DNA from: Paramacrobiotus metropolitanus
Lineage: Eukaryota; Tardigrada; Eutardigrada; Parachela; Macrobiotidae
Reading direction: 5' to 3'
Assembly (NCBI RefSeq): GCF_019649055.1
Contig: NW_026570333.1
Coordinates: 186,001 to 250,000, forward strand
DNA: 64,000 nucleotides
Shown: one piece after another, positions 1 through 64,000 of the stretch
Numbering within the stretch: the first letter of the stretch is position 1
How the letters are laid out: each line of letters begins with the position of its first letter
The notes under the pieces: generated by a model
The model's input: the letters and a program-made list of their open reading frames with translations, nothing else
Databases searched by the model: none
What the model was told of the DNA's origin: nothing
Translations under genes and position numbers: made by a program

Positions 1-161
1 CGCTCCGTATGATGATTATACTCGTAAAACTATCAGACTGAATGAATTTAGGATTTATCTGTAAATTTTGCTGAACCACTGGCCCGTAGGATTACCTGAG
101 CCGTGAGCGCAGTACGTGCCTGTTTACGTTTTTGTACTGTGCATCTGGCGCACAGCCGAGA

Positions 162-2896
162 ATGAATCTTTATGGAGAAAAGCGTTTGGAATCCCGTCTC
201 GATGAACCCGTACACCGGTGGAACTCGGTGAATGTGCTGACGGCCAGCGGTCTCCTACAACACGGTGACGTGATGGACGTGGCGAAGAACGGTGTGGTTA
301 TGGATTTTCACAGCAGCGGACAGCGAGCTCACTTCGTCAGCTACGACAACCTCTTCGACGCGGCCACTGAGCCGTCTCGGCTCTTTCGCTGGCAGCACGA
401 ATTAAAGCGGAATCCCGCACTGCTGGAGAAGAACAGTGTGCAGGTGCTGTGGCGCTCGCATCGGGGTGCGGCGTGGCTGTGGTATCCCGCGCAATCCTGC
501 AGCGTTGTGTCTGGGAATTCCGGTCCTTTGGTGACATCGTTCTGGTGCTGGCTGCCGTCGAATGGGACGGTCGCCAGCAAACGGCACTGTTCACCGCTGA
601 TCAAGTGCGCTGCCCGCCGTCCGAGCAGGATCTGGCCCAACGAGCACTGAAGGAGGGATTCTTCGTCTGGCGGGAATATCGACTGTCGGGTGATTTGGTT
701 TCGACTGTCTCTTTTCTGGCATCGGATCATTTTCGTCAGTGCTTGCAACGCTCCACGAATGTTGGCTTTCATTCGGTGCGTAGCGACACACTCAAGTATG
801 TGCAGCGCAAGCACGCGGCACCCCTGACAGACGACGATGTGGTACGTATGAAGTGCACTTTTAACTTACAAGTAAAGAATTTGTCCCAGTTAACACGAGA
901 AGGGACTGCGCACAATACACTCATAGCATTACCACGCATAATCTCCAAACTTGAACGCTGAAACAGAAAACAAATGGAACGACTCTCGCCTGTTCTCATA
1001 AACAGTTTTTTACCGATCTCCTTTAACAAGTTGATTACAAGTTGACACTTACAAGTTGACAGATGAATTTCCTGTTTACACTGCTTGCTGCATACAGTTA
1101 TAATTATACAAATTAACCGATTATTAAACACATTATAATTATACTTTGTCGGATAACGACTACGAGTAAACTGAACAGTTTACAAACCACCCCGTATTCC
1201 TGATTACGGACTGCGTCCAGACTGTAAGGGCGTGTAAAAATAAAAACAGGAACTGCACCATATTCCGGCGAGTGCTCAGCTCGTAATGTTCCGTATAATT
1301 ATTTTTACGTTTTATTCCCCCACGGTCCGCAATGCCTTTACGCACCCGTGTGTCGCACTCAGCCGCACAGCGGAGGATGGCACAGCGGACGATGTCACCC
1401 GGGTCTTCGGCGCCGTTAGCGGTCTGCTGCACTGCATGGATCGGACGACGCGGCGCGTGATTCTGGAGCGAACGGATGCGAAGAACCGGGCCAGTGTGCT
1501 GGGGCTTTTTCAAGGACTGCTGGAGAACATCCACATTCAGCAACTCATCGTCCATCGTGTGCAGTTCGCTTGGGATGACCGTATCGACGACAATGGAAGG
1601 ACCTGGCTGATACCGCGTCTCGCCAGGACCTTGCCGTTGTTGGCGCCCTACTGCCATCACGTTCGGCTGCGCCGGTGTGAACTTTACTGCGAGCCGGACG
1701 GCGGCAGAAAATGCATGGTCGTGATGATTCCGCAGGCTGTGTTGCAGCTGGATGCGGTGGATATTGAGGCAAAATTCTGGGAGATTTATGAGACCAATGT
1801 GTCCATGGGGAACGTGAACCGGGAGGCAATGGCCGAGTGGATGCGTATCGGATCCAAGAAACGACCCTGGGAAGTGGCTGAGGTCACACTTATCAATTCT
1901 ATCCGTTCAGGCAGCTTTAAATTCAGATCCTTTAAATTCAGATTACTGTGCTTAAAGGAACTAACCCGATACATGGCACCAAATTCGTGTATCTGCGCGA
2001 AAACTATCAGTTTCGCGCACTCCAAACACTTTTTTCTTTGTTTTATGACATTCTGTAGCCAGATGATTTGTATACATTGGCGTGAAAACCGTTTGTGCGC
2101 GCAACATCCAGTTCGGGATTTACGGCTATAAGAAAATTTCAAAAGGTGAAATGCATTCAGGTGTACAAAAGTCTCATTGTGGGCCGATTTCCTTCAAATT
2201 TCGCGCCAAAATGCACGTAAGCATGAAGATCGTTGTTACCCCGCATGAGAGCAGTACAATTTTTTTAAAATTTTAAAATGAATTTTAAAATTTAAAAATG
2301 TGAAAAAATGCTAGAACCGTGGTTCCATGTAAAAATGCATGTGTGCGTTTATGTGCAAAATTTTCGGCCCATGATGAGAATTTTGGTACACCTGAATGCA
2401 ATTAAACTTTTTGGAATTTCTTATAGTCATAAATCCCGAACCGGATGTAGCGCGCACAAACTTTTTTCACGCCAATGTACACAAATCATCAGGCTATAGA
2501 ATGTCAGAAAACAAATCAAAAAAGTGTTTGGAGTGTGCGAAAGTGAAAGTTTTCGCGCAGATACACGAATTTGGCACCATGTACCGGGCCACTTCCCTTA
2601 AATTTGTTTGGCTCATTGAACATTACGGAATTTCTAAGAATTCGCCTTCTTAAGTCAAAACCTTTTTTTCACATTGGTTTTATAAATCAATTCATGTCAA
2701 GTGTTTTCTCAATCGGCAGTGCCTGGAAATTTGGCAAAGTCGCTATCCGCGTCTGACAACGTATTACTATTATCGCGGTAAACGGTGGACGGCGAACGAT
2801 CTCGGAGAAGTGGATGTGTCCAAGCTGACCCCGCTGGCGCTTCGTGCTTTGAAGGAGTACTGCGCAGCGAAGGGGTGCAAGGGCAGTGTCAGCTAA
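162..2896 (+). CDS. F-box/SH3-like family gene, copy 1 (frameshifted)
   Basis: Three exons can be read. Exon 1 runs from ATG 162 to 841, where a good donor (gtacgt) follows in phase. Its start encodes an SH3/Tudor-like barrel that aligns with the copy at 52.2 kb. The frame jumps once, between about 460 and 505; one missing base explains it, and both flanking frames are clearly coding. Exon 2 ends at 1882; its start is uncertain (acceptors at 1362 or 1370). Exon 3 runs from 2720 (after cggcag) to the TAA at 2894-2896 and matches the last exon of the 52-kb copy (VDVS/K-L pattern). I see no clear F-box here, so either that exon is lost or this member has diverged. Role unknown; F-box relatives are usually SCF ubiquitin-ligase adaptors. 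The frameshift could be a real lesion or an assembly indel, because similar single-base breaks occur in NDUFAB1. Confidence 0.6.
1945..2610. mobile_element. Foldback (hairpin) element in intron
   Basis: Two arms of about 310 bp (1945-2255 and 2300-2610) are imperfect reverse complements, separated by an A/T-rich loop. The match is easiest to see between 1975-2170 and 2387-2584. It lies in the last intron of the F-box-family copy 1. A single-arm relative occurs at about 49,905-50,030, so this is a dispersed family. No ORF of its own; a non-autonomous foldback/MITE-like element. Confidence 0.75.
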
Positions 2897-4400
2897 CCAT
2901 GCCTCTGGACAGGTTTCTCGTTGTGTATCGTGTCGCGCACAGCATTTGACTGCTCGGTGCAGTTTGGGAGTAAATTTACTGTGGCCCCTCTATGTTACCG
3001 TCTTACCGATAAGTGATTTTCATAATTATGATTTGGCTGTTGCACAGGGTTTTTTACAGGTACTGTGTTAGTGCGTTTGTGGTTATCAGTATCACCACTT
3101 ATGATTTCTGATTTTTTTTAGAACACTGACCGGCACGACCGATGACAGTGTTCTTGTGTTCAAAGCAAAAGGGCAAGCCAGCGTAAATTAGGATGTAAAC
3201 ATAGGGGACAGTCAGTAGTGTACTACACACAACCCTGTACTGCTCCTGTAGTGTATGGTCCGAGTAGGCATGAAGTACATGAAGTGCAGCGATGTATATT
3301 CTCGTGAATATGAATTATGTCCGATGTTCATGGTGAGCAACTGGTAATGGAAGTGCCAGCGTTGATATGTTATGGCTGTTTAGTAGGCTATTGCTCGGTC
3401 AGCGAGCGGCTAATCATAAAGACTATTATACCGCCGTACAGAGCGCATCGAGTGTACAGCTCCAGTCATCCGTCCGGAGTTTCGCGTCCTGACTGCGCAT
3501 ACCGTGCGATAGTTACTATATTCTCAGCGACTTCACAGAACAGCAAACTATCGTGCGATCCACACTATCCGCGTTACGCGGTTAATCCTGATTACGTTCT
3601 CTGCGTGTACTTGTACATTCTGTACAAGGTGACCTCTCTACAATGTTGACTCTCACGGACAACCCATAAGCGTTGACTTGTATTTAAAACTACGCATTCG
3701 ACCGTAACGACAGGGCCTGAAAACTTGTGCTCACATAGCACAAAATGTGCTCACATAAAGGGTCATGTGCTCACCTAGATTAGAACTTGTGCTTAAAAAT
3801 TACCCATACTCCCCTCTTCTGTGTAATTAAGCAGCTTCTAATATCATTTTATTTTAAAATTACAAACAAAGATACGCAAATAAAAAATGCGCGGTGAAGA
3901 ATAGGTTACACATGCGTATCGCCTTCTCCTACAATGTTCGGATTTGCTTGTGAACGTATTCAGTCAAACCGCATTTTTGACAGAAGTTGCGCTACATCCG
4001 TATATGCGCATCGTGCAGTGTTCCGTTACTTCCGCAGTTACAATGCTGTTTCCTGCTCACGAAGATCAAGTTTTATGCGCAGGTTTGTGGCCGAACCTCA
4101 CAGTTATTAGTTATTACTTATTGGCACGATAAACCATTACAACAGCAAATCTGCTTGAATTTCTTTAAGCAGGTCTATGCTGCTTTCGAAAATACGAAAA
4201 CGCGCTCACGGGTTCACCTTCTTTAATTCGCTTGTACACTACGTAGTTTACTACCATCTAAATATTATATCAATGAGTTTACCATGAATTAACAGAATGA
4301 ATTCTAGTGCTCTAACACAAAATAGACGTTTCTCGCACGTGCGTTTCTTGTACGCAACATACCGGCTTATTGTCGAGCCTCCGCTTGGAGTAGGTTAAGC
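2897..4400. other. Intergenic, no gene recognised
   Basis: No convincing coding sequence. The only pattern is several copies of tgtgctcac at 3728-3775, echoed near 5829. Short open frames here have no protein-like composition. Confidence 0.6.
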
Positions 4401-4559
4401 GAGTACGTAAATGGAGTTAGGCGGCCTGGTGATGCCACGAACTATGTTTTTCCCGAGAATGACCTTCTGGAAATTCTCGAGAACGACCTTTTCGTTTAGG
4501 AATATATATTCTACCGGCTTTTCTGGCAGCGGGTTTCCATACAAATTCAAAAGAAAGTC

Positions 4560-4992
4560 CGAGACCGAGAAATACCGCAACATCACCGAGAAATACCGCA
4601 ACATCACCGAGAAATACCGCAACATCACCCATGATTATTGGTTCCGGCCTTTGGCCTTCGCGACCTGCGGAACATTCAGACCAGAAACCACCCGGCCACT
4701 TAACGTGCTAGGAAAGATGATCCAGCAACGGTCAGGCGAACCGCGAGCACTTGAGTTATTGCGTCAACGGATAAGCATCGAAGTCCAGCAAGGAAATGCA
4801 GCATCTACATATCATGGGAACAGCACCACCGACGGCGAATTAGACGAGATCTTTTCTGTTATTCGCGCGCCTGTGTTTGAAGATGTTGCTGTGTAACTCG
4901 ATTGTGTTTTCAGCTTCTCATGAACTTACGTGAATTTGTGAAAAAATTTTGTTGCTCTTAACGCGAAATACATATCAGGAAAAAAAAGAAAG
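4560..4992 (+). mobile_element. LINE reverse-transcriptase 3' relic
   Basis: The frame 4411-4896 ends in about 90 residues that look like the region C-terminal to the reverse transcriptase of non-LTR retrotransposons. The pattern is T-x-G-x-F-x-P-E, then SGEPRA..LLRQRISIEVQQGNAAS. An A-rich tail (4979-4990) follows the stop by about 80 bp, as expected for a LINE 3' end. Everything upstream of about 4630 is unrelated, so the copy is 5'-truncated. Just before the relic lies a 21-bp unit repeated three times (4562-4627), giving EKYRNIT repeats. Recognition is by pattern memory only. Confidence 0.55.
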
Positions 4993-5005
4993 TCTTACGC
5001 CACCG

Positions 5006-5039
5006 GGATAAAATGGATTAATAATAATCCATTTTATCC
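5006..5039. repeat. Perfect 15-bp-arm palindrome
   Basis: Arms 5006-5020 and 5025-5039 are exact reverse complements around a four-base loop (ATAA). Confidence 0.9.
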
Positions 5040-6680
5040 GGTCGAGTAATTTTATCTCCGTCGCAGTGATATTATTGCGAAACCTTTCTATTGAAGCTGC
5101 GTTTGTTCTTATTCCTTTTCCAGATCATGTTTTTTAACAGTGCGGCCGTAAGGGCATCTTCTGAGCACTCTAACGATACATCACTGAGTATAAGTTGACT
5201 GCAGCACTTAGGCCTTGTCCCGAATTCAAAGCGAATCTCGCCATGGTACGGTTGCTCAACCGCACGAGGTGGCTGCATGCAGGGGCCACGCCTACAGATA
5301 CGGTACGCGAAGCCACCTCGCGAGGTGGAGTTGCTGTATCGCAACGAGATTCGCTTCAAATTATACATGCTTTAGTACGTGGGTATCCTGTCGCTGTGAT
5401 AGATACAGTTACCTACCGGTACACTCTCCCTTTCCAGATTTCGTTATTACTGAAATCAGGAACAGACAGCGTTGGAGTCATAAGCATCCTAACCAGGCAA
5501 AGAAAGACAAGATAAATCCTGAGACCTCACAAACCTACTACAGATTTCCATTAAATTTAACAACCAAAATATTTTTCTGGTAAATAACCTATTTTAATTG
5601 AATTTCTAACGTTTTCTGGGCAAACAGCATCGTCAGCTTCGCGCGACGTCTCTGACTCTCCATTGACCCAAAAAAATGTTCACTGTTAGTTACAAATTCG
5701 CCTAACTGACACACGCACGCCACAATAAAATCAACAGTAGATTAGTCGCTGGACATTCAAAACTTTCACAATGCAATCCAGTACGAAAATAACAAAATAG
5801 TCAATACCCCCCTCTTTCCAAAATTTAAGTGTGCTCACATAGATTTGAAAGATTTCTGGCTCTGCGTAACGACGCGCTGCTTTCCCTGTCATTCAGCCTG
5901 GAATCCGCCGTGCTGATTACCTAAATTTGTCCTGGTCAACTGGGTTCTTCGATGCAAGCATGTGACATGGCGTTCCGCTAACGACCGGGCAAAAGCGCCC
6001 CATATAGCGTTCATCACATAAATGTGCGGGTTAGCTGTAAGAAGCAATATTATTCCGATGATTCCCGCGTCCTTTCATCGTTCGTCGAATGCACATCCAC
6101 ATGATTTTCCCGGGGCCATTCCCCACCCACTCCTTGTTACGGTTGATTGGAAAGTGCTGTATGTCCATTGAAGCGAGTGAGAAATCAACCGCGATGCAGA
6201 TAGCAGTAGCAGACATTACTGAGCATTCACCATCGGCACTCGGTCGGGATAATGTTTTCAAGGAATATACGTATTACTTTTCTATGCTTGAAGGAAGCAC
6301 CGTAGCTTTAATGGTGCATCACGGAAAAATTAAATTCGGCTGCGTCCATTATTCCGATTAGTTGTGCGCTTGTTAGCGTTTCAATTCATGCATCTCCGGT
6401 TGCACGATTTCCCACAAAAACAAGACGCTTCTGCTCTCCGTGAAACAGTCTATACAGGCACATATAAAATAAGCGCTAAAGCGTTGTATTTTATCATTAT
6501 AATTTTCGTCAGTTGGTCTTTTCTTCTGGTTTTCTTACGGAAAAGATTAGAGTGCCTTGAATTGTCGTATTACTCGTGTCTAAGGTAAACGGACATCTCG
6601 ATCGTCCAGTTAGAAAATACGGATTTCGATCGGTGTTCTTGCAGGGCTTTCTGGATTTTAAAGCAAACATTGACAGAATA
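5040..6680. other. Intergenic upstream of GPCR
   Basis: No gene recognised. An imperfect hairpin lies at about 5219-5375 (copies of a GCGAATCTCG motif in opposite orientation). Frames at 6089-6361 and 6364-6588 are open but have no family features; 6364-6588 has one hydrophobic stretch and is probably chance. Confidence 0.5.
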
Positions 6681-7586
6681 ATGAACAACACTACCACGGA
6701 ATTTGACCATACAGCTGACCACGCCCCGTTCAGCGGCCGGACCATCCTCGCTGTCTATGCCGCCATTCTCACCCTAATCATCGTCTCCAACACCGCGGCG
6801 CTGATTATCCTGTACCGGACTAAAAACAACGGCTATTCCGCTGCGTTTACTACCTACCTCGTCCATCTCTTCACCGTGAACATCCTGACAAATCTGCTTG
6901 ACATTCCGCTGGATATTGTTGAGAAAGCGTACAGCGCCCTCTTAACCCCGCCCCAGTGCGCGCTGTACACCTACGTCAACTGGGCGCTGATGGCCGTTTT
7001 AGTGTACTCGCATCTGGCCATCACTCTCAACCGCCTGTGGGCGGTAGTGCATCCGCACAGCTACCGAAAGCGCCACACTCTGCGGCTGGCCGTAGGAGTT
7101 TGCTGCTCGATCTGGATCGTCGTGCATCTGTGCGCCGTGCCGTTATTCGCCTACCGCCTAACCCACCAACCAGAGAACGACGTGTGTCTGCTGGATATGA
7201 CGGATTATTCGTCGGATCTCAGCGTCCCCGTGCAAATCTGGGGGACTGTCGTTTTTGTCGTGCTGTTTTTGCTGCCGACGCTGGCGATTGTGCTGCTGTA
7301 CCCGTTGATTGAGGGGATACGCCAACGTGCCCGCCGTCGTGTGGCAATCACCAGCGGGTCATCGCTGTATGGCCGCAAGATGGTGGCGGATCCGCGGACC
7401 TTTCGGATGCTGCTGGCGTTGACTGTGAGTCTGTTGTGTACATGGATGCCGCAGTTGATCTGGTTGTTGCTGGAAGATTGGATCACGCTGGATCCCGTCA
7501 CCCAGGACTTAGTGGATTTGGTGCTGGATTATACATGGACGGTGCAGGCTTTACTGGATCCCATTATGTTTATTGGTGTGTTTTAA
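6681..7586 (+). CDS. Rhodopsin-like (class A) GPCR, intronless
   Basis: A 301-residue protein with seven hydrophobic segments in class A spacing. I chose ATG 6681 because it gives a short N-terminus with N-glycosylation sequons (NNT) just before TM1; the frame is open further upstream but not protein-like. A Cys before TM3 (PPQC) and one in extracellular loop 2 (DVC) can form the usual disulfide. The DRY motif at the end of TM3 reads N-R-L and is followed by the conserved V-H-P loop. TM6 keeps C-T-W-M-P, and the NPxxY of TM7 reads L-D-P-I-M-F. The protein ends right after TM7, with no helix 8 or tail, which is odd for a coupling-competent receptor. Ligand unknown. Single-exon divergent GPCRs of this kind are often lineage-specific expansions. 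Confidence 0.85.
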   Translation: MNNTTTEFDHTADHAPFSGRTILAVYAAILTLIIVSNTAALIILYRTKNNGYSAAFTTYLVHLFTVNILTNLLDIPLDIVEKAYSALLTPPQCALYTYVNWALMAVLVYSHLAITLNRLWAVVHPHSYRKRHTLRLAVGVCCSIWIVVHLCAVPLFAYRLTHQPENDVCLLDMTDYSSDLSVPVQIWGTVVFVVLFLLPTLAIVLLYPLIEGIRQRARRRVAITSGSSLYGRKMVADPRTFRMLLALTVSLLCTWMPQLIWLLLEDWITLDPVTQDLVDLVLDYTWTVQALLDPIMFIGVF

Positions 7587-9476
7587 TACGCTCTGTGACT
7601 GCTCGGGTAGGGATTAAGGTTGGCAAATTGTCCATGAAGTAAAGCGATTCGGTGCGTTAACTACAGTGACCTTTTTTTCTCCAAGTAACAAATGTCCTGA
7701 AATAGGCTTCTCGTTATTCCATTACGGCATGCTGCCGCGGAGTAATGGGGGAAAATGATAGAGCTGTGAAGCATCGCCATCGGCAAACAGACACCTAACC
7801 GTCAAACGAGCACCGCGCGGCAGTAAATGCATCTCAACTATAAGATTCCCCCTGTTGCCTTTCTACTGAAATGGTGCAATTATTTCCTGCTTCCTGAGAA
7901 AGTACTGCCCAACCTTACCTGGAAGACCACTCGAACTGCATTCATAATACAATAGGTGGCGTGTTTGTCGTCTTTGTTTTCTTGATTAATTGCGCTGGTG
8001 ACCTAGACTTTATATACGGAATAATTACGGATGATCCGCTCCACGAGCGGAATTCTGAATTTATTAAAGAAATCAAATTAAGACAATTTCCTTCCATTTT
8101 AAAACACTCCTCCGTTACAAAGCGAGCAAAGGAAATCGTCTTCTATTTGCTTGGTAATCACGCGTTGCGTCGTACGGTCATCACCGAAGCCGGACCGGTG
8201 ACGGCGCCGAACACTACGCCCGCCCGGGATGACATCCTCCGCGCGGTCCGCGTGACAAACGGGCTTCATCAAGGACATGCGAGCGATGTGCAGGCAGTCA
8301 GCCCTTTTTTTTTGCCGCGCCCAAATGTCGCCTTATTGTCAAATAAAATAATTGGTCGTGAATACCGGGGCGAAACTGTCAACCCCCGAAGAAGCCTGTA
8401 CCAACCACTATGGCAATAAAGACGACCAGCACGGCAGAACACATGTCCAGTGAGTGGACGATCCCGCGCAGCAGATGCGTCGCGCTCGGCAATTTAATAC
8501 TGTATAAGGATTTCACTATGTTCCAGGCTTGAAATGACACCATTAACGAATTCACAATTTCTACACGTCAAATTAGAATTGGCTGCAACCTACCAGAGCG
8601 CGTGCTAGACATGATATCAACGCCGAAACGAGTTTAATCAATCCGGTACATCGTGCTTACAATGATGTAACCAAAAGGAAATCACGGATATACAATGGAC
8701 GACAAAAAGAAGTTGAACCGATCGGTCGGTCCGCGGTTCAAAAATAACCTCGCAACGACACGCCACCAGTAAAACTTGGACGCTTACTTTCTTTGTTCGT
8801 CACTTTCAAACGCTCGCGCTCCTTGAATTTGGGAGTGAAACTATGCAAGTTGCATATCAAAAGGTGTAGAAAAAAATTCATAACTTTTTGATATTAAACA
8901 TGTGGCTATTTATGGCGAACAAAACAAATTCTAGTCGTTTTGCTTTCTCGTAGGTACAGCATAGGATCTGTGCGCAGAACCGTTTGGCTTGCAATCTATG
9001 CATAAGTCTATGAGAAAAACAAACGCTGATAATTTGTTTCATTTCCCATGAATTGCCACTTATTTGGAATCAAAAATCTCGTAATTTTTTTCTGGATCTT
9101 TTGGGATATTGGTTGAGTTATTCGGTGTCGTAATTCAGGAGAAATGGGTGGTAGAACTGACTTTACGACACACGTATGAACGGAGATCAGTATGCAACAG
9201 GGAAAACAGCCAGTGCGCACAATATGTTTTAAAACCGAGCCATCAACTTCTTTTTGTCGTACATTGCATGTAACATGCAGCTTTGACAAAAAGGACAGCA
9301 TGAGTGTCTATGCATAATGTAATTGTTGTGAGGTATAACTTTACTTAGTAATGTGTCTAAAGACGTCTGTTTTCTATGCTTAATATGAATTCTCAGCGTA
9401 ATGCTGAAGTGGTATTTGAGCGTGTACAGTACAGATCGGGCATTAATGGGGTGCGGCAGTACTCTCCGTTATGTAT
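7587..9476. other. Intergenic, coding-like patch unresolved
   Basis: No gene can be built. A GC-richer patch (8160-8480) has a minus-strand frame at about 8395-8500 with a hydrophobic stretch (FIAIVVGTGFF), but I find no convincing start, splice sites or partner exons. The rest is A/T-rich and featureless. Confidence 0.4.
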
Positions 9477-9480
9477 GTAC

Positions 9481-10010
9481 TGTCGCGTAACTAAAGGTTA
9501 GCTGAGACTCGGTGGATGTAACCTTTCTACTACCAGTACAACAACGATAAACAACAGCGGCTGATCCGACCCGATGACCTTTAATGCAGATTAGCAGACA
9601 ACAACTCGAATGCTAACAAAATGGCATGCAAAGATAAAGGCAGATATTCCAAGAGAAGTTGTTCCGAGGCTGGATGGAGATGTACTAAATCATTTGACAA
9701 CTTCATCGCACACTACTTTTTTAGCCAGGCACTTAATACATGTTACGAGAGATAAAACATTGCAGACAACAAAGACACACTATTGGTTTACACAATGATT
9801 CATTCCTTTCTTCACGCTCAGTCATTTGCCCGTTATCGCTCAAGCCACAACCTCTGGCTTGCTTACCACAACAAGCTATTGTGCATCCAACCGCATCCAT
9901 AAATGTATACAATGTAAGCACGCCCGTTATGGCTATGAATATGCACGTGATTCATGATGCATGCTGCTCCTCACCCACAGAACACGCTTACGCTATATAC
10001 TCGCGCAACA
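9481..10010 (-). repeat. 3' LTR (530 bp)
   Basis: Left copy of the terminal repeat, downstream of the element's genes on the minus strand. A TATATA motif lies about 10 bases inside its minus-strand 5' end, which is unusually close to the LTR edge for a promoter. Confidence 0.88.
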
Positions 10011-10022
10011 CGCCTCTCCTAT
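10011..10022 (-). other. Candidate polypurine tract
   Basis: On the minus strand the last bases before the 3' LTR are purine-rich (AGGAGAGG), the expected place for the plus-strand primer. Confidence 0.5.
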
Positions 10023-10124
10023 GGATCATGACGTCCTCGTCATGGGTCGCTTTAACACTCACTTGCGCTCCGCAATCCGTCCAGACACTCGAGTCCGACC
10101 GTCCCAGAAGGTGACCACCATCCC

Positions 10125-11488
10125 TTAACTCGGATGGCACTTGCCCCCTTCCGGTACGGCATCCACCGAATCTGTGTCCATCTCCTCTACCAGTGCAGGC
10201 TGCATTGTTACCGCATTCGCACTTGACTCAGCCGGCGTTTGGTGATAACCGGCATCATCGTCTAGTTCGCTCACAACTTCCGGCGCGCTCCCTCCTCGCA
10301 CTAGCAGATCCGCAAAGTCTAGCGTTTCCATTATGCCACTATAGTCTGGCGCCGCATCCGCTGCAACTTGCGCTCTCCGCTCCGTTACCTCCCGCATGAT
10401 GTGTTGAAGGCGTATCTCCGGGAGTGTACTGTGATACAAGCGCGGTCCGTACGTATCGCAAATTTCCTCTTCCACAAACCATTTAAACGGATTAAAAAAT
10501 CGTGGATGTTCTCCCACTAACGCTAGCTCCTTCTGGGCGCCATACTCTTTGTACACACAGCCGTATTCGCTCTCATAACGCATCGCGCCGTCTTCTCTAC
10601 GGTAGTAAAGAAACTGTCCATAGATGAACTTATCCCAATCGTACACTACGTGGCGTCCGTAGCAGATGTCGGTTGGTGACTCCAAGGTAAACCGCGCTCC
10701 ATGTGGGACTAATGCTCTTAACTGCACGCGGTTTCGGGCCAACTCATCCGCCATCCATGTAAACTCCGCCGGAAATGGTAATGAGTCTCCCATCCGGTCT
10801 ACGTATCCGGTTAACAACTCCTGACACGTCCGCAACATATCGTCATGTTTGTTGATGTTCTCTGTATCTGTATTCCCCACGCACACACACTCGCCAATGC
10901 CAGTACTCGCACTGACCACTCTGCTGCCAATAGCACCACTCGCATTGACACCGCACTCGCCAATGTCACCACTCACATTGGCACCACACTCGCCAATGTC
11001 ACCACTCACATTGGCACCACACTCGCCAATGCCACCATCACATTGACACCACACTGACCACTTGCGCCGTTCACTCCGATGCCATCCTCGCCAGTACTGC
11101 CACTCACACTGACATTGCACTCGCTAGTGTTGGCACTTGTACTGACCGGCATCATCTCCGCAAAACCACCGCTCACACTGGATATCGACTTTCCAGTGTC
11201 ACAACTGTCACCATTAACCAACTTGCCCGCGCCATGACTCACGCCGGACACATCTACCGCTGTACACTGACTCGCACAGGGTCTCCTATCGTCCGCGCCA
11301 TCACTCACGCCGGACACACACGCTACTGTGCACTGACTCGAACAGGACTTCACCTCGCCCATACCACAACTCGCATGGACACTCTCAGTGCTAACACTTG
11401 CACTGAATACGCGCTCGCTTATGCCAACACTCGCACAAGCACTCGCAATGCTGTCACCTGCATTGCATGCTCCAACGTCACCACTCAC
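10125..11488 (-). pseudogene. Unknown retroelement ORF with 33-bp repeats
   Basis: Two overlapping minus-strand frames (11488 to 11006, and 11120 to 10125) read as one protein if a single base is missing near 11,030-11,040, inside a 33-bp tandem repeat. The N-terminal part is rich in Ser, Gly, Val and Cys. The middle repeats an 11-residue unit (GECGANVSGDI) about three times. The C-terminal 240 residues (10125 to about 10,845) are compact, with many aromatic residues and an acidic tail, and match no family I know. There is no signal peptide or membrane segment, so no support for an envelope protein. It sits between gag and the 3' LTR, where an accessory or captured gene would lie. Traces of the same Ser/Ala-rich frame continue with stops to about 11,720. 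Confidence 0.5.
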
Positions 11489-11889
11489 ACAATTTTAAAG
11501 GATACCGCACCTGCACCAGCACTCGCACAAGTCAAGTTTTATCAGCGCTCTTACTCGAACCAATCACGGCACTCAATATCCCGCGCGTGCTGTTACTTGC
11601 ACTGGCTCACGTCTCTTTAGTGCTGCAACTCGCACTAGACGTGGACACCGCAGCAGCACTACTTCCGCTGGCACCGCCGGTAGATACTCCTTCCGTCTGG
11701 CCACGCTAGTTGGCTGTGCGCTTGTGCGACAAAACAGCTGTGCAGCTTCTTCCGGCTAGGGCGCTGCTGAATGAAACGTTTAAACCGCAGACTATGCAGA
11801 ATCTTGTTAGCCGGCTTTCCCGTTGTCGTAGGCTGTTCCGCTGACAAGTTCTTCTACAAAGTACCTCACATGCAAGCATAACATTCACC

Positions 11890-14330
11890 TACTCACATAA
11901 GAATTACACCATTACTAGACCCTCACACTAAGAACTAACATCTCCTAGACTTATTATTGTTACGAGTATCATTTGCACATTGCGCAATCTGTACGAGTAT
12001 CATAAGCATAATGATTGTTAGTACAAAGATGAGCCTACGCGCTTTCATGCTCGGCACGTTTGTATTGGAAAGTTCAGGTTTGAATTTATAGACTGTTCCG
12101 GCAGTTGCCGGCTGTTTAGAATTTGAACTACGTAAAAATCCACATTACCCTAACTGCTGTACTGACAAAAGTGTACTTACAGATCCATATCCACGGTTAC
12201 AGTACCGTATGTACTTTTTACGTACTGTGCTTCACAATAGTAAGTATTCTTGGTACTGCACTTGCGTTTCGCCATACTTAAAACCAACTCCTACAATTTT
12301 CTGACTAGAACGTTTTTAAAAAAAAATCAAAATTCAGAATAAGTTGGTCAGGAAAATATTGATTTTTTTAAGACCAAGTTTGACTTAAACTAACCACACT
12401 TTGACGAATCCAGAAAAAAACAAAATTGATTACGTTTTGGACGGTAGGATTGTATGAATATAAAGATACGAGTTTACGTAGTGAATATGGCACATTGTAC
12501 TCTACAAAATTCAGTAATAATACAGATCCCGATAATGCCCATTACCAACAACTGTACAGCTGAGGTAGACAATTATTCAAACACTGATTATATAAAAATA
12601 TAATATATTTAATGCAGTGTAAAGCTTATGAAAGCATATAAAAGTATTACGGCGGAAAGTAAATCTTATTTTGCATTTTTATTGCATCTTGACCAGCAAG
12701 TAACATGAAGAAAGTGAAAAAAGAAAGTCAAGTGCTGCCGATGTACTGAATATTGAAGCCAATATTTTACGTTAACAAGCGCAGAGCATTATGATATGAT
12801 TTAGAGCGTACTTAACAATGGGGTGTGGTTTGGGTGCGACAATAGAAATCAAGCATACATGAGGAGTCACATGCAACTAGTGCATTGAGCTTTAATGGGT
12901 GATGGCAACGATGAAAGGTAGCTATTAATATCTTTAGCTTCTCTGTTTTAAACGTTTCGATGGTCAGAAAATTATGCAACAATATTTTACCTTCAATAGC
13001 TAAAGCCTAAATAAACGAGCACAACGCAACCAACGTAAACGTACAAAAAAATGCCGCATTTTATCAGATAATTATCCGATCAGAAAAAACCAAATCGTGG
13101 TCCCGACTACGTGCAATTTAATGAACATGATTTTTTCAATTTCCGATTTCCGCTAATTACCCTGCGCTTTTTTTTTGATTGCAGTGCACCAAACTTGCGA
13201 ACTTGTGTTTTCATACAGAATTTAGAAATAACCCATACGCTGAATTTGAATCGCTTTTTTACTGCGTAATAAGATAGGATCTTTTAGCCGAATGAGCGAC
13301 AATATTTTGGAATTTATATACTAATGTACTGTAATCTGAACCCTGAGCACCAAATTCTTCTCTTCTTTTTTTTTAAATTTTTCTACTGCCGCTATGAAAC
13401 AATTTTCTTGAGTGGGCTGCCGGCAAGCTTGCACACAAGAATATTTGTTGTGGAAAATTGTCTGCCGATTTTTTCATGAATAACCCGAACATATGCGGAG
13501 GCGTCCCAGTGCATAAGTAATTGCCATTCATGTTATTAAAGCGTTCTAGTGTAAAACATAACGCATGGTGGATATTTTACCTGAGCAGACAAAAGGTACC
13601 AAAACATGATGATATCTTTAAAAAACGATGTGAAAATGTTCTCGAATTTTCTGATATGTTGTTATTCAATCGACAGTGCTTGCGCAAGCTGGAACAACAA
13701 TAAAAGTGTGCTCAAAATATTGACCCATTTCATTTCATTTACTCATCTTTTTCTCACAACATCCTCATTTATTTCTCTTTTCAGCTTTGCTGCACAACTT
13801 TAAAACATTCAACTAAATTCCAAACAGAAGTCAGCGATTCCAAAAACAAAATTGTAAAAAAAAGTCATCACTAACGGCTTATACACTGTCAAAGATTTTA
13901 CCTACGGCGATTGGACAGTGCAAATCAAATATTAGACGCAAATTTAAAAATTTTTATTAAGAAATTTAGTTTTTTTTTATTTAATTTTGACAAACGCTGT
14001 TGATAAACCACAACTAAATATTTATGAAAATGCATCCCTTAAACGTCTACGAAGAAAACACTTTGGCACAAATCAGCAAAATTGTTAGAATTAAGCAAAG
14101 CGACTGAATCACTCACAGCGCTAAAGTACATAAAGGGTTTACTCTCTTGCTTTATTGGTGTACCGATAATTGCGCCACCTCCAAAAGAACATTACTTGCA
14201 TAATTACAATTTAATTGATTCATACTTAGACTAGCGTTTTGAATTATTAGCTAACTGAGCTAAGAATTATTGCTGTTTTTTTTTGAATTATTTTTTTTTA
14301 AGCGAACAACTAGTTGGAATTTCCAGTAGC
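11890..14330. other. A/T-rich interior of LTR element
   Basis: Within the retrotransposon. No ORF above noise, only A and T runs. This is where pol would be expected. Confidence 0.6.
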
Positions 14331-14333
14331 ACG

Positions 14334-14900
14334 TCAAAACATCTTAGAAAGCGGGAAAATTTTACAATCGTCGGGCACTTCCCCATCAGCTTTTAGATAC
14401 TGACACTTCTTACGAATTTCTTGCAGCCTTTCAGTAAATAACTCGACTGTTTTGGGACGATTTTGTAACATATCTGCTTTGAGCTGCATCGGCAAATTTT
14501 CGAAAAGAATTCTGACCTTTTCTTCTTCTCCAGCGCTGACATGGGTTGCAACAATGTAATCCAACACACCGTATACGTACGTCAAGGGTTCGTCAACAGC
14601 GAAATTTTTTGACATGAATTTACTGATATCTAAGTCTAACAGATTTCTACCGAAGATTTTCAAAAATTCCTGCTCTGCGTCGCAAAATTTTTTCAGTTTG
14701 GATTCGCTGTTCTTGAACCATTTTAAGGCAGCATTTGTCAAGCACAAACCGAAATGCACCAAAGACTGTTCATCGCTCCACGAAAAATAGTTCTTAATTC
14801 TGTTAAACCTGTCCATAAAATCTTCTGCAGATTCAGTGGACTGTCCACCAAATACTGGTAAATCTCTAAGGCGAATTCCTGCCATCTTACGTACAACCAT
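14334..14900 (-). CDS. Gag-like protein of LTR retrotransposon
   Basis: A 188-residue frame with the layout of a retrotransposon Gag capsid: L-P-x-F-G-G near the start, E-D-F-M-D-R-F, a W-S-D-E-Q helix, then A-A-L-K-W-F and a following E-F-L-K-I-F. This matches the Retrotrans_gag pattern. No zinc-knuckle (CCHC) follows before the stop at 14334, so the nucleocapsid part is missing. It starts about 1.2 kb inside the 5' LTR, a long leader. The assignment rests on pattern recognition and on its place within the LTRs. Confidence 0.7.
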   Translation of the reverse strand: MVVRKMAGIRLRDLPVFGGQSTESAEDFMDRFNRIKNYFSWSDEQSLVHFGLCLTNAALKWFKNSESKLKKFCDAEQEFLKIFGRNLLDLDISKFMSKNFAVDEPLTYVYGVLDYIVATHVSAGEEEKVRILFENLPMQLKADMLQNRPKTVELFTERLQEIRKKCQYLKADGEVPDDCKIFPLSKMF

Positions 14901-15099
14901 TTTTTTTTAAACTTAAATTTATGCAATCAAACTTTTTTGATCATCAACAACAAAAAATTCAAGAATCGCATTTTAAAGGGGCATGTTAAAACGATCGGTT
15001 ACGACGAATTACAGATTCGCTCTTTCTGGTACGTCAGCAGGACTTTTGACTTGCGCAGATAAAAAACTTAATTATTCTACAAATCGATATATTTAAGAG

Positions 15100-16120
15100 T
15101 TAATTCAATTTTTTTCGAAAATTAATGGCATGAAAAGACGGCATCGAAATATACCTAAATACGTACTTAAGTATTACTGTTTCGACTCTGCTGGTCCTGC
15201 TTATAAATATTTCCTTCCAGGCGGGTCTCACCATATACGCCGTATTTTTTACATGCAAAAGAAATCGAAAGAATACAGGGAAAATCCGCAAACAATCTAG
15301 AGCACACACTGTTAAAATGATCGAAATCCCTTGCAGTAAGCTGATGATTTACGATTCTAGTAATATTAAGGCTATCTTCTAAGGTCAACTTAATCATAAG
15401 ATCAATTTTCATTATTAACCAGTTAATAACAAACATTCGTCCGAAGTCAACTAAATGACTATTTTTGACACATACTTTATTTTAAAAAAACAAACTGAAA
15501 GCAACTGCACATCGTTATTAACTTATCCTGTTTAAACTATGTCATGAACAAAAGGACCCACGAAGAGAAAGCAAAAATGGTAGGTTGCCATACGACTTAC
15601 AGAGGAATGCCGTTATGCTGCTTCCGCTAGTTGTCGACCACCTGCACCCGCTTCCGCTCCAACACACCTATCGTTGTACGCTCCGACAAAAGAACCGCAG
15701 AACGCCGGCACCACCTTCTGCACTAACAAGCCTTAAAACATTCACCGACGTCGTTTGTTAGCAGTGCAAAGTATTCTTACTAGATACCGCTCCCACACTC
15801 GCTCATACAACGCGTGGTTTGCTGCAAGCGACACTTGTGACCTTTCACAATCCACACTCGTCGCTCGTCTCAAAGCGTCCACAATGACACACTATCCATC
15901 AGCAATTATAACAGCAAATCACTAGCACTGATGTCTCACGATTAACACTCGTAGTGGTAATGCACTCACCACTACTAATACATTGTCACTTGCAGCAGTG
16001 CACTCACTGCTGCTAACAGCACATCAACTCACTCTGAAACACTTGCAGTGGTTATAACCTCACCACTACTGAACTTGACCTTCCCTCGCAGCTCCACACC
16101 TTCAGCTACATTTACTTGCT
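15100..16120 (-). other. 5' leader of LTR element
   Basis: From gag back to the primer-binding site. One 89-codon frame (15167-15436, minus) is open but unrecognised. Near 15,960-16,080 a short motif around ctcaccactact recurs. Confidence 0.45.
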
Positions 16121-16138
16121 ACGCACACATGCCCTCCA
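16121..16138 (-). other. Primer-binding site candidate
   Basis: On the minus strand the sequence directly after the 5' LTR begins TGGAGGGCATGTG, the complement of a tRNA 3' end finishing in CCA. The tRNA identity is not determined. Confidence 0.6.
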
Positions 16139-16668
16139 TGTCGCGTAACTAAAGGTTAGCTGAGACTCGGTGGATGTAACCTTTCTACTACCAGTACAAC
16201 AACGATAAACAACAGCGGCTGATCCGACCCGATGACCTTTAATGCAGATTAGCAGACAACAACTCGAATGCTAACAAAATGGCATGCAAAGATAAAGGCA
16301 GATATTCCAAGAGAAGTTGTTCCGAGGCTGGATGGAGATGTACTAAATCATTTGACAACTTCATCGCACACTACTTTTTTAGCCAGGCACTTAATACATG
16401 TTACGAGAGATAAAACATTGCAGACAACAAAGACACACTATTGGTTTACACAATGATTCATTCCTTTCTTCACGCTCAGTCATTTGCCCGTTATCGCTCA
16501 AGCCACAACCTCTGGCTTGCTTACCACAACAAGCTATTGTGCATCCAACCGCATCCATAAATGTATACAATGTAAGCACGCCCGTTATGGCTATGAATAT
16601 GCACGTGATTCATGATGCATGCTGCTCCTCACCCACAGAACACGCTTACGCTATATACTCGCGCAACA
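16139..16668 (-). repeat. 5' LTR (530 bp)
   Basis: Right copy of the terminal repeat, identical by eye to 9481-10010. It is upstream of the element's genes on the minus strand. Confidence 0.88.
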
Positions 16669-16897
16669 GTACTATGTATAACGTAGAATCCCTCAATAAA
16701 TTTTATCCATATTTTCTAAATTGCGTACAAGAAACTTTCGCATAACACTGTTGTTACGATAGTCCTCCGAGCTGCCAACACATAATCAACAGAAAATATA
16801 GAAACCAACAATTTCTCCACGGCGACACCGGCAATAAATATAAATCACTGTCATGGTCCATATACAAGGTACACCAAGAAAAAAGGCACCGCATTCC

Positions 16898-19800
16898 TTA
16901 GCTGCCGGTTTTATCAAGGAAATACTTGGGCGTACTCATGTGGTAGTGATGCCGCCACGGCGCGTAGTGTCCCGGCGTGAAGCCGCCGAATCGCGGAGAA
17001 AAGCGCATCCACGCCGGCACCGCATCCTCCCGCGTCTCCACGACCCCTTCCCCCGCCTAAATGTACAGTCGCCATGTCAAGATCAGAAATATCGAATTCA
17101 CTGCACAATGCAACGGATCTCTATGTGTTTCAAATGGAAAAATTCTATTTTCCAAGTGTAATAAAAATCTAACCAAATTCTAGTGAAGAAATCGCAAGAT
17201 TTATGTAATCAAGATTTCACAATTTCTAAACGTCAAATTAGTTATATAAATGCTTATAAACGATTAAAGCGCTTCGCAAAGTTATATAAATGAGCGGGAA
17301 AGCACTTTTGCATTTTTAATTGGTCCTTTGCCATGATCCGAACAGTTTCAAACAAAAATATCACACAATAATTAGTAAAAAAATAAACCAATCTTTTATT
17401 GGTAAAAAATAAATTAATTTCGAATTAATGATTTTACTACTTAATTAATCTCTGTATTTTTTTTACGGATTTATGGATAAATCTAGCCATTAATTAACAC
17501 CAGAATTACGAACTAACTATACATGTATTACCTTCTTTCCCTGTTATTCTATAGTGAAAATGTTATGAATAATTAACAGAAAAAGTAATAATTTATTCAT
17601 TATTAATAAAAGACTATTTTCCCGTTTCCCAGTTGTAACTTAATTAATCAATGTATTTATTAATGAATCTATCCAGTGAAGTAATTAATAATAATAAAAA
17701 AAAACCAAAATAATAATACGAAAATTATCAGAATAACTGCAATATTACCTCCGATCCGACGACAAACCGGCCCATCTGCAGCTCCGTATCCGACAGGCCC
17801 CCGTGGGAGATGCGCGCATAGCCCACCCGCCCCAGACCGCGGTACATGATATACTCGCAGAAGCGCTGCCGATCCGTGGGATCAATATCCTTCAGTCTTC
17901 CCTGTTCCGTCAAGTGGAGATAATCGCGGCTGAAGGGTTTGGACGTGACGTAGCCCAGGAAGATGACCGGATGCGGGGAGCTGGCGGAGAGGTTGGCCAG
18001 GTAGTGGGTTTGTAACTCCCGGTCCAGGTGGTCGCGGTCGTTGCCCATGTGGGTGGAGATGATGGTCACCAAGTGGCCGGAGACGTTGAGCACCGCGGAG
18101 ATGGCCGGGGCCAGTTCGCCTTCCGGCGAGGGGAGCAGGTGGTGGGTGGAGGTCACGATGGGGTATTTGGACAGTAATAGATTGCCCCATGTATGGTCCT
18201 AGAAAAACACCGATTTATCCAATGGAAATCAGTCTTCTTCGGGTGATTCTATCGGATGTATTTTTTATTATTCCAATATTTTCGTATTATTCCAGTAGTT
18301 TTTTTATTTTTCCAATATTTGTTTTAAAATTTATTCAGTTACAGTCTCGGATTAATTGGAATTAGGTTCACTCAATAAGGCAGATTAATCTTATTTATTA
18401 CTCACATTATCAGTAATTCAGTTTAATATTTTGCTCGATTCCTTACGAAAAAAGGTGAACAGAAAACTCTTCGCATTCGCTATGTGATAACAGATAAGCT
18501 ATAACGGAGAGAAAAAGCGTAGAACATGGGCAAGAAAGCGAGCATAAACGTGACCTCACAATCAAGATACTGTACCCGCATTTTCCAAATCCTTAACAAA
18601 TAGGCATTTTCTAATTAATAATTTTTACTTCATTTATCCTTTGGCAGTGTACAGAAATTAAAAATAAACTCTACTGTTAATTTACGTGGTAATAAATAAT
18701 TATCGATCAATTATATTTCTATGCCAATACTTAATTCGGTTCTTGTACTTCGCAGGAAAATCATAAAAATAAGTAAATAAATGATCGTTCCTAACTAACA
18801 ATAGCCAGTAATGCTTGTATCTGGTATAAATAATCACTTCGTAATTTACTTGTACGTGTGTCTAACCATCACATTAAAATAAATCTGCTATTCCTTTAGA
18901 AGAAAATTTTAAAAAAAGAAACGAGTAAATTAAGAAAACCAACTAAATGTTATTTCTCCGGGTACCGTCCGGTCGTACCTTGGTAGCCGGGCCGAAATCG
19001 ACGTACATGCCCAGTGTCTCGCTGAGCCACAGGGCCAGATCGTTGTGTCCGAGGTAGGGTTTACTGGCGTCGCTCTCCAGCAAGGCGATCACGTCGGCGT
19101 TGGTCGCCTGCAGAACATCCGCGGCACGGTGCAGACTGGGCCAGCCCTGGTTGTCGTACCCGAAGTGGAACGTCCAGATCACGGCGGACAGATCGCGGGT
19201 GTCGGGATTTAAATTCTTCGGCTGCGGTTGCCGCGGGAGCCGGTACACCGTCGCCGCGCCGGCCACGATCAGCGCGATGAACACGGTTAAGCGGAAGAAA
19301 TTCGGCGGCCGGAGATCCCGGATGGATCCCTCTGGACACCACCGGGATGCGCATTATTTCCATGTTATTCTTCTATAATTTTTACTCTGTTGATTTTATT
19401 TTAATTTTATGTTAAGTATTCTATTTTTATTTCTTTTTTAGTCGACATTTTCGTGATATTTCATTTTGATTTTTATTTTTCTCATGTTCTTTATTTTAAT
19501 ATTTTTTTTATTCTATTCCACATGTTTGATTTCTTCTATATTTTTCTGCACTGTTCATTTTTGTTTATTTTATTTTGTATTTTTTTTATTACTCTTATAC
19601 AACCGTCTGGAAAGCACGCCTTGCTTGGCGTTTTAGTACGAGTATTCATTTTGATTAATGGAAAGCCGGGCTATTAAACGGCAAAAGTTCTGCAAAAAAA
19701 TAGCAACACGGTTAATTATGTCCTTATGTAAAATAAAAAGTTAATATTAAAATAATAATGATGACAAACACAATTAAAAAAAAGGATGATAAAAAAATAA

Positions 19801-22800
19801 AAAAATTTAAAATAATAATGATGATAATGAATATTAAAATAATAATGACGGCAGACACACATTTCCGACACTAAAGCAACGTTGACCATAGAAGCCAATC
19901 AATATCATTGCCATTCTTCTACGTTGATCCACATGTTCTTTCAAGTAAGCATAGCAGAAACAACGCGAAAGATCAAAGTTTCACTAGAAAAATTAACAAT
20001 TCAATTTACTGGCGTACATACAGATAACATTACTAGAATAAGCATTCAACGTAAAAGCAATAAAAAAATACAGAAGAAATTTCCCCAGTAAAACCTACCA
20101 AGCTTTCCGGGAAATCAACGAAAACGTTTTGCAAGGAAATCTTCCAAAATTATCACAAAATAAGCAATAGAAAGATTATTACTGCAAGAAGCATTAAGAA
20201 TAAAAAAGCAGCGAAATACAGGAAAAAATTCCAAAGAAAACCTACCCAACTTCCCCAGAATTAAATTTAAATTTTCTGGTAAAAAATTCCACAAAAATCA
20301 TCGCAGAAACAGCAAGAAAAAGAAAATTACTACAATAATCATTGAAACAAAAAAAAACAGAAAAAAACCTACCGAATTTCCCGAAAGCCGTCAGCATCGC
20401 CAGGCACATCACGCCAATGAGCGCATCCGAGCGTTCCCGCGTGTACACGCCCCCCGGGACGAAATTATACGCCACGGTCCACACATGGAAGAAGATCTGC
20501 GCCAGATACGTCACCATGGCCACCGTCATCACCAGCGCCGGGTTGTCCCCCACCGCCCACCACCGCCGCACACTCCACACCCACACCACCGAGCACCACA
20601 CCGCCAGGAATAATCCGCAGAAGAATCCCGCATATTCGTGCAGGAAGTACGTCCCGAAAAACGTCACCGTCCCGGCCAGCCAAAAATTAAAGGAGGAAGT
20701 GGTTTTGGTGTGGAAGTAGGGCAGGAACATCCCGGTGGATAAGGCCAGGAGGACGAGGGGCGCGGTGTGGAAGGGGGAGAGGGGGGAGGGCGGGGCGGTG
20801 ACGCCGCGCACCGCCCACCGGGAGAGGACGCCCAGCTCCCCGAAAATCCAGTGGGTTAAGTAAAAAAGACTGCCGGTGAGCAGGCCGCAGGTTATCTGCC
20901 GGAAGGTCGAGGCAAGCGGTGCGGGCGGGGCCGCCGCTGCGTAAAAAAACAGAAAATGCAAGAGGATTTTATTAGTGTTGGGTAGTAAAAGTCCTTGCCA
21001 ATATACTTATTTTTACTATCTGCTTTTGGAAGTTTACTTATTTTTACTTACAATTCAAAATTTTTCGGGACTTTTACTCACTTTTACTTACTATGTCAAT
21101 TTTTCCAAGGACATTTACTTACCAAATTAAAGCAAATTTACTAAATAAATGTAATTTAGCATCGAAAGTTTCGAACTGCGTCAGTTTCAAAGCGCAATAG
21201 ACTACTGAAAATAGTGCAAATAAATTTCTTATGCATTAATCGAGCTATACAGGTGCATACCGAGAAGTAAATACTGCCGATTTTGAGGGCGGCAGGCTGG
21301 CAGCCGACTACTGCGCACACTCACTTTACCTGCGAGCGGCGGTGGTTGACACGCCATTTTTTGTACGTAATGCTGATAAAACGAATTAGTAGAAAACCTA
21401 GTAAATGATTTTTATTTATTCAACTCTGAACCTTAATATTTACTTACTTTTTACTATTCCGGCAGCACATTTACTTACTTTTACTTATTTTGTTTCCAAA
21501 CCCTTACTATTTACTAGACTTTTAATATTAGGCGGGCTTTTACTAAGTAAATGGCCGTTATTTAATTTTATTTAGTAGCACAACACTAGATTTTATCATT
21601 TAATTTTACAAAGTCTTTCAAATTTTTTTACATAAACGTTTGAACGCGTGTTATTTTTCTTCTACCAAAAACAGAAAAATTCGAAATAACTAGAGAAATT
21701 TTCCCGAAGAGTCTAAAAAAGATTTGATAACAATTTTATAAAAATTCCTTGAAAGCTTAAAAAACAAACTGTTGTTTTCAGTGAGAGGATGCCCCAAAAA
21801 AAACCAAATATTGTCAAAAACCGAAGTGCTCTTTAAAAAAGGTGACTGCCGTTCGTGAGTTCTGTTAAATCTTGTTTCTTTGGCTTTCTCTTATCAGGAA
21901 AAAAGAGCCACACATAACCGTGGTTTTCAATAAAAACTTTTCATAACGATTGAAAACTGAATGATCTGCAATTCGTTTTATCCTAAACTTTGTTGTTTCA
22001 CATCCGCATATACCAGTGGTTCCAATCTAACGCCACAACTCTACGATCACTCCACAAATTTTTTATTGCGCTGCAGTGCACTTAGGAGTCGACGTACAGA
22101 CAGTTATAACGCACATAAATACAGTACAAATACAATTTTTTTTTTAAATTTATAACGCACTTAATACCAATTCAATTTTTTTTACAAATTTATTGATTAC
22201 TGTGGAGAAGAAAATATCGATAAATTGATTAATAAATTCTCACCTGCATGGCTGGAGATTTTGGAACGCTGGCCAGCCGCGCCACCGGAAGCGGTATTTT
22301 CTTTATTTTCAGACGGTGCAAATCCGGCCAATTTCAGGAGAACGCGGGTGATAATACTGACGGCAAAAATGCTGAAAATCATCCAGTTGGTCCGGTGATC
22401 GGCCCAGGCCGGCGCGATGCTGGTCATAATTAGGCGCGACGCCAGAAAAATAAAGTGGCCACCCATCAGCAGCCAGAACTGCCGGATGCGCGTCTCCCGG
22501 CTGCCGGCGAATAGTTTCCCGCAAAAGTACAGCATCGCCGCGCCGTTGCCCGCGCTCAACACTTGCAGTCGCGATAATGTCGACGGCTGGAAGATGGTCA
22601 AAATGCACAACCAATTAATTACTAAAAAAACTGGATAAATTCTATACATAAAATTCCTTTATTTATTAGTGCGAGTGCATTCGTTTATAATCAGTTTTCT
22701 ACGTTAAATTAAATTTATTACATGGTGTTCTTTCACAATAATATTTTTCTTAAGTATAATAATACGTAAAAAGCCTCCAACACTAATTTAGCAGCGAATT

Positions 22801-23397
22801 TCATAAAAGTCCAAAAAGAAATAAATATAACTGTACGAAAAGCTGCAACTTCTGGAAAAGGGACAGAAATGTTTTTTTTTTCAAAATTCATGACACGTAG
22901 TTCAAAAAACGTCAAAAATTAAAAACCAACTGATAAATGATAACTACTTAAAAAAATACTTTTAAAAATATTAAAAAAAATAAAAAATATTTCAAAAAAA
23001 AATCGAACGAAGAGTTGTTTCGACTGCTTTCGAGCTTTCCATCCGGCCGAAATTTACTTATGCACATAAAATAATCACAATAAAATTTTCTGGAATTTTC
23101 AATGCCGAAAACATTCGACAGGCTGGCGAAATACTCGGTACGTACCATTTGAAAGGAATAAATCCCCGCCATCATGCCCAACTCCAGAGCCACACTGCCG
23201 CGTTCGGAGAACAACACTCTGCGCACGAAAGCGCCCGCCGTGATAATCGGGATCAGCCATATTGCAGCGAATGCCTCGTAGCCCGTGATATCTAATTCGT
23301 TCAGCGGATAGAACCAGATCATCGGGCCCAGTGCGTAGAACAAGGACCACCAGCAGTAGTACGTCACCGTCCCGTGTATGCTGTCCACGATCGTCAT
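16898..23397 (-). CDS. CWH43: CWH43 / PGAP2-interacting protein
   Basis: A multi-pass membrane protein of the ER/Golgi that acts in GPI-anchor lipid remodelling. Six exons (minus): 23397-23146, 22586-22244, 20936-20373, 19331-18979, 18198-17749, 17056-16898. Phases agree at every junction and total 706 residues; the human protein is 699. Exon 1 carries the GPMIWFYPL segment. Exon 3 carries [16 protein letters not shown] and [13 protein letters not shown]. Exon 4 holds the start of the endonuclease/exonuclease/phosphatase-like domain ([18 protein letters not shown]). Exon 5 holds [15 protein letters not shown], the T-H-M-G-N and [17 protein letters not shown] blocks. The last exon ends in [11 protein letters not shown]. 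All are conserved in animal orthologues from memory of the family. Start ATG 23397 is just before the first membrane segment. Introns are A/T-rich; one holds a hAT element and another a duplicated splice donor. Confidence 0.95.
20085..20385 (-). repeat. Tandem copies of an exon-intron boundary
   Basis: Directly downstream of the CWH43 exon 3 donor (20373), the intron holds two further degenerate copies of the boundary. The plus-strand pattern cctacc(g/c/a)aa-ttccc occurs at about 20,096, 20,243 and 20,370. Each lies in a similar A-rich block of about 130-147 bp with shared agaaaca..aaagaaaattact stretches. Confidence 0.55.
20973..21588. mobile_element. hAT-type non-autonomous element (616 bp)
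   Basis: Ends TAGTGTTG...CAACACTA, flanked by an exact 8-bp duplication GATTTTAT (20965-20972 and 21589-21596), the hAT signature. The interior is dominated by ttacttactttt-type subrepeats near both ends and has no ORF. It lies in CWH43 intron 2. A structural relative with AGTAAAC subrepeats is at 30,658-31,231. Confidence 0.85.
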
Positions 23398-24118
23398 TTT
23401 TGTTCAACGGTGTTATGACTAAGACTCGCAGCCGAAGGGATAAAGAGCTTCTTCACTCGAAAAAATAAATAACTTGCTGACGTTATTAAAAATTTTATAA
23501 TTTTATTCATTTTTGGACTTTTTCTATAACAGAAAAAAAACAAGAAATGCGAAACATGAAAACTCCGTCTGACAGGTACGTACACGCCTACACGGAATGC
23601 CAGCTGTACGAATTCCATTTATTGAAATGGACTCATCCTCACAACACAGGAAATGGCAATACGAGCATTTCCACCGGAAGTCAGCATGTTTCGTCCATCC
23701 TTCGCGCTGGTAAATTCACGGGGTAATTTTGTTTGAGTAAAAAAATAGCTTCTAAAAAGCAGTGAAATATAGCATCGAAAATACTGCATGTAAGCTATTT
23801 CGCTTTCATTAAGATAAAAGGAGAAACGAATATCAGCGGCAATAACAGCCCCGTTTCCATTTCAACGTTGTGATTTCCAGAACCGAGACGGAACTGGAAT
23901 TGGAACGGCACGGTCCTGACTGTCTTCCGCTGCATGTCGACTCGGGTTCAAAAAATATTTTTTTCACCTGGATCTGGTCTCTGATTTTCGTTCCCTCGTT
24001 TTGCAACTTTAGTAGTCTGATTATTCTGGACGTAAACACTCTGGACTAAATTTATTTTGACGGATTATCACATAAGGCATTCCTGGGTTGAGACTCTGCC
24101 TGCAACATATTCAACACC
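23398..24118. promoter_or_regulatory. Shared upstream region CWH43 / NDUFAB1
   Basis: The two genes diverge from this stretch of about 700 bp, so it should hold both promoters. No TATA box or other element stands out. The last part (to 24118) is a non-coding first exon of NDUFAB1, judged from the strong donor at 24119. Confidence 0.5.
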
Positions 24119-24194
24119 GTAAGTAGCGTTGCAGTCTGCACAGTACTCAGGTACTGCGAAAAACCCCTGATCATCTGGATGATGGATTTTGCAG

Positions 24195-24754
24195 ATGGCC
24201 TCCAGCGTCCTGCGCGCCCTCTCCCGTCTCCCACTCCTCACGGCCACTCGCACGGTTCCCCCTTCTATCCTCCCCATCAGCAACTACTCCACCCGCCGTT
24301 TCCCCGCCCTGCACCAGGCCCCCACGCATCCCACCCCCCCCTCCTTATGCCCGCCGCCGCCCTGCAGCGGCAGCCGCGGCGACACATGGCCCGCCCGACA
24401 TACACGCGCGCCTTCTTCATGGACGTCATTATGCTCAATCTGCGGCTCTTCGACAAGATCGACCCCAACAAGTTGACACTGGATTCGCACTTCCACAAGG
24501 ATCTGGGACTGGATAGTCTGGACCATGTGGAGATCATCATGGCCGTGGAGGATGAGTACAGCTTCGAGATCCCGGATTCCGATGCGCAGAAACTCCTGAC
24601 TCCGCGGGCCATTGTCAATTATCTGTGTGATAAGTACGAGATTTATGAGAACATCCATAATTGGGATAAGGACGGGCCGACGAAGCCGAAGGTGGAGGAG
24701 TGTGCTCCGGAGGATCCCTGGGAGAAATCCGGGAAGAAGGGAGCGGCGCATTGA
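24195..24754 (+). CDS. NDUFAB1: Mitochondrial acyl carrier protein
   Basis: Mitochondrial matrix carrier for type II fatty-acid synthesis and a subunit of complex I. The acyl-carrier fold is clear in the frame ending at TGA 24752-24754: HKDLGLDSLDHVEIIMAVED, whose DSL serine is the 4'-phosphopantetheine site, then FEIPDSDAQKLLTPRAIV. ATG 24195 follows an acceptor (ttttgcag), so a 76-bp intron (24119-24194) splits the 5' leader. This ATG opens an ideal targeting peptide (MASSVLRALSRLPLL, then NYSTRR), but one frame away from the carrier domain. The switch falls at or near a run of eight C's at 24334-24341; one more C would join the frames. The carrier frame also has an ATG at 24179, but that start gives no targeting peptide. 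The C-terminal extension (EDPWEKSGKK) is lineage-specific. Confidence 0.88.
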
Positions 24755-25508
24755 ATGCATTTTATTCGTTATATTATTCCGCAGTTTGTCAGCTGTACAT
24801 TTGGGTCATTAAAATATGAATTACGGATGTGTACTATTACTATAATTATGAGAAAATTGGTAGGGAGAATGACGAAAACACAACTGGAATTCTCGCTGAC
24901 GTATGTATCTGTAGTTGTAATTTTATTATTTTATTAAATTAATGGAAAAAAATGGTGGCACGGTTGCTATTTTCACAATATTTTGGTACATTTTCCTTCC
25001 TGTAAAGGTTGCAGTTTTATTTGGCACGATGCTAAATTTATGATTTAAAAATTTAGCAGATTGACTGATGTGATTGAGTAGGAAATACGAACAGTAAAAA
25101 TGTACAATCTGCGACAAAAATGAAAAATCACTTTAATATTACAGTCTTCTAGAGGTAACCTTCGATATGGGCGGCTGCCGCATACACACCACAAAAAATA
25201 ATGAGCCCACCTGAAGTTCTGAACCGTCAAAAAGAAGTAAATTTCGTTTCGGAAACCTTATGTTTGGTTGTCTGGATTGGCTTTTGGGATGCCTTACTCT
25301 TCTGCTTCGTGGTTATAATTATTGGGGACGACGGAACTGTGATATTTAAGCGACACCTCGATTGTGCTGAGAAGGGACGGGATAGAGTCATTTGACTAGA
25401 AGATGTTCTGAACTTCATTATTTCACAGTTCACTCTTGACTTTGTCACTTTAGTGAATAATTTCCCGTACTCATACTGATCGATCCTGATTTGTCTGTGC
25501 TATCATTC
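24755..25508. other. Intergenic NDUFAB1 - ZNF830
   Basis: 3' region of NDUFAB1 and upstream region of ZNF830. No gene or repeat recognised. Confidence 0.55.
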
Positions 25509-27045
25509 ATGGCGCAGAAATCGGGATTATCCAAAGAAGACCTGCGCCGTTTGATGAAGGAGAAGTCCGCCAAGAAACTCGATTCACCCTTTGCCAAGTA
25601 CGTCCCAGTTTGTCATTCTACAACGTAACAACACTGGCAACTTCAGGTTGAGAATACAATGTGATTTTCTAACGCAGATACGACAATTCCGGCCAGCTGT
25701 ACTGTATCCTGTGTAAAGCCAGCGTGAAGAGTGAAGCTTCGTGGAAAGCTCATGAAAATGGTCGTCAGCATCAGCTGGTAGGTGCCATGACCAACAACTT
25801 TACAAATAACGCTTCGTTACAGTGTGCTGATTTTCTTAGGCCTTTGCTGCCACGAAAAACCCAGACGCAGCCAAAATCCGCGCCAAGCCCGCTGATCCTG
25901 TGTCATCAGCGTCGCCGGCTGCCAGTGCGGATTCTTCGCTGTCGGAACGGAAGCAGCGCGACGAGCCGCCTCCCAAGAAACCGAAAATCACCACATTGAC
26001 GAGGTTCGGTTTGCTGCTTTGCTGGCTTTAGAAGTTGTAAGAGTAATGTAAAATTGAACAAATATTTGGAGTTTTTGGATTTTTTTCTTGTTTATTTTGA
26101 TTTATTGTATTGCAAGTTATTATTTTTTTTATATTTGATTTATTGCATTTGTTATTTAAATCATAGATTTATTTTTTGATTGGATTTATGGTTTTATTGG
26201 ATTTATTGTGCAGCAACTGTTTTCATGATGTTGCAGAGAAATGGTGGATTCCATGGAGGTGGATGAAGCCCAGTCTGCCGGTTTACCTTCAGGTGTGTGA
26301 CGGAAAATTTACGAAAAATAGAAGTATTTTTTATGAAGTTTTCCAGTTGATTATTATTAATTTTCTCCCTTGAGTTGAATTTATGATGAATTCTTGTACG
26401 CGTTTTTCCTCTTGATAATTTATTAATCATTTGCCTGTCAATTTTTCTTTCTATTTTAACCCCTTTTATGGTCCACATGATTTTGTATTTTTGAAAATTA
26501 CAAAAAACATTTTCGTTCCTTTATAAAACATTGGTACATAAAAATCCGTCTGTATTTTCAAAAAAAGAATTAAATAAATTATTAATGGCAATTTTGTAGA
26601 TTTTTTCGACGCCCCTTCCATTCCCACCCCCTCGGAGGCGCCGACCCCCTCGGACCCCGTCGTCGAGGACACCTCCAGCGCCGTCCCCGACGATTTCTTC
26701 GACAAACCCACCAAGAACATCCGGCAGAAATTAGAGCGCGAGAAGCAGAAGCAGGAGGAGGAGGAGTGGTCCAAATTCCAGAAGGCCATCCACGAGGAGA
26801 GCCACAAATCCGCCATGGCCGTCGAGCAGGAGGACGAAGCGGCGCGGAAGCAGCGCGAGCTGGAGGAGATCGAGGAGCAGATGACGCGCTGGCAGAAGAT
26901 CCACGATCTGGAGATCAGACGGGAACAGGGCAAGGGCGCGGCGCCGGTCCCGGAGAAAAAGGGGGAGAGTGTCCGGGAGGACAGTGGGGAGGAGGACAGC
27001 GACGATGTGGATACGTTCGACTGGCGGAAACGCAAATTATGGTGA
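25509..27045 (+). CDS. ZNF830: Zinc finger protein 830
   Basis: Nuclear protein of the ZNF830 (CCDC16) family, tied to pre-mRNA splicing and genome stability. Five exons: 25509-25597, 25678-25777, 25840-26003, 26237-26292, 26600-27045; phases agree and give 284 residues, shorter than the human protein (372). Exon 1 has the family N-terminus (KEDLRRLMKEK..AKKLDSPFAKY). Exon 2 has the single C2H2-type finger LYCILCKASVKSEASWKAHENGRQH (C-x2-C, H-x5-H), split here only for reading. Exon 3 ends in a basic P-P-P-K-K-P-K signal. Exon 5 starts DFFD, carries the coiled coil IRQKLEREKQKQEEEEW through EEIEEQMTRWQK, and ends in a DWRKRKLW tail. Candidate poly(A) signals (AATAAA) lie near 27,189-27,197. 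Confidence 0.93.
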
Positions 27046-27668
27046 TTTCGATGGGAATTTCGCTGGATTCATGTTGATTTGTTGATGGGGCTATGTATTT
27101 TGTAGCGTTTAATTTTGTCAATTTACTGTGGGATATTCGCAGCGGTTTGACGCCTGTTGGCATCGTCAGTTACGTGAATGGCAACAAAAATAAAATAAAA
27201 CGCAGAATTTGTGGAAAATATTTTGCAAACATTAAAGAGAAAATTTATGCGATTTTTGTTATTAATTTTATGTATATTAACGATTTTATTAATTTATTTT
27301 CATGCATATACGTATACTAGTATTATTACTCTTAGATATTTTTTAATTTTATTATTAATGGATTGAGTAAATTTGAGCTTTTCACATTTTGTTTTTAAGT
27401 AATTTATTTTACTTCATTTTGTTATGCTGAACGCCGACTGAATGCAAGGTCCCATTCGATGTCTTAAAACTTGAAGAAATATCGAAAATGCGTGTCTCGT
27501 ATATTTATCATGGCATTTATACGCGGGACATTTTCGAAAGATTTAGCAGCGAAATTCTTCGTTGTACTTTAGAAGCGGCAAGCTGCACTGAACAGCCGCA
27601 CAGCGTTGCGGTAAAACAGTGCCATTTTATCAGTTGCTGCGATAGGAAAAGCATGGTAAAGTATCAGA
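27046..27668. other. Intergenic, ZNF830 to tRNA
   Basis: A/T-rich, with no gene seen. It should contain the ZNF830 3' UTR. Confidence 0.55.
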
Positions 27669-27752
27669 GGCGATGTGGCCGAGCGGTCTAAGGCGTTGGT
27701 TTCAGGTACCAATCTACTTCGGTAGGCGTGGGTTCAAATCCCACCGTCGTCA
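27669..27752 (+). tRNA. tRNA-Leu (CAG)
   Basis: An 84-nt cloverleaf. The 7-bp acceptor stem pairs GGCGATG with CGTCGTC (two G-U pairs), with discriminator A. Box A reads TGGCCGAGCGG and box B reads GGTTCAAATCC. The anticodon stem TTGGT/ACCAA frames loop TTCAGGT with anticodon CAG. The long variable arm (TCTACTTCGGTAGGC) is the class II feature of leucine tRNAs. No intron; CCA is not encoded. Confidence 0.97.
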
Positions 27753-27754
27753 GA

Positions 27755-27760
27755 TTTTTT
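27755..27760 (+). terminator. RNA polymerase III T-run
   Basis: Six T's two bases after the tRNA end. Confidence 0.9.
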
Positions 27761-28279
27761 GCTTTTTTTATGTCATCCAGACTTCTGTTCTGGCTGTATT
27801 CGTTTTTGGGAAGTGAATACCTCTATTGTCGTTTGGTTTTAAGACGTGTTTTAAAGTGGCCAGTGTTATTACGTACAAATGAAGCTACGCCCTTTAAACG
27901 ACTGTTTCAAATACGTGTAAGTACTTCGCCTTTTGAATACGTGTACTTTGCCAGCAGAAGACACAGACTGTGGTTGTATTTTTAATGCTTGAATTTTAAA
28001 CTGTAAAAATATTAATAGTGTATCTGTGCTTCCCACTACTGAAAAAATCAAAAATTCATAATTATAGAATACTATTTAACCTGTACGTATATTTTCGAAT
28101 GTTGTTACATTTACCGCTCCAGCGGCACGTTAAAGTCAAAAGTGGCATTCATGCCGTATTAGTCTGAATTTTATTGACGTTTAGTTTCGTACGCTAATGA
28201 GTTGGTACTTGGTACTGTATTCTGACTATGACCTGTATTGTCCAGTACCCTGTAAAAGGAAGAACTATCAACTATATAT

Positions 28280-28869
28280 ACGAGGACATTTGGGTGCTGT
28301 GAACATACCCTTCACGATTAGGGTGCGATGAACACCCGGGAACTAACTTTACACAAAATTTTATTTTGACAAAAATGTTATATCCAAGTATTTATTTTTC
28401 TCGGTTTCGACAAATTACATTCCACAAAAAATTATCGTATCTTCAAACCACATTTTATAAGATCATAGTGCTTCCCAATTTTGAGTCACAGAACAGAAAT
28501 TCCTTCCTGACATGGCTTGACTGCTGCGTCCATAGCATCATTATGACAAGCTCTGGCGACTACATTCATAGCTGATAGCTGATATTTGTGGACAGGTAGA
28601 TTTAGTACACGTAGCAAATCAGAATAATTAGTAAAAAAAGAAAAACAAACATCATTACAACAAATCTAGAACAACAAGATAGTGGAAATAAACAAATATG
28701 TGGGAGTACTTGTACAGTCGTACTCGTACTGGATGCTGTGCGTTTTAAACTTGGATTTATTTTTAAAATTCCGACCGTGATGTTAGTAGCGTTGCGAGCT
28801 GCAGAGCAGTCGGGTGTTCATCGCACCCTAATCGTGAAGGGTATGTTCACAGCACCCAAATGTCCGCGT
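28280..28869. mobile_element. Element with 59-bp terminal inverted repeats
   Basis: Arms 28280-28338 and 28811-28869 are reverse complements with one mismatch. The interior (about 470 bp) has no convincing ORF. Target duplication not clear; similarity may extend a little outward. Confidence 0.75.
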
Positions 28870-29739
28870 ATGGAACTTATATCGTTTGTCCACCACAGAA
28901 GACATGTTTACGGTGGAAGTACACCCACCAGCGCTTTCGTTAACCATGCAAAATTTTAAAAGAATATTGCCACATGTCGGCAGATCCGGCTGCTACAAAT
29001 CCAAATATTCCAGAGTGTCGAGTACGGATGCAGCGGAAAATCTTTGCTCAGCATCATCCCGCAAACAGTTCTCGATTAATTCCCGAATACCTTGATGCGT
29101 ACTCCGATCGATCACCGGTCTAAATCCGCCCTTCACCTTGAAAACAACCGTCATAGAGGATACCTTCTCAGTAATTTGAAAGCTTTCCTTCGTATCGCCC
29201 TTTTCCAGCCATTGATCTGTAGTGCCCAAATGGCTGTTGACCAGGGCAATAAGGATACAACCCATGCTCCATACATCCGTTTTTCTACCAGGTCGGGCTG
29301 TCGCTTCTGTCTGGAGAACATACCCGGCCATTTCGGGTGACATGTACGGTGCAGTATATAATAAGCGGTTGGGGTCTTTGCTAGTGGTGTAACTGTGCTC
29401 CATGAAGACGCTGGTGTCCAGATCTCCAATGAACAGATGGTACTCCTCTGTGCTAGTCTTTCGCAGGAGCACGTTAGCCGGTTTCATATCGGTGTGTGTG
29501 ATATCATTTGCATGGAGAAATACCAGACCCCTCGTGATTTGCTTCCCGAAGTCGGCCCCACTGCTGAGTTGGAGCTTCTCGCCTTTTCCCTTTAAATCTT
29601 TCAGCAGCGATCGCGAGTCGCGATCTATTAATTCGCAGAACCAAAATGAAATTCGGTTTTCTCAAAATTCCGCCGTCTTAACTTAGGGTGACCGAAAAAC
29701 CGAAGTACAGGTATAGACAACTTTGTACACGAAAACTTC

Positions 29740-30410
29740 TCTGGGCGTACTTTTTTACAGTTTTTTTCCCTCGCATGAATCCTCACAGCATCCCAACGTA
29801 TCTATTTTACTTGTTGTTATATTATGTTCATTGCCGTATCCCAACCGTATCATTTACGTATCCCAAAAAAAACTTAAGAAAACCAAAGTAAATGACGGGA
29901 TATGGAGGATTCACGAAGGATACTGCGAGAATATCGTGGGACGCGCTGGTTAAAAAGAATGACCTCATTAACAATATTCGCCAGACTTGCAGAATAGTAA
30001 GTGATGTTCGGATGCGTATCACCTTCGAAAGACACAGTATCTCTACCGTATTCGATATGTATCCTGCTGAATACAACTTTGGGGGTGTTAGTACATACAG
30101 ACTGTACCTGCCTGCACTACTGCAGCATCCCAACGTATCTTTACGTATCCTTACTGTACTTGTATCCGTTAAGTATCTTTCTAGTATCTAGGTAGTTCTT
30201 TTAGGTTATTAAAACATAATCTTCGGGATACATAAAGAATTAGGTAAGTGTAGAGATACGATGAGATACGTTACGTTAGTGGTCAAACAAAAGTAGAAAA
30301 TTTGGAGGATACATACATGAAAGATACGTAGCGGATGCTGTCGGATATGGTGGGATACTGTGGATACAAGCAAAACACATGCCCGGAAAAAGTTAACGTG
30401 TACTATCGTG
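29740..30410. mobile_element. GTATCC-rich dispersed element, copy 1
   Basis: In the last kinase intron. The left half is studded with gtatcc and the right half with its complement ggatac, so the whole is loosely palindromic. A second copy at about 58,480-59,200 shares aacttaagaaaacc, gcgct..ttaaaaagaatg and ggatactgtggatac. Boundaries approximate. Confidence 0.65.
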
Positions 30411-30657
30411 CCACAGATGTAATAGAAGGCTGCAGAGCGGGCTACAACCAGTGATAACAGAGCGGACATGCACGGATATCACTTTGTGTTACCATTTGGG
30501 TCCGCTATCGGATCATCTGGCCGGCTGGCCTTCTCTTCGAAAAAATTGCTTTTATCAAGTAAATGCACGACACCATTCCGAACCTGGAGCGTAATCCATC
30601 ATGATTTGAACGAAACTTCCATATGGCATCGGCTCGCTGACGACATCGTGATAGCGA

Positions 30658-31231
30658 CAATGTTGCTTTACTTAGTAAACAGTAAGTAAACTGGCAGTAA
30701 ACAGTAAACCGTAGCCTAATATTAAACAGTAAATAAACAGTAACGTTTTTTGAGAATAGTAACAGTAAAAGTAAGTAAAGATTTTGGGCTGACAGTAAAC
30801 AGTAAGTAAACAGTAAAGGAAAATTTTTAGTTTTGTTACTACGATTTTTACTGGAATTTTCAGAGATTTCAACCGAAAACTGCTTGTTACCTTCGCGCTT
30901 CGCGCGAAATTTGTCTGCTTGTGGCGAAATTTATCGCCAAAATCCAAATGAGCAAGGCCGACCTGCAGTTGTTGCACTGCGCAGTGTGAACTCATGCCGT
31001 ACACCGTGTAACTTTCCGTGGTATAACAATTTTCTTGATTGAAATTTTTGGCTGGCAAAAAGTATTACTGAGTAATACTGGTTTACTTAGTAAAGTAAAT
31101 TTTGAGGCGAACAGTAAACAGTAAATAAACAGTAAAGGTTTGGGCAGAAAAACAGTAACAGTAAAGTAAAACAAAAGTTTGCGACAGTAAACAGTAAGTA
31201 AAGTTCCAAAACTGACAGTAAAGCAACACTG
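30658..31231. mobile_element. hAT-type element inside kinase exon (574 bp)
   Basis: Terminal repeats CA(A/G)TGTTGCTTTACT, with an exact 8-bp duplication GATAGCGA at 30650-30657 and 31232-31239. The interior is made of aacagtaagtaa subrepeats. Without the element and one duplication, the kinase frame runs on unbroken across the site, so the insertion interrupts coding sequence. Confidence 0.9.
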
Positions 31232-32508
31232 GATAGCGAACAACATTTTCGTGTCGCAGTTTCAACACACGTCCCCACTTGGAATCTCCTGTTGCTAATG
31301 CGTGAGAGTCACGTGGTGATAAACTGGTTACATCGTAAATCTGCTTGATCGCGACGACATCGGGTCCTCGATAGTCACCAGAAACCTTAACAACTGCTTT
31401 GAAAACTGTGGCACACCCGCCGTGCCCAATCCAGTCGGCTTTTTTATCATACTCTAGCACAGTGCGGCCAAAGCGAATAATTTCGGTTCTTTCTGGGGCG
31501 TCGCTAGCAGGCGTTTGTGAGCTGCTATTTGGCGTTTTACTGTCCGTGGCAGTTGGACTATTTTCAAGCTGTTCGTCGTAACAATGCGTCTGCAGTCTTT
31601 TAACAGAAAGGTCAGCGATTTCGTTTAAGAGAGAAGAGGCAGATAACCGCTTGCTGGCGTCCCACTGCAAGCAACGCCGAATGCATGCCGCCAAATCCTT
31701 TGGTATGTCGCTGCTGATGAATGGAACATAGCCATCAATGATTAACTCTGCCTACGTGCCATTAGAGATATAACTTCCAGCGTGTTTGATTTCTCCTTTG
31801 TATATCAATCGCTTCGTGGTAACGCGCTGCCAACATTCAGCCATTTCTAGTATAATGCAGCCCAAACTCCAAATGTCAATTTTTCGTCCTGGAATATTTG
31901 TTTTCAACTGTGTAAATTTTCTTAACATTTCGGGCGCCATGTAACGTAGGGTACCGCACAAATGAGAAATGTCTGCAGAACAAGTCTCGCTCCCTTTCGT
32001 ACGGACGACGTCGTCCAGCTTACCGATCACAAGCTCTTCCTGGCAGTTTTGCAAGCTGTTTACAAGAATGGTTGCCGGTTTTAAGTCGCCATGTATAATG
32101 TTTTCCCGATGTAAGTATTCTAGTCCTCGGGTTATGTGCTCTGCGAATCGGATGACTTTTTCATAACTGATTAAGGAGTTGTTTGTCCAGGCTTCTCGTA
32201 AAAATGATGCAAGATCGCCTACAACATACAGATACGGATCATACGGTACACAACAAGCTTGCATTTATTAATTGCACGACAGCCTTGTTGCTCTTCTTTA
32301 ACCTTTGTGGTAATCCATTGCCAGCTCCACTGTTATTCCGTGGGGCGCTTTAATGACGGAAATCTTGTGGTGAAGCACAATATGCTTGTGCACCAGTCTT
32401 GTGAGCATCCGCAGTCCTGCTACAGCTTCAGTCCACTTTTCGTGGTCTGAATCGTCGGATAAACGTATCACTTTGACAGCTATCACATCTGATCCAATGT
32501 ACAATGTA

Positions 32509-32661
32509 GGACTAAATGGTCGCATAGCCCCATACCCAGCATTCTGTACGCAAGCGGTGCAGTGCACTTGTACGAAACGGATATTTTGAACTCACTCGTA
32601 CAGTGTACTGCGCTGCATGCGTGCTGAATGTGGAGATGTTGGGTATGCGACCATTTTGTCC
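32509..32661. mobile_element. 153-bp TA-flanked MITE filling an intron
   Basis: Imperfect full-length hairpin. Termini GGAC(T/A)AAATGGTCGCATA are flanked by TA at 32507-32508 and 32662-32663, as in Tc1/mariner-type MITEs. It makes up all but about 30 bp of the 184-bp kinase intron 32489-32672. Confidence 0.8.
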
Positions 32662-32829
32662 TAAGCTGTAACCACTACGTTTTGTAACTTCGGCTCTGTA
32701 AACAACGCCAATAGTTTCGCGTCCAATAAAATCTTCATGTGAATAGTGGTATTGTATAGGATGGCCGAATTCTTCGACTCCGACGACATGGCTGGAAGCT
32801 TTATTCCCCATATTGTAAAACTTCATAAA

Positions 32830-34155
32830 ACAATTGATTCATCAATCCGTTTGAAATAATTTGCATTAGTCGGTGAGCTGTTTTTGCCAGATATTGAAAA
32901 TGCTGAAATGCACAGGCTCTTTTTACGGTGACTGTAAGGAATCCATACTGTGTGGCCCACACGGTGTGGGCTACAGTTGCTTGGAACTGCAGAAACCAGC
33001 GTATTAAATACAGAATGATGCGTTATCAAAATAGCACGTGATATCATAATAAGCCGGTTAAAGTGATTATCACTCGTAGAATGTAGCTAACGTAGCATTC
33101 CTAACTTAGCTAGTTATAGAAATAAACCGGTATCTCTGTACGTAAAGAGTACAGTATAAACTGTATAATGAGGCAGCTCAGTGGTGACTCCAAAGTCTAA
33201 ACTGTCATGAGTTTGATAATAAGGAGTAAGGACCGCTAACAAAATGCGTTTTTACCGCTACGGGAGCTCAATACGCGCAACTCAACTTAGATATTAAATT
33301 TTGTTGACTTTCTAGCGATTTTGTAATGAAACAGTCTGTCAGCCGTATGTACATACATTCACTGTTAATAAGATTTTACTTATACTATAATACATGTATC
33401 GACCATCTTCTCTTGCCTCTGCAGCTGTATAACATAAAACCCGTAAGGAATGCATACCCGTACAGTAGCTATTAATAATTTACGATGCCAAACCACCTTT
33501 TTGTTTACTCCGGTACGATAATTCGATACAGCACACGATATCAGACTAGCAGTCTTGTAACACTTCCGATGAGAGGAGGTGTCTGGTGTTTGGTTAGCTG
33601 CAGCCTGAACAGGGCGGTTGCTGATCCACAATACAAGTGGTCAATTAACGAGGACACGAGCGGCATCGTACCAAGTGCTTCAGTAGGGCAAAGGTAAATT
33701 AATAGATGTTAAGAAAGTGTCTTGAAAAGTAAAAACGACAACTGCGAGTTCATACCCACAAGGTAATTTTGGTGTATGCACAACGGTGTGTTGCACAACG
33801 GTACATCGAAGTGATTGAACGGTACCGAACTCCAGTAGTTTTCTAACTTTTCTTTGTCCTGAAAATGTTGCCGGTGCATGTGTTTTCAAGCGGCCTGAAG
33901 CAGGGAAAATGCAGAGTCCATCTGCGCGAGATTAATAATTCATGTTCTGTCACGAGCAAATACCGACTATACCACTATGCGAAGTCCGTAGCTGTGCAGG
34001 CACAGATGATTTTCGGGGATACAGTACGAGTATATTTGCCACGCTATTAATTTAGACCTTTATACTTACGAGTTGCGTACATACCTTCAAGTGCCAAGGG
34101 CAAACTCACATATTACTGTACTTTTATAAAAAAACACGGAAACGTGGGATTATTA
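32830..34155. other. Intergenic upstream of kinase
   Basis: No gene recognised. Downstream exons expected for the F-box-family copy that ends at 34,162 (minus) are not found here, so that copy seems to be exon 1 only. Confidence 0.5.
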
Positions 34156-35179
34156 ACTAACCGGCGTCCCAGGGTATGTTTTCGCTGGCACGAAATCGTC
34201 CAACCCCGATGGCCGGGAGATTCATCCGGCTGGCCAGATGTGTGTCCAGCACTTGCGATAACAGTGTCGCCGTCTCCTGCACCGTCTCCGCGATGGTGTT
34301 AACATTGGTGGTAATGAACATGCAGCCATCCCGTTCGATGCGCAGATGAAAGCGATGGCAGTCGTGCAGATCGAACAAATCCGGTCAGCGCTGAAAAGCC
34401 TCGCGAAGGTGCCTGATAATGCGGAACTTGTCAGAGGCATCGGTTAGAAGATTCTGCGCCCTGGCGAAGGGAACGAAGTGTTTAGTGTAGAGCAAGCCTC
34501 TGCGGCGCTTCAGCAACGGCGGGCCACTGGGCGGCAACCGACCGGCAATTTGGCCACCCTCCACCAGTTCAGGCGGGGCGTTCGTGCTGGACGCACTGGA
34601 TTGGAGGGGAAAAAAAGGTTTGATGTAAAACATCTCACAAGTTTGGCAACCGAAAAGGCCGCCCCACAGGACGGCGGGTCGGAAGCGCCACGGCCCGTGG
34701 TCTTCATCCCGCATTGCAGCGTACACTAGAACATTGCGGCAGCCTGGGTAGTTGTGTGTCCGATCATCCCAGAAGGACGGCAGTGGCCAGATGTTTTCCT
34801 TGTGTATCCACCGCGTCGTGGCCTTTATACTGTCAAAGTGAATGAGAGCGTTGTCGCCGTCCATATCCTGAATGTATCCCAGCCACCACGTGCCGTCAGC
34901 GATGCAGACGACGACGGTGTCCTGGTAGATGATCTGGGTGGCATCCGCTAACAGCGATCACAACTGTGACCGGCAAAAATGTCCCCCCTGTCCCCCCGGA
35001 CATTTTTGCCGTGTCCCCCCTGCCACCATCTCCAAAACCGTAACCCTTGGCACAGAATGTACATGGGGACCTACAACGGAAAGCTGATTTTCAGGTCAAT
35101 CGGTGACCTTTGAAAAGCTGCCACCAGCGTTACCACAGCGTTACCTGTCTAAAACAACTGAGGGACACTGGTTACCGTA

Positions 35180-37092
35180 GGGATATTACTGCCATAACAA
35201 ACTTCCAGATCTCCGGCATGGGGGACATCATTGCCCGAACAAAATTATTGGTGTCCGGCATGGGGACTGCCGAATGAAATTACTGGTGTCCGGCATGGGA
35301 AATATTGCCGGAATGAAATTACTGGTGTCCGGCATGGGAGACATTATTGCCGGAAAGAAATTATTGTGTCCGCCATGGGGACATTATTGCCGGAATCAAA
35401 TTACTGGTGTCCGGCATGGGGACATTATTGTCGGAATGAAATTGCTGGTGTCCGGCATGGGGACATTATTGCCGGAATGAAATTGTTGGTGTCCGGCATG
35501 GGGACATTATTGCCGGAATGAAATTGTTGGTGTCCGGCATGGGGACATTTTGCCGGAATGAAATTATTGTGTCCGGCATGGGGACATTATTGCCGGAATG
35601 AAATTACTGGTGTCCGGCATGGGGACATTATTGCCGGAATTACTGGTGTCCGGCATGGGGAAATTATTGCCGGAATGAAATTACTGGTGTCCGGCATGGG
35701 GACATTATTGCGGAATGAAATTGTTGGTGTCCGGCATGGGGACATTATTGCCGGAATGAAATTTGGTGTCCGGCATGGGGACATTATTGCCGGAATGAAA
35801 TTATTGGTGTCCGGCATGGGGACATTATTGCCGAATGAAATTACTGGTGTCCGGCATGGGGAAATTATTGCCGGAATGAAATTACTGGTGTCCGGCATGG
35901 GACATTATTGCCGGAATGAAATTGTTGGTGTCCGGCATGGAACATTATTGCCGGAATGAAATTGTTGGTGTCCGGCATGGGGACATTACTGCCGGAATGA
36001 AATTATTGGTGTCCGGCATGGGGACATTACTGCCGGAATGAAATTATTGGTGTCCGGCATGGGGACATTACTGCCGGAATGAAATTATTGGTGTCCGGCA
36101 TGGGAATATTGCCGGAATGAAATTACTGGTGTCCGGCATGGGGAAGTTATTGCCGGAATGAAATTACTGGTGTCCGGCATGGGGACATTATTGCCGGAAT
36201 GAAATTACTGGTGTCCGGCATGGAGACATTATTGCCGGAATGAAATTGTTGGTGTCCGCATGGGGACATTATTGCCGGAATGAAATTGTTGGTGTCCGGC
36301 ATGGGGACATTATTGCCGGAATGAAATTATTGGTGTCCGGCATGGGGACATTATTGCCGGAATGAAATTACTGGTGTCCGGCATTGGGGACATTATTGCC
36401 GGAATGAAATTACTGGTGTCCGGCATGGGGACATTATTGCCGGAATGAAATTACTGGTGTCCGGCATGGGGACATTAGTGCGGAATGAAATTGTTGGTGT
36501 CCGGCATGGGGACATTGCCGGAATGAAATTGTTGGTGTCCGGCATGGGGACATTATTGCCGGAATGAAATTATTGGTGTCCGGCATGGGGACATTATTGC
36601 CGGAATGAAATTACTGGTGTCGGCATGGGACATTATTGCCGGAATGAAATTGTTGGTGTCCGGCATGGGGACATTATTGCCGGAATGAAATTATTGGTGT
36701 CCGGCATGGGGACATTATTGCCGGAATGAAATTATTGGTGTCCGGCATAGGGGACATTATTGCCGGAATGAAATTATTGGTGTCCGGCATGGGGACATAT
36801 TGCCGGAATGAAATTGTTGGTGTCCGGCATGGGGACATTATTGCCGGAATGAAATTATTGGTGTCCGGCATGGGGGACATTATTGCCGGAATGAAATTGT
36901 TGGTGTCCGGCATGAGGGACATTATTGCCGGAATGAAATTGTTGGTGTCCGGCATGGGGGACATTATTGCCGGAATGAAATTGTTGGTGTCCGGCATGGG
37001 GGACAGTATTGCCGGAATGAAATTATTGGTGTCGGCATGGGGACATTATTGCCGGAATGAAATTATTGGTTGTCCGGCATGGGGGACATTAG
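35180..37092 (+). repeat. 41-bp tandem array, left terminus
   Basis: About 46 copies of a unit containing TGGTGTCCGGCATGGGGAC and ATTATTGCCGGAATGAAATT. Many copies carry one-base gains or losses and T/C changes, so it is less uniform than the right array. Each unit can pair TCCGGC with GCCGGA. Open frames here are periodic read-through, not genes. Confidence 0.95.
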
Positions 37093-37099
37093 AATAGAA

Positions 37100-40000
37100 T
37101 AGAATATAGTAGTAGAATATGGTTGCCTAGCTGACGGATGTAGGTGCCCATGGACTGATATGTTTTACAGACAAGACATGAGTGTTGTTAGTCAGTTTTG
37201 ATTTACCGATAAATATCCAGCGCACCGGTGGGGAAACGGAAGTGCCGGGACGACTGCAAATAACTCCACCAAAGCAGATCGCAAAAAAAGATTATGCGTG
37301 CCGTTTAATTTTGTTGCATTTAACTGTTTCAGGTTTTTTTATGAACGAAACATTTGAAACTAACGATCAGTAGTGGTAAAAAAATCTTATCAAGAACGAT
37401 TGCCTGCGGCCTTCCGCGACTGTACTGTGAGCTCGAAGAGCAGGCCACCTTCCACTTTGACAGTGCTCTCAGTCCAACTGAAAAGGTCACGCTGGCTTGA
37501 TTGAAATTCATGCATGTTAGGCATGATTCACAAGAGGTTAGGATGACAAACAATCCAGACTTATCACCATTAGACCACAGCCTAAAATAAATGGTTAAAA
37601 AAATTTCGCATGGGAGGAAGCCTTGCACTGTCCCCGGGTTGAGCAGTATTTTGATGCATGCCAGCTCTGGTTTTGACCTCACTGGAACTCGAAACACGCC
37701 CTCAGTGTAGAAAATTTTAGTGTAAAAGATGCTGGAGACATCGGGCAACTATGTAAAAAATGAATAATTATTTATTTGTTGACGGCTGGCTTGTGGTAAT
37801 TTTTTGAGAAAACAACCCCAACTTGGCTGAGCAGGGCTGTAGTTGATATCGCGTTAATATCACGTAAATTTCTCACCATTGTTTTATAAACAAACATTGC
37901 CTTTGCTACAAAGGCAGTGTTTTGGCTATGGTTAGAATCTGCAGTTTGTTGCTACAGCCTGTCGGGCTACACAAAATTGTAACTAAATATTCAAAATCAA
38001 TAACGATTAGAACCCCGGCACGTCTTTTAAAAAGCGGCGCATACACCATATGGATCTCAGCACTTTATTCTGTGGATAAAAGAGATCTGAAAATACAGGG
38101 GTGCCGCGCCAAGTTCGGACAGTTGCGCAAATTAAATTTAAAAATATTTCTGCACTTGTTTTTACTTTTTATTTTGCACTTATCTAGTGCAACTTTTTAT
38201 TGCGGATCTGAATATGCTAAATCTTGGAATGCTAGATGGGGTAGCAAGCAGCCAACCGGTTAAAACAAGTTAAAACAATTAAAACATGCGGTAGTGGTTA
38301 CCTCCAGAGGGCTTATAACTGACCTTCTGGAAAATTCCCCAAGTGATATTTTTTCACTGACTTTTTTATAAACTGTTGAGTGGCCCTAAAGGTATGTGGT
38401 ATGGGTGAGAAAAAGCTTTCTCGTGATTGGTGCTCGCGGTGACCTAAAAGAAGTTGTATCTCCCTTATTCTCGCATAGGTTTGTATGTTAACACTCGCAC
38501 AATTTCACGTTCGATTTACGTCGGCTTTTCCTGTGCGCCATTAGGCAGCTCCAATCACGATCGTGCAACACGCCCATTTCCGGCTGTGTTACGAGGCTTT
38601 TACACACTTGCGCCAAATTTAACATTCCAGTTACAGTTTGCCTGATCTGATTTTTTTTATCATTTCCTGATTTTTTTATAATTCATTTACTTTTGTGCTT
38701 CGCAGAGTGCAGTTTAAGTTCCGATATTAGAAAATCTGGGTCGACCCATTGTAGTTTTGTAAGTTTTTTAATCTTATCGTCGGTATTATAGAGTATTGAT
38801 TTGCAGAGCAAGACTGGGACGCTCAGTAATACCCTTGTCATGGGCCTTGTGCCTGCGAAAAATATCGTTTTCTGAATAATTTATTTTAACTCGTTCTTCA
38901 AAGTTTGCGATATCTACCGTAGCTCAAAAACACAGCCAGCAGCGCACATCTGCAGAATCTACGAGAAAAGATGGTCGATGTGACGATGTTAAGTCTACTT
39001 TTCAAATGGAGTCGACTCCTGGGTAGTTAGCCGTGTTTATTTGAGCCGTCACTATGGCAAATTCGGTTCTTAGTTTTGCGAGATGGACTCATCTAGGAAG
39101 CCGAGGCTCCCATTTACTCTGAGGAACTGGTCTCCATTGCGCTATTTCCAGATAATAACAATCACAACAATGTAACGAACTGCTTATCTTCTGACGTACG
39201 GGATCGATAAACATATTCGGACGTTTCATCAGTGAGCTCTTCGGTTTCTGTATAAACCAGCAATTCAACTTGCTCTGACTCTGAGGCTGTTTTTACACGG
39301 TTGCTGCTGAGGTCGACCTCAGACGCGGTGTTCACACGGCTCTAATTAGCAAATGATATTATTTTACATTTTAGATTATTTTGGAGGAAAACATATTATC
39401 AATAATGAAAAGCAAAGAAAACTATCGAATAACAATCATGCCTCAACCACCTAAATAATCAGCAAATAAAATATTGGTGAGATTAAATTAGCGCAGTCTG
39501 CTACAAAGCCAGTCCGAGGAGACGGTAGAATCGCGGACAGAGCGATTTTATAGTCTCCTGTGTCACAAACTTTTCTTCCCGTATCAACAAAACAATTTTC
39601 CTAAATGTCAAATGGTATTAAAATATGCTGCATGACAGGATCTAGCAACGTACGTTGTCCGATTTGAAAACAAAAATCTGGTCGAGCGTAAATAAGGAAA
39701 ACGTGTCACCTCCGGTTCGGAGTGTTCCCGTTTTGTTGGCCAAAATTACAACAGTTGGTCTGCTTTCCTAAAATTTGATCTAGTTTGATAGCTTATCAAA
39801 TTCTCTAGGAATACATGTAAGGCTAGAGAGCGTGGCACAACTACAGAATTTGTTTTCGGTTTTTTAAGCATTTATTGCGCCTGAGCGGCAGTAGAAATTG
39901 TGCGAGTGTTAAGCAGAGCGCCTGAAAGAATGTGGTTGCCAAGCGCTTAGAGATACAGAATTTCGAGATGATGTTTTCGAAGAATAAAACATGCATTAAA

Positions 40001-42425
40001 GGATTTTTGTAGTCTATCTGTTATCTACCAAGCATGCGACAAAATACAGCTGGCAGAAGAACCGAAAAAAAACCGATAAAGCAGTTGGCAAATAAATTTT
40101 TTGCTGGTGCGAAAATGTGTTGCAGCGGGATGTCGCGGGCCTTTTGGGCAAACACAAGAGCTTAAAGTGTTGCTCGGTGCTTAGCCAACAAGTTATTTTC
40201 ACATACTAGACACATCCACCTTCCGCGATTCTTGTGCAAGCTCTCAAAGGGCACCGTCCACCATTCTGACGGTGCCTCCAGTAATACTGCAAAGGTCACG
40301 TCGCCATCATTGAAACAGAATGGAATCAGGCGAATTGAGAAAGGGCTATGAATGGCAAACAGCCCAGAATAAACTTTTTCAGACTATAGCATCAGTGGAA
40401 ATTCTTAACAAATTTCAAGTGGGAGGGAGACTAGGATGATCCTTGGGTCGAACCATTTTATTCAGGTCTGCTTCGATTTAAATCTCGCTGTATTGCAAGC
40501 CACGCCCTCAGCCTAACGACCCATAGTGAAAAAGATGCCTAACACGTACGGTAACAATAAAAAAATTGAATAAGTAGTAATTTTTTGGTGTGTGACCTAC
40601 AGTTATTTTTAAGAGAAACTGTTCGAACTTGGCGCGGCACCCTGTAATTGAACATTTTACTTAACTACGCTACAGGATTCCAAGGTTTTTGAGCCGGCAA
40701 AAATCACCGTCCCTCAAATCTACTTGGCGCAAACGCATACGAACTCAGCTTCATTTTTTAAGGAAACATTACACTGGTTTCAGCAGCTAAAAAAATTGTA
40801 CAGTACCGTATATAGGAATCCATCCAGTGAGTTTGAGCTGCTTACGGTTTTCCAGAAAACAATCCAAAATAAGGCCCGCCATTTTGGCGTGTTTTTACGC
40901 CATATCTGAATTAAGACAAAGAAAGCCAAATTTCTAAGGACACTTGTATCGTAATCTGAAAACAGTGAACTTAATATAGATGCAGCCCGGCAATTGTGTT
41001 AATTAACTTACAAAATATTGTTTCCCGCCATTTGTATTTTTGTTTTACATATATTAATGGTTACGGAAAATTTTAATGGGGAATGGGCCCGATAAGCCAG
41101 CATAAAAAACCGGCATTATTCAATATATCGGTAATAAGCCGAGAGGTGATCAAGGGTTGGGGTCGGTGGTAACTTTTTTATCGCTTATTACCGCCCTTCC
41201 AAAATATTCAGCAACCGATATCTTTAAGGGATTTTTTCTGGAAACTGTTGAGTGGCCAAAAACTTAAGGCGCCTTCAAAACAAATTCTCTCTCCCATAGA
41301 CTTGTATGTTACAAAGTGCCCGCTAAAATATTATTACGTCTTTGCCTAGCGCACAATTCAAAGTAACCGTCAGTTGATATTTTCTTGAATGAAGCACTGA
41401 ATGCTTTGACCAACTTTAATGTCAACAGGGATGTCTATTGCATAGGCGGGAAGATGGAGGTGCCAGACTAAAGAAAAGAAGCCTTACAAAGCTATGGCCA
41501 AAAAAGTTATGCTTGCTTTTAAATTTTGTTGGAGCATAACATCTGGGGTTAATTCTGTAAATAAACAAGCTAGAGTTGGCATCTGGTAAACTTTGAACAA
41601 GTTTTTGTCACAAACGAAAATTTCTAATGTTTCGTCGCTGCTTGGCGGGCGTGCAAGTGAGGTCACCGTAAAATTATTCGACAGTGCCAAATTCAAATTG
41701 TAAAGGTCACACAAGAGTTGGGGGCATGGTTTGTTCTCAGGTGTATTACGTTGCACGCCTAGTTGGGACAGTCTTATCACTTTTGGGCTAGAGTGACAAC
41801 GGAATTTTTGTTAAATTTTAAGTGGAAGGAAGGATTTTACGGTAGATGGGTCCGGTTGCATTTTTAAAGGGTTTGCTCTGATTGTGATCTCACTGCAATT
41901 TGAAACGTGGTCTCAGCATCAAATCTTTAAGTGCAATAGGTGCTGGACACATATTCTGTAGGACAAACAAGTAAAAGTTAAATAATTATTTATTTGTTGA
42001 CGACTGGCCTACAGTAATTTATTGTAAAAACGGCACCAACCTGGCTGCATATTGTACTAATTTAAAAAGTCCGGGAGCCCATTAAATTAGTACAATATCA
42101 AACGGATTCACCGTTTTCAACTTACAATTCATGTTTATCTAGATAATGCAGCAGTATAATAATTTTTTCGGGCGTCGATTTAAGTACATCAGGCATTCCA
42201 GCCGGTAGTGCTTGACGTGACCGATCAGTGCTCGCAGTGACAACGGAGTCTAGGGTGCTTCACACAAACCTTAGGTTCGAAAGTTGAAGATTCATAAATT
42301 AGAGCAGTGCCGTTACCTCAAATATGATCTAGTAGGCAAGAGGTAAAATTTTACTCTCCCATTTCTACTTATTAACGAATGAGAAAATCTCATTCCAGCC
42401 ACCTCACGTCAAACTTTGCCAATAA
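37100..42425. repeat. Foldback interior with a triplicated module
   Basis: Three diverged copies of a block of about 450 bp lie at 37,400-37,840, 40,200-40,650 and 41,600-42,060. They share cgccctcag, aaaagatgc(t/c), ..aataattatttatttgttgac..ctggc and aacttggc. The first two are followed about 1 kb later by another shared block (aactgttgagtggcc near 38,370 and 41,243), so the module is about 1.2 kb. The first block is open on the minus strand for 139 codons (37329-37748) and the other two keep similar residues (EGV..VRSK) with stops. It may be a decayed repeated ORF; not recognised. Confidence 0.55.
42049..42098. repeat. 17-bp-arm perfect inverted repeat
   Basis: Arms 42049-42065 and 42082-42098 are exact reverse complements; inside the foldback interior. 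Confidence 0.9.
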
Positions 42426-42430
42426 GGCCC

Positions 42431-45400
42431 TCATGCCGGACACCAGTAATTTCATTCCGGCAATAATGTCCCCCATGCCGGACACCAGTAATTTAATTCC
42501 GGCAATAATGTCCCCCATAGCGGACACCAGTAATGCATTCCGGCAATAATGTCCCCATGCCGGACACCAGTAATTTCATTCCGGCAATAATGTCCCCATG
42601 CCGGACACCAGTAATTTCATTCCGGCAATAATGTCCCCATGCCGGACACCAGTAATTTCATTCCGGCAATAATGTCCCCATGCCGGACACCAGTAATTTC
42701 ATTCCGGCAATAATGTCCCCCATGCCGGACACCAGTAATTTCATTCCGGCAATAATGTCCCCCATGGCGGACACCAGTAATTTCATTCCGGCAATAATGT
42801 CCCCATGCCGGACACCAGTAATTTCATTCCGGCAATAATGTCCCCATGCCGGACACCAGTAATTTCATTCCGGCAATAATGTCCCCCATGGCGGACACCA
42901 ATAATTTCATTCCGGCAATAATGTCCCCATGCCGGACACCAGTAATTTCATTCCGGCAATAATGTCCCCATGCCGGACACCAGTAATTTCATTCCGGCAA
43001 TAATGTCCCCATGCCGGACACCAGTAATTTCATTCCGGCAATAATGTCCCCATGCCGGACACCAGTAATTTCATTCCGGCAATAATGTCCCCCATGGCGG
43101 ACACCAGTAATTTCATTCCGGCAATAATGTCCCCATGCCGGACACCAGTAATTTCATTCCGGCAATAATGTCCCCATGCCGGACACCAGTAATTTCATTC
43201 CGGCAATAATGTCCCCATGCCGGACACCAGTAATTTCATTCCGGCAATAATGTCCCCATGCCGGACACCAGTAATTTCATTCCGGCAATAATGTCCCCAT
43301 GCCGGACACCAGTAATTTCATTCCGGCAATAATGTCCCCATGCCGGACACCAGTAATTTCATTCCGGCAATAATGTCCCCATGCCGGACACCAGTAATTT
43401 CATTCCGGCAATAATGTCCCCATGCCGGACACCAGTAATTTCATTCCGGCAATAATGTCCCCATGCCGGACACCAGTAATTTCATTCCGGCAATAATGTC
43501 CCCATGCCGGACACCAGTAATTTCATTCCGGCAATAATGTCCCCCATGGCCGGACACCAGTAATTTCATTCCGGCAATAATGTCCCCATGGCGGACACCA
43601 GTAATTTCATTCCGGCAATAATGTCCCCATGGCGGACACCAGTAATTTCATTCCGGCAATAATGTCCCCATGCCGGACACCAGTAATTTCATTCCGGCAA
43701 TAATGTCCCCATGCCGGACACCAGTAATTTCATTCCGGCAATAATGTCCCCATGCCGGACACCAGTAATTTCATTCCGGCAATAATGTCCCCATGCCGGA
43801 CACCAGTAATTTCATTCCGGCAATAATGTCCCCATGCCGGACACCAGTAATTTCATTCCGGCAATAATGTCCCCATGCCGGACACCAGTAATTTCATTCC
43901 GGCAATAATGTCCCCATGCCGGACACCAGTAATTTCATTCCGGCAATAATGTCCCCATGCCGGACACCAGTAATTTCATTCCGGCAATAATGTCCCCATG
44001 CCGGACACCAGTAATTTCATTCCGGCAATAATGTCCCCATGCCGGACACCAGTAATTTCATTCCGGCAATAATGTCCCCATGCCGGACACCAGTAATTTC
44101 ATTCCGGCAATAATGTCCCCATGCCGGACACCAGTAATTTCATTCCGGCAATAATGTCCCCCATGCCGGACACCAGTAATTTCATTCCGGCAATAATGTC
44201 CCCATGCCGGACACCAGTAATTTCATTCCGGCAATAATGTCCCCCATGCCGGACACCAGTAATTTCATTCCGGCAATAATGTCCCCATGCCGGACACCAG
44301 TAATTTCATTCCGGCAATAATGTCCCCATGCCGGACACCAGTAATTTCATTCCGGCAATAATGTCCCCATGGCGGACACCAATAATTTGATTCCGGCAAT
44401 AATGTCCCCATGCCGGACACCAGTAATTTCATTCCGGCAATAATGTCCCCATGCCGGACACCAGTAATTTCATTCCGGCAATAATGTCCCCATGCCGGAC
44501 ACCAGTAATTTCATTCCGGCAATAATGTCCCCATGCCGGACACCAGTAATTTCATTCCGGCAATAATGTCCCCATGCCGGACACCAGTAATTTCATTCCG
44601 GCAATAATGTCCCCATGCCGGACACCAGTAATTTCATTCCGGCAATAATGTCCCCATGCCGGACACCAGTAATTTCATTCCGGCAATAATGTCCCCATGC
44701 CGGACACCAGTAATTTCATTCCGGCAATAATGTCCCCATGCCGGACACCAGTAATTTCATTCCGGCAATAATGTCCCCATGCCGGACACCAATAATTTCA
44801 TTCCGGCAATAATGTTCCCCATGCCGGACACCAGTAATTTCATTCCGGCAATAATGTCCCCATGCCGGACACCAGTAATTTCATTCCGGCAATAATGTCC
44901 CCATGCCGGACACCAGTAATTTCATTCCGGCAATAATGTCCCCATGCCGGACACCAGTAATTTCATTCCGGCAATAATGTCCCCATGCCGGACACCAGTA
45001 ATTTCATTCCGGCAATAATGTCCCCATGCCGGACACCAGTAATTTCATTCCGGCAATAATGTCCCCATGCCGGACACCAGTAATTTCATTCCGGCAATAA
45101 TGTCCCCATGCCGGACACCAGTAATTTCATTCCGGCAATAATGTCCCCATGCCGGACACCAGTAATTTCATTCCGGCAATAATGTCCCCATGGCGGACAC
45201 CAATAATTTGATTCCGGCAATAATGTCCCCATGCCGGACACCAGTAATTTCATTCCGGCAATAATGTCCCCCATGCCGGACACCAGTAATTTCATTCCGG
45301 CAATAATGTCCCCATGCCGGACACCAGTAATTTCATTCCGGCAATAATGTCCCCATGCCGGACACCAGTAATTTCATTCCGGCAATAATGTCCCCATGCC

Positions 45401-46048
45401 GGACACCAGTAATTTCATTCCGGCAATAATGTCCCCATGCCGGACACCAGTAATTTCATTCCGGCAATAATGTCCCCATGCCGGACACCAGTAATTTCAT
45501 TCCGGCAATAATGTCCCCATGGCGGACACCAATAATTTGATTCCGGCAATAATGTCCCCATGCCGGACACCAGTAATTTCATTCCGGCAATAATGTCCCC
45601 ATGCCGGACACCAGTAATTTCATTCCGGCAATAATGTCCCCATGCCGGACACCAGTAATTTCATTCCGGCAGTAATGTCCCCATGCCGGACACCAGTAAT
45701 TTCATTCCGGCAATAATGTCCCCATGCCGGACACCAGTAATTTCATTCCGGCAATAATGTCCCCATGGCGGACACCAATAATTTGATTCCGGCAATAATG
45801 TCCCCATGCCGGACACCAATAATTTCATTCCGGCAATAATGTCCCCATGCCGGACACCAGTAATTTCATTCCGGCAATAATGTCCCCATGCCGGACACCC
45901 AGTAATTTCATTCCGGCAATAATGTCCCCATGGCGGACACCAGTAATTTCATTCCGGCAATAATGTCCCCATGCCGGACACCATAATTTCATTCCGGCAA
46001 TAATGTCCCCATGCCGGACACCAGTAATTTCATTCCGGCAATAATGTC
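42431..46048 (-). repeat. 41-bp tandem array, right terminus
   Basis: About 88 copies in the reverse orientation to the left array, much more uniform. A rarer variant (GCGGACACCAATAATTTGATT) recurs at about 44,371, 45,192, 45,521 and 45,767. Spacings are close to whole multiples of 41 bp (20, 8 and 6 units), pointing to block duplication inside the array. Confidence 0.95.
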
Positions 46049-46322
46049 CTTACGGTAACCAGTGTCCCTCAGTTGTTTTAGACAGGTAACGCTGTGGTAA
46101 CGCTGGTGGCAGCTTTTCAAAGGTCACCGATTGACCTGAAAATCAGCTTTCCGTTGTAGGTCCCCCATGTCACCATTCTGGCCAAAGGGTTATGGTTTTG
46201 GAGATTTTGGAGATTTTTTTTGGGGACACGGCAAAAATGTCCGGGGGGACAGGGGGGACATTTTTGCCGGTCACAAGTGTGAGCGACCGATACCGCGGAA
46301 TTGCCCCCCAAAAAGAATCCAT

Positions 46323-47440
46323 TAATGACCTAAGAATTAAAGACCATATTCTATTCTAATAAATTTAACTGCAAAAGTGGCTGTCTGCGGCAACAGCAGG
46401 CTATTAACTGTAAATGTCAATTTAACCGCCGGCAAACCGAATATTTACGTTGTACACTGCCAGAGGGCTGTGTTACACAGCAAGCATCAATAGGTACTTT
46501 CAGTTCTGACTGCCTTATGATAATGCAGCTTAACGGACTGTGCGTCATGGTCCTATGAGTCATTCAGAGATAACGCAAGCGTTGTGCATTGGTTTCTTGC
46601 AACAGTCAACACATGCCCACTTTAAGGGAACACTGCCAAACGGAAAATCTAGTCTCGACTAGATTTTCCGTTGGCCATCGTTGACTTATCCATGCATTGT
46701 GCGTGTTACGCGTTACACGGTTACACGAGTGCAATGCAACTGCAATGCATTGCACGTTAATGCTGTTAATACTGTGTTATTGACGCTGTGTAATAACAAA
46801 TTCAGATTTAACATAATTACAACGCAGAGAGATATATGCTACCATTAATTTATTGACTTTGAGATGACATTCATTACTAATTAGGTGGTAATTTCGCGCA
46901 ATAATTATTAATTAAGCAATATTAAAGCTAACTCGATAGTCATTCAAGACGGCAGTAATTAGCTTTACCGATGTATTGAAGATAAATGGATATACAGTAA
47001 CATTTTCGCGCTCTTTTTTGCATGTGCGATGTGAAGATGCATAAAGTACATGTACTCGGTTGTTTATCAACAGGCTGACTTAGCGTAAGTTCGGTCATTC
47101 ACTTATCGCGGCAGTGACAGTTGGTATGTTATCGCATTATTGGGTAGTTTTTTCCGCGTCATTTGTTGTTACTCACTGCCACTTGGCTTTTTGTAAGTCT
47201 GACTTGCGGTAAGCCAACAGAAATGAATCTCTATAATAAGTAGAAGAAAGACAAGGTGCAGTCTTAGGTGCCACCTTCGTAACATGAATCCCGACAGAAG
47301 ACGCACAAGCGCAGCACTGGGGGCATGCGTAGGCTCAGTAGGCTGATTTGGTTTGCGACAAACGTATTTCGCTGGTTCGCTTTATGAAAACAACGTAACA
47401 TTGCTAAAAAGTAAAAACGAACTGTACAGAGGACGCCAAC
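46323..47440. other. Intergenic with palindrome at 46,635-46,675
   Basis: No gene seen. A hairpin at 46,635-46,675 has 13-bp exact arms (46641-46653 and 46658-46670) around CTCG, with further pairing outward (GCCAA/TTGGC). Confidence 0.7.
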
Positions 47441-47441
47441 A

Positions 47442-47612
47442 TTAGTGCATTTGCGTTTCTTACTTGTATGTGTACAAATCACGCATACATCTATACAAGT
47501 AGGCAAAAGTAAGCCGGGCCAGCCAATGGCAATTGCGAAAACGTCTTAGTTGTATGCATGTATGCGTGATTTGTACACATACAAGTTGCAGCGCTAATGC
47601 ACTAATGTCTTA
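47442..47612. mobile_element. Small hairpin element (MITE-like)
   Basis: Arms of about 60 bp (47442-47503 and about 47550-47612) are reverse complements, sharing ttgtatgtgtacaaatcacg and cattagtgcatt. No ORF. Confidence 0.7.
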
Positions 47613-47914
47613 CATCTTATGTAATCACAAAACGCGCGCAACCAGGCCCTTTTCTGAACTCAAACAGCCAAATATTTGAGACTGGCCATCGGCCTGCTGA
47701 TATTGATACCTCCATCTTGCGCATTTCTCAACGAAAACCATCGACCAATACCAATTTCAAGAATTTTGATACTAATTTATGAGATCTAAAAGAAAATCGA
47801 CGTATCTAAAGTTTGTCGTAGACATAGCATAGGATTTGAATCCACGATTTCCTTTCAGTTTTCACACAGAAATCGTATGCTTTGTCCACGAAAAGCTAAA
47901 ATGGCTCATTCTTA

Positions 47915-48290
47915 GAATTGTTTTCTCTTTCTTTTGAGATATTGCTTGATGGTTTTCGTTGGTAAGTGCGCAAGGTGTCGTGGGAGTGTTGGTCGAACAG
48001 GACGGCGGATCGGAAGCGAAACAGGCCGACCTCTTCATCACGCAGTGCCGCGGACGCCGGGACGTTGTCATAACTTTGGTTTCCCAAATTCTGCGGCAGC
48101 GACCAGATCGTTCTCATGTGGACCAACCGTGTCGTGACCTTTGTGGAGTCAAAGTGAATGGCCTGCCCGCCGTCCATATCCTGAATGCATCCCACCCGCC
48201 ACGTGACGTCAGGCTGCGATCGACGGTCATGTTCTTCTGGCTAACCTGTGCGCCATCCGTCAATAGCGGCCGATACCACAGCATCGGTCC
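47915..48290 (-). pseudogene. F-box/SH3-like family exon 1 fragment, copy 3
   Basis: On the minus strand, W-Y-R-P-L-L-T-D-G-A-Q then, in another frame, G-C-I-Q-D-M-D-G and H-F-D-S-T-K-V match the SH3-like start of the 52-kb copy. The frame shifts around 48,190-48,210, and similarity stops near 47,980. A decayed, truncated copy. Confidence 0.75.
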
Positions 48291-48310
48291 CAAGAATCCC
48301 TAACGGGCTA

Positions 48311-51300
48311 TAAGAAATCATCTACTTATTTGCCTGACAGCACGCACGACCGCCAGGCGACCACAACGTTTCTGACGGCACACGTTTGTGTGTTGAAGCA
48401 TTCGATTGGTTCCTCAACCCGGCGGCAGCCCAAGTGGTAGCGGGACATTCCGCGGCCCGGGACATTTCGCCACATTTATTTTGTCGCAGCGACAATATTG
48501 AAATATTGTAATAGCAGCCGGTTTGACTGTTGTTCTAGTGGGTTGGTTAATCCACCTTTCCATGATCTCTCGGCTGTTAGTGTGAGAAAGGCTGGCACGG
48601 TCGGTGACGACGTTTAACGGAAACTGACTATGCCGTTTGCACAGGTGACAACGGTGGAACATGGACGAATCACGATCGTCCCATAGCGGTAACGCAACAC
48701 AAAGTCATCGCAAGAGCTTATTAACAAGTAGTACACGTAGCAAGATGCCAAGATCCAGCCCGCAAAATGCTAGCTGATGAACAAGAAATGCATAGTGCTC
48801 ACTTAGCCGGATGGAAAGATACGCAGTTTCAATAGCTGCTCCGCCCGCGGAGGTAACGACGGCCGAGTAGATGACTTCCACGTTGCGGCATGTGCTGCGC
48901 CAGTATTATCCGGTGGGGTGGGCCGAGCAACTGACCGGTGCAGCAGTTGCACGAAGCCACGAAGTCCTTGTTGCAGGCAGCCAAGCCGGCGCCTATCCAA
49001 TGGTCAGCTTTGGCACTGCATTTTTTCAAGAATAGTTATTGCACTGTCAAATTCATACACACGGCTGATGACCTTTAACTCCGGACAATGTATGTGCTCT
49101 TGGCAATCGCGGCGGCTGCTGGGAAGGAGACCATTTCTTCGCCATGGAAGTCATTCAATTCCGCGACTGCGCCCAGCGCTTCTTATCCGCCACTGAATGC
49201 TATACAATCTGTTCCGCCAAGCCATGAACCAGTTACTCATACCTAAGAGCATCGCCACTGTCCCCTGCCGTTGACCGTGGACATCGTCACTGGTAACGAT
49301 GCAATGGTCAGCCGTCTCATGGGCACCGTGAACGTCCACTGTTCCCCGGTTAGCGATGACCTTTCGTCCAAGCGCCACACGTCCAGAAGCTCTGGCAAAC
49401 GAGGCAAGCCCGAGCGAACATTAATACTAGAGTAGCGGTGGTTGCGAACCACATTATTACACGAGCGAGCGCCAGTACCACTTCGAAATCGTATTGGGAT
49501 TGTGGAATTGGAAAAGCGTGACGTACGCTCTTCGTGGCGTCAGACAAATTTTATGCTCTTGACGAAGGTAGAATTGCAGCACCTCGCGCTCGGTACAAAT
49601 TATACGCATATATGGACATTCACGAATGACGTATCTTGCCTTTAGGGCGTATACATATGCAGCGCGTCCTTTCGGAAATTTCCACCGTGGAGCTGATCAG
49701 ATAACTAAGCACTACACCGCCATGTTAAATTACGGGATCTTACGCTTGGCATCTCTTTGTTAAAATAACAAGTTTGCCTGTGTCGGCAACATCAACCGGT
49801 TATTACTGTCGATAGATGTTTCCGCTAAAAATTGCTGACTGATAGCTGTCCTTAAAAATATGCAGAAAATAAGTTTCTGTGGCTTCTCGTCAATGTGCGG
49901 CTACAAAAACAAAACCAGAAATTATCAGAAAACAATTCAAAAACGGGTTGCGGCTCGCGAAAGCGAACATTCCCGTGGATGTACACGAATTCGGCGCCAT
50001 GCACCGCCACAAATGAGCCAAAAACTGTACTCTTATAGGCAATAATAGTAATTTATTATTATAATCTGATACTAGTGCTTATTTAAACTAGATTGAGCAA
50101 CTCGCGTAAAAACACAACGGTACATTGCGGTTGTCTTATCTAGTTCTAGCTAGTTGCCGAGCCGCTGACGTGCTATACAACATCGCGCGCGCATTACGGT
50201 GCGTGCGAGTGCGCGACTGTATCTTTCCGTCCTACGCTATCTCTCTGTCGATTGCACTGTTATACTGTCGTTGTGCCTCTGAAGAGACTGTTTCTGCTGC
50301 ACATGGACTTGATCTCCTCGCAGGCATTACAATATAACCGACCTAAAAGTTGCACAACTTTTACGGAGCTCTTTGATGCCGTTTGCGTTTTGTCGAAACA
50401 GACAAATTAGGTTCGGATGGCTTTCTAATGATAATCGCATCGTTCGCAGATGATTCTAATGATAATCGTTCTGTACGCAGTTTGTGTATGGTCCCTAACT
50501 ATACCGTTAATTACAAATTTATAGTACACGAATAATACGTAATTTGCACAGCGAGTCCGCGACGGAATGTTTTCGCTGACTGCGAAGCAGACAAGAAAAC
50601 GCCACTTCGTGTTTTTTATGTATTGTACTCTCCACATAGTTATTGCACTATTCTTCGGAAACACCTTCAAACTGTATGAGAAATCAGAAATTCATAGGTT
50701 TCAGGACGGCTGGTGCAGAAGTGAACTACAGATACATTAAACTGTTTGATCAGAAGTGATTCAAGCAATGTCCGTTAAAATGTTTGCAATTACCGTAATT
50801 GATGAGGTGTACGAACACCACACTGCGTGTACTTGGTAGTTGGTGTGATGTTAGTTCGGCGGCGGTTAGTTAAATTTCAAACAGAATGCTTTCAAAAATA
50901 TTATATTTAAAAATAATATAAAGTAACATACAAAAAGCACAATGCTGAATATTATGAAAATTCCAAAATGCTCGGAACTTTTGCAAGGTGGCCACCTGAA
51001 AGCGAACGTTACCCGATTACTGTATGTAGGGTTTTTCGATGCACAGATTAAGAATAATTTTTTACACCGTGAATTTTGAATGACTTGCATAGCAAACTTT
51101 CATTCATCAAACTGTGGACGCGCATGGCCTGAATTCGAGAAGACCATATTATGGAATGAATTAAACGTTTTTCATTTAACCGTCCTGTACTCTGTGTTGC
51201 CTTCCTGATTCGGTTGTGATTTCTTTCAACGGTTGCATCCGCTTCGCCACATGTGTTGTGCATCTCGTACTGCAATCGCATCCGTGTACAGAGTACAGTA

Positions 51301-52190
51301 TCTGGCACGAGGAACAACTGCGTTCTTATTTTAACGAAATGGCCACGCGCAAGAGTGCTCTCGCGCGTAGCCCTGACCTATTTTTAAAAGAGGCTCGACA
51401 CATTTTGGTCAAGAATGTCTTCGTGTCGGCAGAGCAAAGTGGTGCCTAAACTTTTATGCAAAAATCTTGCCCATCATGAAATTATATCAGCGTCGCGGCA
51501 AGTTGGTGAGGATGGAAATTTAACGCAGATATTTTACGCGCTACTAAAATTTTTGCGCAGCCAGTAAATTAACTAAGCTCTCTAATACTGTAAGTGCACC
51601 AGTGCTTGTTGCAGCGGTATTCCTGATCATTTGGAAATAAACAGTTCAATTCCCAGTTATTTGTTAAATTTTCGAAACACGCTGTTGTGGGGATTATTGG
51701 CAAACCAAGAAGTGACCACTGCTAACGTGTTGGTCTGCTGGAAATTAACGCCATCCTTTGACGTGACGTGAAGAAACAGTGTGGTTTCCACTCGCTGTTT
51801 GGACCCAGCCACCCAGGTAGTTATTCAGGCTTTTTGTACTCGAAAACTGTGTGAAACACGGATAGGTAAAGTTTTAAACCAAAAGTTTTAAACGGTTCCA
51901 GGCAGCAGCACACCAGCCGGTTTGTGCGCGCATATTTTGAGTTTTGCTAACGGCACTGTAGAGTTCTTTAGTAATGGCGTTTTTCTCACATAACATGTGT
52001 ATTTAATGGAGTGGAAAACAGCCATAAGAGCACCAGCAGAAAAACGACACGCCTGCTTCCAGTGCAGAAGGTTACGGAGCGCATGCAGTGTCCACAAATC
52101 GGTCGCTCGGCAGGTTTAATAGATAACTATGCACTAGAAAACGTCGAGCTTTCTATCCAAGAGTAGTTTGAGTAGACAGCAAACTTTTAT
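48311..52190. other. Long intergenic stretch
   Basis: No gene is established. A short frame (48871-49035, 54 codons) and parts of 49,085-49,230 have coding-like composition but no recognisable family or splice structure. At about 49,905-50,030 lies a single-arm relative of the 1945-2610 foldback element. The rest is featureless. Confidence 0.45.
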
Positions 52191-52213
52191 ACTGGATGAT
52201 TTCTCAGGTCATA

Positions 52214-55200
52214 ATGGATTCCGGTTATGGAGCGATTCCGCGGTATCGGTCGCTGTTAGCGGATGCCACCCAGATAAACTGCCAGAACACCGTCGTCGTT
52301 CGCAACGCTGACGACACGTGGTGGCTGGGATACATTCAGGATATGGACGGCGTTTACGCTCTCATCCACTTTGACAGCACAAAGGTCACAGCGCGATGGA
52401 TACACCAGGGGAACATCTGGCCACTGCTGTGGGGCAGGAGTGATAAAATACAAAAAGATTACCCCAATGTTCCAGCACACGTGGCACTGCGTGATGAAGA
52501 CAACGGCCCGTGGCGCTTCCGACCCACCGTCATATTGGACTCCTTTTACGGTTGCCAAACGTTTGATTGTGAAATGTTCTACATCAAATCCAGTGCGTCC
52601 AGCCCGAACGCCCCTCCTGAACTGGTGCATAAGGGCCAAATTGCCGGGCGGTTGCCGCCCAGTGGTCCGCCGTTGCTGGAGCGCCGTAGTGGCTTGCTCT
52701 ACACCAAACACTTCATTCCCTTCGCCGGGGCACAAAGTCTCCTGAACGATGCCTCCGATAAATTCCGCATTATTAAGCACCTCCGCGACGCTTTTAAGCG
52801 CCACCCGATTTTGTTCCTACTGACCCACGGCGATCGCTTTTATCTGCGCGTCTCACGGGATGGCTGTATGTTCATCATCAGTACTGCTACCAAAGCGGAG
52901 ATAGCGCAGGAGACGGCGCAGCAGGAGACAGCGACAGTGTTATCGCAAGCGCTGGACACACATCTGGCCAGCCGGATTAATCTGCCGGCCATCGGGGTTG
53001 GGCGATTTCGAGCAAGCGAAAATATACGCTGGGACGCCGGTTAGTTGACATTCACACATTTCCGCATTTTTTTTGTGTAAAAGTACACTATTGTGTGAAT
53101 GTTCTCTTGGCTCATCAAGTTACACACTACCGCGCCACTACGCAGCTCGCAAGTTGTCATACTGCGAAGCGTATCAATAAATGCAATATGTAAAGGCGGT
53201 ATTATTTGTTAATACGACTGCTCGCTGCAGAGCCAACTAGACAACTGATTACAGTAGTCAGGCCCGTCTTTAGGTTTTCGGAGGGGGGGGGGAGGGCGCA
53301 CCATCGTTTTCCCCAAGGGGGAAGTATGGCGCCCGTTGTACACAGTCCCGATTTTTCAAATTTTATATGGGAATTTTAACACTCTTGTTCGGAAGCCGGT
53401 GCGCCCCCCCCCCCTCCTAAAAGACAAAAGACGGGCCTGCCTGACAATAGTGGTCAACAGAAACAGTCAATAACAGTCCTATGGCACAATAGCCATAGGA
53501 CATTCACGAAGTGCTCTGTACTCGTACGCCACTGTACGAGTACGTTCAGTCTTAGGCTCATAGGGTATAAACTCACTATTTAGAGATTTCTTAAAATTAC
53601 ATTGTTAATAGAATACTTACAACAATGTACATTCATGGATTATTGTGTTTATTACACATTAAAACTATTTAATACCGTCGCAAATGTACTTGTACTGCTG
53701 TATCCACGAAAACCATTCCATCCTGAGCAGGGGGACAACGTGGCACAGCGAAAAAACCTGGAGACTCTAGAGTCTCCAGGTTTTTATTATTTTATCGCTA
53801 GCCAGTTCCCAGATCTGGGAACTGGCTAGCGATAAAATAATAAATGCGGTACTTTACCTAGCAGATCTTACAACATTGTTAGGTGTATCGAAGTCGAAAA
53901 TTGGGAAGTATGTACAGGAAGTAAGATTATGATATATCAAATCACTCCTACAGGGGAATGTTTCTCCCGAATACTTGCACCTGCGCTACGCTATTTCAGC
54001 CTATTTGCACTATGTACGGACGGAAGTGTGCGATGCTGGTGACGTTCTCCGACTCTTGTGCACGACAACAGCGGTAGTAGAAATGGCGGGCTTGCTACAA
54101 AAGCTGAAAGAAAACCTAGTTCACTGTGTCAGTAAATTGTACAGCACACCCTACGTGGCCACAGCCGGTGACTTCCACGGAGAATGAGCGTGTATATAAG
54201 GCCGGATCATTTGATGCCACAAAGAAGCTCCGCATATGAACACCGCTAGACAGAAGCTGAAGTCATGCTGGCAGCTAGTAGCGTGATGCTCGGCAGACAA
54301 CTGCCGACTTTTGTTTCGCAAAACGCGTACTCTATACATTACAGATCGAAGGCACTTGGTGTTACGCTGGTCACAGTGTGACTACGCGTAGTTTACCGTT
54401 TAGTGTCCCTTGTGCAATACATTATTAATTCGGCATGTATTACGAATTAATCTGTTAATTTTGAACTCGCTCTTTGCCTATTTTACTTTTTTCGACTCTT
54501 TTGTAACTTGTTTCACTCACAGTAACTCTTTCGAAGCACTACGATGCCACTCGTGACCGCGTCAGTTGGCCGCTTGTGTTTTGCGGATCAGCAAAAGCCG
54601 TAGCTAGCCAAACACCAGACACCTCCAGTCCTCCACCATTTGGCAGACTGCACGACTGAGACCATGCCTGCTGTTAGCTAATATATCAGTTAAACTACCA
54701 TGAAACTAAATTAAACAAATGTAAAATAAAGTAAAAATAATAAGTTAGCTAGGCTGCATTAGCCATAGAAGTTATCGGATTATCGTAGTGCAAGTACAAA
54801 AAAACTGATACTAGAACTTCTATACGTACTTCTAGTCAGACTGACAGTGATTGTGAATGCTTTAAGTCTGACGTTTGTTTGAAACTTGGGAGTTACTGGG
54901 AGTTACTGGGATGGTGACTGGCAGTTAACTATGACTCTTCGCGAAGCCACTGCGAGATATATGGAGATTGGAGCGTAGATTTCTTTGTGTATATTTGTAC
55001 TGTAATTAAACTGCAAAAAAGTCACTGGTCAGCCTCGCCCGGACATCGTTCCCACGTCGTGGTAACTGTGGGCGGATGTTAATGTTAAGCATGGTCAGCT
55101 ATGATTGCCTTCTCCTGGATAATCAACGAAGGCTTATTAATTGAATACCTGAACCTTTCGGCATTGCAAATTTCTAATTACTGTATGGATTCCTCGCATT

Positions 55201-57057
55201 GTTTTGTGTTGCTACAACTGCAGAGGCAAGAGAAAGTGGTTGGCATCAGTACACGTGCAGTTCAATAAAAGCTGTCTTTAATCGACCGAATCGAAGGTCC
55301 CTTATGTAGGATGTTCAAGAAAGCGGGACTTTTTGTCGCGTCGGTCAAGTCATAATAATTCATATTTAAAATGAAGTTATTTTCGAATAATATAAATAAA
55401 TTAAAACGTTAATTTATTAATAATTTGCCTGATCGCTTCATGGTAGCGATATATGTACTTAAACCTGTGCAGCCGTTTCTGGATTCGCTTCGGTCTTATA
55501 GTGCGAGGCTGAAGCGGTGCACTTACTTCTCTAGTTATCAGCTGATTAACAGTACCTAAAAATGTAAAAATTTTAGCGTAATCTTCGCAATGTATTCAGA
55601 ATTTAGCAAACCGTCTGCTCTAATGAAATCTTTGCGCAGATCAGGACAGCGAATTTAATTATGCACCGGCACGCATCGGTCATCTGACGCCTTGGCTGTT
55701 GAGCGAACTTTTTGCTTATCTGGACCTGTCCTCTCAAATGAAGGCCAAACGGTAAGAGCTTATTTTTGGTAAAAGAGCTAAACAGAGGTCATTATTAGCC
55801 CACTCACGGGACCAATGATGTGCCGAGATGAACTTAATCTACCCATAAAGCCCGGAAAGCTTTTTTCGGATTTGATGGTCCGCTAAATTAATAAACTGAG
55901 AATCGCACAGCAATTTCTCCCGCAGTAGCGGAAGTATAAGGGCCCGTTCAGGCGTACACTTATCTATCTTAATTGCTTAGTGGGATTTGAGTTGCAGACT
56001 GCAGAGCTGTAGTGGTAGCTCGCGTTGCTGTCGCCTAACAGCGTGTCTCTTCCACAGGGTGTGCGCTCTGTGGCAGTTGCTGTTGAGCAGTCCACGCATG
56101 GCGGACCACATCAGCATCGACATGGAAAGCTGTTGCCAGCTGCATATGGACATCAGCAACTGCTGTATACTGGGAACGCATGTGGACCTCAACAACTGCT
56201 ATATAGTGGGAACGCTGTTCAGCCGTTCCATTACCCCGACCACGATAAGCGTCACCCTTCTCAACGCTCTACCCATCAGTGTAAATATAGCAACGTTGCT
56301 AAGACTAATGGAGATCCGACTGCCTTGCATCGTCTTCAAAGACCAGACCATCTGCAAACCGGTAAGCATGGCGAAACAGAAGGATTACCGGCCGAAGTAC
56401 GGAGTAGCACAGGAATTCCTGTTCTACCAACACCAATGCGAATTCTTGGTGCTGCATAACTGGAAAGTGGCCGGCCTCTTTGGCTTCCCAACAATCCTAA
56501 TGCTTGACCGAGATCAGTCGATTTACCATTGTATGGCGGATCTCTTGCCGGCACACGAGCGGAAATTCTTGAAAGACCTCCCTTTCGAGTCACACGAGCT
56601 GGGCATTGATAAACTGCAGATCCGAATTCCTCGACTCATTCTCAATTGCAACGACGGCAAAATGCGCATGACCAGTCGCTTCATGTGTGCCATCAACGAC
56701 GCCTTCCCGCCAGTCACGGAGGAAATGCTAGCGAAGGTCACGGCTGTGTATGCCCGCTGGGTGCGCAGTATTGAGTATCCGCACGATTGGACAGTTATGC
56801 AACTATATCTCCGAGTGTAAGCAGGCTTAATAATATTTGCTAGCCAGCTGCTGTCAGGAAGCTTGACCACTGGTTCCATGAGTTCCAATAGCAGTTAAAA
56901 TTGCCCAATGTGACCTTCTCTCATTTGTTGTAGATTCAGCTGTTTCAATGCAGATGGCAGTCCGCGAACGTGGGAAGACGTGGACCTGCGGCTGGTAGAT
57001 GTGAGCACGCTGAGCAAACTGGCCATCTATGCGATCAATGAACTATTCGCTGTGTGA
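52214..57057 (+). CDS. F-box protein with SH3/Tudor-like N-terminus, copy 4
   Basis: The best-preserved family member. Exons 52214-53039, 55640-55751, 56058-56816, 56934-57057 join in phase to 606 residues. ATG 52214 is preferred over 52196 because copy 2 (at 46,322) keeps only this start. Residues about 20-75 form an SH3/Tudor-like barrel (VVVRNADDTWWLGYIQDMDG). An F-box spans the exon 2/3 junction: LTPWLLSELFAYLDLSSQMK then RVCALWQLLLSSPRM. Leucine-rich segments follow. F-box proteins normally bind Skp1 and bring substrates to an SCF ubiquitin ligase; substrate unknown. The stop at 57055-57057 may not be the original end: one base out of frame, coding continues (SLCDAYASRFQTELRC) to a good donor at 57,124. 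Intron 1 is 2.6 kb and holds a MITE and two palindromes. Confidence 0.85.
53259..53443. mobile_element. hAT-like MITE (185 bp)
   Basis: Termini CAGGCCCGTC...GACGGGCCTG with runs of G and C in the arms. Flanks ACAGTAGT (53251-53258) and ACAATAGT (53444-53451) look like an 8-bp duplication with one change. CCTG is duplicated at the right end. In intron 1 of the F-box gene. Confidence 0.8.
53752..53844. repeat. Two adjoining perfect palindromes
   Basis: 53752-53785 (34 bp, centre TCTAGA) and 53783-53844 (62 bp, centre AGATCT) are each perfect with no loop. They overlap by three T's. In intron 1 of the F-box gene. Confidence 0.95.
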
Positions 57058-58475
57058 TGCCTATGCTTCGCGCTTCCAGACCGAATTGCGTTGTACCGAA
57101 CTCCAGATTCTTACGTTCTGCGATTGTAAGTGGCGCAACCGATAATTTGGCAATACTGTTTAACACGTTATCCTGCTTTTTAGAGCAGTTACATCAACAT
57201 GCATGATGCGCCGGCGCGTGATTATTTAAAATCTGATTCGTATGCTACGATTAGCTCTTGCTGACTCAGCTTTTTAAGTTAACTCGTTTTCTGGTTTTTT
57301 TGTTGTCCCGATTTGATTTGTTTAATTTATTTTCTGTCTTATGCGGGACAGAAAAGTCCCCTTTGGGCACTTGAGTGACTTGACAAAACTCCAAACAGAG
57401 CCTAACATCACAGTAAACTGCCAAAACGGAAGACTGAGAAAAGTGTAAGCTGAACCAAATCTAAAAATGTTGAAAGAAAGGCAGGTCATCAAACACACGG
57501 AACGCACTGAAGGTTATCATACTACGTCATGTATTGATATACAGATTACAAGCAGCTACTCGGGTAGTGTTACAACTTACAAAAGGCTTATCAACATTCA
57601 GTTTGCCCCAATTAACGGTATTCAGCGCAGTCGGAAACGCATTGAGCGATACATAATTTTCCTTGTCCAGAGTAATTTCTTTCCATAAAAGTGGCAAGCG
57701 ACTTGCAAGGGAGTTCGGGAAAGAAGGTAGAGAGTCTGGAGACGTCGCGCAGAAAAAAAGTTTCTTCCGCATAATAGTTTTGGTGCCGCCATAATAAGGA
57801 AGGGATGCGCAAATAGTTGCCTTGTTTTATTGCTTAATGCTTATTTCCTGAAACACAGCGCACAGAAACTTGCTCATACAGTAAGACAAAACAATCTCCC
57901 GGGGGGATACGGAGGAAAACAAGTTTGTAAACTAACACAAGGCTACGCTTCACCCTGTGCAATGCAAAACAGTCCCACTTGTGTTTTCTTATTTTGCTGT
58001 TTTAGTTTGCCGATCTGGTGTGCGTGGTATTATGACTTTACTGCTGTATAATGAAGTCAAAGTCGACGCTACACCACGTTGGACTAAATTACGTCGGACT
58101 AAAGGATACCACTAATGCGTACATGTATTAGTGAACGATGTGCGTAATTCGAAAGGTAACGCACCGCATATTGTAACGAAATAATGATCTTCTTGGCAGA
58201 TTAAAATTTAATTGCATTGATCAGTCTGACAGTTTTACCGGAAGACCATGTTGCCGGGTGGTTACGGCGTTGGTCTCATCGTCAAATTTTGCTTACAGTA
58301 TTTTTTCCAGTATAAACAACTTTCACACATTATACCGAGCCAACGTCATTACGTGTTGCTTGCACATGGTTGTCAGCTTGTACAGATAGCTACAAACTTT
58401 AGATATGGACGACTTCTTACACGTTAAATTTTGCGAGGCATGTTTTTTTTTTAACTTGCATCCGTAGTATCCTGT
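57058..58475. other. Intergenic, with F-box 3' remnant
   Basis: The first 67 bp are coding-like in a shifted frame (see the F-box gene). No further exon or gene is recognised after it. Confidence 0.5.
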
Positions 58476-58479
58476 CGTG

Positions 58480-59200
58480 TACCACGGTATCCTCCAAGGC
58501 CCCACTATCGCTAATGTATCTCTACAATTGTAATTGTTTTACTCATTTTGGCTTATTGCCGTATCCTTCCGCTCTCTGCAATATCTTACACGTAACCCAA
58601 TTGTATCCCTCTAAGCATCCTAAGAAACTTAAGAAAACCGAAAAAAATTAACAGGATACACGGAGGATATACGAAGCATCCTGTGAGGATACTGCGGGAT
58701 GCGCTAGCTAAAAAGAATGCTCGCAAATCGCAGTGCGTGCAGAATACTAATGTGGTGTTTGCATGCGTTTATACCACTGCATCACCTAATTCGAAAGCCA
58801 CAATATGCCACGGTATCACACAGTATCCTCTACCCTACGTATCCTCGCTTTGAGGGTTATTATTAACAACTGCAGTATCCCAACGTATCTTCACGTGTTC
58901 ATTCGGTTTTCCGTGCAGTATCTCTCAAGTATCCGGATAGTATCCTTATGTGTATTAAAGGAATAAATTCCGGGTACGTAAAGAATACGGCAGAGCTACG
59001 AGTAGTACTGTGGCCGGGATGCGTCAGTGATTAAAAAAAGGAGAAAATCTGCAGGATACATGAATTCATGTATCCTCCAGATTTTCTCCGATCTCTACGT
59101 ATCCTTAAGGATACGTAGAGATACGTAGAGATCGAATACTGTGCATGGGGTAGAGAGGGATACTGTGGATACTAGCCGAAACACATGTGCAGAATCATTT
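58480..59200. mobile_element. GTATCC-rich dispersed element, copy 2
   Basis: Same layout as 29,740-30,410: gtatcc motifs on the left, ggatac on the right, shared anchor segments. It differs by extra palindromes at 59,040-59,122. Boundaries approximate. Confidence 0.65.
59040..59122. repeat. Two adjoining palindromes in GTATCC element
   Basis: 59040-59089 (50 bp, centre GAATTC, one mismatched pair) and 59091-59122 (32 bp, perfect, centre TTAA). Copy 1 of the element at 30,300 has single-arm versions. Confidence 0.9.
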
Positions 59201-59609
59201 ACCGTGTACTGAAAGACAAACTTAATTAAGTATTATTTATAAACTTACAAACTCACATAGTTCATGATTTACATATTACTTACTTATATTGTCTATATAT
59301 TACAATAATTTACATTCGTACATGGATTGCGGAAGTACTGCGTACTAGACTCAACCGAAATTGAAAACTGAATACAGCACCACAGCCGATTCTCGCCAAT
59401 CGATCCCGCATCATAATACAGTTTATTAGAAAGTCTCGTTGACGAGTACAGTAAAAACTCTTTCATGTTTGAGTGAAATAACAACACAATCAATTCAAGA
59501 AATGCACGAACTGCTTTTGCGCCATTTGCGGTTTATGCCGGAAATGATTGCGACAATCACAAGACGTATCAAACGTAGTCAACGTCCAGGCAGAGAAATA
59601 GAGTCGCGT
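59201..59609. other. Intergenic, nothing recognised
   Basis: A/T-rich; no gene or repeat seen. Confidence 0.5.
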
Positions 59610-60070
59610 TCTACACGCGTTCCTCACCAGTGCGGGAACATCGCGATGATTGGCTGTGATCTTAACCAATAGAAATTGTGCAATACAACGTACTGTATCA
59701 TAACTTTAGTAGCACCTAATCAGTGGCACCTAGACATAACTGACTGTGCTGTATTCAAACATTTAGTAGCACCTAATTAGTGGCACCTAGACATAACTGA
59801 CTGTGCTGTATTCAAACATTTAGTAGCACCTAATTAGTGGCACCTAGACATAACTGACTGTGCTGTATTCAAACATTTAGTAGCACCTAATGTGTAGCAC
59901 TCACACTACCGTTTTAAAATACAGCACATAGTGTCTAGGTGCTACTAATTAGGTGCTACTAAAGTTTAATACAGTACGTTGTGTTGCACAATTTCTATTG
60001 GTTGTAATCGCAGGCTTTCACAGCCAATCATCGCGATGTTCCCGCACTAGTGAGGAACGCGTTGACCACT
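59610..60070. mobile_element. Foldback element with 57-bp tandem repeat
   Basis: Long inverted arms: about 59,612-59,745 matches the complement of about 59,930-60,065, sharing acgcgttcctcac and gcgggaacatcgcgatgatt. The left arm runs into a 57-bp unit repeated three times (starts at 59705, 59762, 59819, with a partial at 59876). A small relative of the array-armed foldback design at 35-46 kb. It ends about 270 bp before the ESD start codon. Confidence 0.8.
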
Positions 60071-60340
60071 ACTACCGACTGGCAGGGCAGGGCGGTTGGC
60101 AGTTTACTGTACGTCTACGAGCTTTCAATCTCTTACACATTTTCTAATTTTGATTTTTGGTAAAGATATAAAAAATTTTCAACTTTTCAGTTGCTAACAA
60201 GGGTTTGGAATTAGCTTTAGCCTTTAATTCTTCTGCTTTTGGCTCTTTCATCGATCTGGAGAAATCAGCCGATTCATCACCGTACCCCTTTATTAGGAAA
60301 AGCGTTCACAGTTTCACAGTGAACTGGTGTTTTCATCAGG

Positions 60341-62102
60341 ATGGAACAGATATCGAATTCCAAGTGCTTCGGTGGATTTCAGAAAGTCTTCAAACATCCG
60401 AGGTTGGTGATGTTGTTCATGTTACCGTGCTGCTGCAGAGTTCTGCTCGTTACGCGATGGTGCAAATTGCAAAATCATCATGGGGTGCACTGAGTCTTTC
60501 TTCGAACCGAGCAGTCAGCGATGATTGTTTGCAGCTCGGAGACGAAATGCAGCATGACATTCTCCATCTACATTCCCCCGCAATCCAGCCCGGATGAGAA
60601 GTTCCCCGTACTGTACTGGTTGTCGGGGCTGACCTGTACCGAGCAGAATTTCATCACGAAATCCGGAGTGCAGCGGTACGCTGCTGAAGCTAAAGTCGTC
60701 ATTGTCGGCCCGGATACCAGTCCTCGTAAGTAAAGAAAACTGCAAAAAATTTTGTTCGGATTTTAGCATTTTCTAGAATAAATGTTGGCGCGCCAAGGCT
60801 GCCTCGCTGTCTAACGCATGTATGAACAGTAACGCGGCTACAGCGACCAGGCTGCTTGCGCTTAGTTTGATTCAACGGTGATTTTTGTTCGTACTTTTTA
60901 ATTTTAAAGACCGGCTTCCGCAGCTGACGCGTGCATTTGGCTGGAGGGGATTTCTCATTTTGTCAGACATTTTTTTCTTCTGCTGTAGGCGGCTGCAATA
61001 TCGAGGGCGAAGATGATTCATGGGATTTCGGTACGGGTGCGGGATTTTATGTGGATGCCACGGAGGATAAATGGAAAAATAATTATCGCATGTATTCCTA
61101 CATTACGAAAGAAGTAAGCAGACATTTTCCTGCTTATTCTAATATTTAAAAATTGAACAAGTATTTAGAAATTGTGCACCGAAAATCATCCGTATCATAT
61201 TATTTTTAGGAAGTCAAAAACATTTAAAATAATTTTGTAGATTCAGCAGTTAATTTTGGATTTCTTGTTGATCCGCAGTTACGTGTTTTGAACTGTTTTC
61301 ACATTCCTGGAGTTTAGTTTCTAAAATATTCGGTTTTTAAAAAATAAAGTTACAGATATTATAAGTAAAGTACTCGTAATAACAGTTTTATTCACAGATT
61401 TCCCCATTTATTTTACTAAACGTATTTAATTTATTTTATTCTGAATTTATTTAACTGAATCCAGCAGTTTAGTAGAATAATTTAATAAACCAAAAAAATG
61501 AAAAAATCACTTTGCTTCGGTAATTTGTCTGCTTTTGCTGAAGAAAAATCTGGAAAATATGCGGGACTAATTTTCTAGAAAAAAAAAATAATTTTCGTTG
61601 AATTGTGGACAATAAATATTTACTGCCTGCTTATTTCCAGCTGCCACAACTGATCACCCAGCATTTCCCGGTGGACGCATCCCGCCAGTCCATCTTCGGG
61701 CACAGCATGGGCGGACACGGCGCCCTCATCGCCTTTTTAAAGAACCCCGGCCAGTACCGCTCCGTCTCGGCATTCGCGCCCATCGCCAACGCGTCCCGGT
61801 CGAAATTCGGGATCAAATGCTTCGACGGCTATTTGGGCCGGGATGAAGCGGCCTGGCGGGCGTACGACGCGACGGAAGTGGTGAAAAACTACAAAGGCGA
61901 CAAAGTGGAGATCCTGATTGATCAGGGAAAGGCCGACGATTTCTTCCAGGATTTAATGGGCGACCGCTTCGCGGAGGCGGCGCGGGGCGCCGGCTTGGCG
62001 GTGCAGTATCGCGAGCACGAGGGATACGATCATGGATATTATTTCATCTCCACGTTCATCGGGGAGCACATCCAGCATCATATGAAGTACTTGCGGAATT
62101 AA
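60341..62102 (+). CDS. ESD: S-formylglutathione hydrolase (esterase D)
   Basis: Cytosolic serine hydrolase that splits S-formylglutathione in the glutathione-dependent formaldehyde pathway. Exons 60341-60402, 60535-60725, 60989-61113, 61641-62102; all phases agree, giving 279 residues (human 282). ATG 60341 gives [17 protein letters not shown], matching the family N-terminus. Exon 2 carries [14 protein letters not shown]; exon 3 carries [20 protein letters not shown]. Exon 4 has the nucleophile elbow GHSMGG (Ser148), the acid in LIDQGKADD (Asp225 or 226) and His257 in YDHGYYF. Nothing is missing. A foldback element lies close upstream and may touch the promoter. Confidence 0.97.
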
Positions 62103-63440
62103 TTGGATTTTATTTAATTTTTCGCGTCTTGTGTGAGAATGAGGTTTTTTGAATGCTCATAACATTTTTTTTTGCTCGATTTATATTTTTAAAATTATGT
62201 TGGTTTTGGGCAGGTTCGGTTTGTTAGTTATTTTTAAATTTGATTGATTGTTCGGGTTTTTTGGTTTGGTTTTAGAATTTTTTTTTGTTGAACTTGGTGG
62301 GTGGATGTTTTTGCGCTTTCCAGGTTTTGTGCGCTTTCCAGGTTTTGTGGTTGCAATACGAACGGAAGTTGCTTTAAAAAAAATTAAAAATGCCGATCAT
62401 GTGCGCAGATCGATATTGGTTTAATCGTAAATAATTTGTTGAAATCACCGTTCTAAAAACTGATAATAATTGAGTAACAATGCATCCTTTAATAAATGAA
62501 TAGTACTAATTCATTTCTGAATTTCGCCATTTCATTTTTTTTATTTATGAGTTGGAGTAGAGTGTTGTAAGTCAGTAGGGAAATAAACTGAGGAAATAAA
62601 ATAACAGAAATAATCCAATTTCAACTGTAAACTTTCGGACACAATGCAGAAAAATTCGTCAAATTGGCGGCGGCACACAACCATCGCGGCTGCAGTTACT
62701 TTTTTTTATACTGCATCGCTTCATGATCCTGCATCAAAACCTGCTTTGCGGCAAATTTATTTGTTATTTTATATTTGGCGAATTTATAATAATATGTTGT
62801 TAATTTCATCTTTGACTTATACATACTGCAACCTGGTGCTGGAAGCATGCTGCTCTAATCAGTTCACATTCCATTGTCTCAAAAACTCTCAATCAACTGT
62901 ACACTGTACAGTAATTAATGTTCCATAGAAAACGATTCCATAGACTCGACAACACAGTACTTGACGCTTGACGCTTGACGGCATCTCTCTTATCTTTCTC
63001 TTTGATCGCACGCCATAGTACAGTACGCTGATAACAACCAGCCATGTGCTTGCACCGACCGTACGTCTCGCCTGCCCACAATCTCAAGTACGACCACACC
63101 CATTGGTTAAATCCATCAGCTGTACATAATCCGCTAAATCCCATTGGCGGCGGCACGGCATCTGCATAGCAGGGCCGGCCCACCGCTGACCCTGAATCAC
63201 CGGCATACTTTGCGGTTATTCACACAGGCTGACGCACAGCAGCGCAGGCCGCATGCATGCTTAAACATGCATCCAAACTTTCCGATGCAAAAACGCAGAT
63301 TAGTCTAATGTTATACAGTTCAGGGAATAATCGCTTATCGCTACTTCCCGGTTCTCATTCTCATCCTTCCTTTCTGATTAATTGTGGGGATCTTTCTTGT
63401 GATTGAATAATGTCTAAACAGTGATTTAAGTTTCCTCATC
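62103..63440. other. Intergenic ESD - winged-helix gene
   Basis: ESD 3' region, then upstream region of the next gene. A short direct repeat (gcgctttccaggttttgt, twice) lies at about 62,311-62,350. No gene seen. Confidence 0.55.
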
Positions 63441-64000
63441 ATGCCGCGTGTCTCGCCCGTACCGTTCAAGCGCTCCAACTCCTCCACGAAATTCCTGAAA
63501 GCCAGTCCGCGGGTGCAGCCCGATCCAGTGGATCTGCGCGGCATCCTGGCGCTGCTGCAGGACGGCAACCGGCACTCCACTATCCGGTGCATCCTGCAGG
63601 GGTTACCGGGGATAGCGGTGGAGACGGTGGAGAAGCAGTTGTTTAGTGGCATCCAGCAGGGCTTATTGGTGCAGCAGTATAGTACCCAGCTGGGGGAGTA
63701 CGTGTATGTCGATGCGGAACGGCTGAGTAAGCTGCGGGACTTCCGGATTCGCCAGGCGGAGGAGATGCAGCGGGCGGTGGTGCTGGCCGTGCGGGAGATG
63801 GGGGACACGGAGGGGTCGGATCGGGGGCGGATTGAGAAGTACATCTCCTCCACTTTCGAGTAAGACACAGTACGGACAACTAATTTATTCGATGAAGTTA
63901 TTGATTTGCTGTTTATTTAATTGTTGCTTTACTTTCTTATTTTATTTACTCTTTTATTTAATTTTATTTACCATTTATTTTTGTATATTTATTTTATTTT
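63441..64000 (+). CDS. Winged-helix (H15-like) protein, 5' end only
   Basis: Exon 63441-63859 (phase 2) ends at a strong donor (GA|gtaaga); the frame would otherwise stop at once. The gene continues past the window, and the last 140 bp are A/T-rich intron. About 140 residues are present. After a basic N-terminus, residues about 30-90 resemble a winged helix (HSTIRCILQGLPGIAVETVEKQ, positions 52 on, broken here for length). A second unit near the end (AVREMGD.EGSDRGRIEKYI) resembles linker-histone/H15-like folds. Paired N-terminal winged helices of this kind occur in KAT6-type acetyltransferases, and single ones in SAMD1. I cannot tell which, so no symbol is given. Confidence 0.55.

Follow-up and report, generated by a model that had tools for sequence, protein, structure and literature searches.

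The window, a stretch of 64,000 nucleotides of Paramacrobiotus metropolitanus DNA, contains an 11.3-kb element that interrupts a member of a repeated gene family (Table 1). Each inverted end of the element comprises a terminal motif with a hairpin, about 215 bp of shared sequence and an array of 41-bp units, and such long inverted ends made of tandem subrepeats fit the foldback structural class.

Table 1. Coordinates of the element, its components and the related gene copies (positions in the window)
Feature	Position	Strand	Remarks
Interrupted gene	34385..34957	-	Member of repeated gene family; no Pfam match at 0.001
Left target duplication	34953..34958	+	AGCGAT; paralogue has AGCGAC once
Left extra hexamer	34959..34964	+	CACAAC; between duplication and canonical end
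Left outer terminal domain	34965..35174	+	Starts TGTGACCGGCAAAAATGTCC; hairpin in first 60 bp
Left array	35212..37091	+	41-bp unit x46; near copy of terminal motif in unit, orientation opposite to end
Own interior, left part	37092..38093	.	Tested ORFs without Pfam match
Nested transposon X	38096..40644	.	Terminal inverted repeats CAGGG(G)TGCCGCGCCAAGTT; TA on both sides
Nested transposon Y, within X	38492..39908	.	Inverted ends CACTCGCACAATTTC; TTAA flanks
Own interior, right part	40647..42419	.	Tested ORFs without Pfam match
Right array	42420..46049	-	41-bp unit x88; inverted relative to left array
Right outer terminal domain	46056..46275	-	Inverted left copy, 90%
Right extra hexamer	46276..46281	+	AGTGTG
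Right target duplication	46282..46287	+	AGCGAC
Paralogue of interrupted gene	52172..53041	+	Carries empty site; 6 kb from element

Architecture and insertion of the window element

The initial annotation had described mirrored ends with opposed arrays of about 46 and 88 copies, and this architecture was confirmed. The outer 215 bp or so of the two ends match at 90% in inverse orientation, the units of the left and right arrays are reverse complements, and the arrays hold 46.4 and 88.3 copies (92% and 97% matches, respectively), with copy numbers and orientation taken from the assembled sequence. The nested hairpin reported for the termini was also recovered, with a DNA fold of -16.7 kcal/mol (z -9.65) that 0 of 200 shuffles equalled. 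As 64 of the 87 units excised from the right array are identical, its sequence suggests a recent expansion.

The window copy is non-coding, and two ordinary transposons are nested within it. No Pfam match was obtained for six ORFs of its interior, one lying inside X and five from the element's own parts, of which one extends into X. Its own interior is 93% identical, over positions 37174-38095, to that of a copy on C103 (L025) in which nested transposon X is missing; Y, judged by its site alone, is piggyBac-like.

Insertion had been argued from a target duplication and an empty-site paralogue, and both were verified. The paralogue, on the opposite strand, is continuous across the site (...CTAACAGCGACCGATACC...), and alignment to it reaches 77% for the left flank (402 columns) and 84% for the right (55 columns). 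The flanking hexamers (AGCGAY) differ at their last base, and the duplication, of 6 bp rather than 9, sets the element apart from Drosophila FB, as had been noted.

In copies with a matching 6-bp duplication, the duplication directly adjoins TGTGACCGG. In the window copy, alone among the pairs compared, an extra hexamer on each side separates it from TGTGACC, so that the duplication lies 6 bp outside the canonical end, a displacement that the explanation favoured below does not account for. An exact 6-base scan near the ends of the six other pairs without an adjacent duplication found a displaced one in 0 of 6, although it also overlooks the duplication of the window copy, with its one-base difference between the two hexamers. 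When the outer hexamers of those six pairs were compared by eye, at most half of the bases matched. The scan returned a single chance match, in L051, 18 and 30 bases out.

Genome-wide copies and a second foldback family

Far from being unique to this locus, which would have spoken against a transposon, the ends recur throughout the genome. Allowing two mismatches at most, the search located the 22-base terminal motif at 91 sites (43 on the plus and 48 on the minus strand) and a reversed-pattern control at none, so the motif is not due to chance. Among 24 distinct inverted pairs, the target duplication is exact (6/6) in 12, with C46 counted by its outer end, matches at 5/6 in 4 and is ambiguous in 1 (C59); the other 7 have none adjoining the end. 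At position -4, C is present in 65 of 73 ends, and at position -3, 68 of 73 have G or A (those with a recognisable terminal domain among 88, three duplicated C59 ends having been excluded), and the target of this first family is a 6-bp NNCGNN centred on CG. In the pairs measured, arrays reach 92 copies and elements 12.2 kb. The interiors of L045 and L046 are 99.8% identical, while C35 and C419 share 95-100% by stretch and have nearly identical ends, which points to recent activity of the family.

If the structure were a satellite of tandem repeats that an inversion had folded back, and not a transposon at all, this would fit with arrays accounting for about half of the window element. Copies are, however, dispersed and flanked by target duplications, an empty site exists, and no array was detected in L050 or in the 260-bp copy L054, so we give this explanation next to no credence.

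In the one-mismatch pairs, the difference between the target copies is a CG-to-CA change on the strand expected to be single-stranded in the integration gap. Methylation-driven CpG decay was set aside as the cause, since the CpG observed/expected ratio of the window is 1.09 and the change is strand-asymmetric. Contrary to this asymmetry, the displaced duplication of the window differs at its last base and the target copies of C17 differ at two bases outside the centre.

There is also a second foldback family, with an integrase about 63% identical to that of the first and a different, 31-bp unit, whose arrays are inverted in L055. Its terminal motif gave 327 sites (control: 2), and the ends of both families fit TGTNR (TGTGA and TGTAA). 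In the first family, the array unit and the terminal motif agree at 17 of 18 positions (42-bp form) or 16 of 18 (41-bp form), and in the second at 15 of 17; in each case, 0 of 20,000 mononucleotide shuffles was as good. Because the unit contains the terminal motif in both families, the arrays look like multiplied, putative integrase-binding sites.

Galileo elements produce 7-bp target duplications. For the arrays, they offer the nearest functional counterpart, as the available text on them (PMC3688188) places further transposase-binding sites within their long tandem-repeat ends; the enzyme there is a P-type THAP transposase, whereas here it is an integrase. Membership of the P/Galileo group was rejected on this difference, with duplication length also against it. 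In Tetris, according to the accessible part of its description (PMC4079207), a 37-bp stretch is likewise common to outer domain and repeat unit.

Integrase and protease genes between the arrays

The search for fuller copies, which had been recommended, revealed some whose arrays enclose an integrase gene. Exon pieces matching integrase (rve) and Ulp1 protease (C48) lie inside foldback pairs C35, C245 and C419, the gene being split, and a further rve piece adjoins a foldback arm in C135; the larger copies have the same ends. By reading, the exons of C35 and C245 have H2C2-like, third-acidic-residue and GPY/F-like features. The GPY/F motif was recognised by inspection, without a profile, as KYTGPLEI... 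(L028) and KFLGPFKV... (L056), and an N-terminal YP...F...LY stretch, comparable to the YPYY motif, was read in the integrases without a Ginger1 alignment to score it against. Every C48 and PHD score, as well as two of the three single-exon rve scores, falls below the Pfam cut-offs: Peptidase_C48 gave 0.001, 0.00058 and 0.00097, as well as 0.0042 in L056, all somewhat under the threshold, and PHD gave 0.00035 in C35. The Ulp1 catalytic H/D/Q/C residues are nevertheless invariant in three aligned copies. One rve piece also matched Capsid_N (0.022, below cut-off).

The joined exons of L056, from the second family, gave rve at 3.4e-14 and Integrase_H2C2 at 3e-7. As a longer integrase query, they matched the foamy-virus and Ty3 integrase structures, with D, D and E aligning to the former, and, in a protein search, one P. 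metropolitanus protein plus 10 distant rve-domain proteins at no more than 35% identity. A protein search with a single 261-aa exon gave no match. Two-sequence rve and C48 profiles found no solved structure in the PDB, while a three-sequence C48 profile gave weak matches (best 0.0067).

The larger copies bear on several alternatives. The first is that an integrase gene landed by chance in an unrelated foldback element moved by another enzyme, as most copies do not have it: matches at E <=1e-16 occur in 3 of the 24 pairs (150 of 672 candidates scored). However, a related gene lies between the ends in two families that differ in units and ends, and TGTNR ends and a CG-centred target suit a Ginger-type enzyme as far as the accessible text of PMC2836005 describes it. 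We thus consider a chance landing very unlikely.

An FB/Mutator-type element (FB, Tetris, Tm1), with a MULE transposase, would have the same gross shape, since outer, tandem-repeat and middle domains are described in the available parts of the Tetris and Tm1 papers (PMC4079207 and PMC3169594, respectively). Those parts, however, give duplications of 8-10 bp for both, without a clear target preference in Tm1, and report a Mutator-type transposase in Tm1 and none found in Tetris. Here the duplication has 6 bp and the arrays enclose enzyme pieces of rve, not of MULE transposase (rve and H2C2 in the second family), which disfavours this origin for C35, C245 and C419. Membership of the group was consequently rejected, and we regard the explanation as extremely improbable.

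Polintons (Mavericks) also make 6-bp duplications and encode an integrase and a cysteine protease, and their ends start with AG. A reduced Polinton would account for the duplication length and for the Gypsy-like integrase and C48-like protease of C35, C245 and C419; additionally, L042, with its lone left end, contains a DNA polymerase B (PF03175, 9.2e-15) over 8 kb inwards of that end. Yet no polymerase was matched among 18 ORF pieces from the three integrase-bearing pairs (9 + 9 scanned), a GPY/F-like motif is present and the ends are TGTNR. As a motif search gave no right end for L042, its polymerase may belong to a neighbour. A reduced Polinton is, consequently, unlikely.

Probable placement close to Ginger1

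The explanation that we favour, and judge highly probable, is a Ginger-like foldback element whose enzyme is a Ginger1-like, Gypsy-type DDE integrase. In the accessible text of Bao et al. (2010, PMC2836005), Ginger1 has introns, a Gypsy-type integrase with H2C2, DDE and GPY/F, a C-terminal Ulp1 or OTU domain (PHD in Ginger1-9_HM), TGTNR ends, a 4-bp CCGG/CCGT target and a length of 2.6-7 kb. Compared with that description, the families share introns, the H2C2 and DDE core (by profile in L056; in the first family, rve by profile and an H2C2-like finger and the third acidic residue by reading), the GPY/F after the core, Ulp1 and PHD with the reservations given above, TGTNR termini with terminal inverted repeats and a CG-centred target. 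By contrast, the duplication has 6 bp instead of 4, the target is NNCGNN, the ends carry 31- or 41/42-bp arrays and the elements are larger. Ginger2/Tdd differs in lacking GPY/F and in its 4-5 bp duplication at AT-rich targets.

By its enzyme, the family is a Gypsy-integrase-like DNA transposon, probably close to Ginger1, a placement drawn from domain layout, ends and CG centre. Because the 4-bp CCGG duplication of Ginger1 is not seen, we refer to a Ginger-like foldback lineage. Of the proposal of an undescribed foldback superfamily member, the foldback DNA transposon stands, while the superfamily does not, the enzyme being Gypsy-integrase-like; in fact, the available text of the Tm1 paper (PMC3169594) states that foldback-like elements are not necessarily interrelated. 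A literature search of titles and abstract openings, with Repbase and most subscription papers outside its coverage, turned up none that described a foldback Ginger. Not every member of the wider group need have foldback ends, as a related integrase locus on C11 (47% identity) is free of arrays over the 6.4 kb read.

In the Ginger-like model, the enzyme would be a DDE integrase of the Gypsy type that includes an H2C2 zinc finger and a GPY/F motif; a Ulp1 protease and, perhaps, a PHD finger would come after it. The integrase would bind the terminal motif and its near copy in the array unit, so that more units could strengthen local binding and the pairing of the two ends, and it would cut with a 6-bp stagger around CG. 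Arrays may lengthen or shorten through unequal exchange, and the two arms may be partly homogenised. The window element was probably mobilised in trans by such an enzyme; the link between the two consists of shared ends only, nothing recognised being encoded in this copy.

More tentatively, and with considerable doubt, the families could form a distinct integrase-type lineage between Ginger1 and Polinton, in which the cut shifted from 4 to 6 bp with the CG centre kept. In both families, whose units differ, multiplication of the inverted copy of the terminal binding motif would have given rise to the foldback ends, and the strand-specific scar would reflect either insertion at an already deaminated (mismatched) CpG or deamination of the gap before repair.

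Foldback ends have been documented for Mutator- and P-type enzymes; here they accompany an integrase of retroviral type, and do so in two families whose units differ. Such recurrence suggests a common cause behind the repeated emergence of the foldback shape, namely that the motif bound by the enzyme itself is multiplied in tandem. Arrays of this inverted kind may also account for the chimeric copies observed. The proposed shift of an integrase stagger from 4 to 6 bp at an unchanged target centre offers a testable case, and this transition bears on the relationship between Ginger, Polinton and LTR elements. Provided that the CG-to-CA asymmetry is real, damage of the single-stranded integration gap would be recorded in target duplications.

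Structure and history of the window copy

The initial annotation had placed an 11.3-kb foldback element at 34959..46281 of the window, and Tandem Repeats Finder together with flank comparison bore out both its coordinates and its copy numbers (see table). Outside each array lie about 215 bp in inverse orientation, 90% alike between the two ends, and the outer ends terminate in TGTGACCGGCAAAAATGTCC; this sequence is then repeated in inverted form, which gives a strong hairpin (z -9.65). The element is flanked by AGCGAT and AGCGAC, and a paralogue of the interrupted gene provides an empty site, as it contains AGCGAC once and is uninterrupted. Both genes belong to a large family (117 first-look candidates genome-wide, 40 of them scored), of which contigs C8, C27 and C113 each carry several members; the two members scanned had no Pfam match. 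The window lies on C113 of the eutardigrade Paramacrobiotus metropolitanus, and a receptor gene within it is 50-90% identical to five named proteins of this species, which are all encoded on a single contig.

Features of the window copy and its surroundings (window positions)
Feature	Position	Copies	Remarks
Interrupted gene	34385-34957		
41-bp array, left	35212-37091	46.4	Tandem Repeats Finder
Transposon X, in window copy	38096-40644		TA-flanked
Transposon Y, inside X	38492-39908		TTAA-flanked
41-bp array, right	42420-46049	88.3	reverse complement of left; Tandem Repeats Finder
Paralogue with empty site	52172-53041		other strand
57-bp tandem repeat	59693-59891	3.5	97%

The element's own interior is 91-97% identical to the copies at C103, C1:590103 and C1:4135707, the first of which lacks transposon X, and a Pfam scan of six interior ORFs returned no match. 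Since the two arms differ by 7% and units vary much less in the right array (64 of 87 identical) than in the left (28 kinds among 36), the right array has probably expanded recently within an old copy. The duplication sits 6 bp outside the canonical ends, and the intervening hexamers, CACAAC and, read from the other side, CACACT, look like an earlier target sequence carried along. However, such an outer duplication was absent, by eye and in a separate scan for exact matches only, from the six other pairs that lack an adjacent one.

Copies across the genome and kinship of their arms

Allowing up to two mismatches, the 22-base terminal motif was found at 91 sites in 169.8 Mb (533 contigs), divided 43 to 48 between the strands, while a reversed control gave none. 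Flanks were read at all 91; leaving out three duplicated ends on C59, 73 of the remaining 88 ends have a recognisable terminal domain. Joining each plus end to the minus end that follows it within 13.5 kb yielded 26 pairings and 24 distinct pairs, since the C59 right end recurs in three pairings and, on C46, the left end fits the outer, not the nearest, partner. These pairs span 260 bp to 12.2 kb. A 6-bp duplication directly outside TGTGACC is exact in 12, has one mismatch in four (C44, C52, C178, C381), is ambiguous in one (C59, where the palindrome CTCGAG belongs to an inverted repeat continuing into the flank) and is missing from seven, including the window copy. Array size varies from about 5 copies per arm (L052) to 46 + 88 in the window and 24 + 92 in C35; no array was detected in L050 and L054.

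Contig C59 also carries two unusual arrangements. At L039 (C59:750263-757374), the same outer flank, with CTCGAG at its end, adjoins three successive left ends and one right end, so the inverted repeat extends into flanking DNA; the GC-rich interior (0.55) holds a 566-aa ORF with coiled-coil matches only, below the cut-off, which is perhaps a captured gene. At L038 (C59:731019 onwards), one foldback arm has about 9 kb of 42-bp repeats, which continue to the limit of the stretch read and show higher-order periods of about 126 bp; this is possibly a satellite growing from a transposon arm.

A tree built from the outer 205 bp of the arms of 19 pairs joins both arms of an element as sisters in 11 of them (support, where given, 0.32 to 0.99); the four C35 and C419 ends cluster, and so do those of L045 and L046. 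By strict distance, with ties counted as misses, the own partner is closest for 19 of 38 arms. The L051 right arm is very divergent, and L027, L029 and L037 combine arms of different lineages. L027 has no duplication, as expected from ectopic exchange; because L037 and L029 retain theirs (exact and with a single mismatch, respectively), exchange within an element may act too.

Integrase, second family and arrays

Integrase and protease pieces, in one orientation, lie between the arrays of three long pairs whose duplications match: C35 (12.2 kb), C419 (10.3 kb) and C245 (8.9 kb). Their Pfam scores are, for rve, 6.8e-8 (C35), 1.2e-7 (C245) and 1.1e-4 (C419), for Peptidase_C48, 0.001, 0.00058 and 0.00097 across the three pairs, and for a PHD-like piece in C35, 0.00035; among these, only the C35 rve passed the Pfam cut-off. 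Across the three aligned copies the catalytic C48 residues (H, D, Q, C) do not vary, and by reading, C35 and C245 also have one exon that is H2C2-like, one that carries the third acidic residue (GQIEQ, GQVEQ) and one that is GPY/F-like. None of 18 ORF pieces scanned from the three pairs matched a polymerase. On C135, a fourth rve piece, which contains a stop, adjoins a right arm bearing a 79-copy array.

Scoring 150 of 672 candidates gave 13 integrase loci at E 1e-16 or better, the closest six of those scored being C35, C419, C245, C135, C1:3584563 and C58:172342; C11 (47%), one of the seven more distant, showed no arrays in the 6.4 kb read. The last two of the six are flanked by ends of a second foldback family, whose termini are TGTAACCGACCAAAACGTCCGG (hairpin z -4.44) and whose arrays, of a 31-bp unit, are inverted in L055, one arm being read in L056. 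Its motif, with up to three mismatches, occurs at 327 sites (2 in the control), some of which may be an inner copy, not an end. Combined, the L056 exons score 3.4e-14 for rve and 3e-7 for Integrase_H2C2, and they match foamy-virus and Ty3 integrase structures.

The second-family element ending at C58:175329 adjoins an HSP70 gene (L056:6902-7597, PF00012, 1.8e-101). Inside or adjoining a lone foldback end on C148 lies a type B organellar/viral DNA polymerase piece (L042:8907-9506, PF03175, 9.2e-15), which could be part of a Polinton-type neighbour; two pieces next to it had no Pfam match.

In both families the terminal motif recurs almost intact within the array unit (17/18 bases in the 42-bp form and 16/18 in the 41-bp form of the first; 15/17 in the second), a match equalled in none of 20,000 mononucleotide shuffles for each family. 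In the window, in both L055 arms and in the single L056 arm, the orientation of the units is opposite to that of the terminal motif, and the second half of the terminal hairpin is likewise reversed; for these reasons, the arrays look like a multiplied inverted inner copy of a putative binding site, with the integrase predicted to bind both terminal motif and array units. An exception is L053, whose left end passes straight into units of the same orientation. Transposase binding sites have been identified within the terminal tandem repeats of Galileo (PMC3688188), and 37 bp are common to the outer domain and repeat unit of Tetris (PMC4079207).

Target site and placement

C occupies target position -4 at 65 of the 73 ends; at position -3, 45 ends have G and 23 have A. 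Ginger1 duplicates 4 bp, CCGG or CCGT (PMC2836005); the CG centre is common to both, whereas the stagger is wider here. The mismatch falls at this CG in the four one-mismatch pairs and in L055 (GACACT/GACGCT), and, in all five, the altered copy, next to the ends, reads CA from outside inwards. CA likewise exceeds TG among the 73 ends (20 vs 3, p 0.0005), also after excluding two pairs with a true CA/TG target and one duplicated flank (17 vs 1, p 1.4e-4). As one strand of the integration gap serves as the template for each target copy, these few events would fit either C-to-T conversion in the single-stranded overhang or an insertion into a mismatched CpG. The CpG observed/expected ratio of the window is 1.09, that is, without deficit. 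However, some ends run against the asymmetry: in the window copy it is the last base of the displaced duplication that differs, C17 has two differences, both outside the centre, and the L056 right end reads neither CG nor CA.

The protein layout and the TGTNR ends of the foldback families are Ginger1-like. Unlike in Ginger1, the 4-bp CCGG duplication was not found when tested, and consequently we do not file them there but class them as a Ginger-like lineage bearing foldback ends. No foldback Ginger was found in the titles and abstract openings searched for Ginger paired with foldback or tandem-repeat ends. On the basis of that search, what is new is the combination of Ginger-like features with foldback ends.
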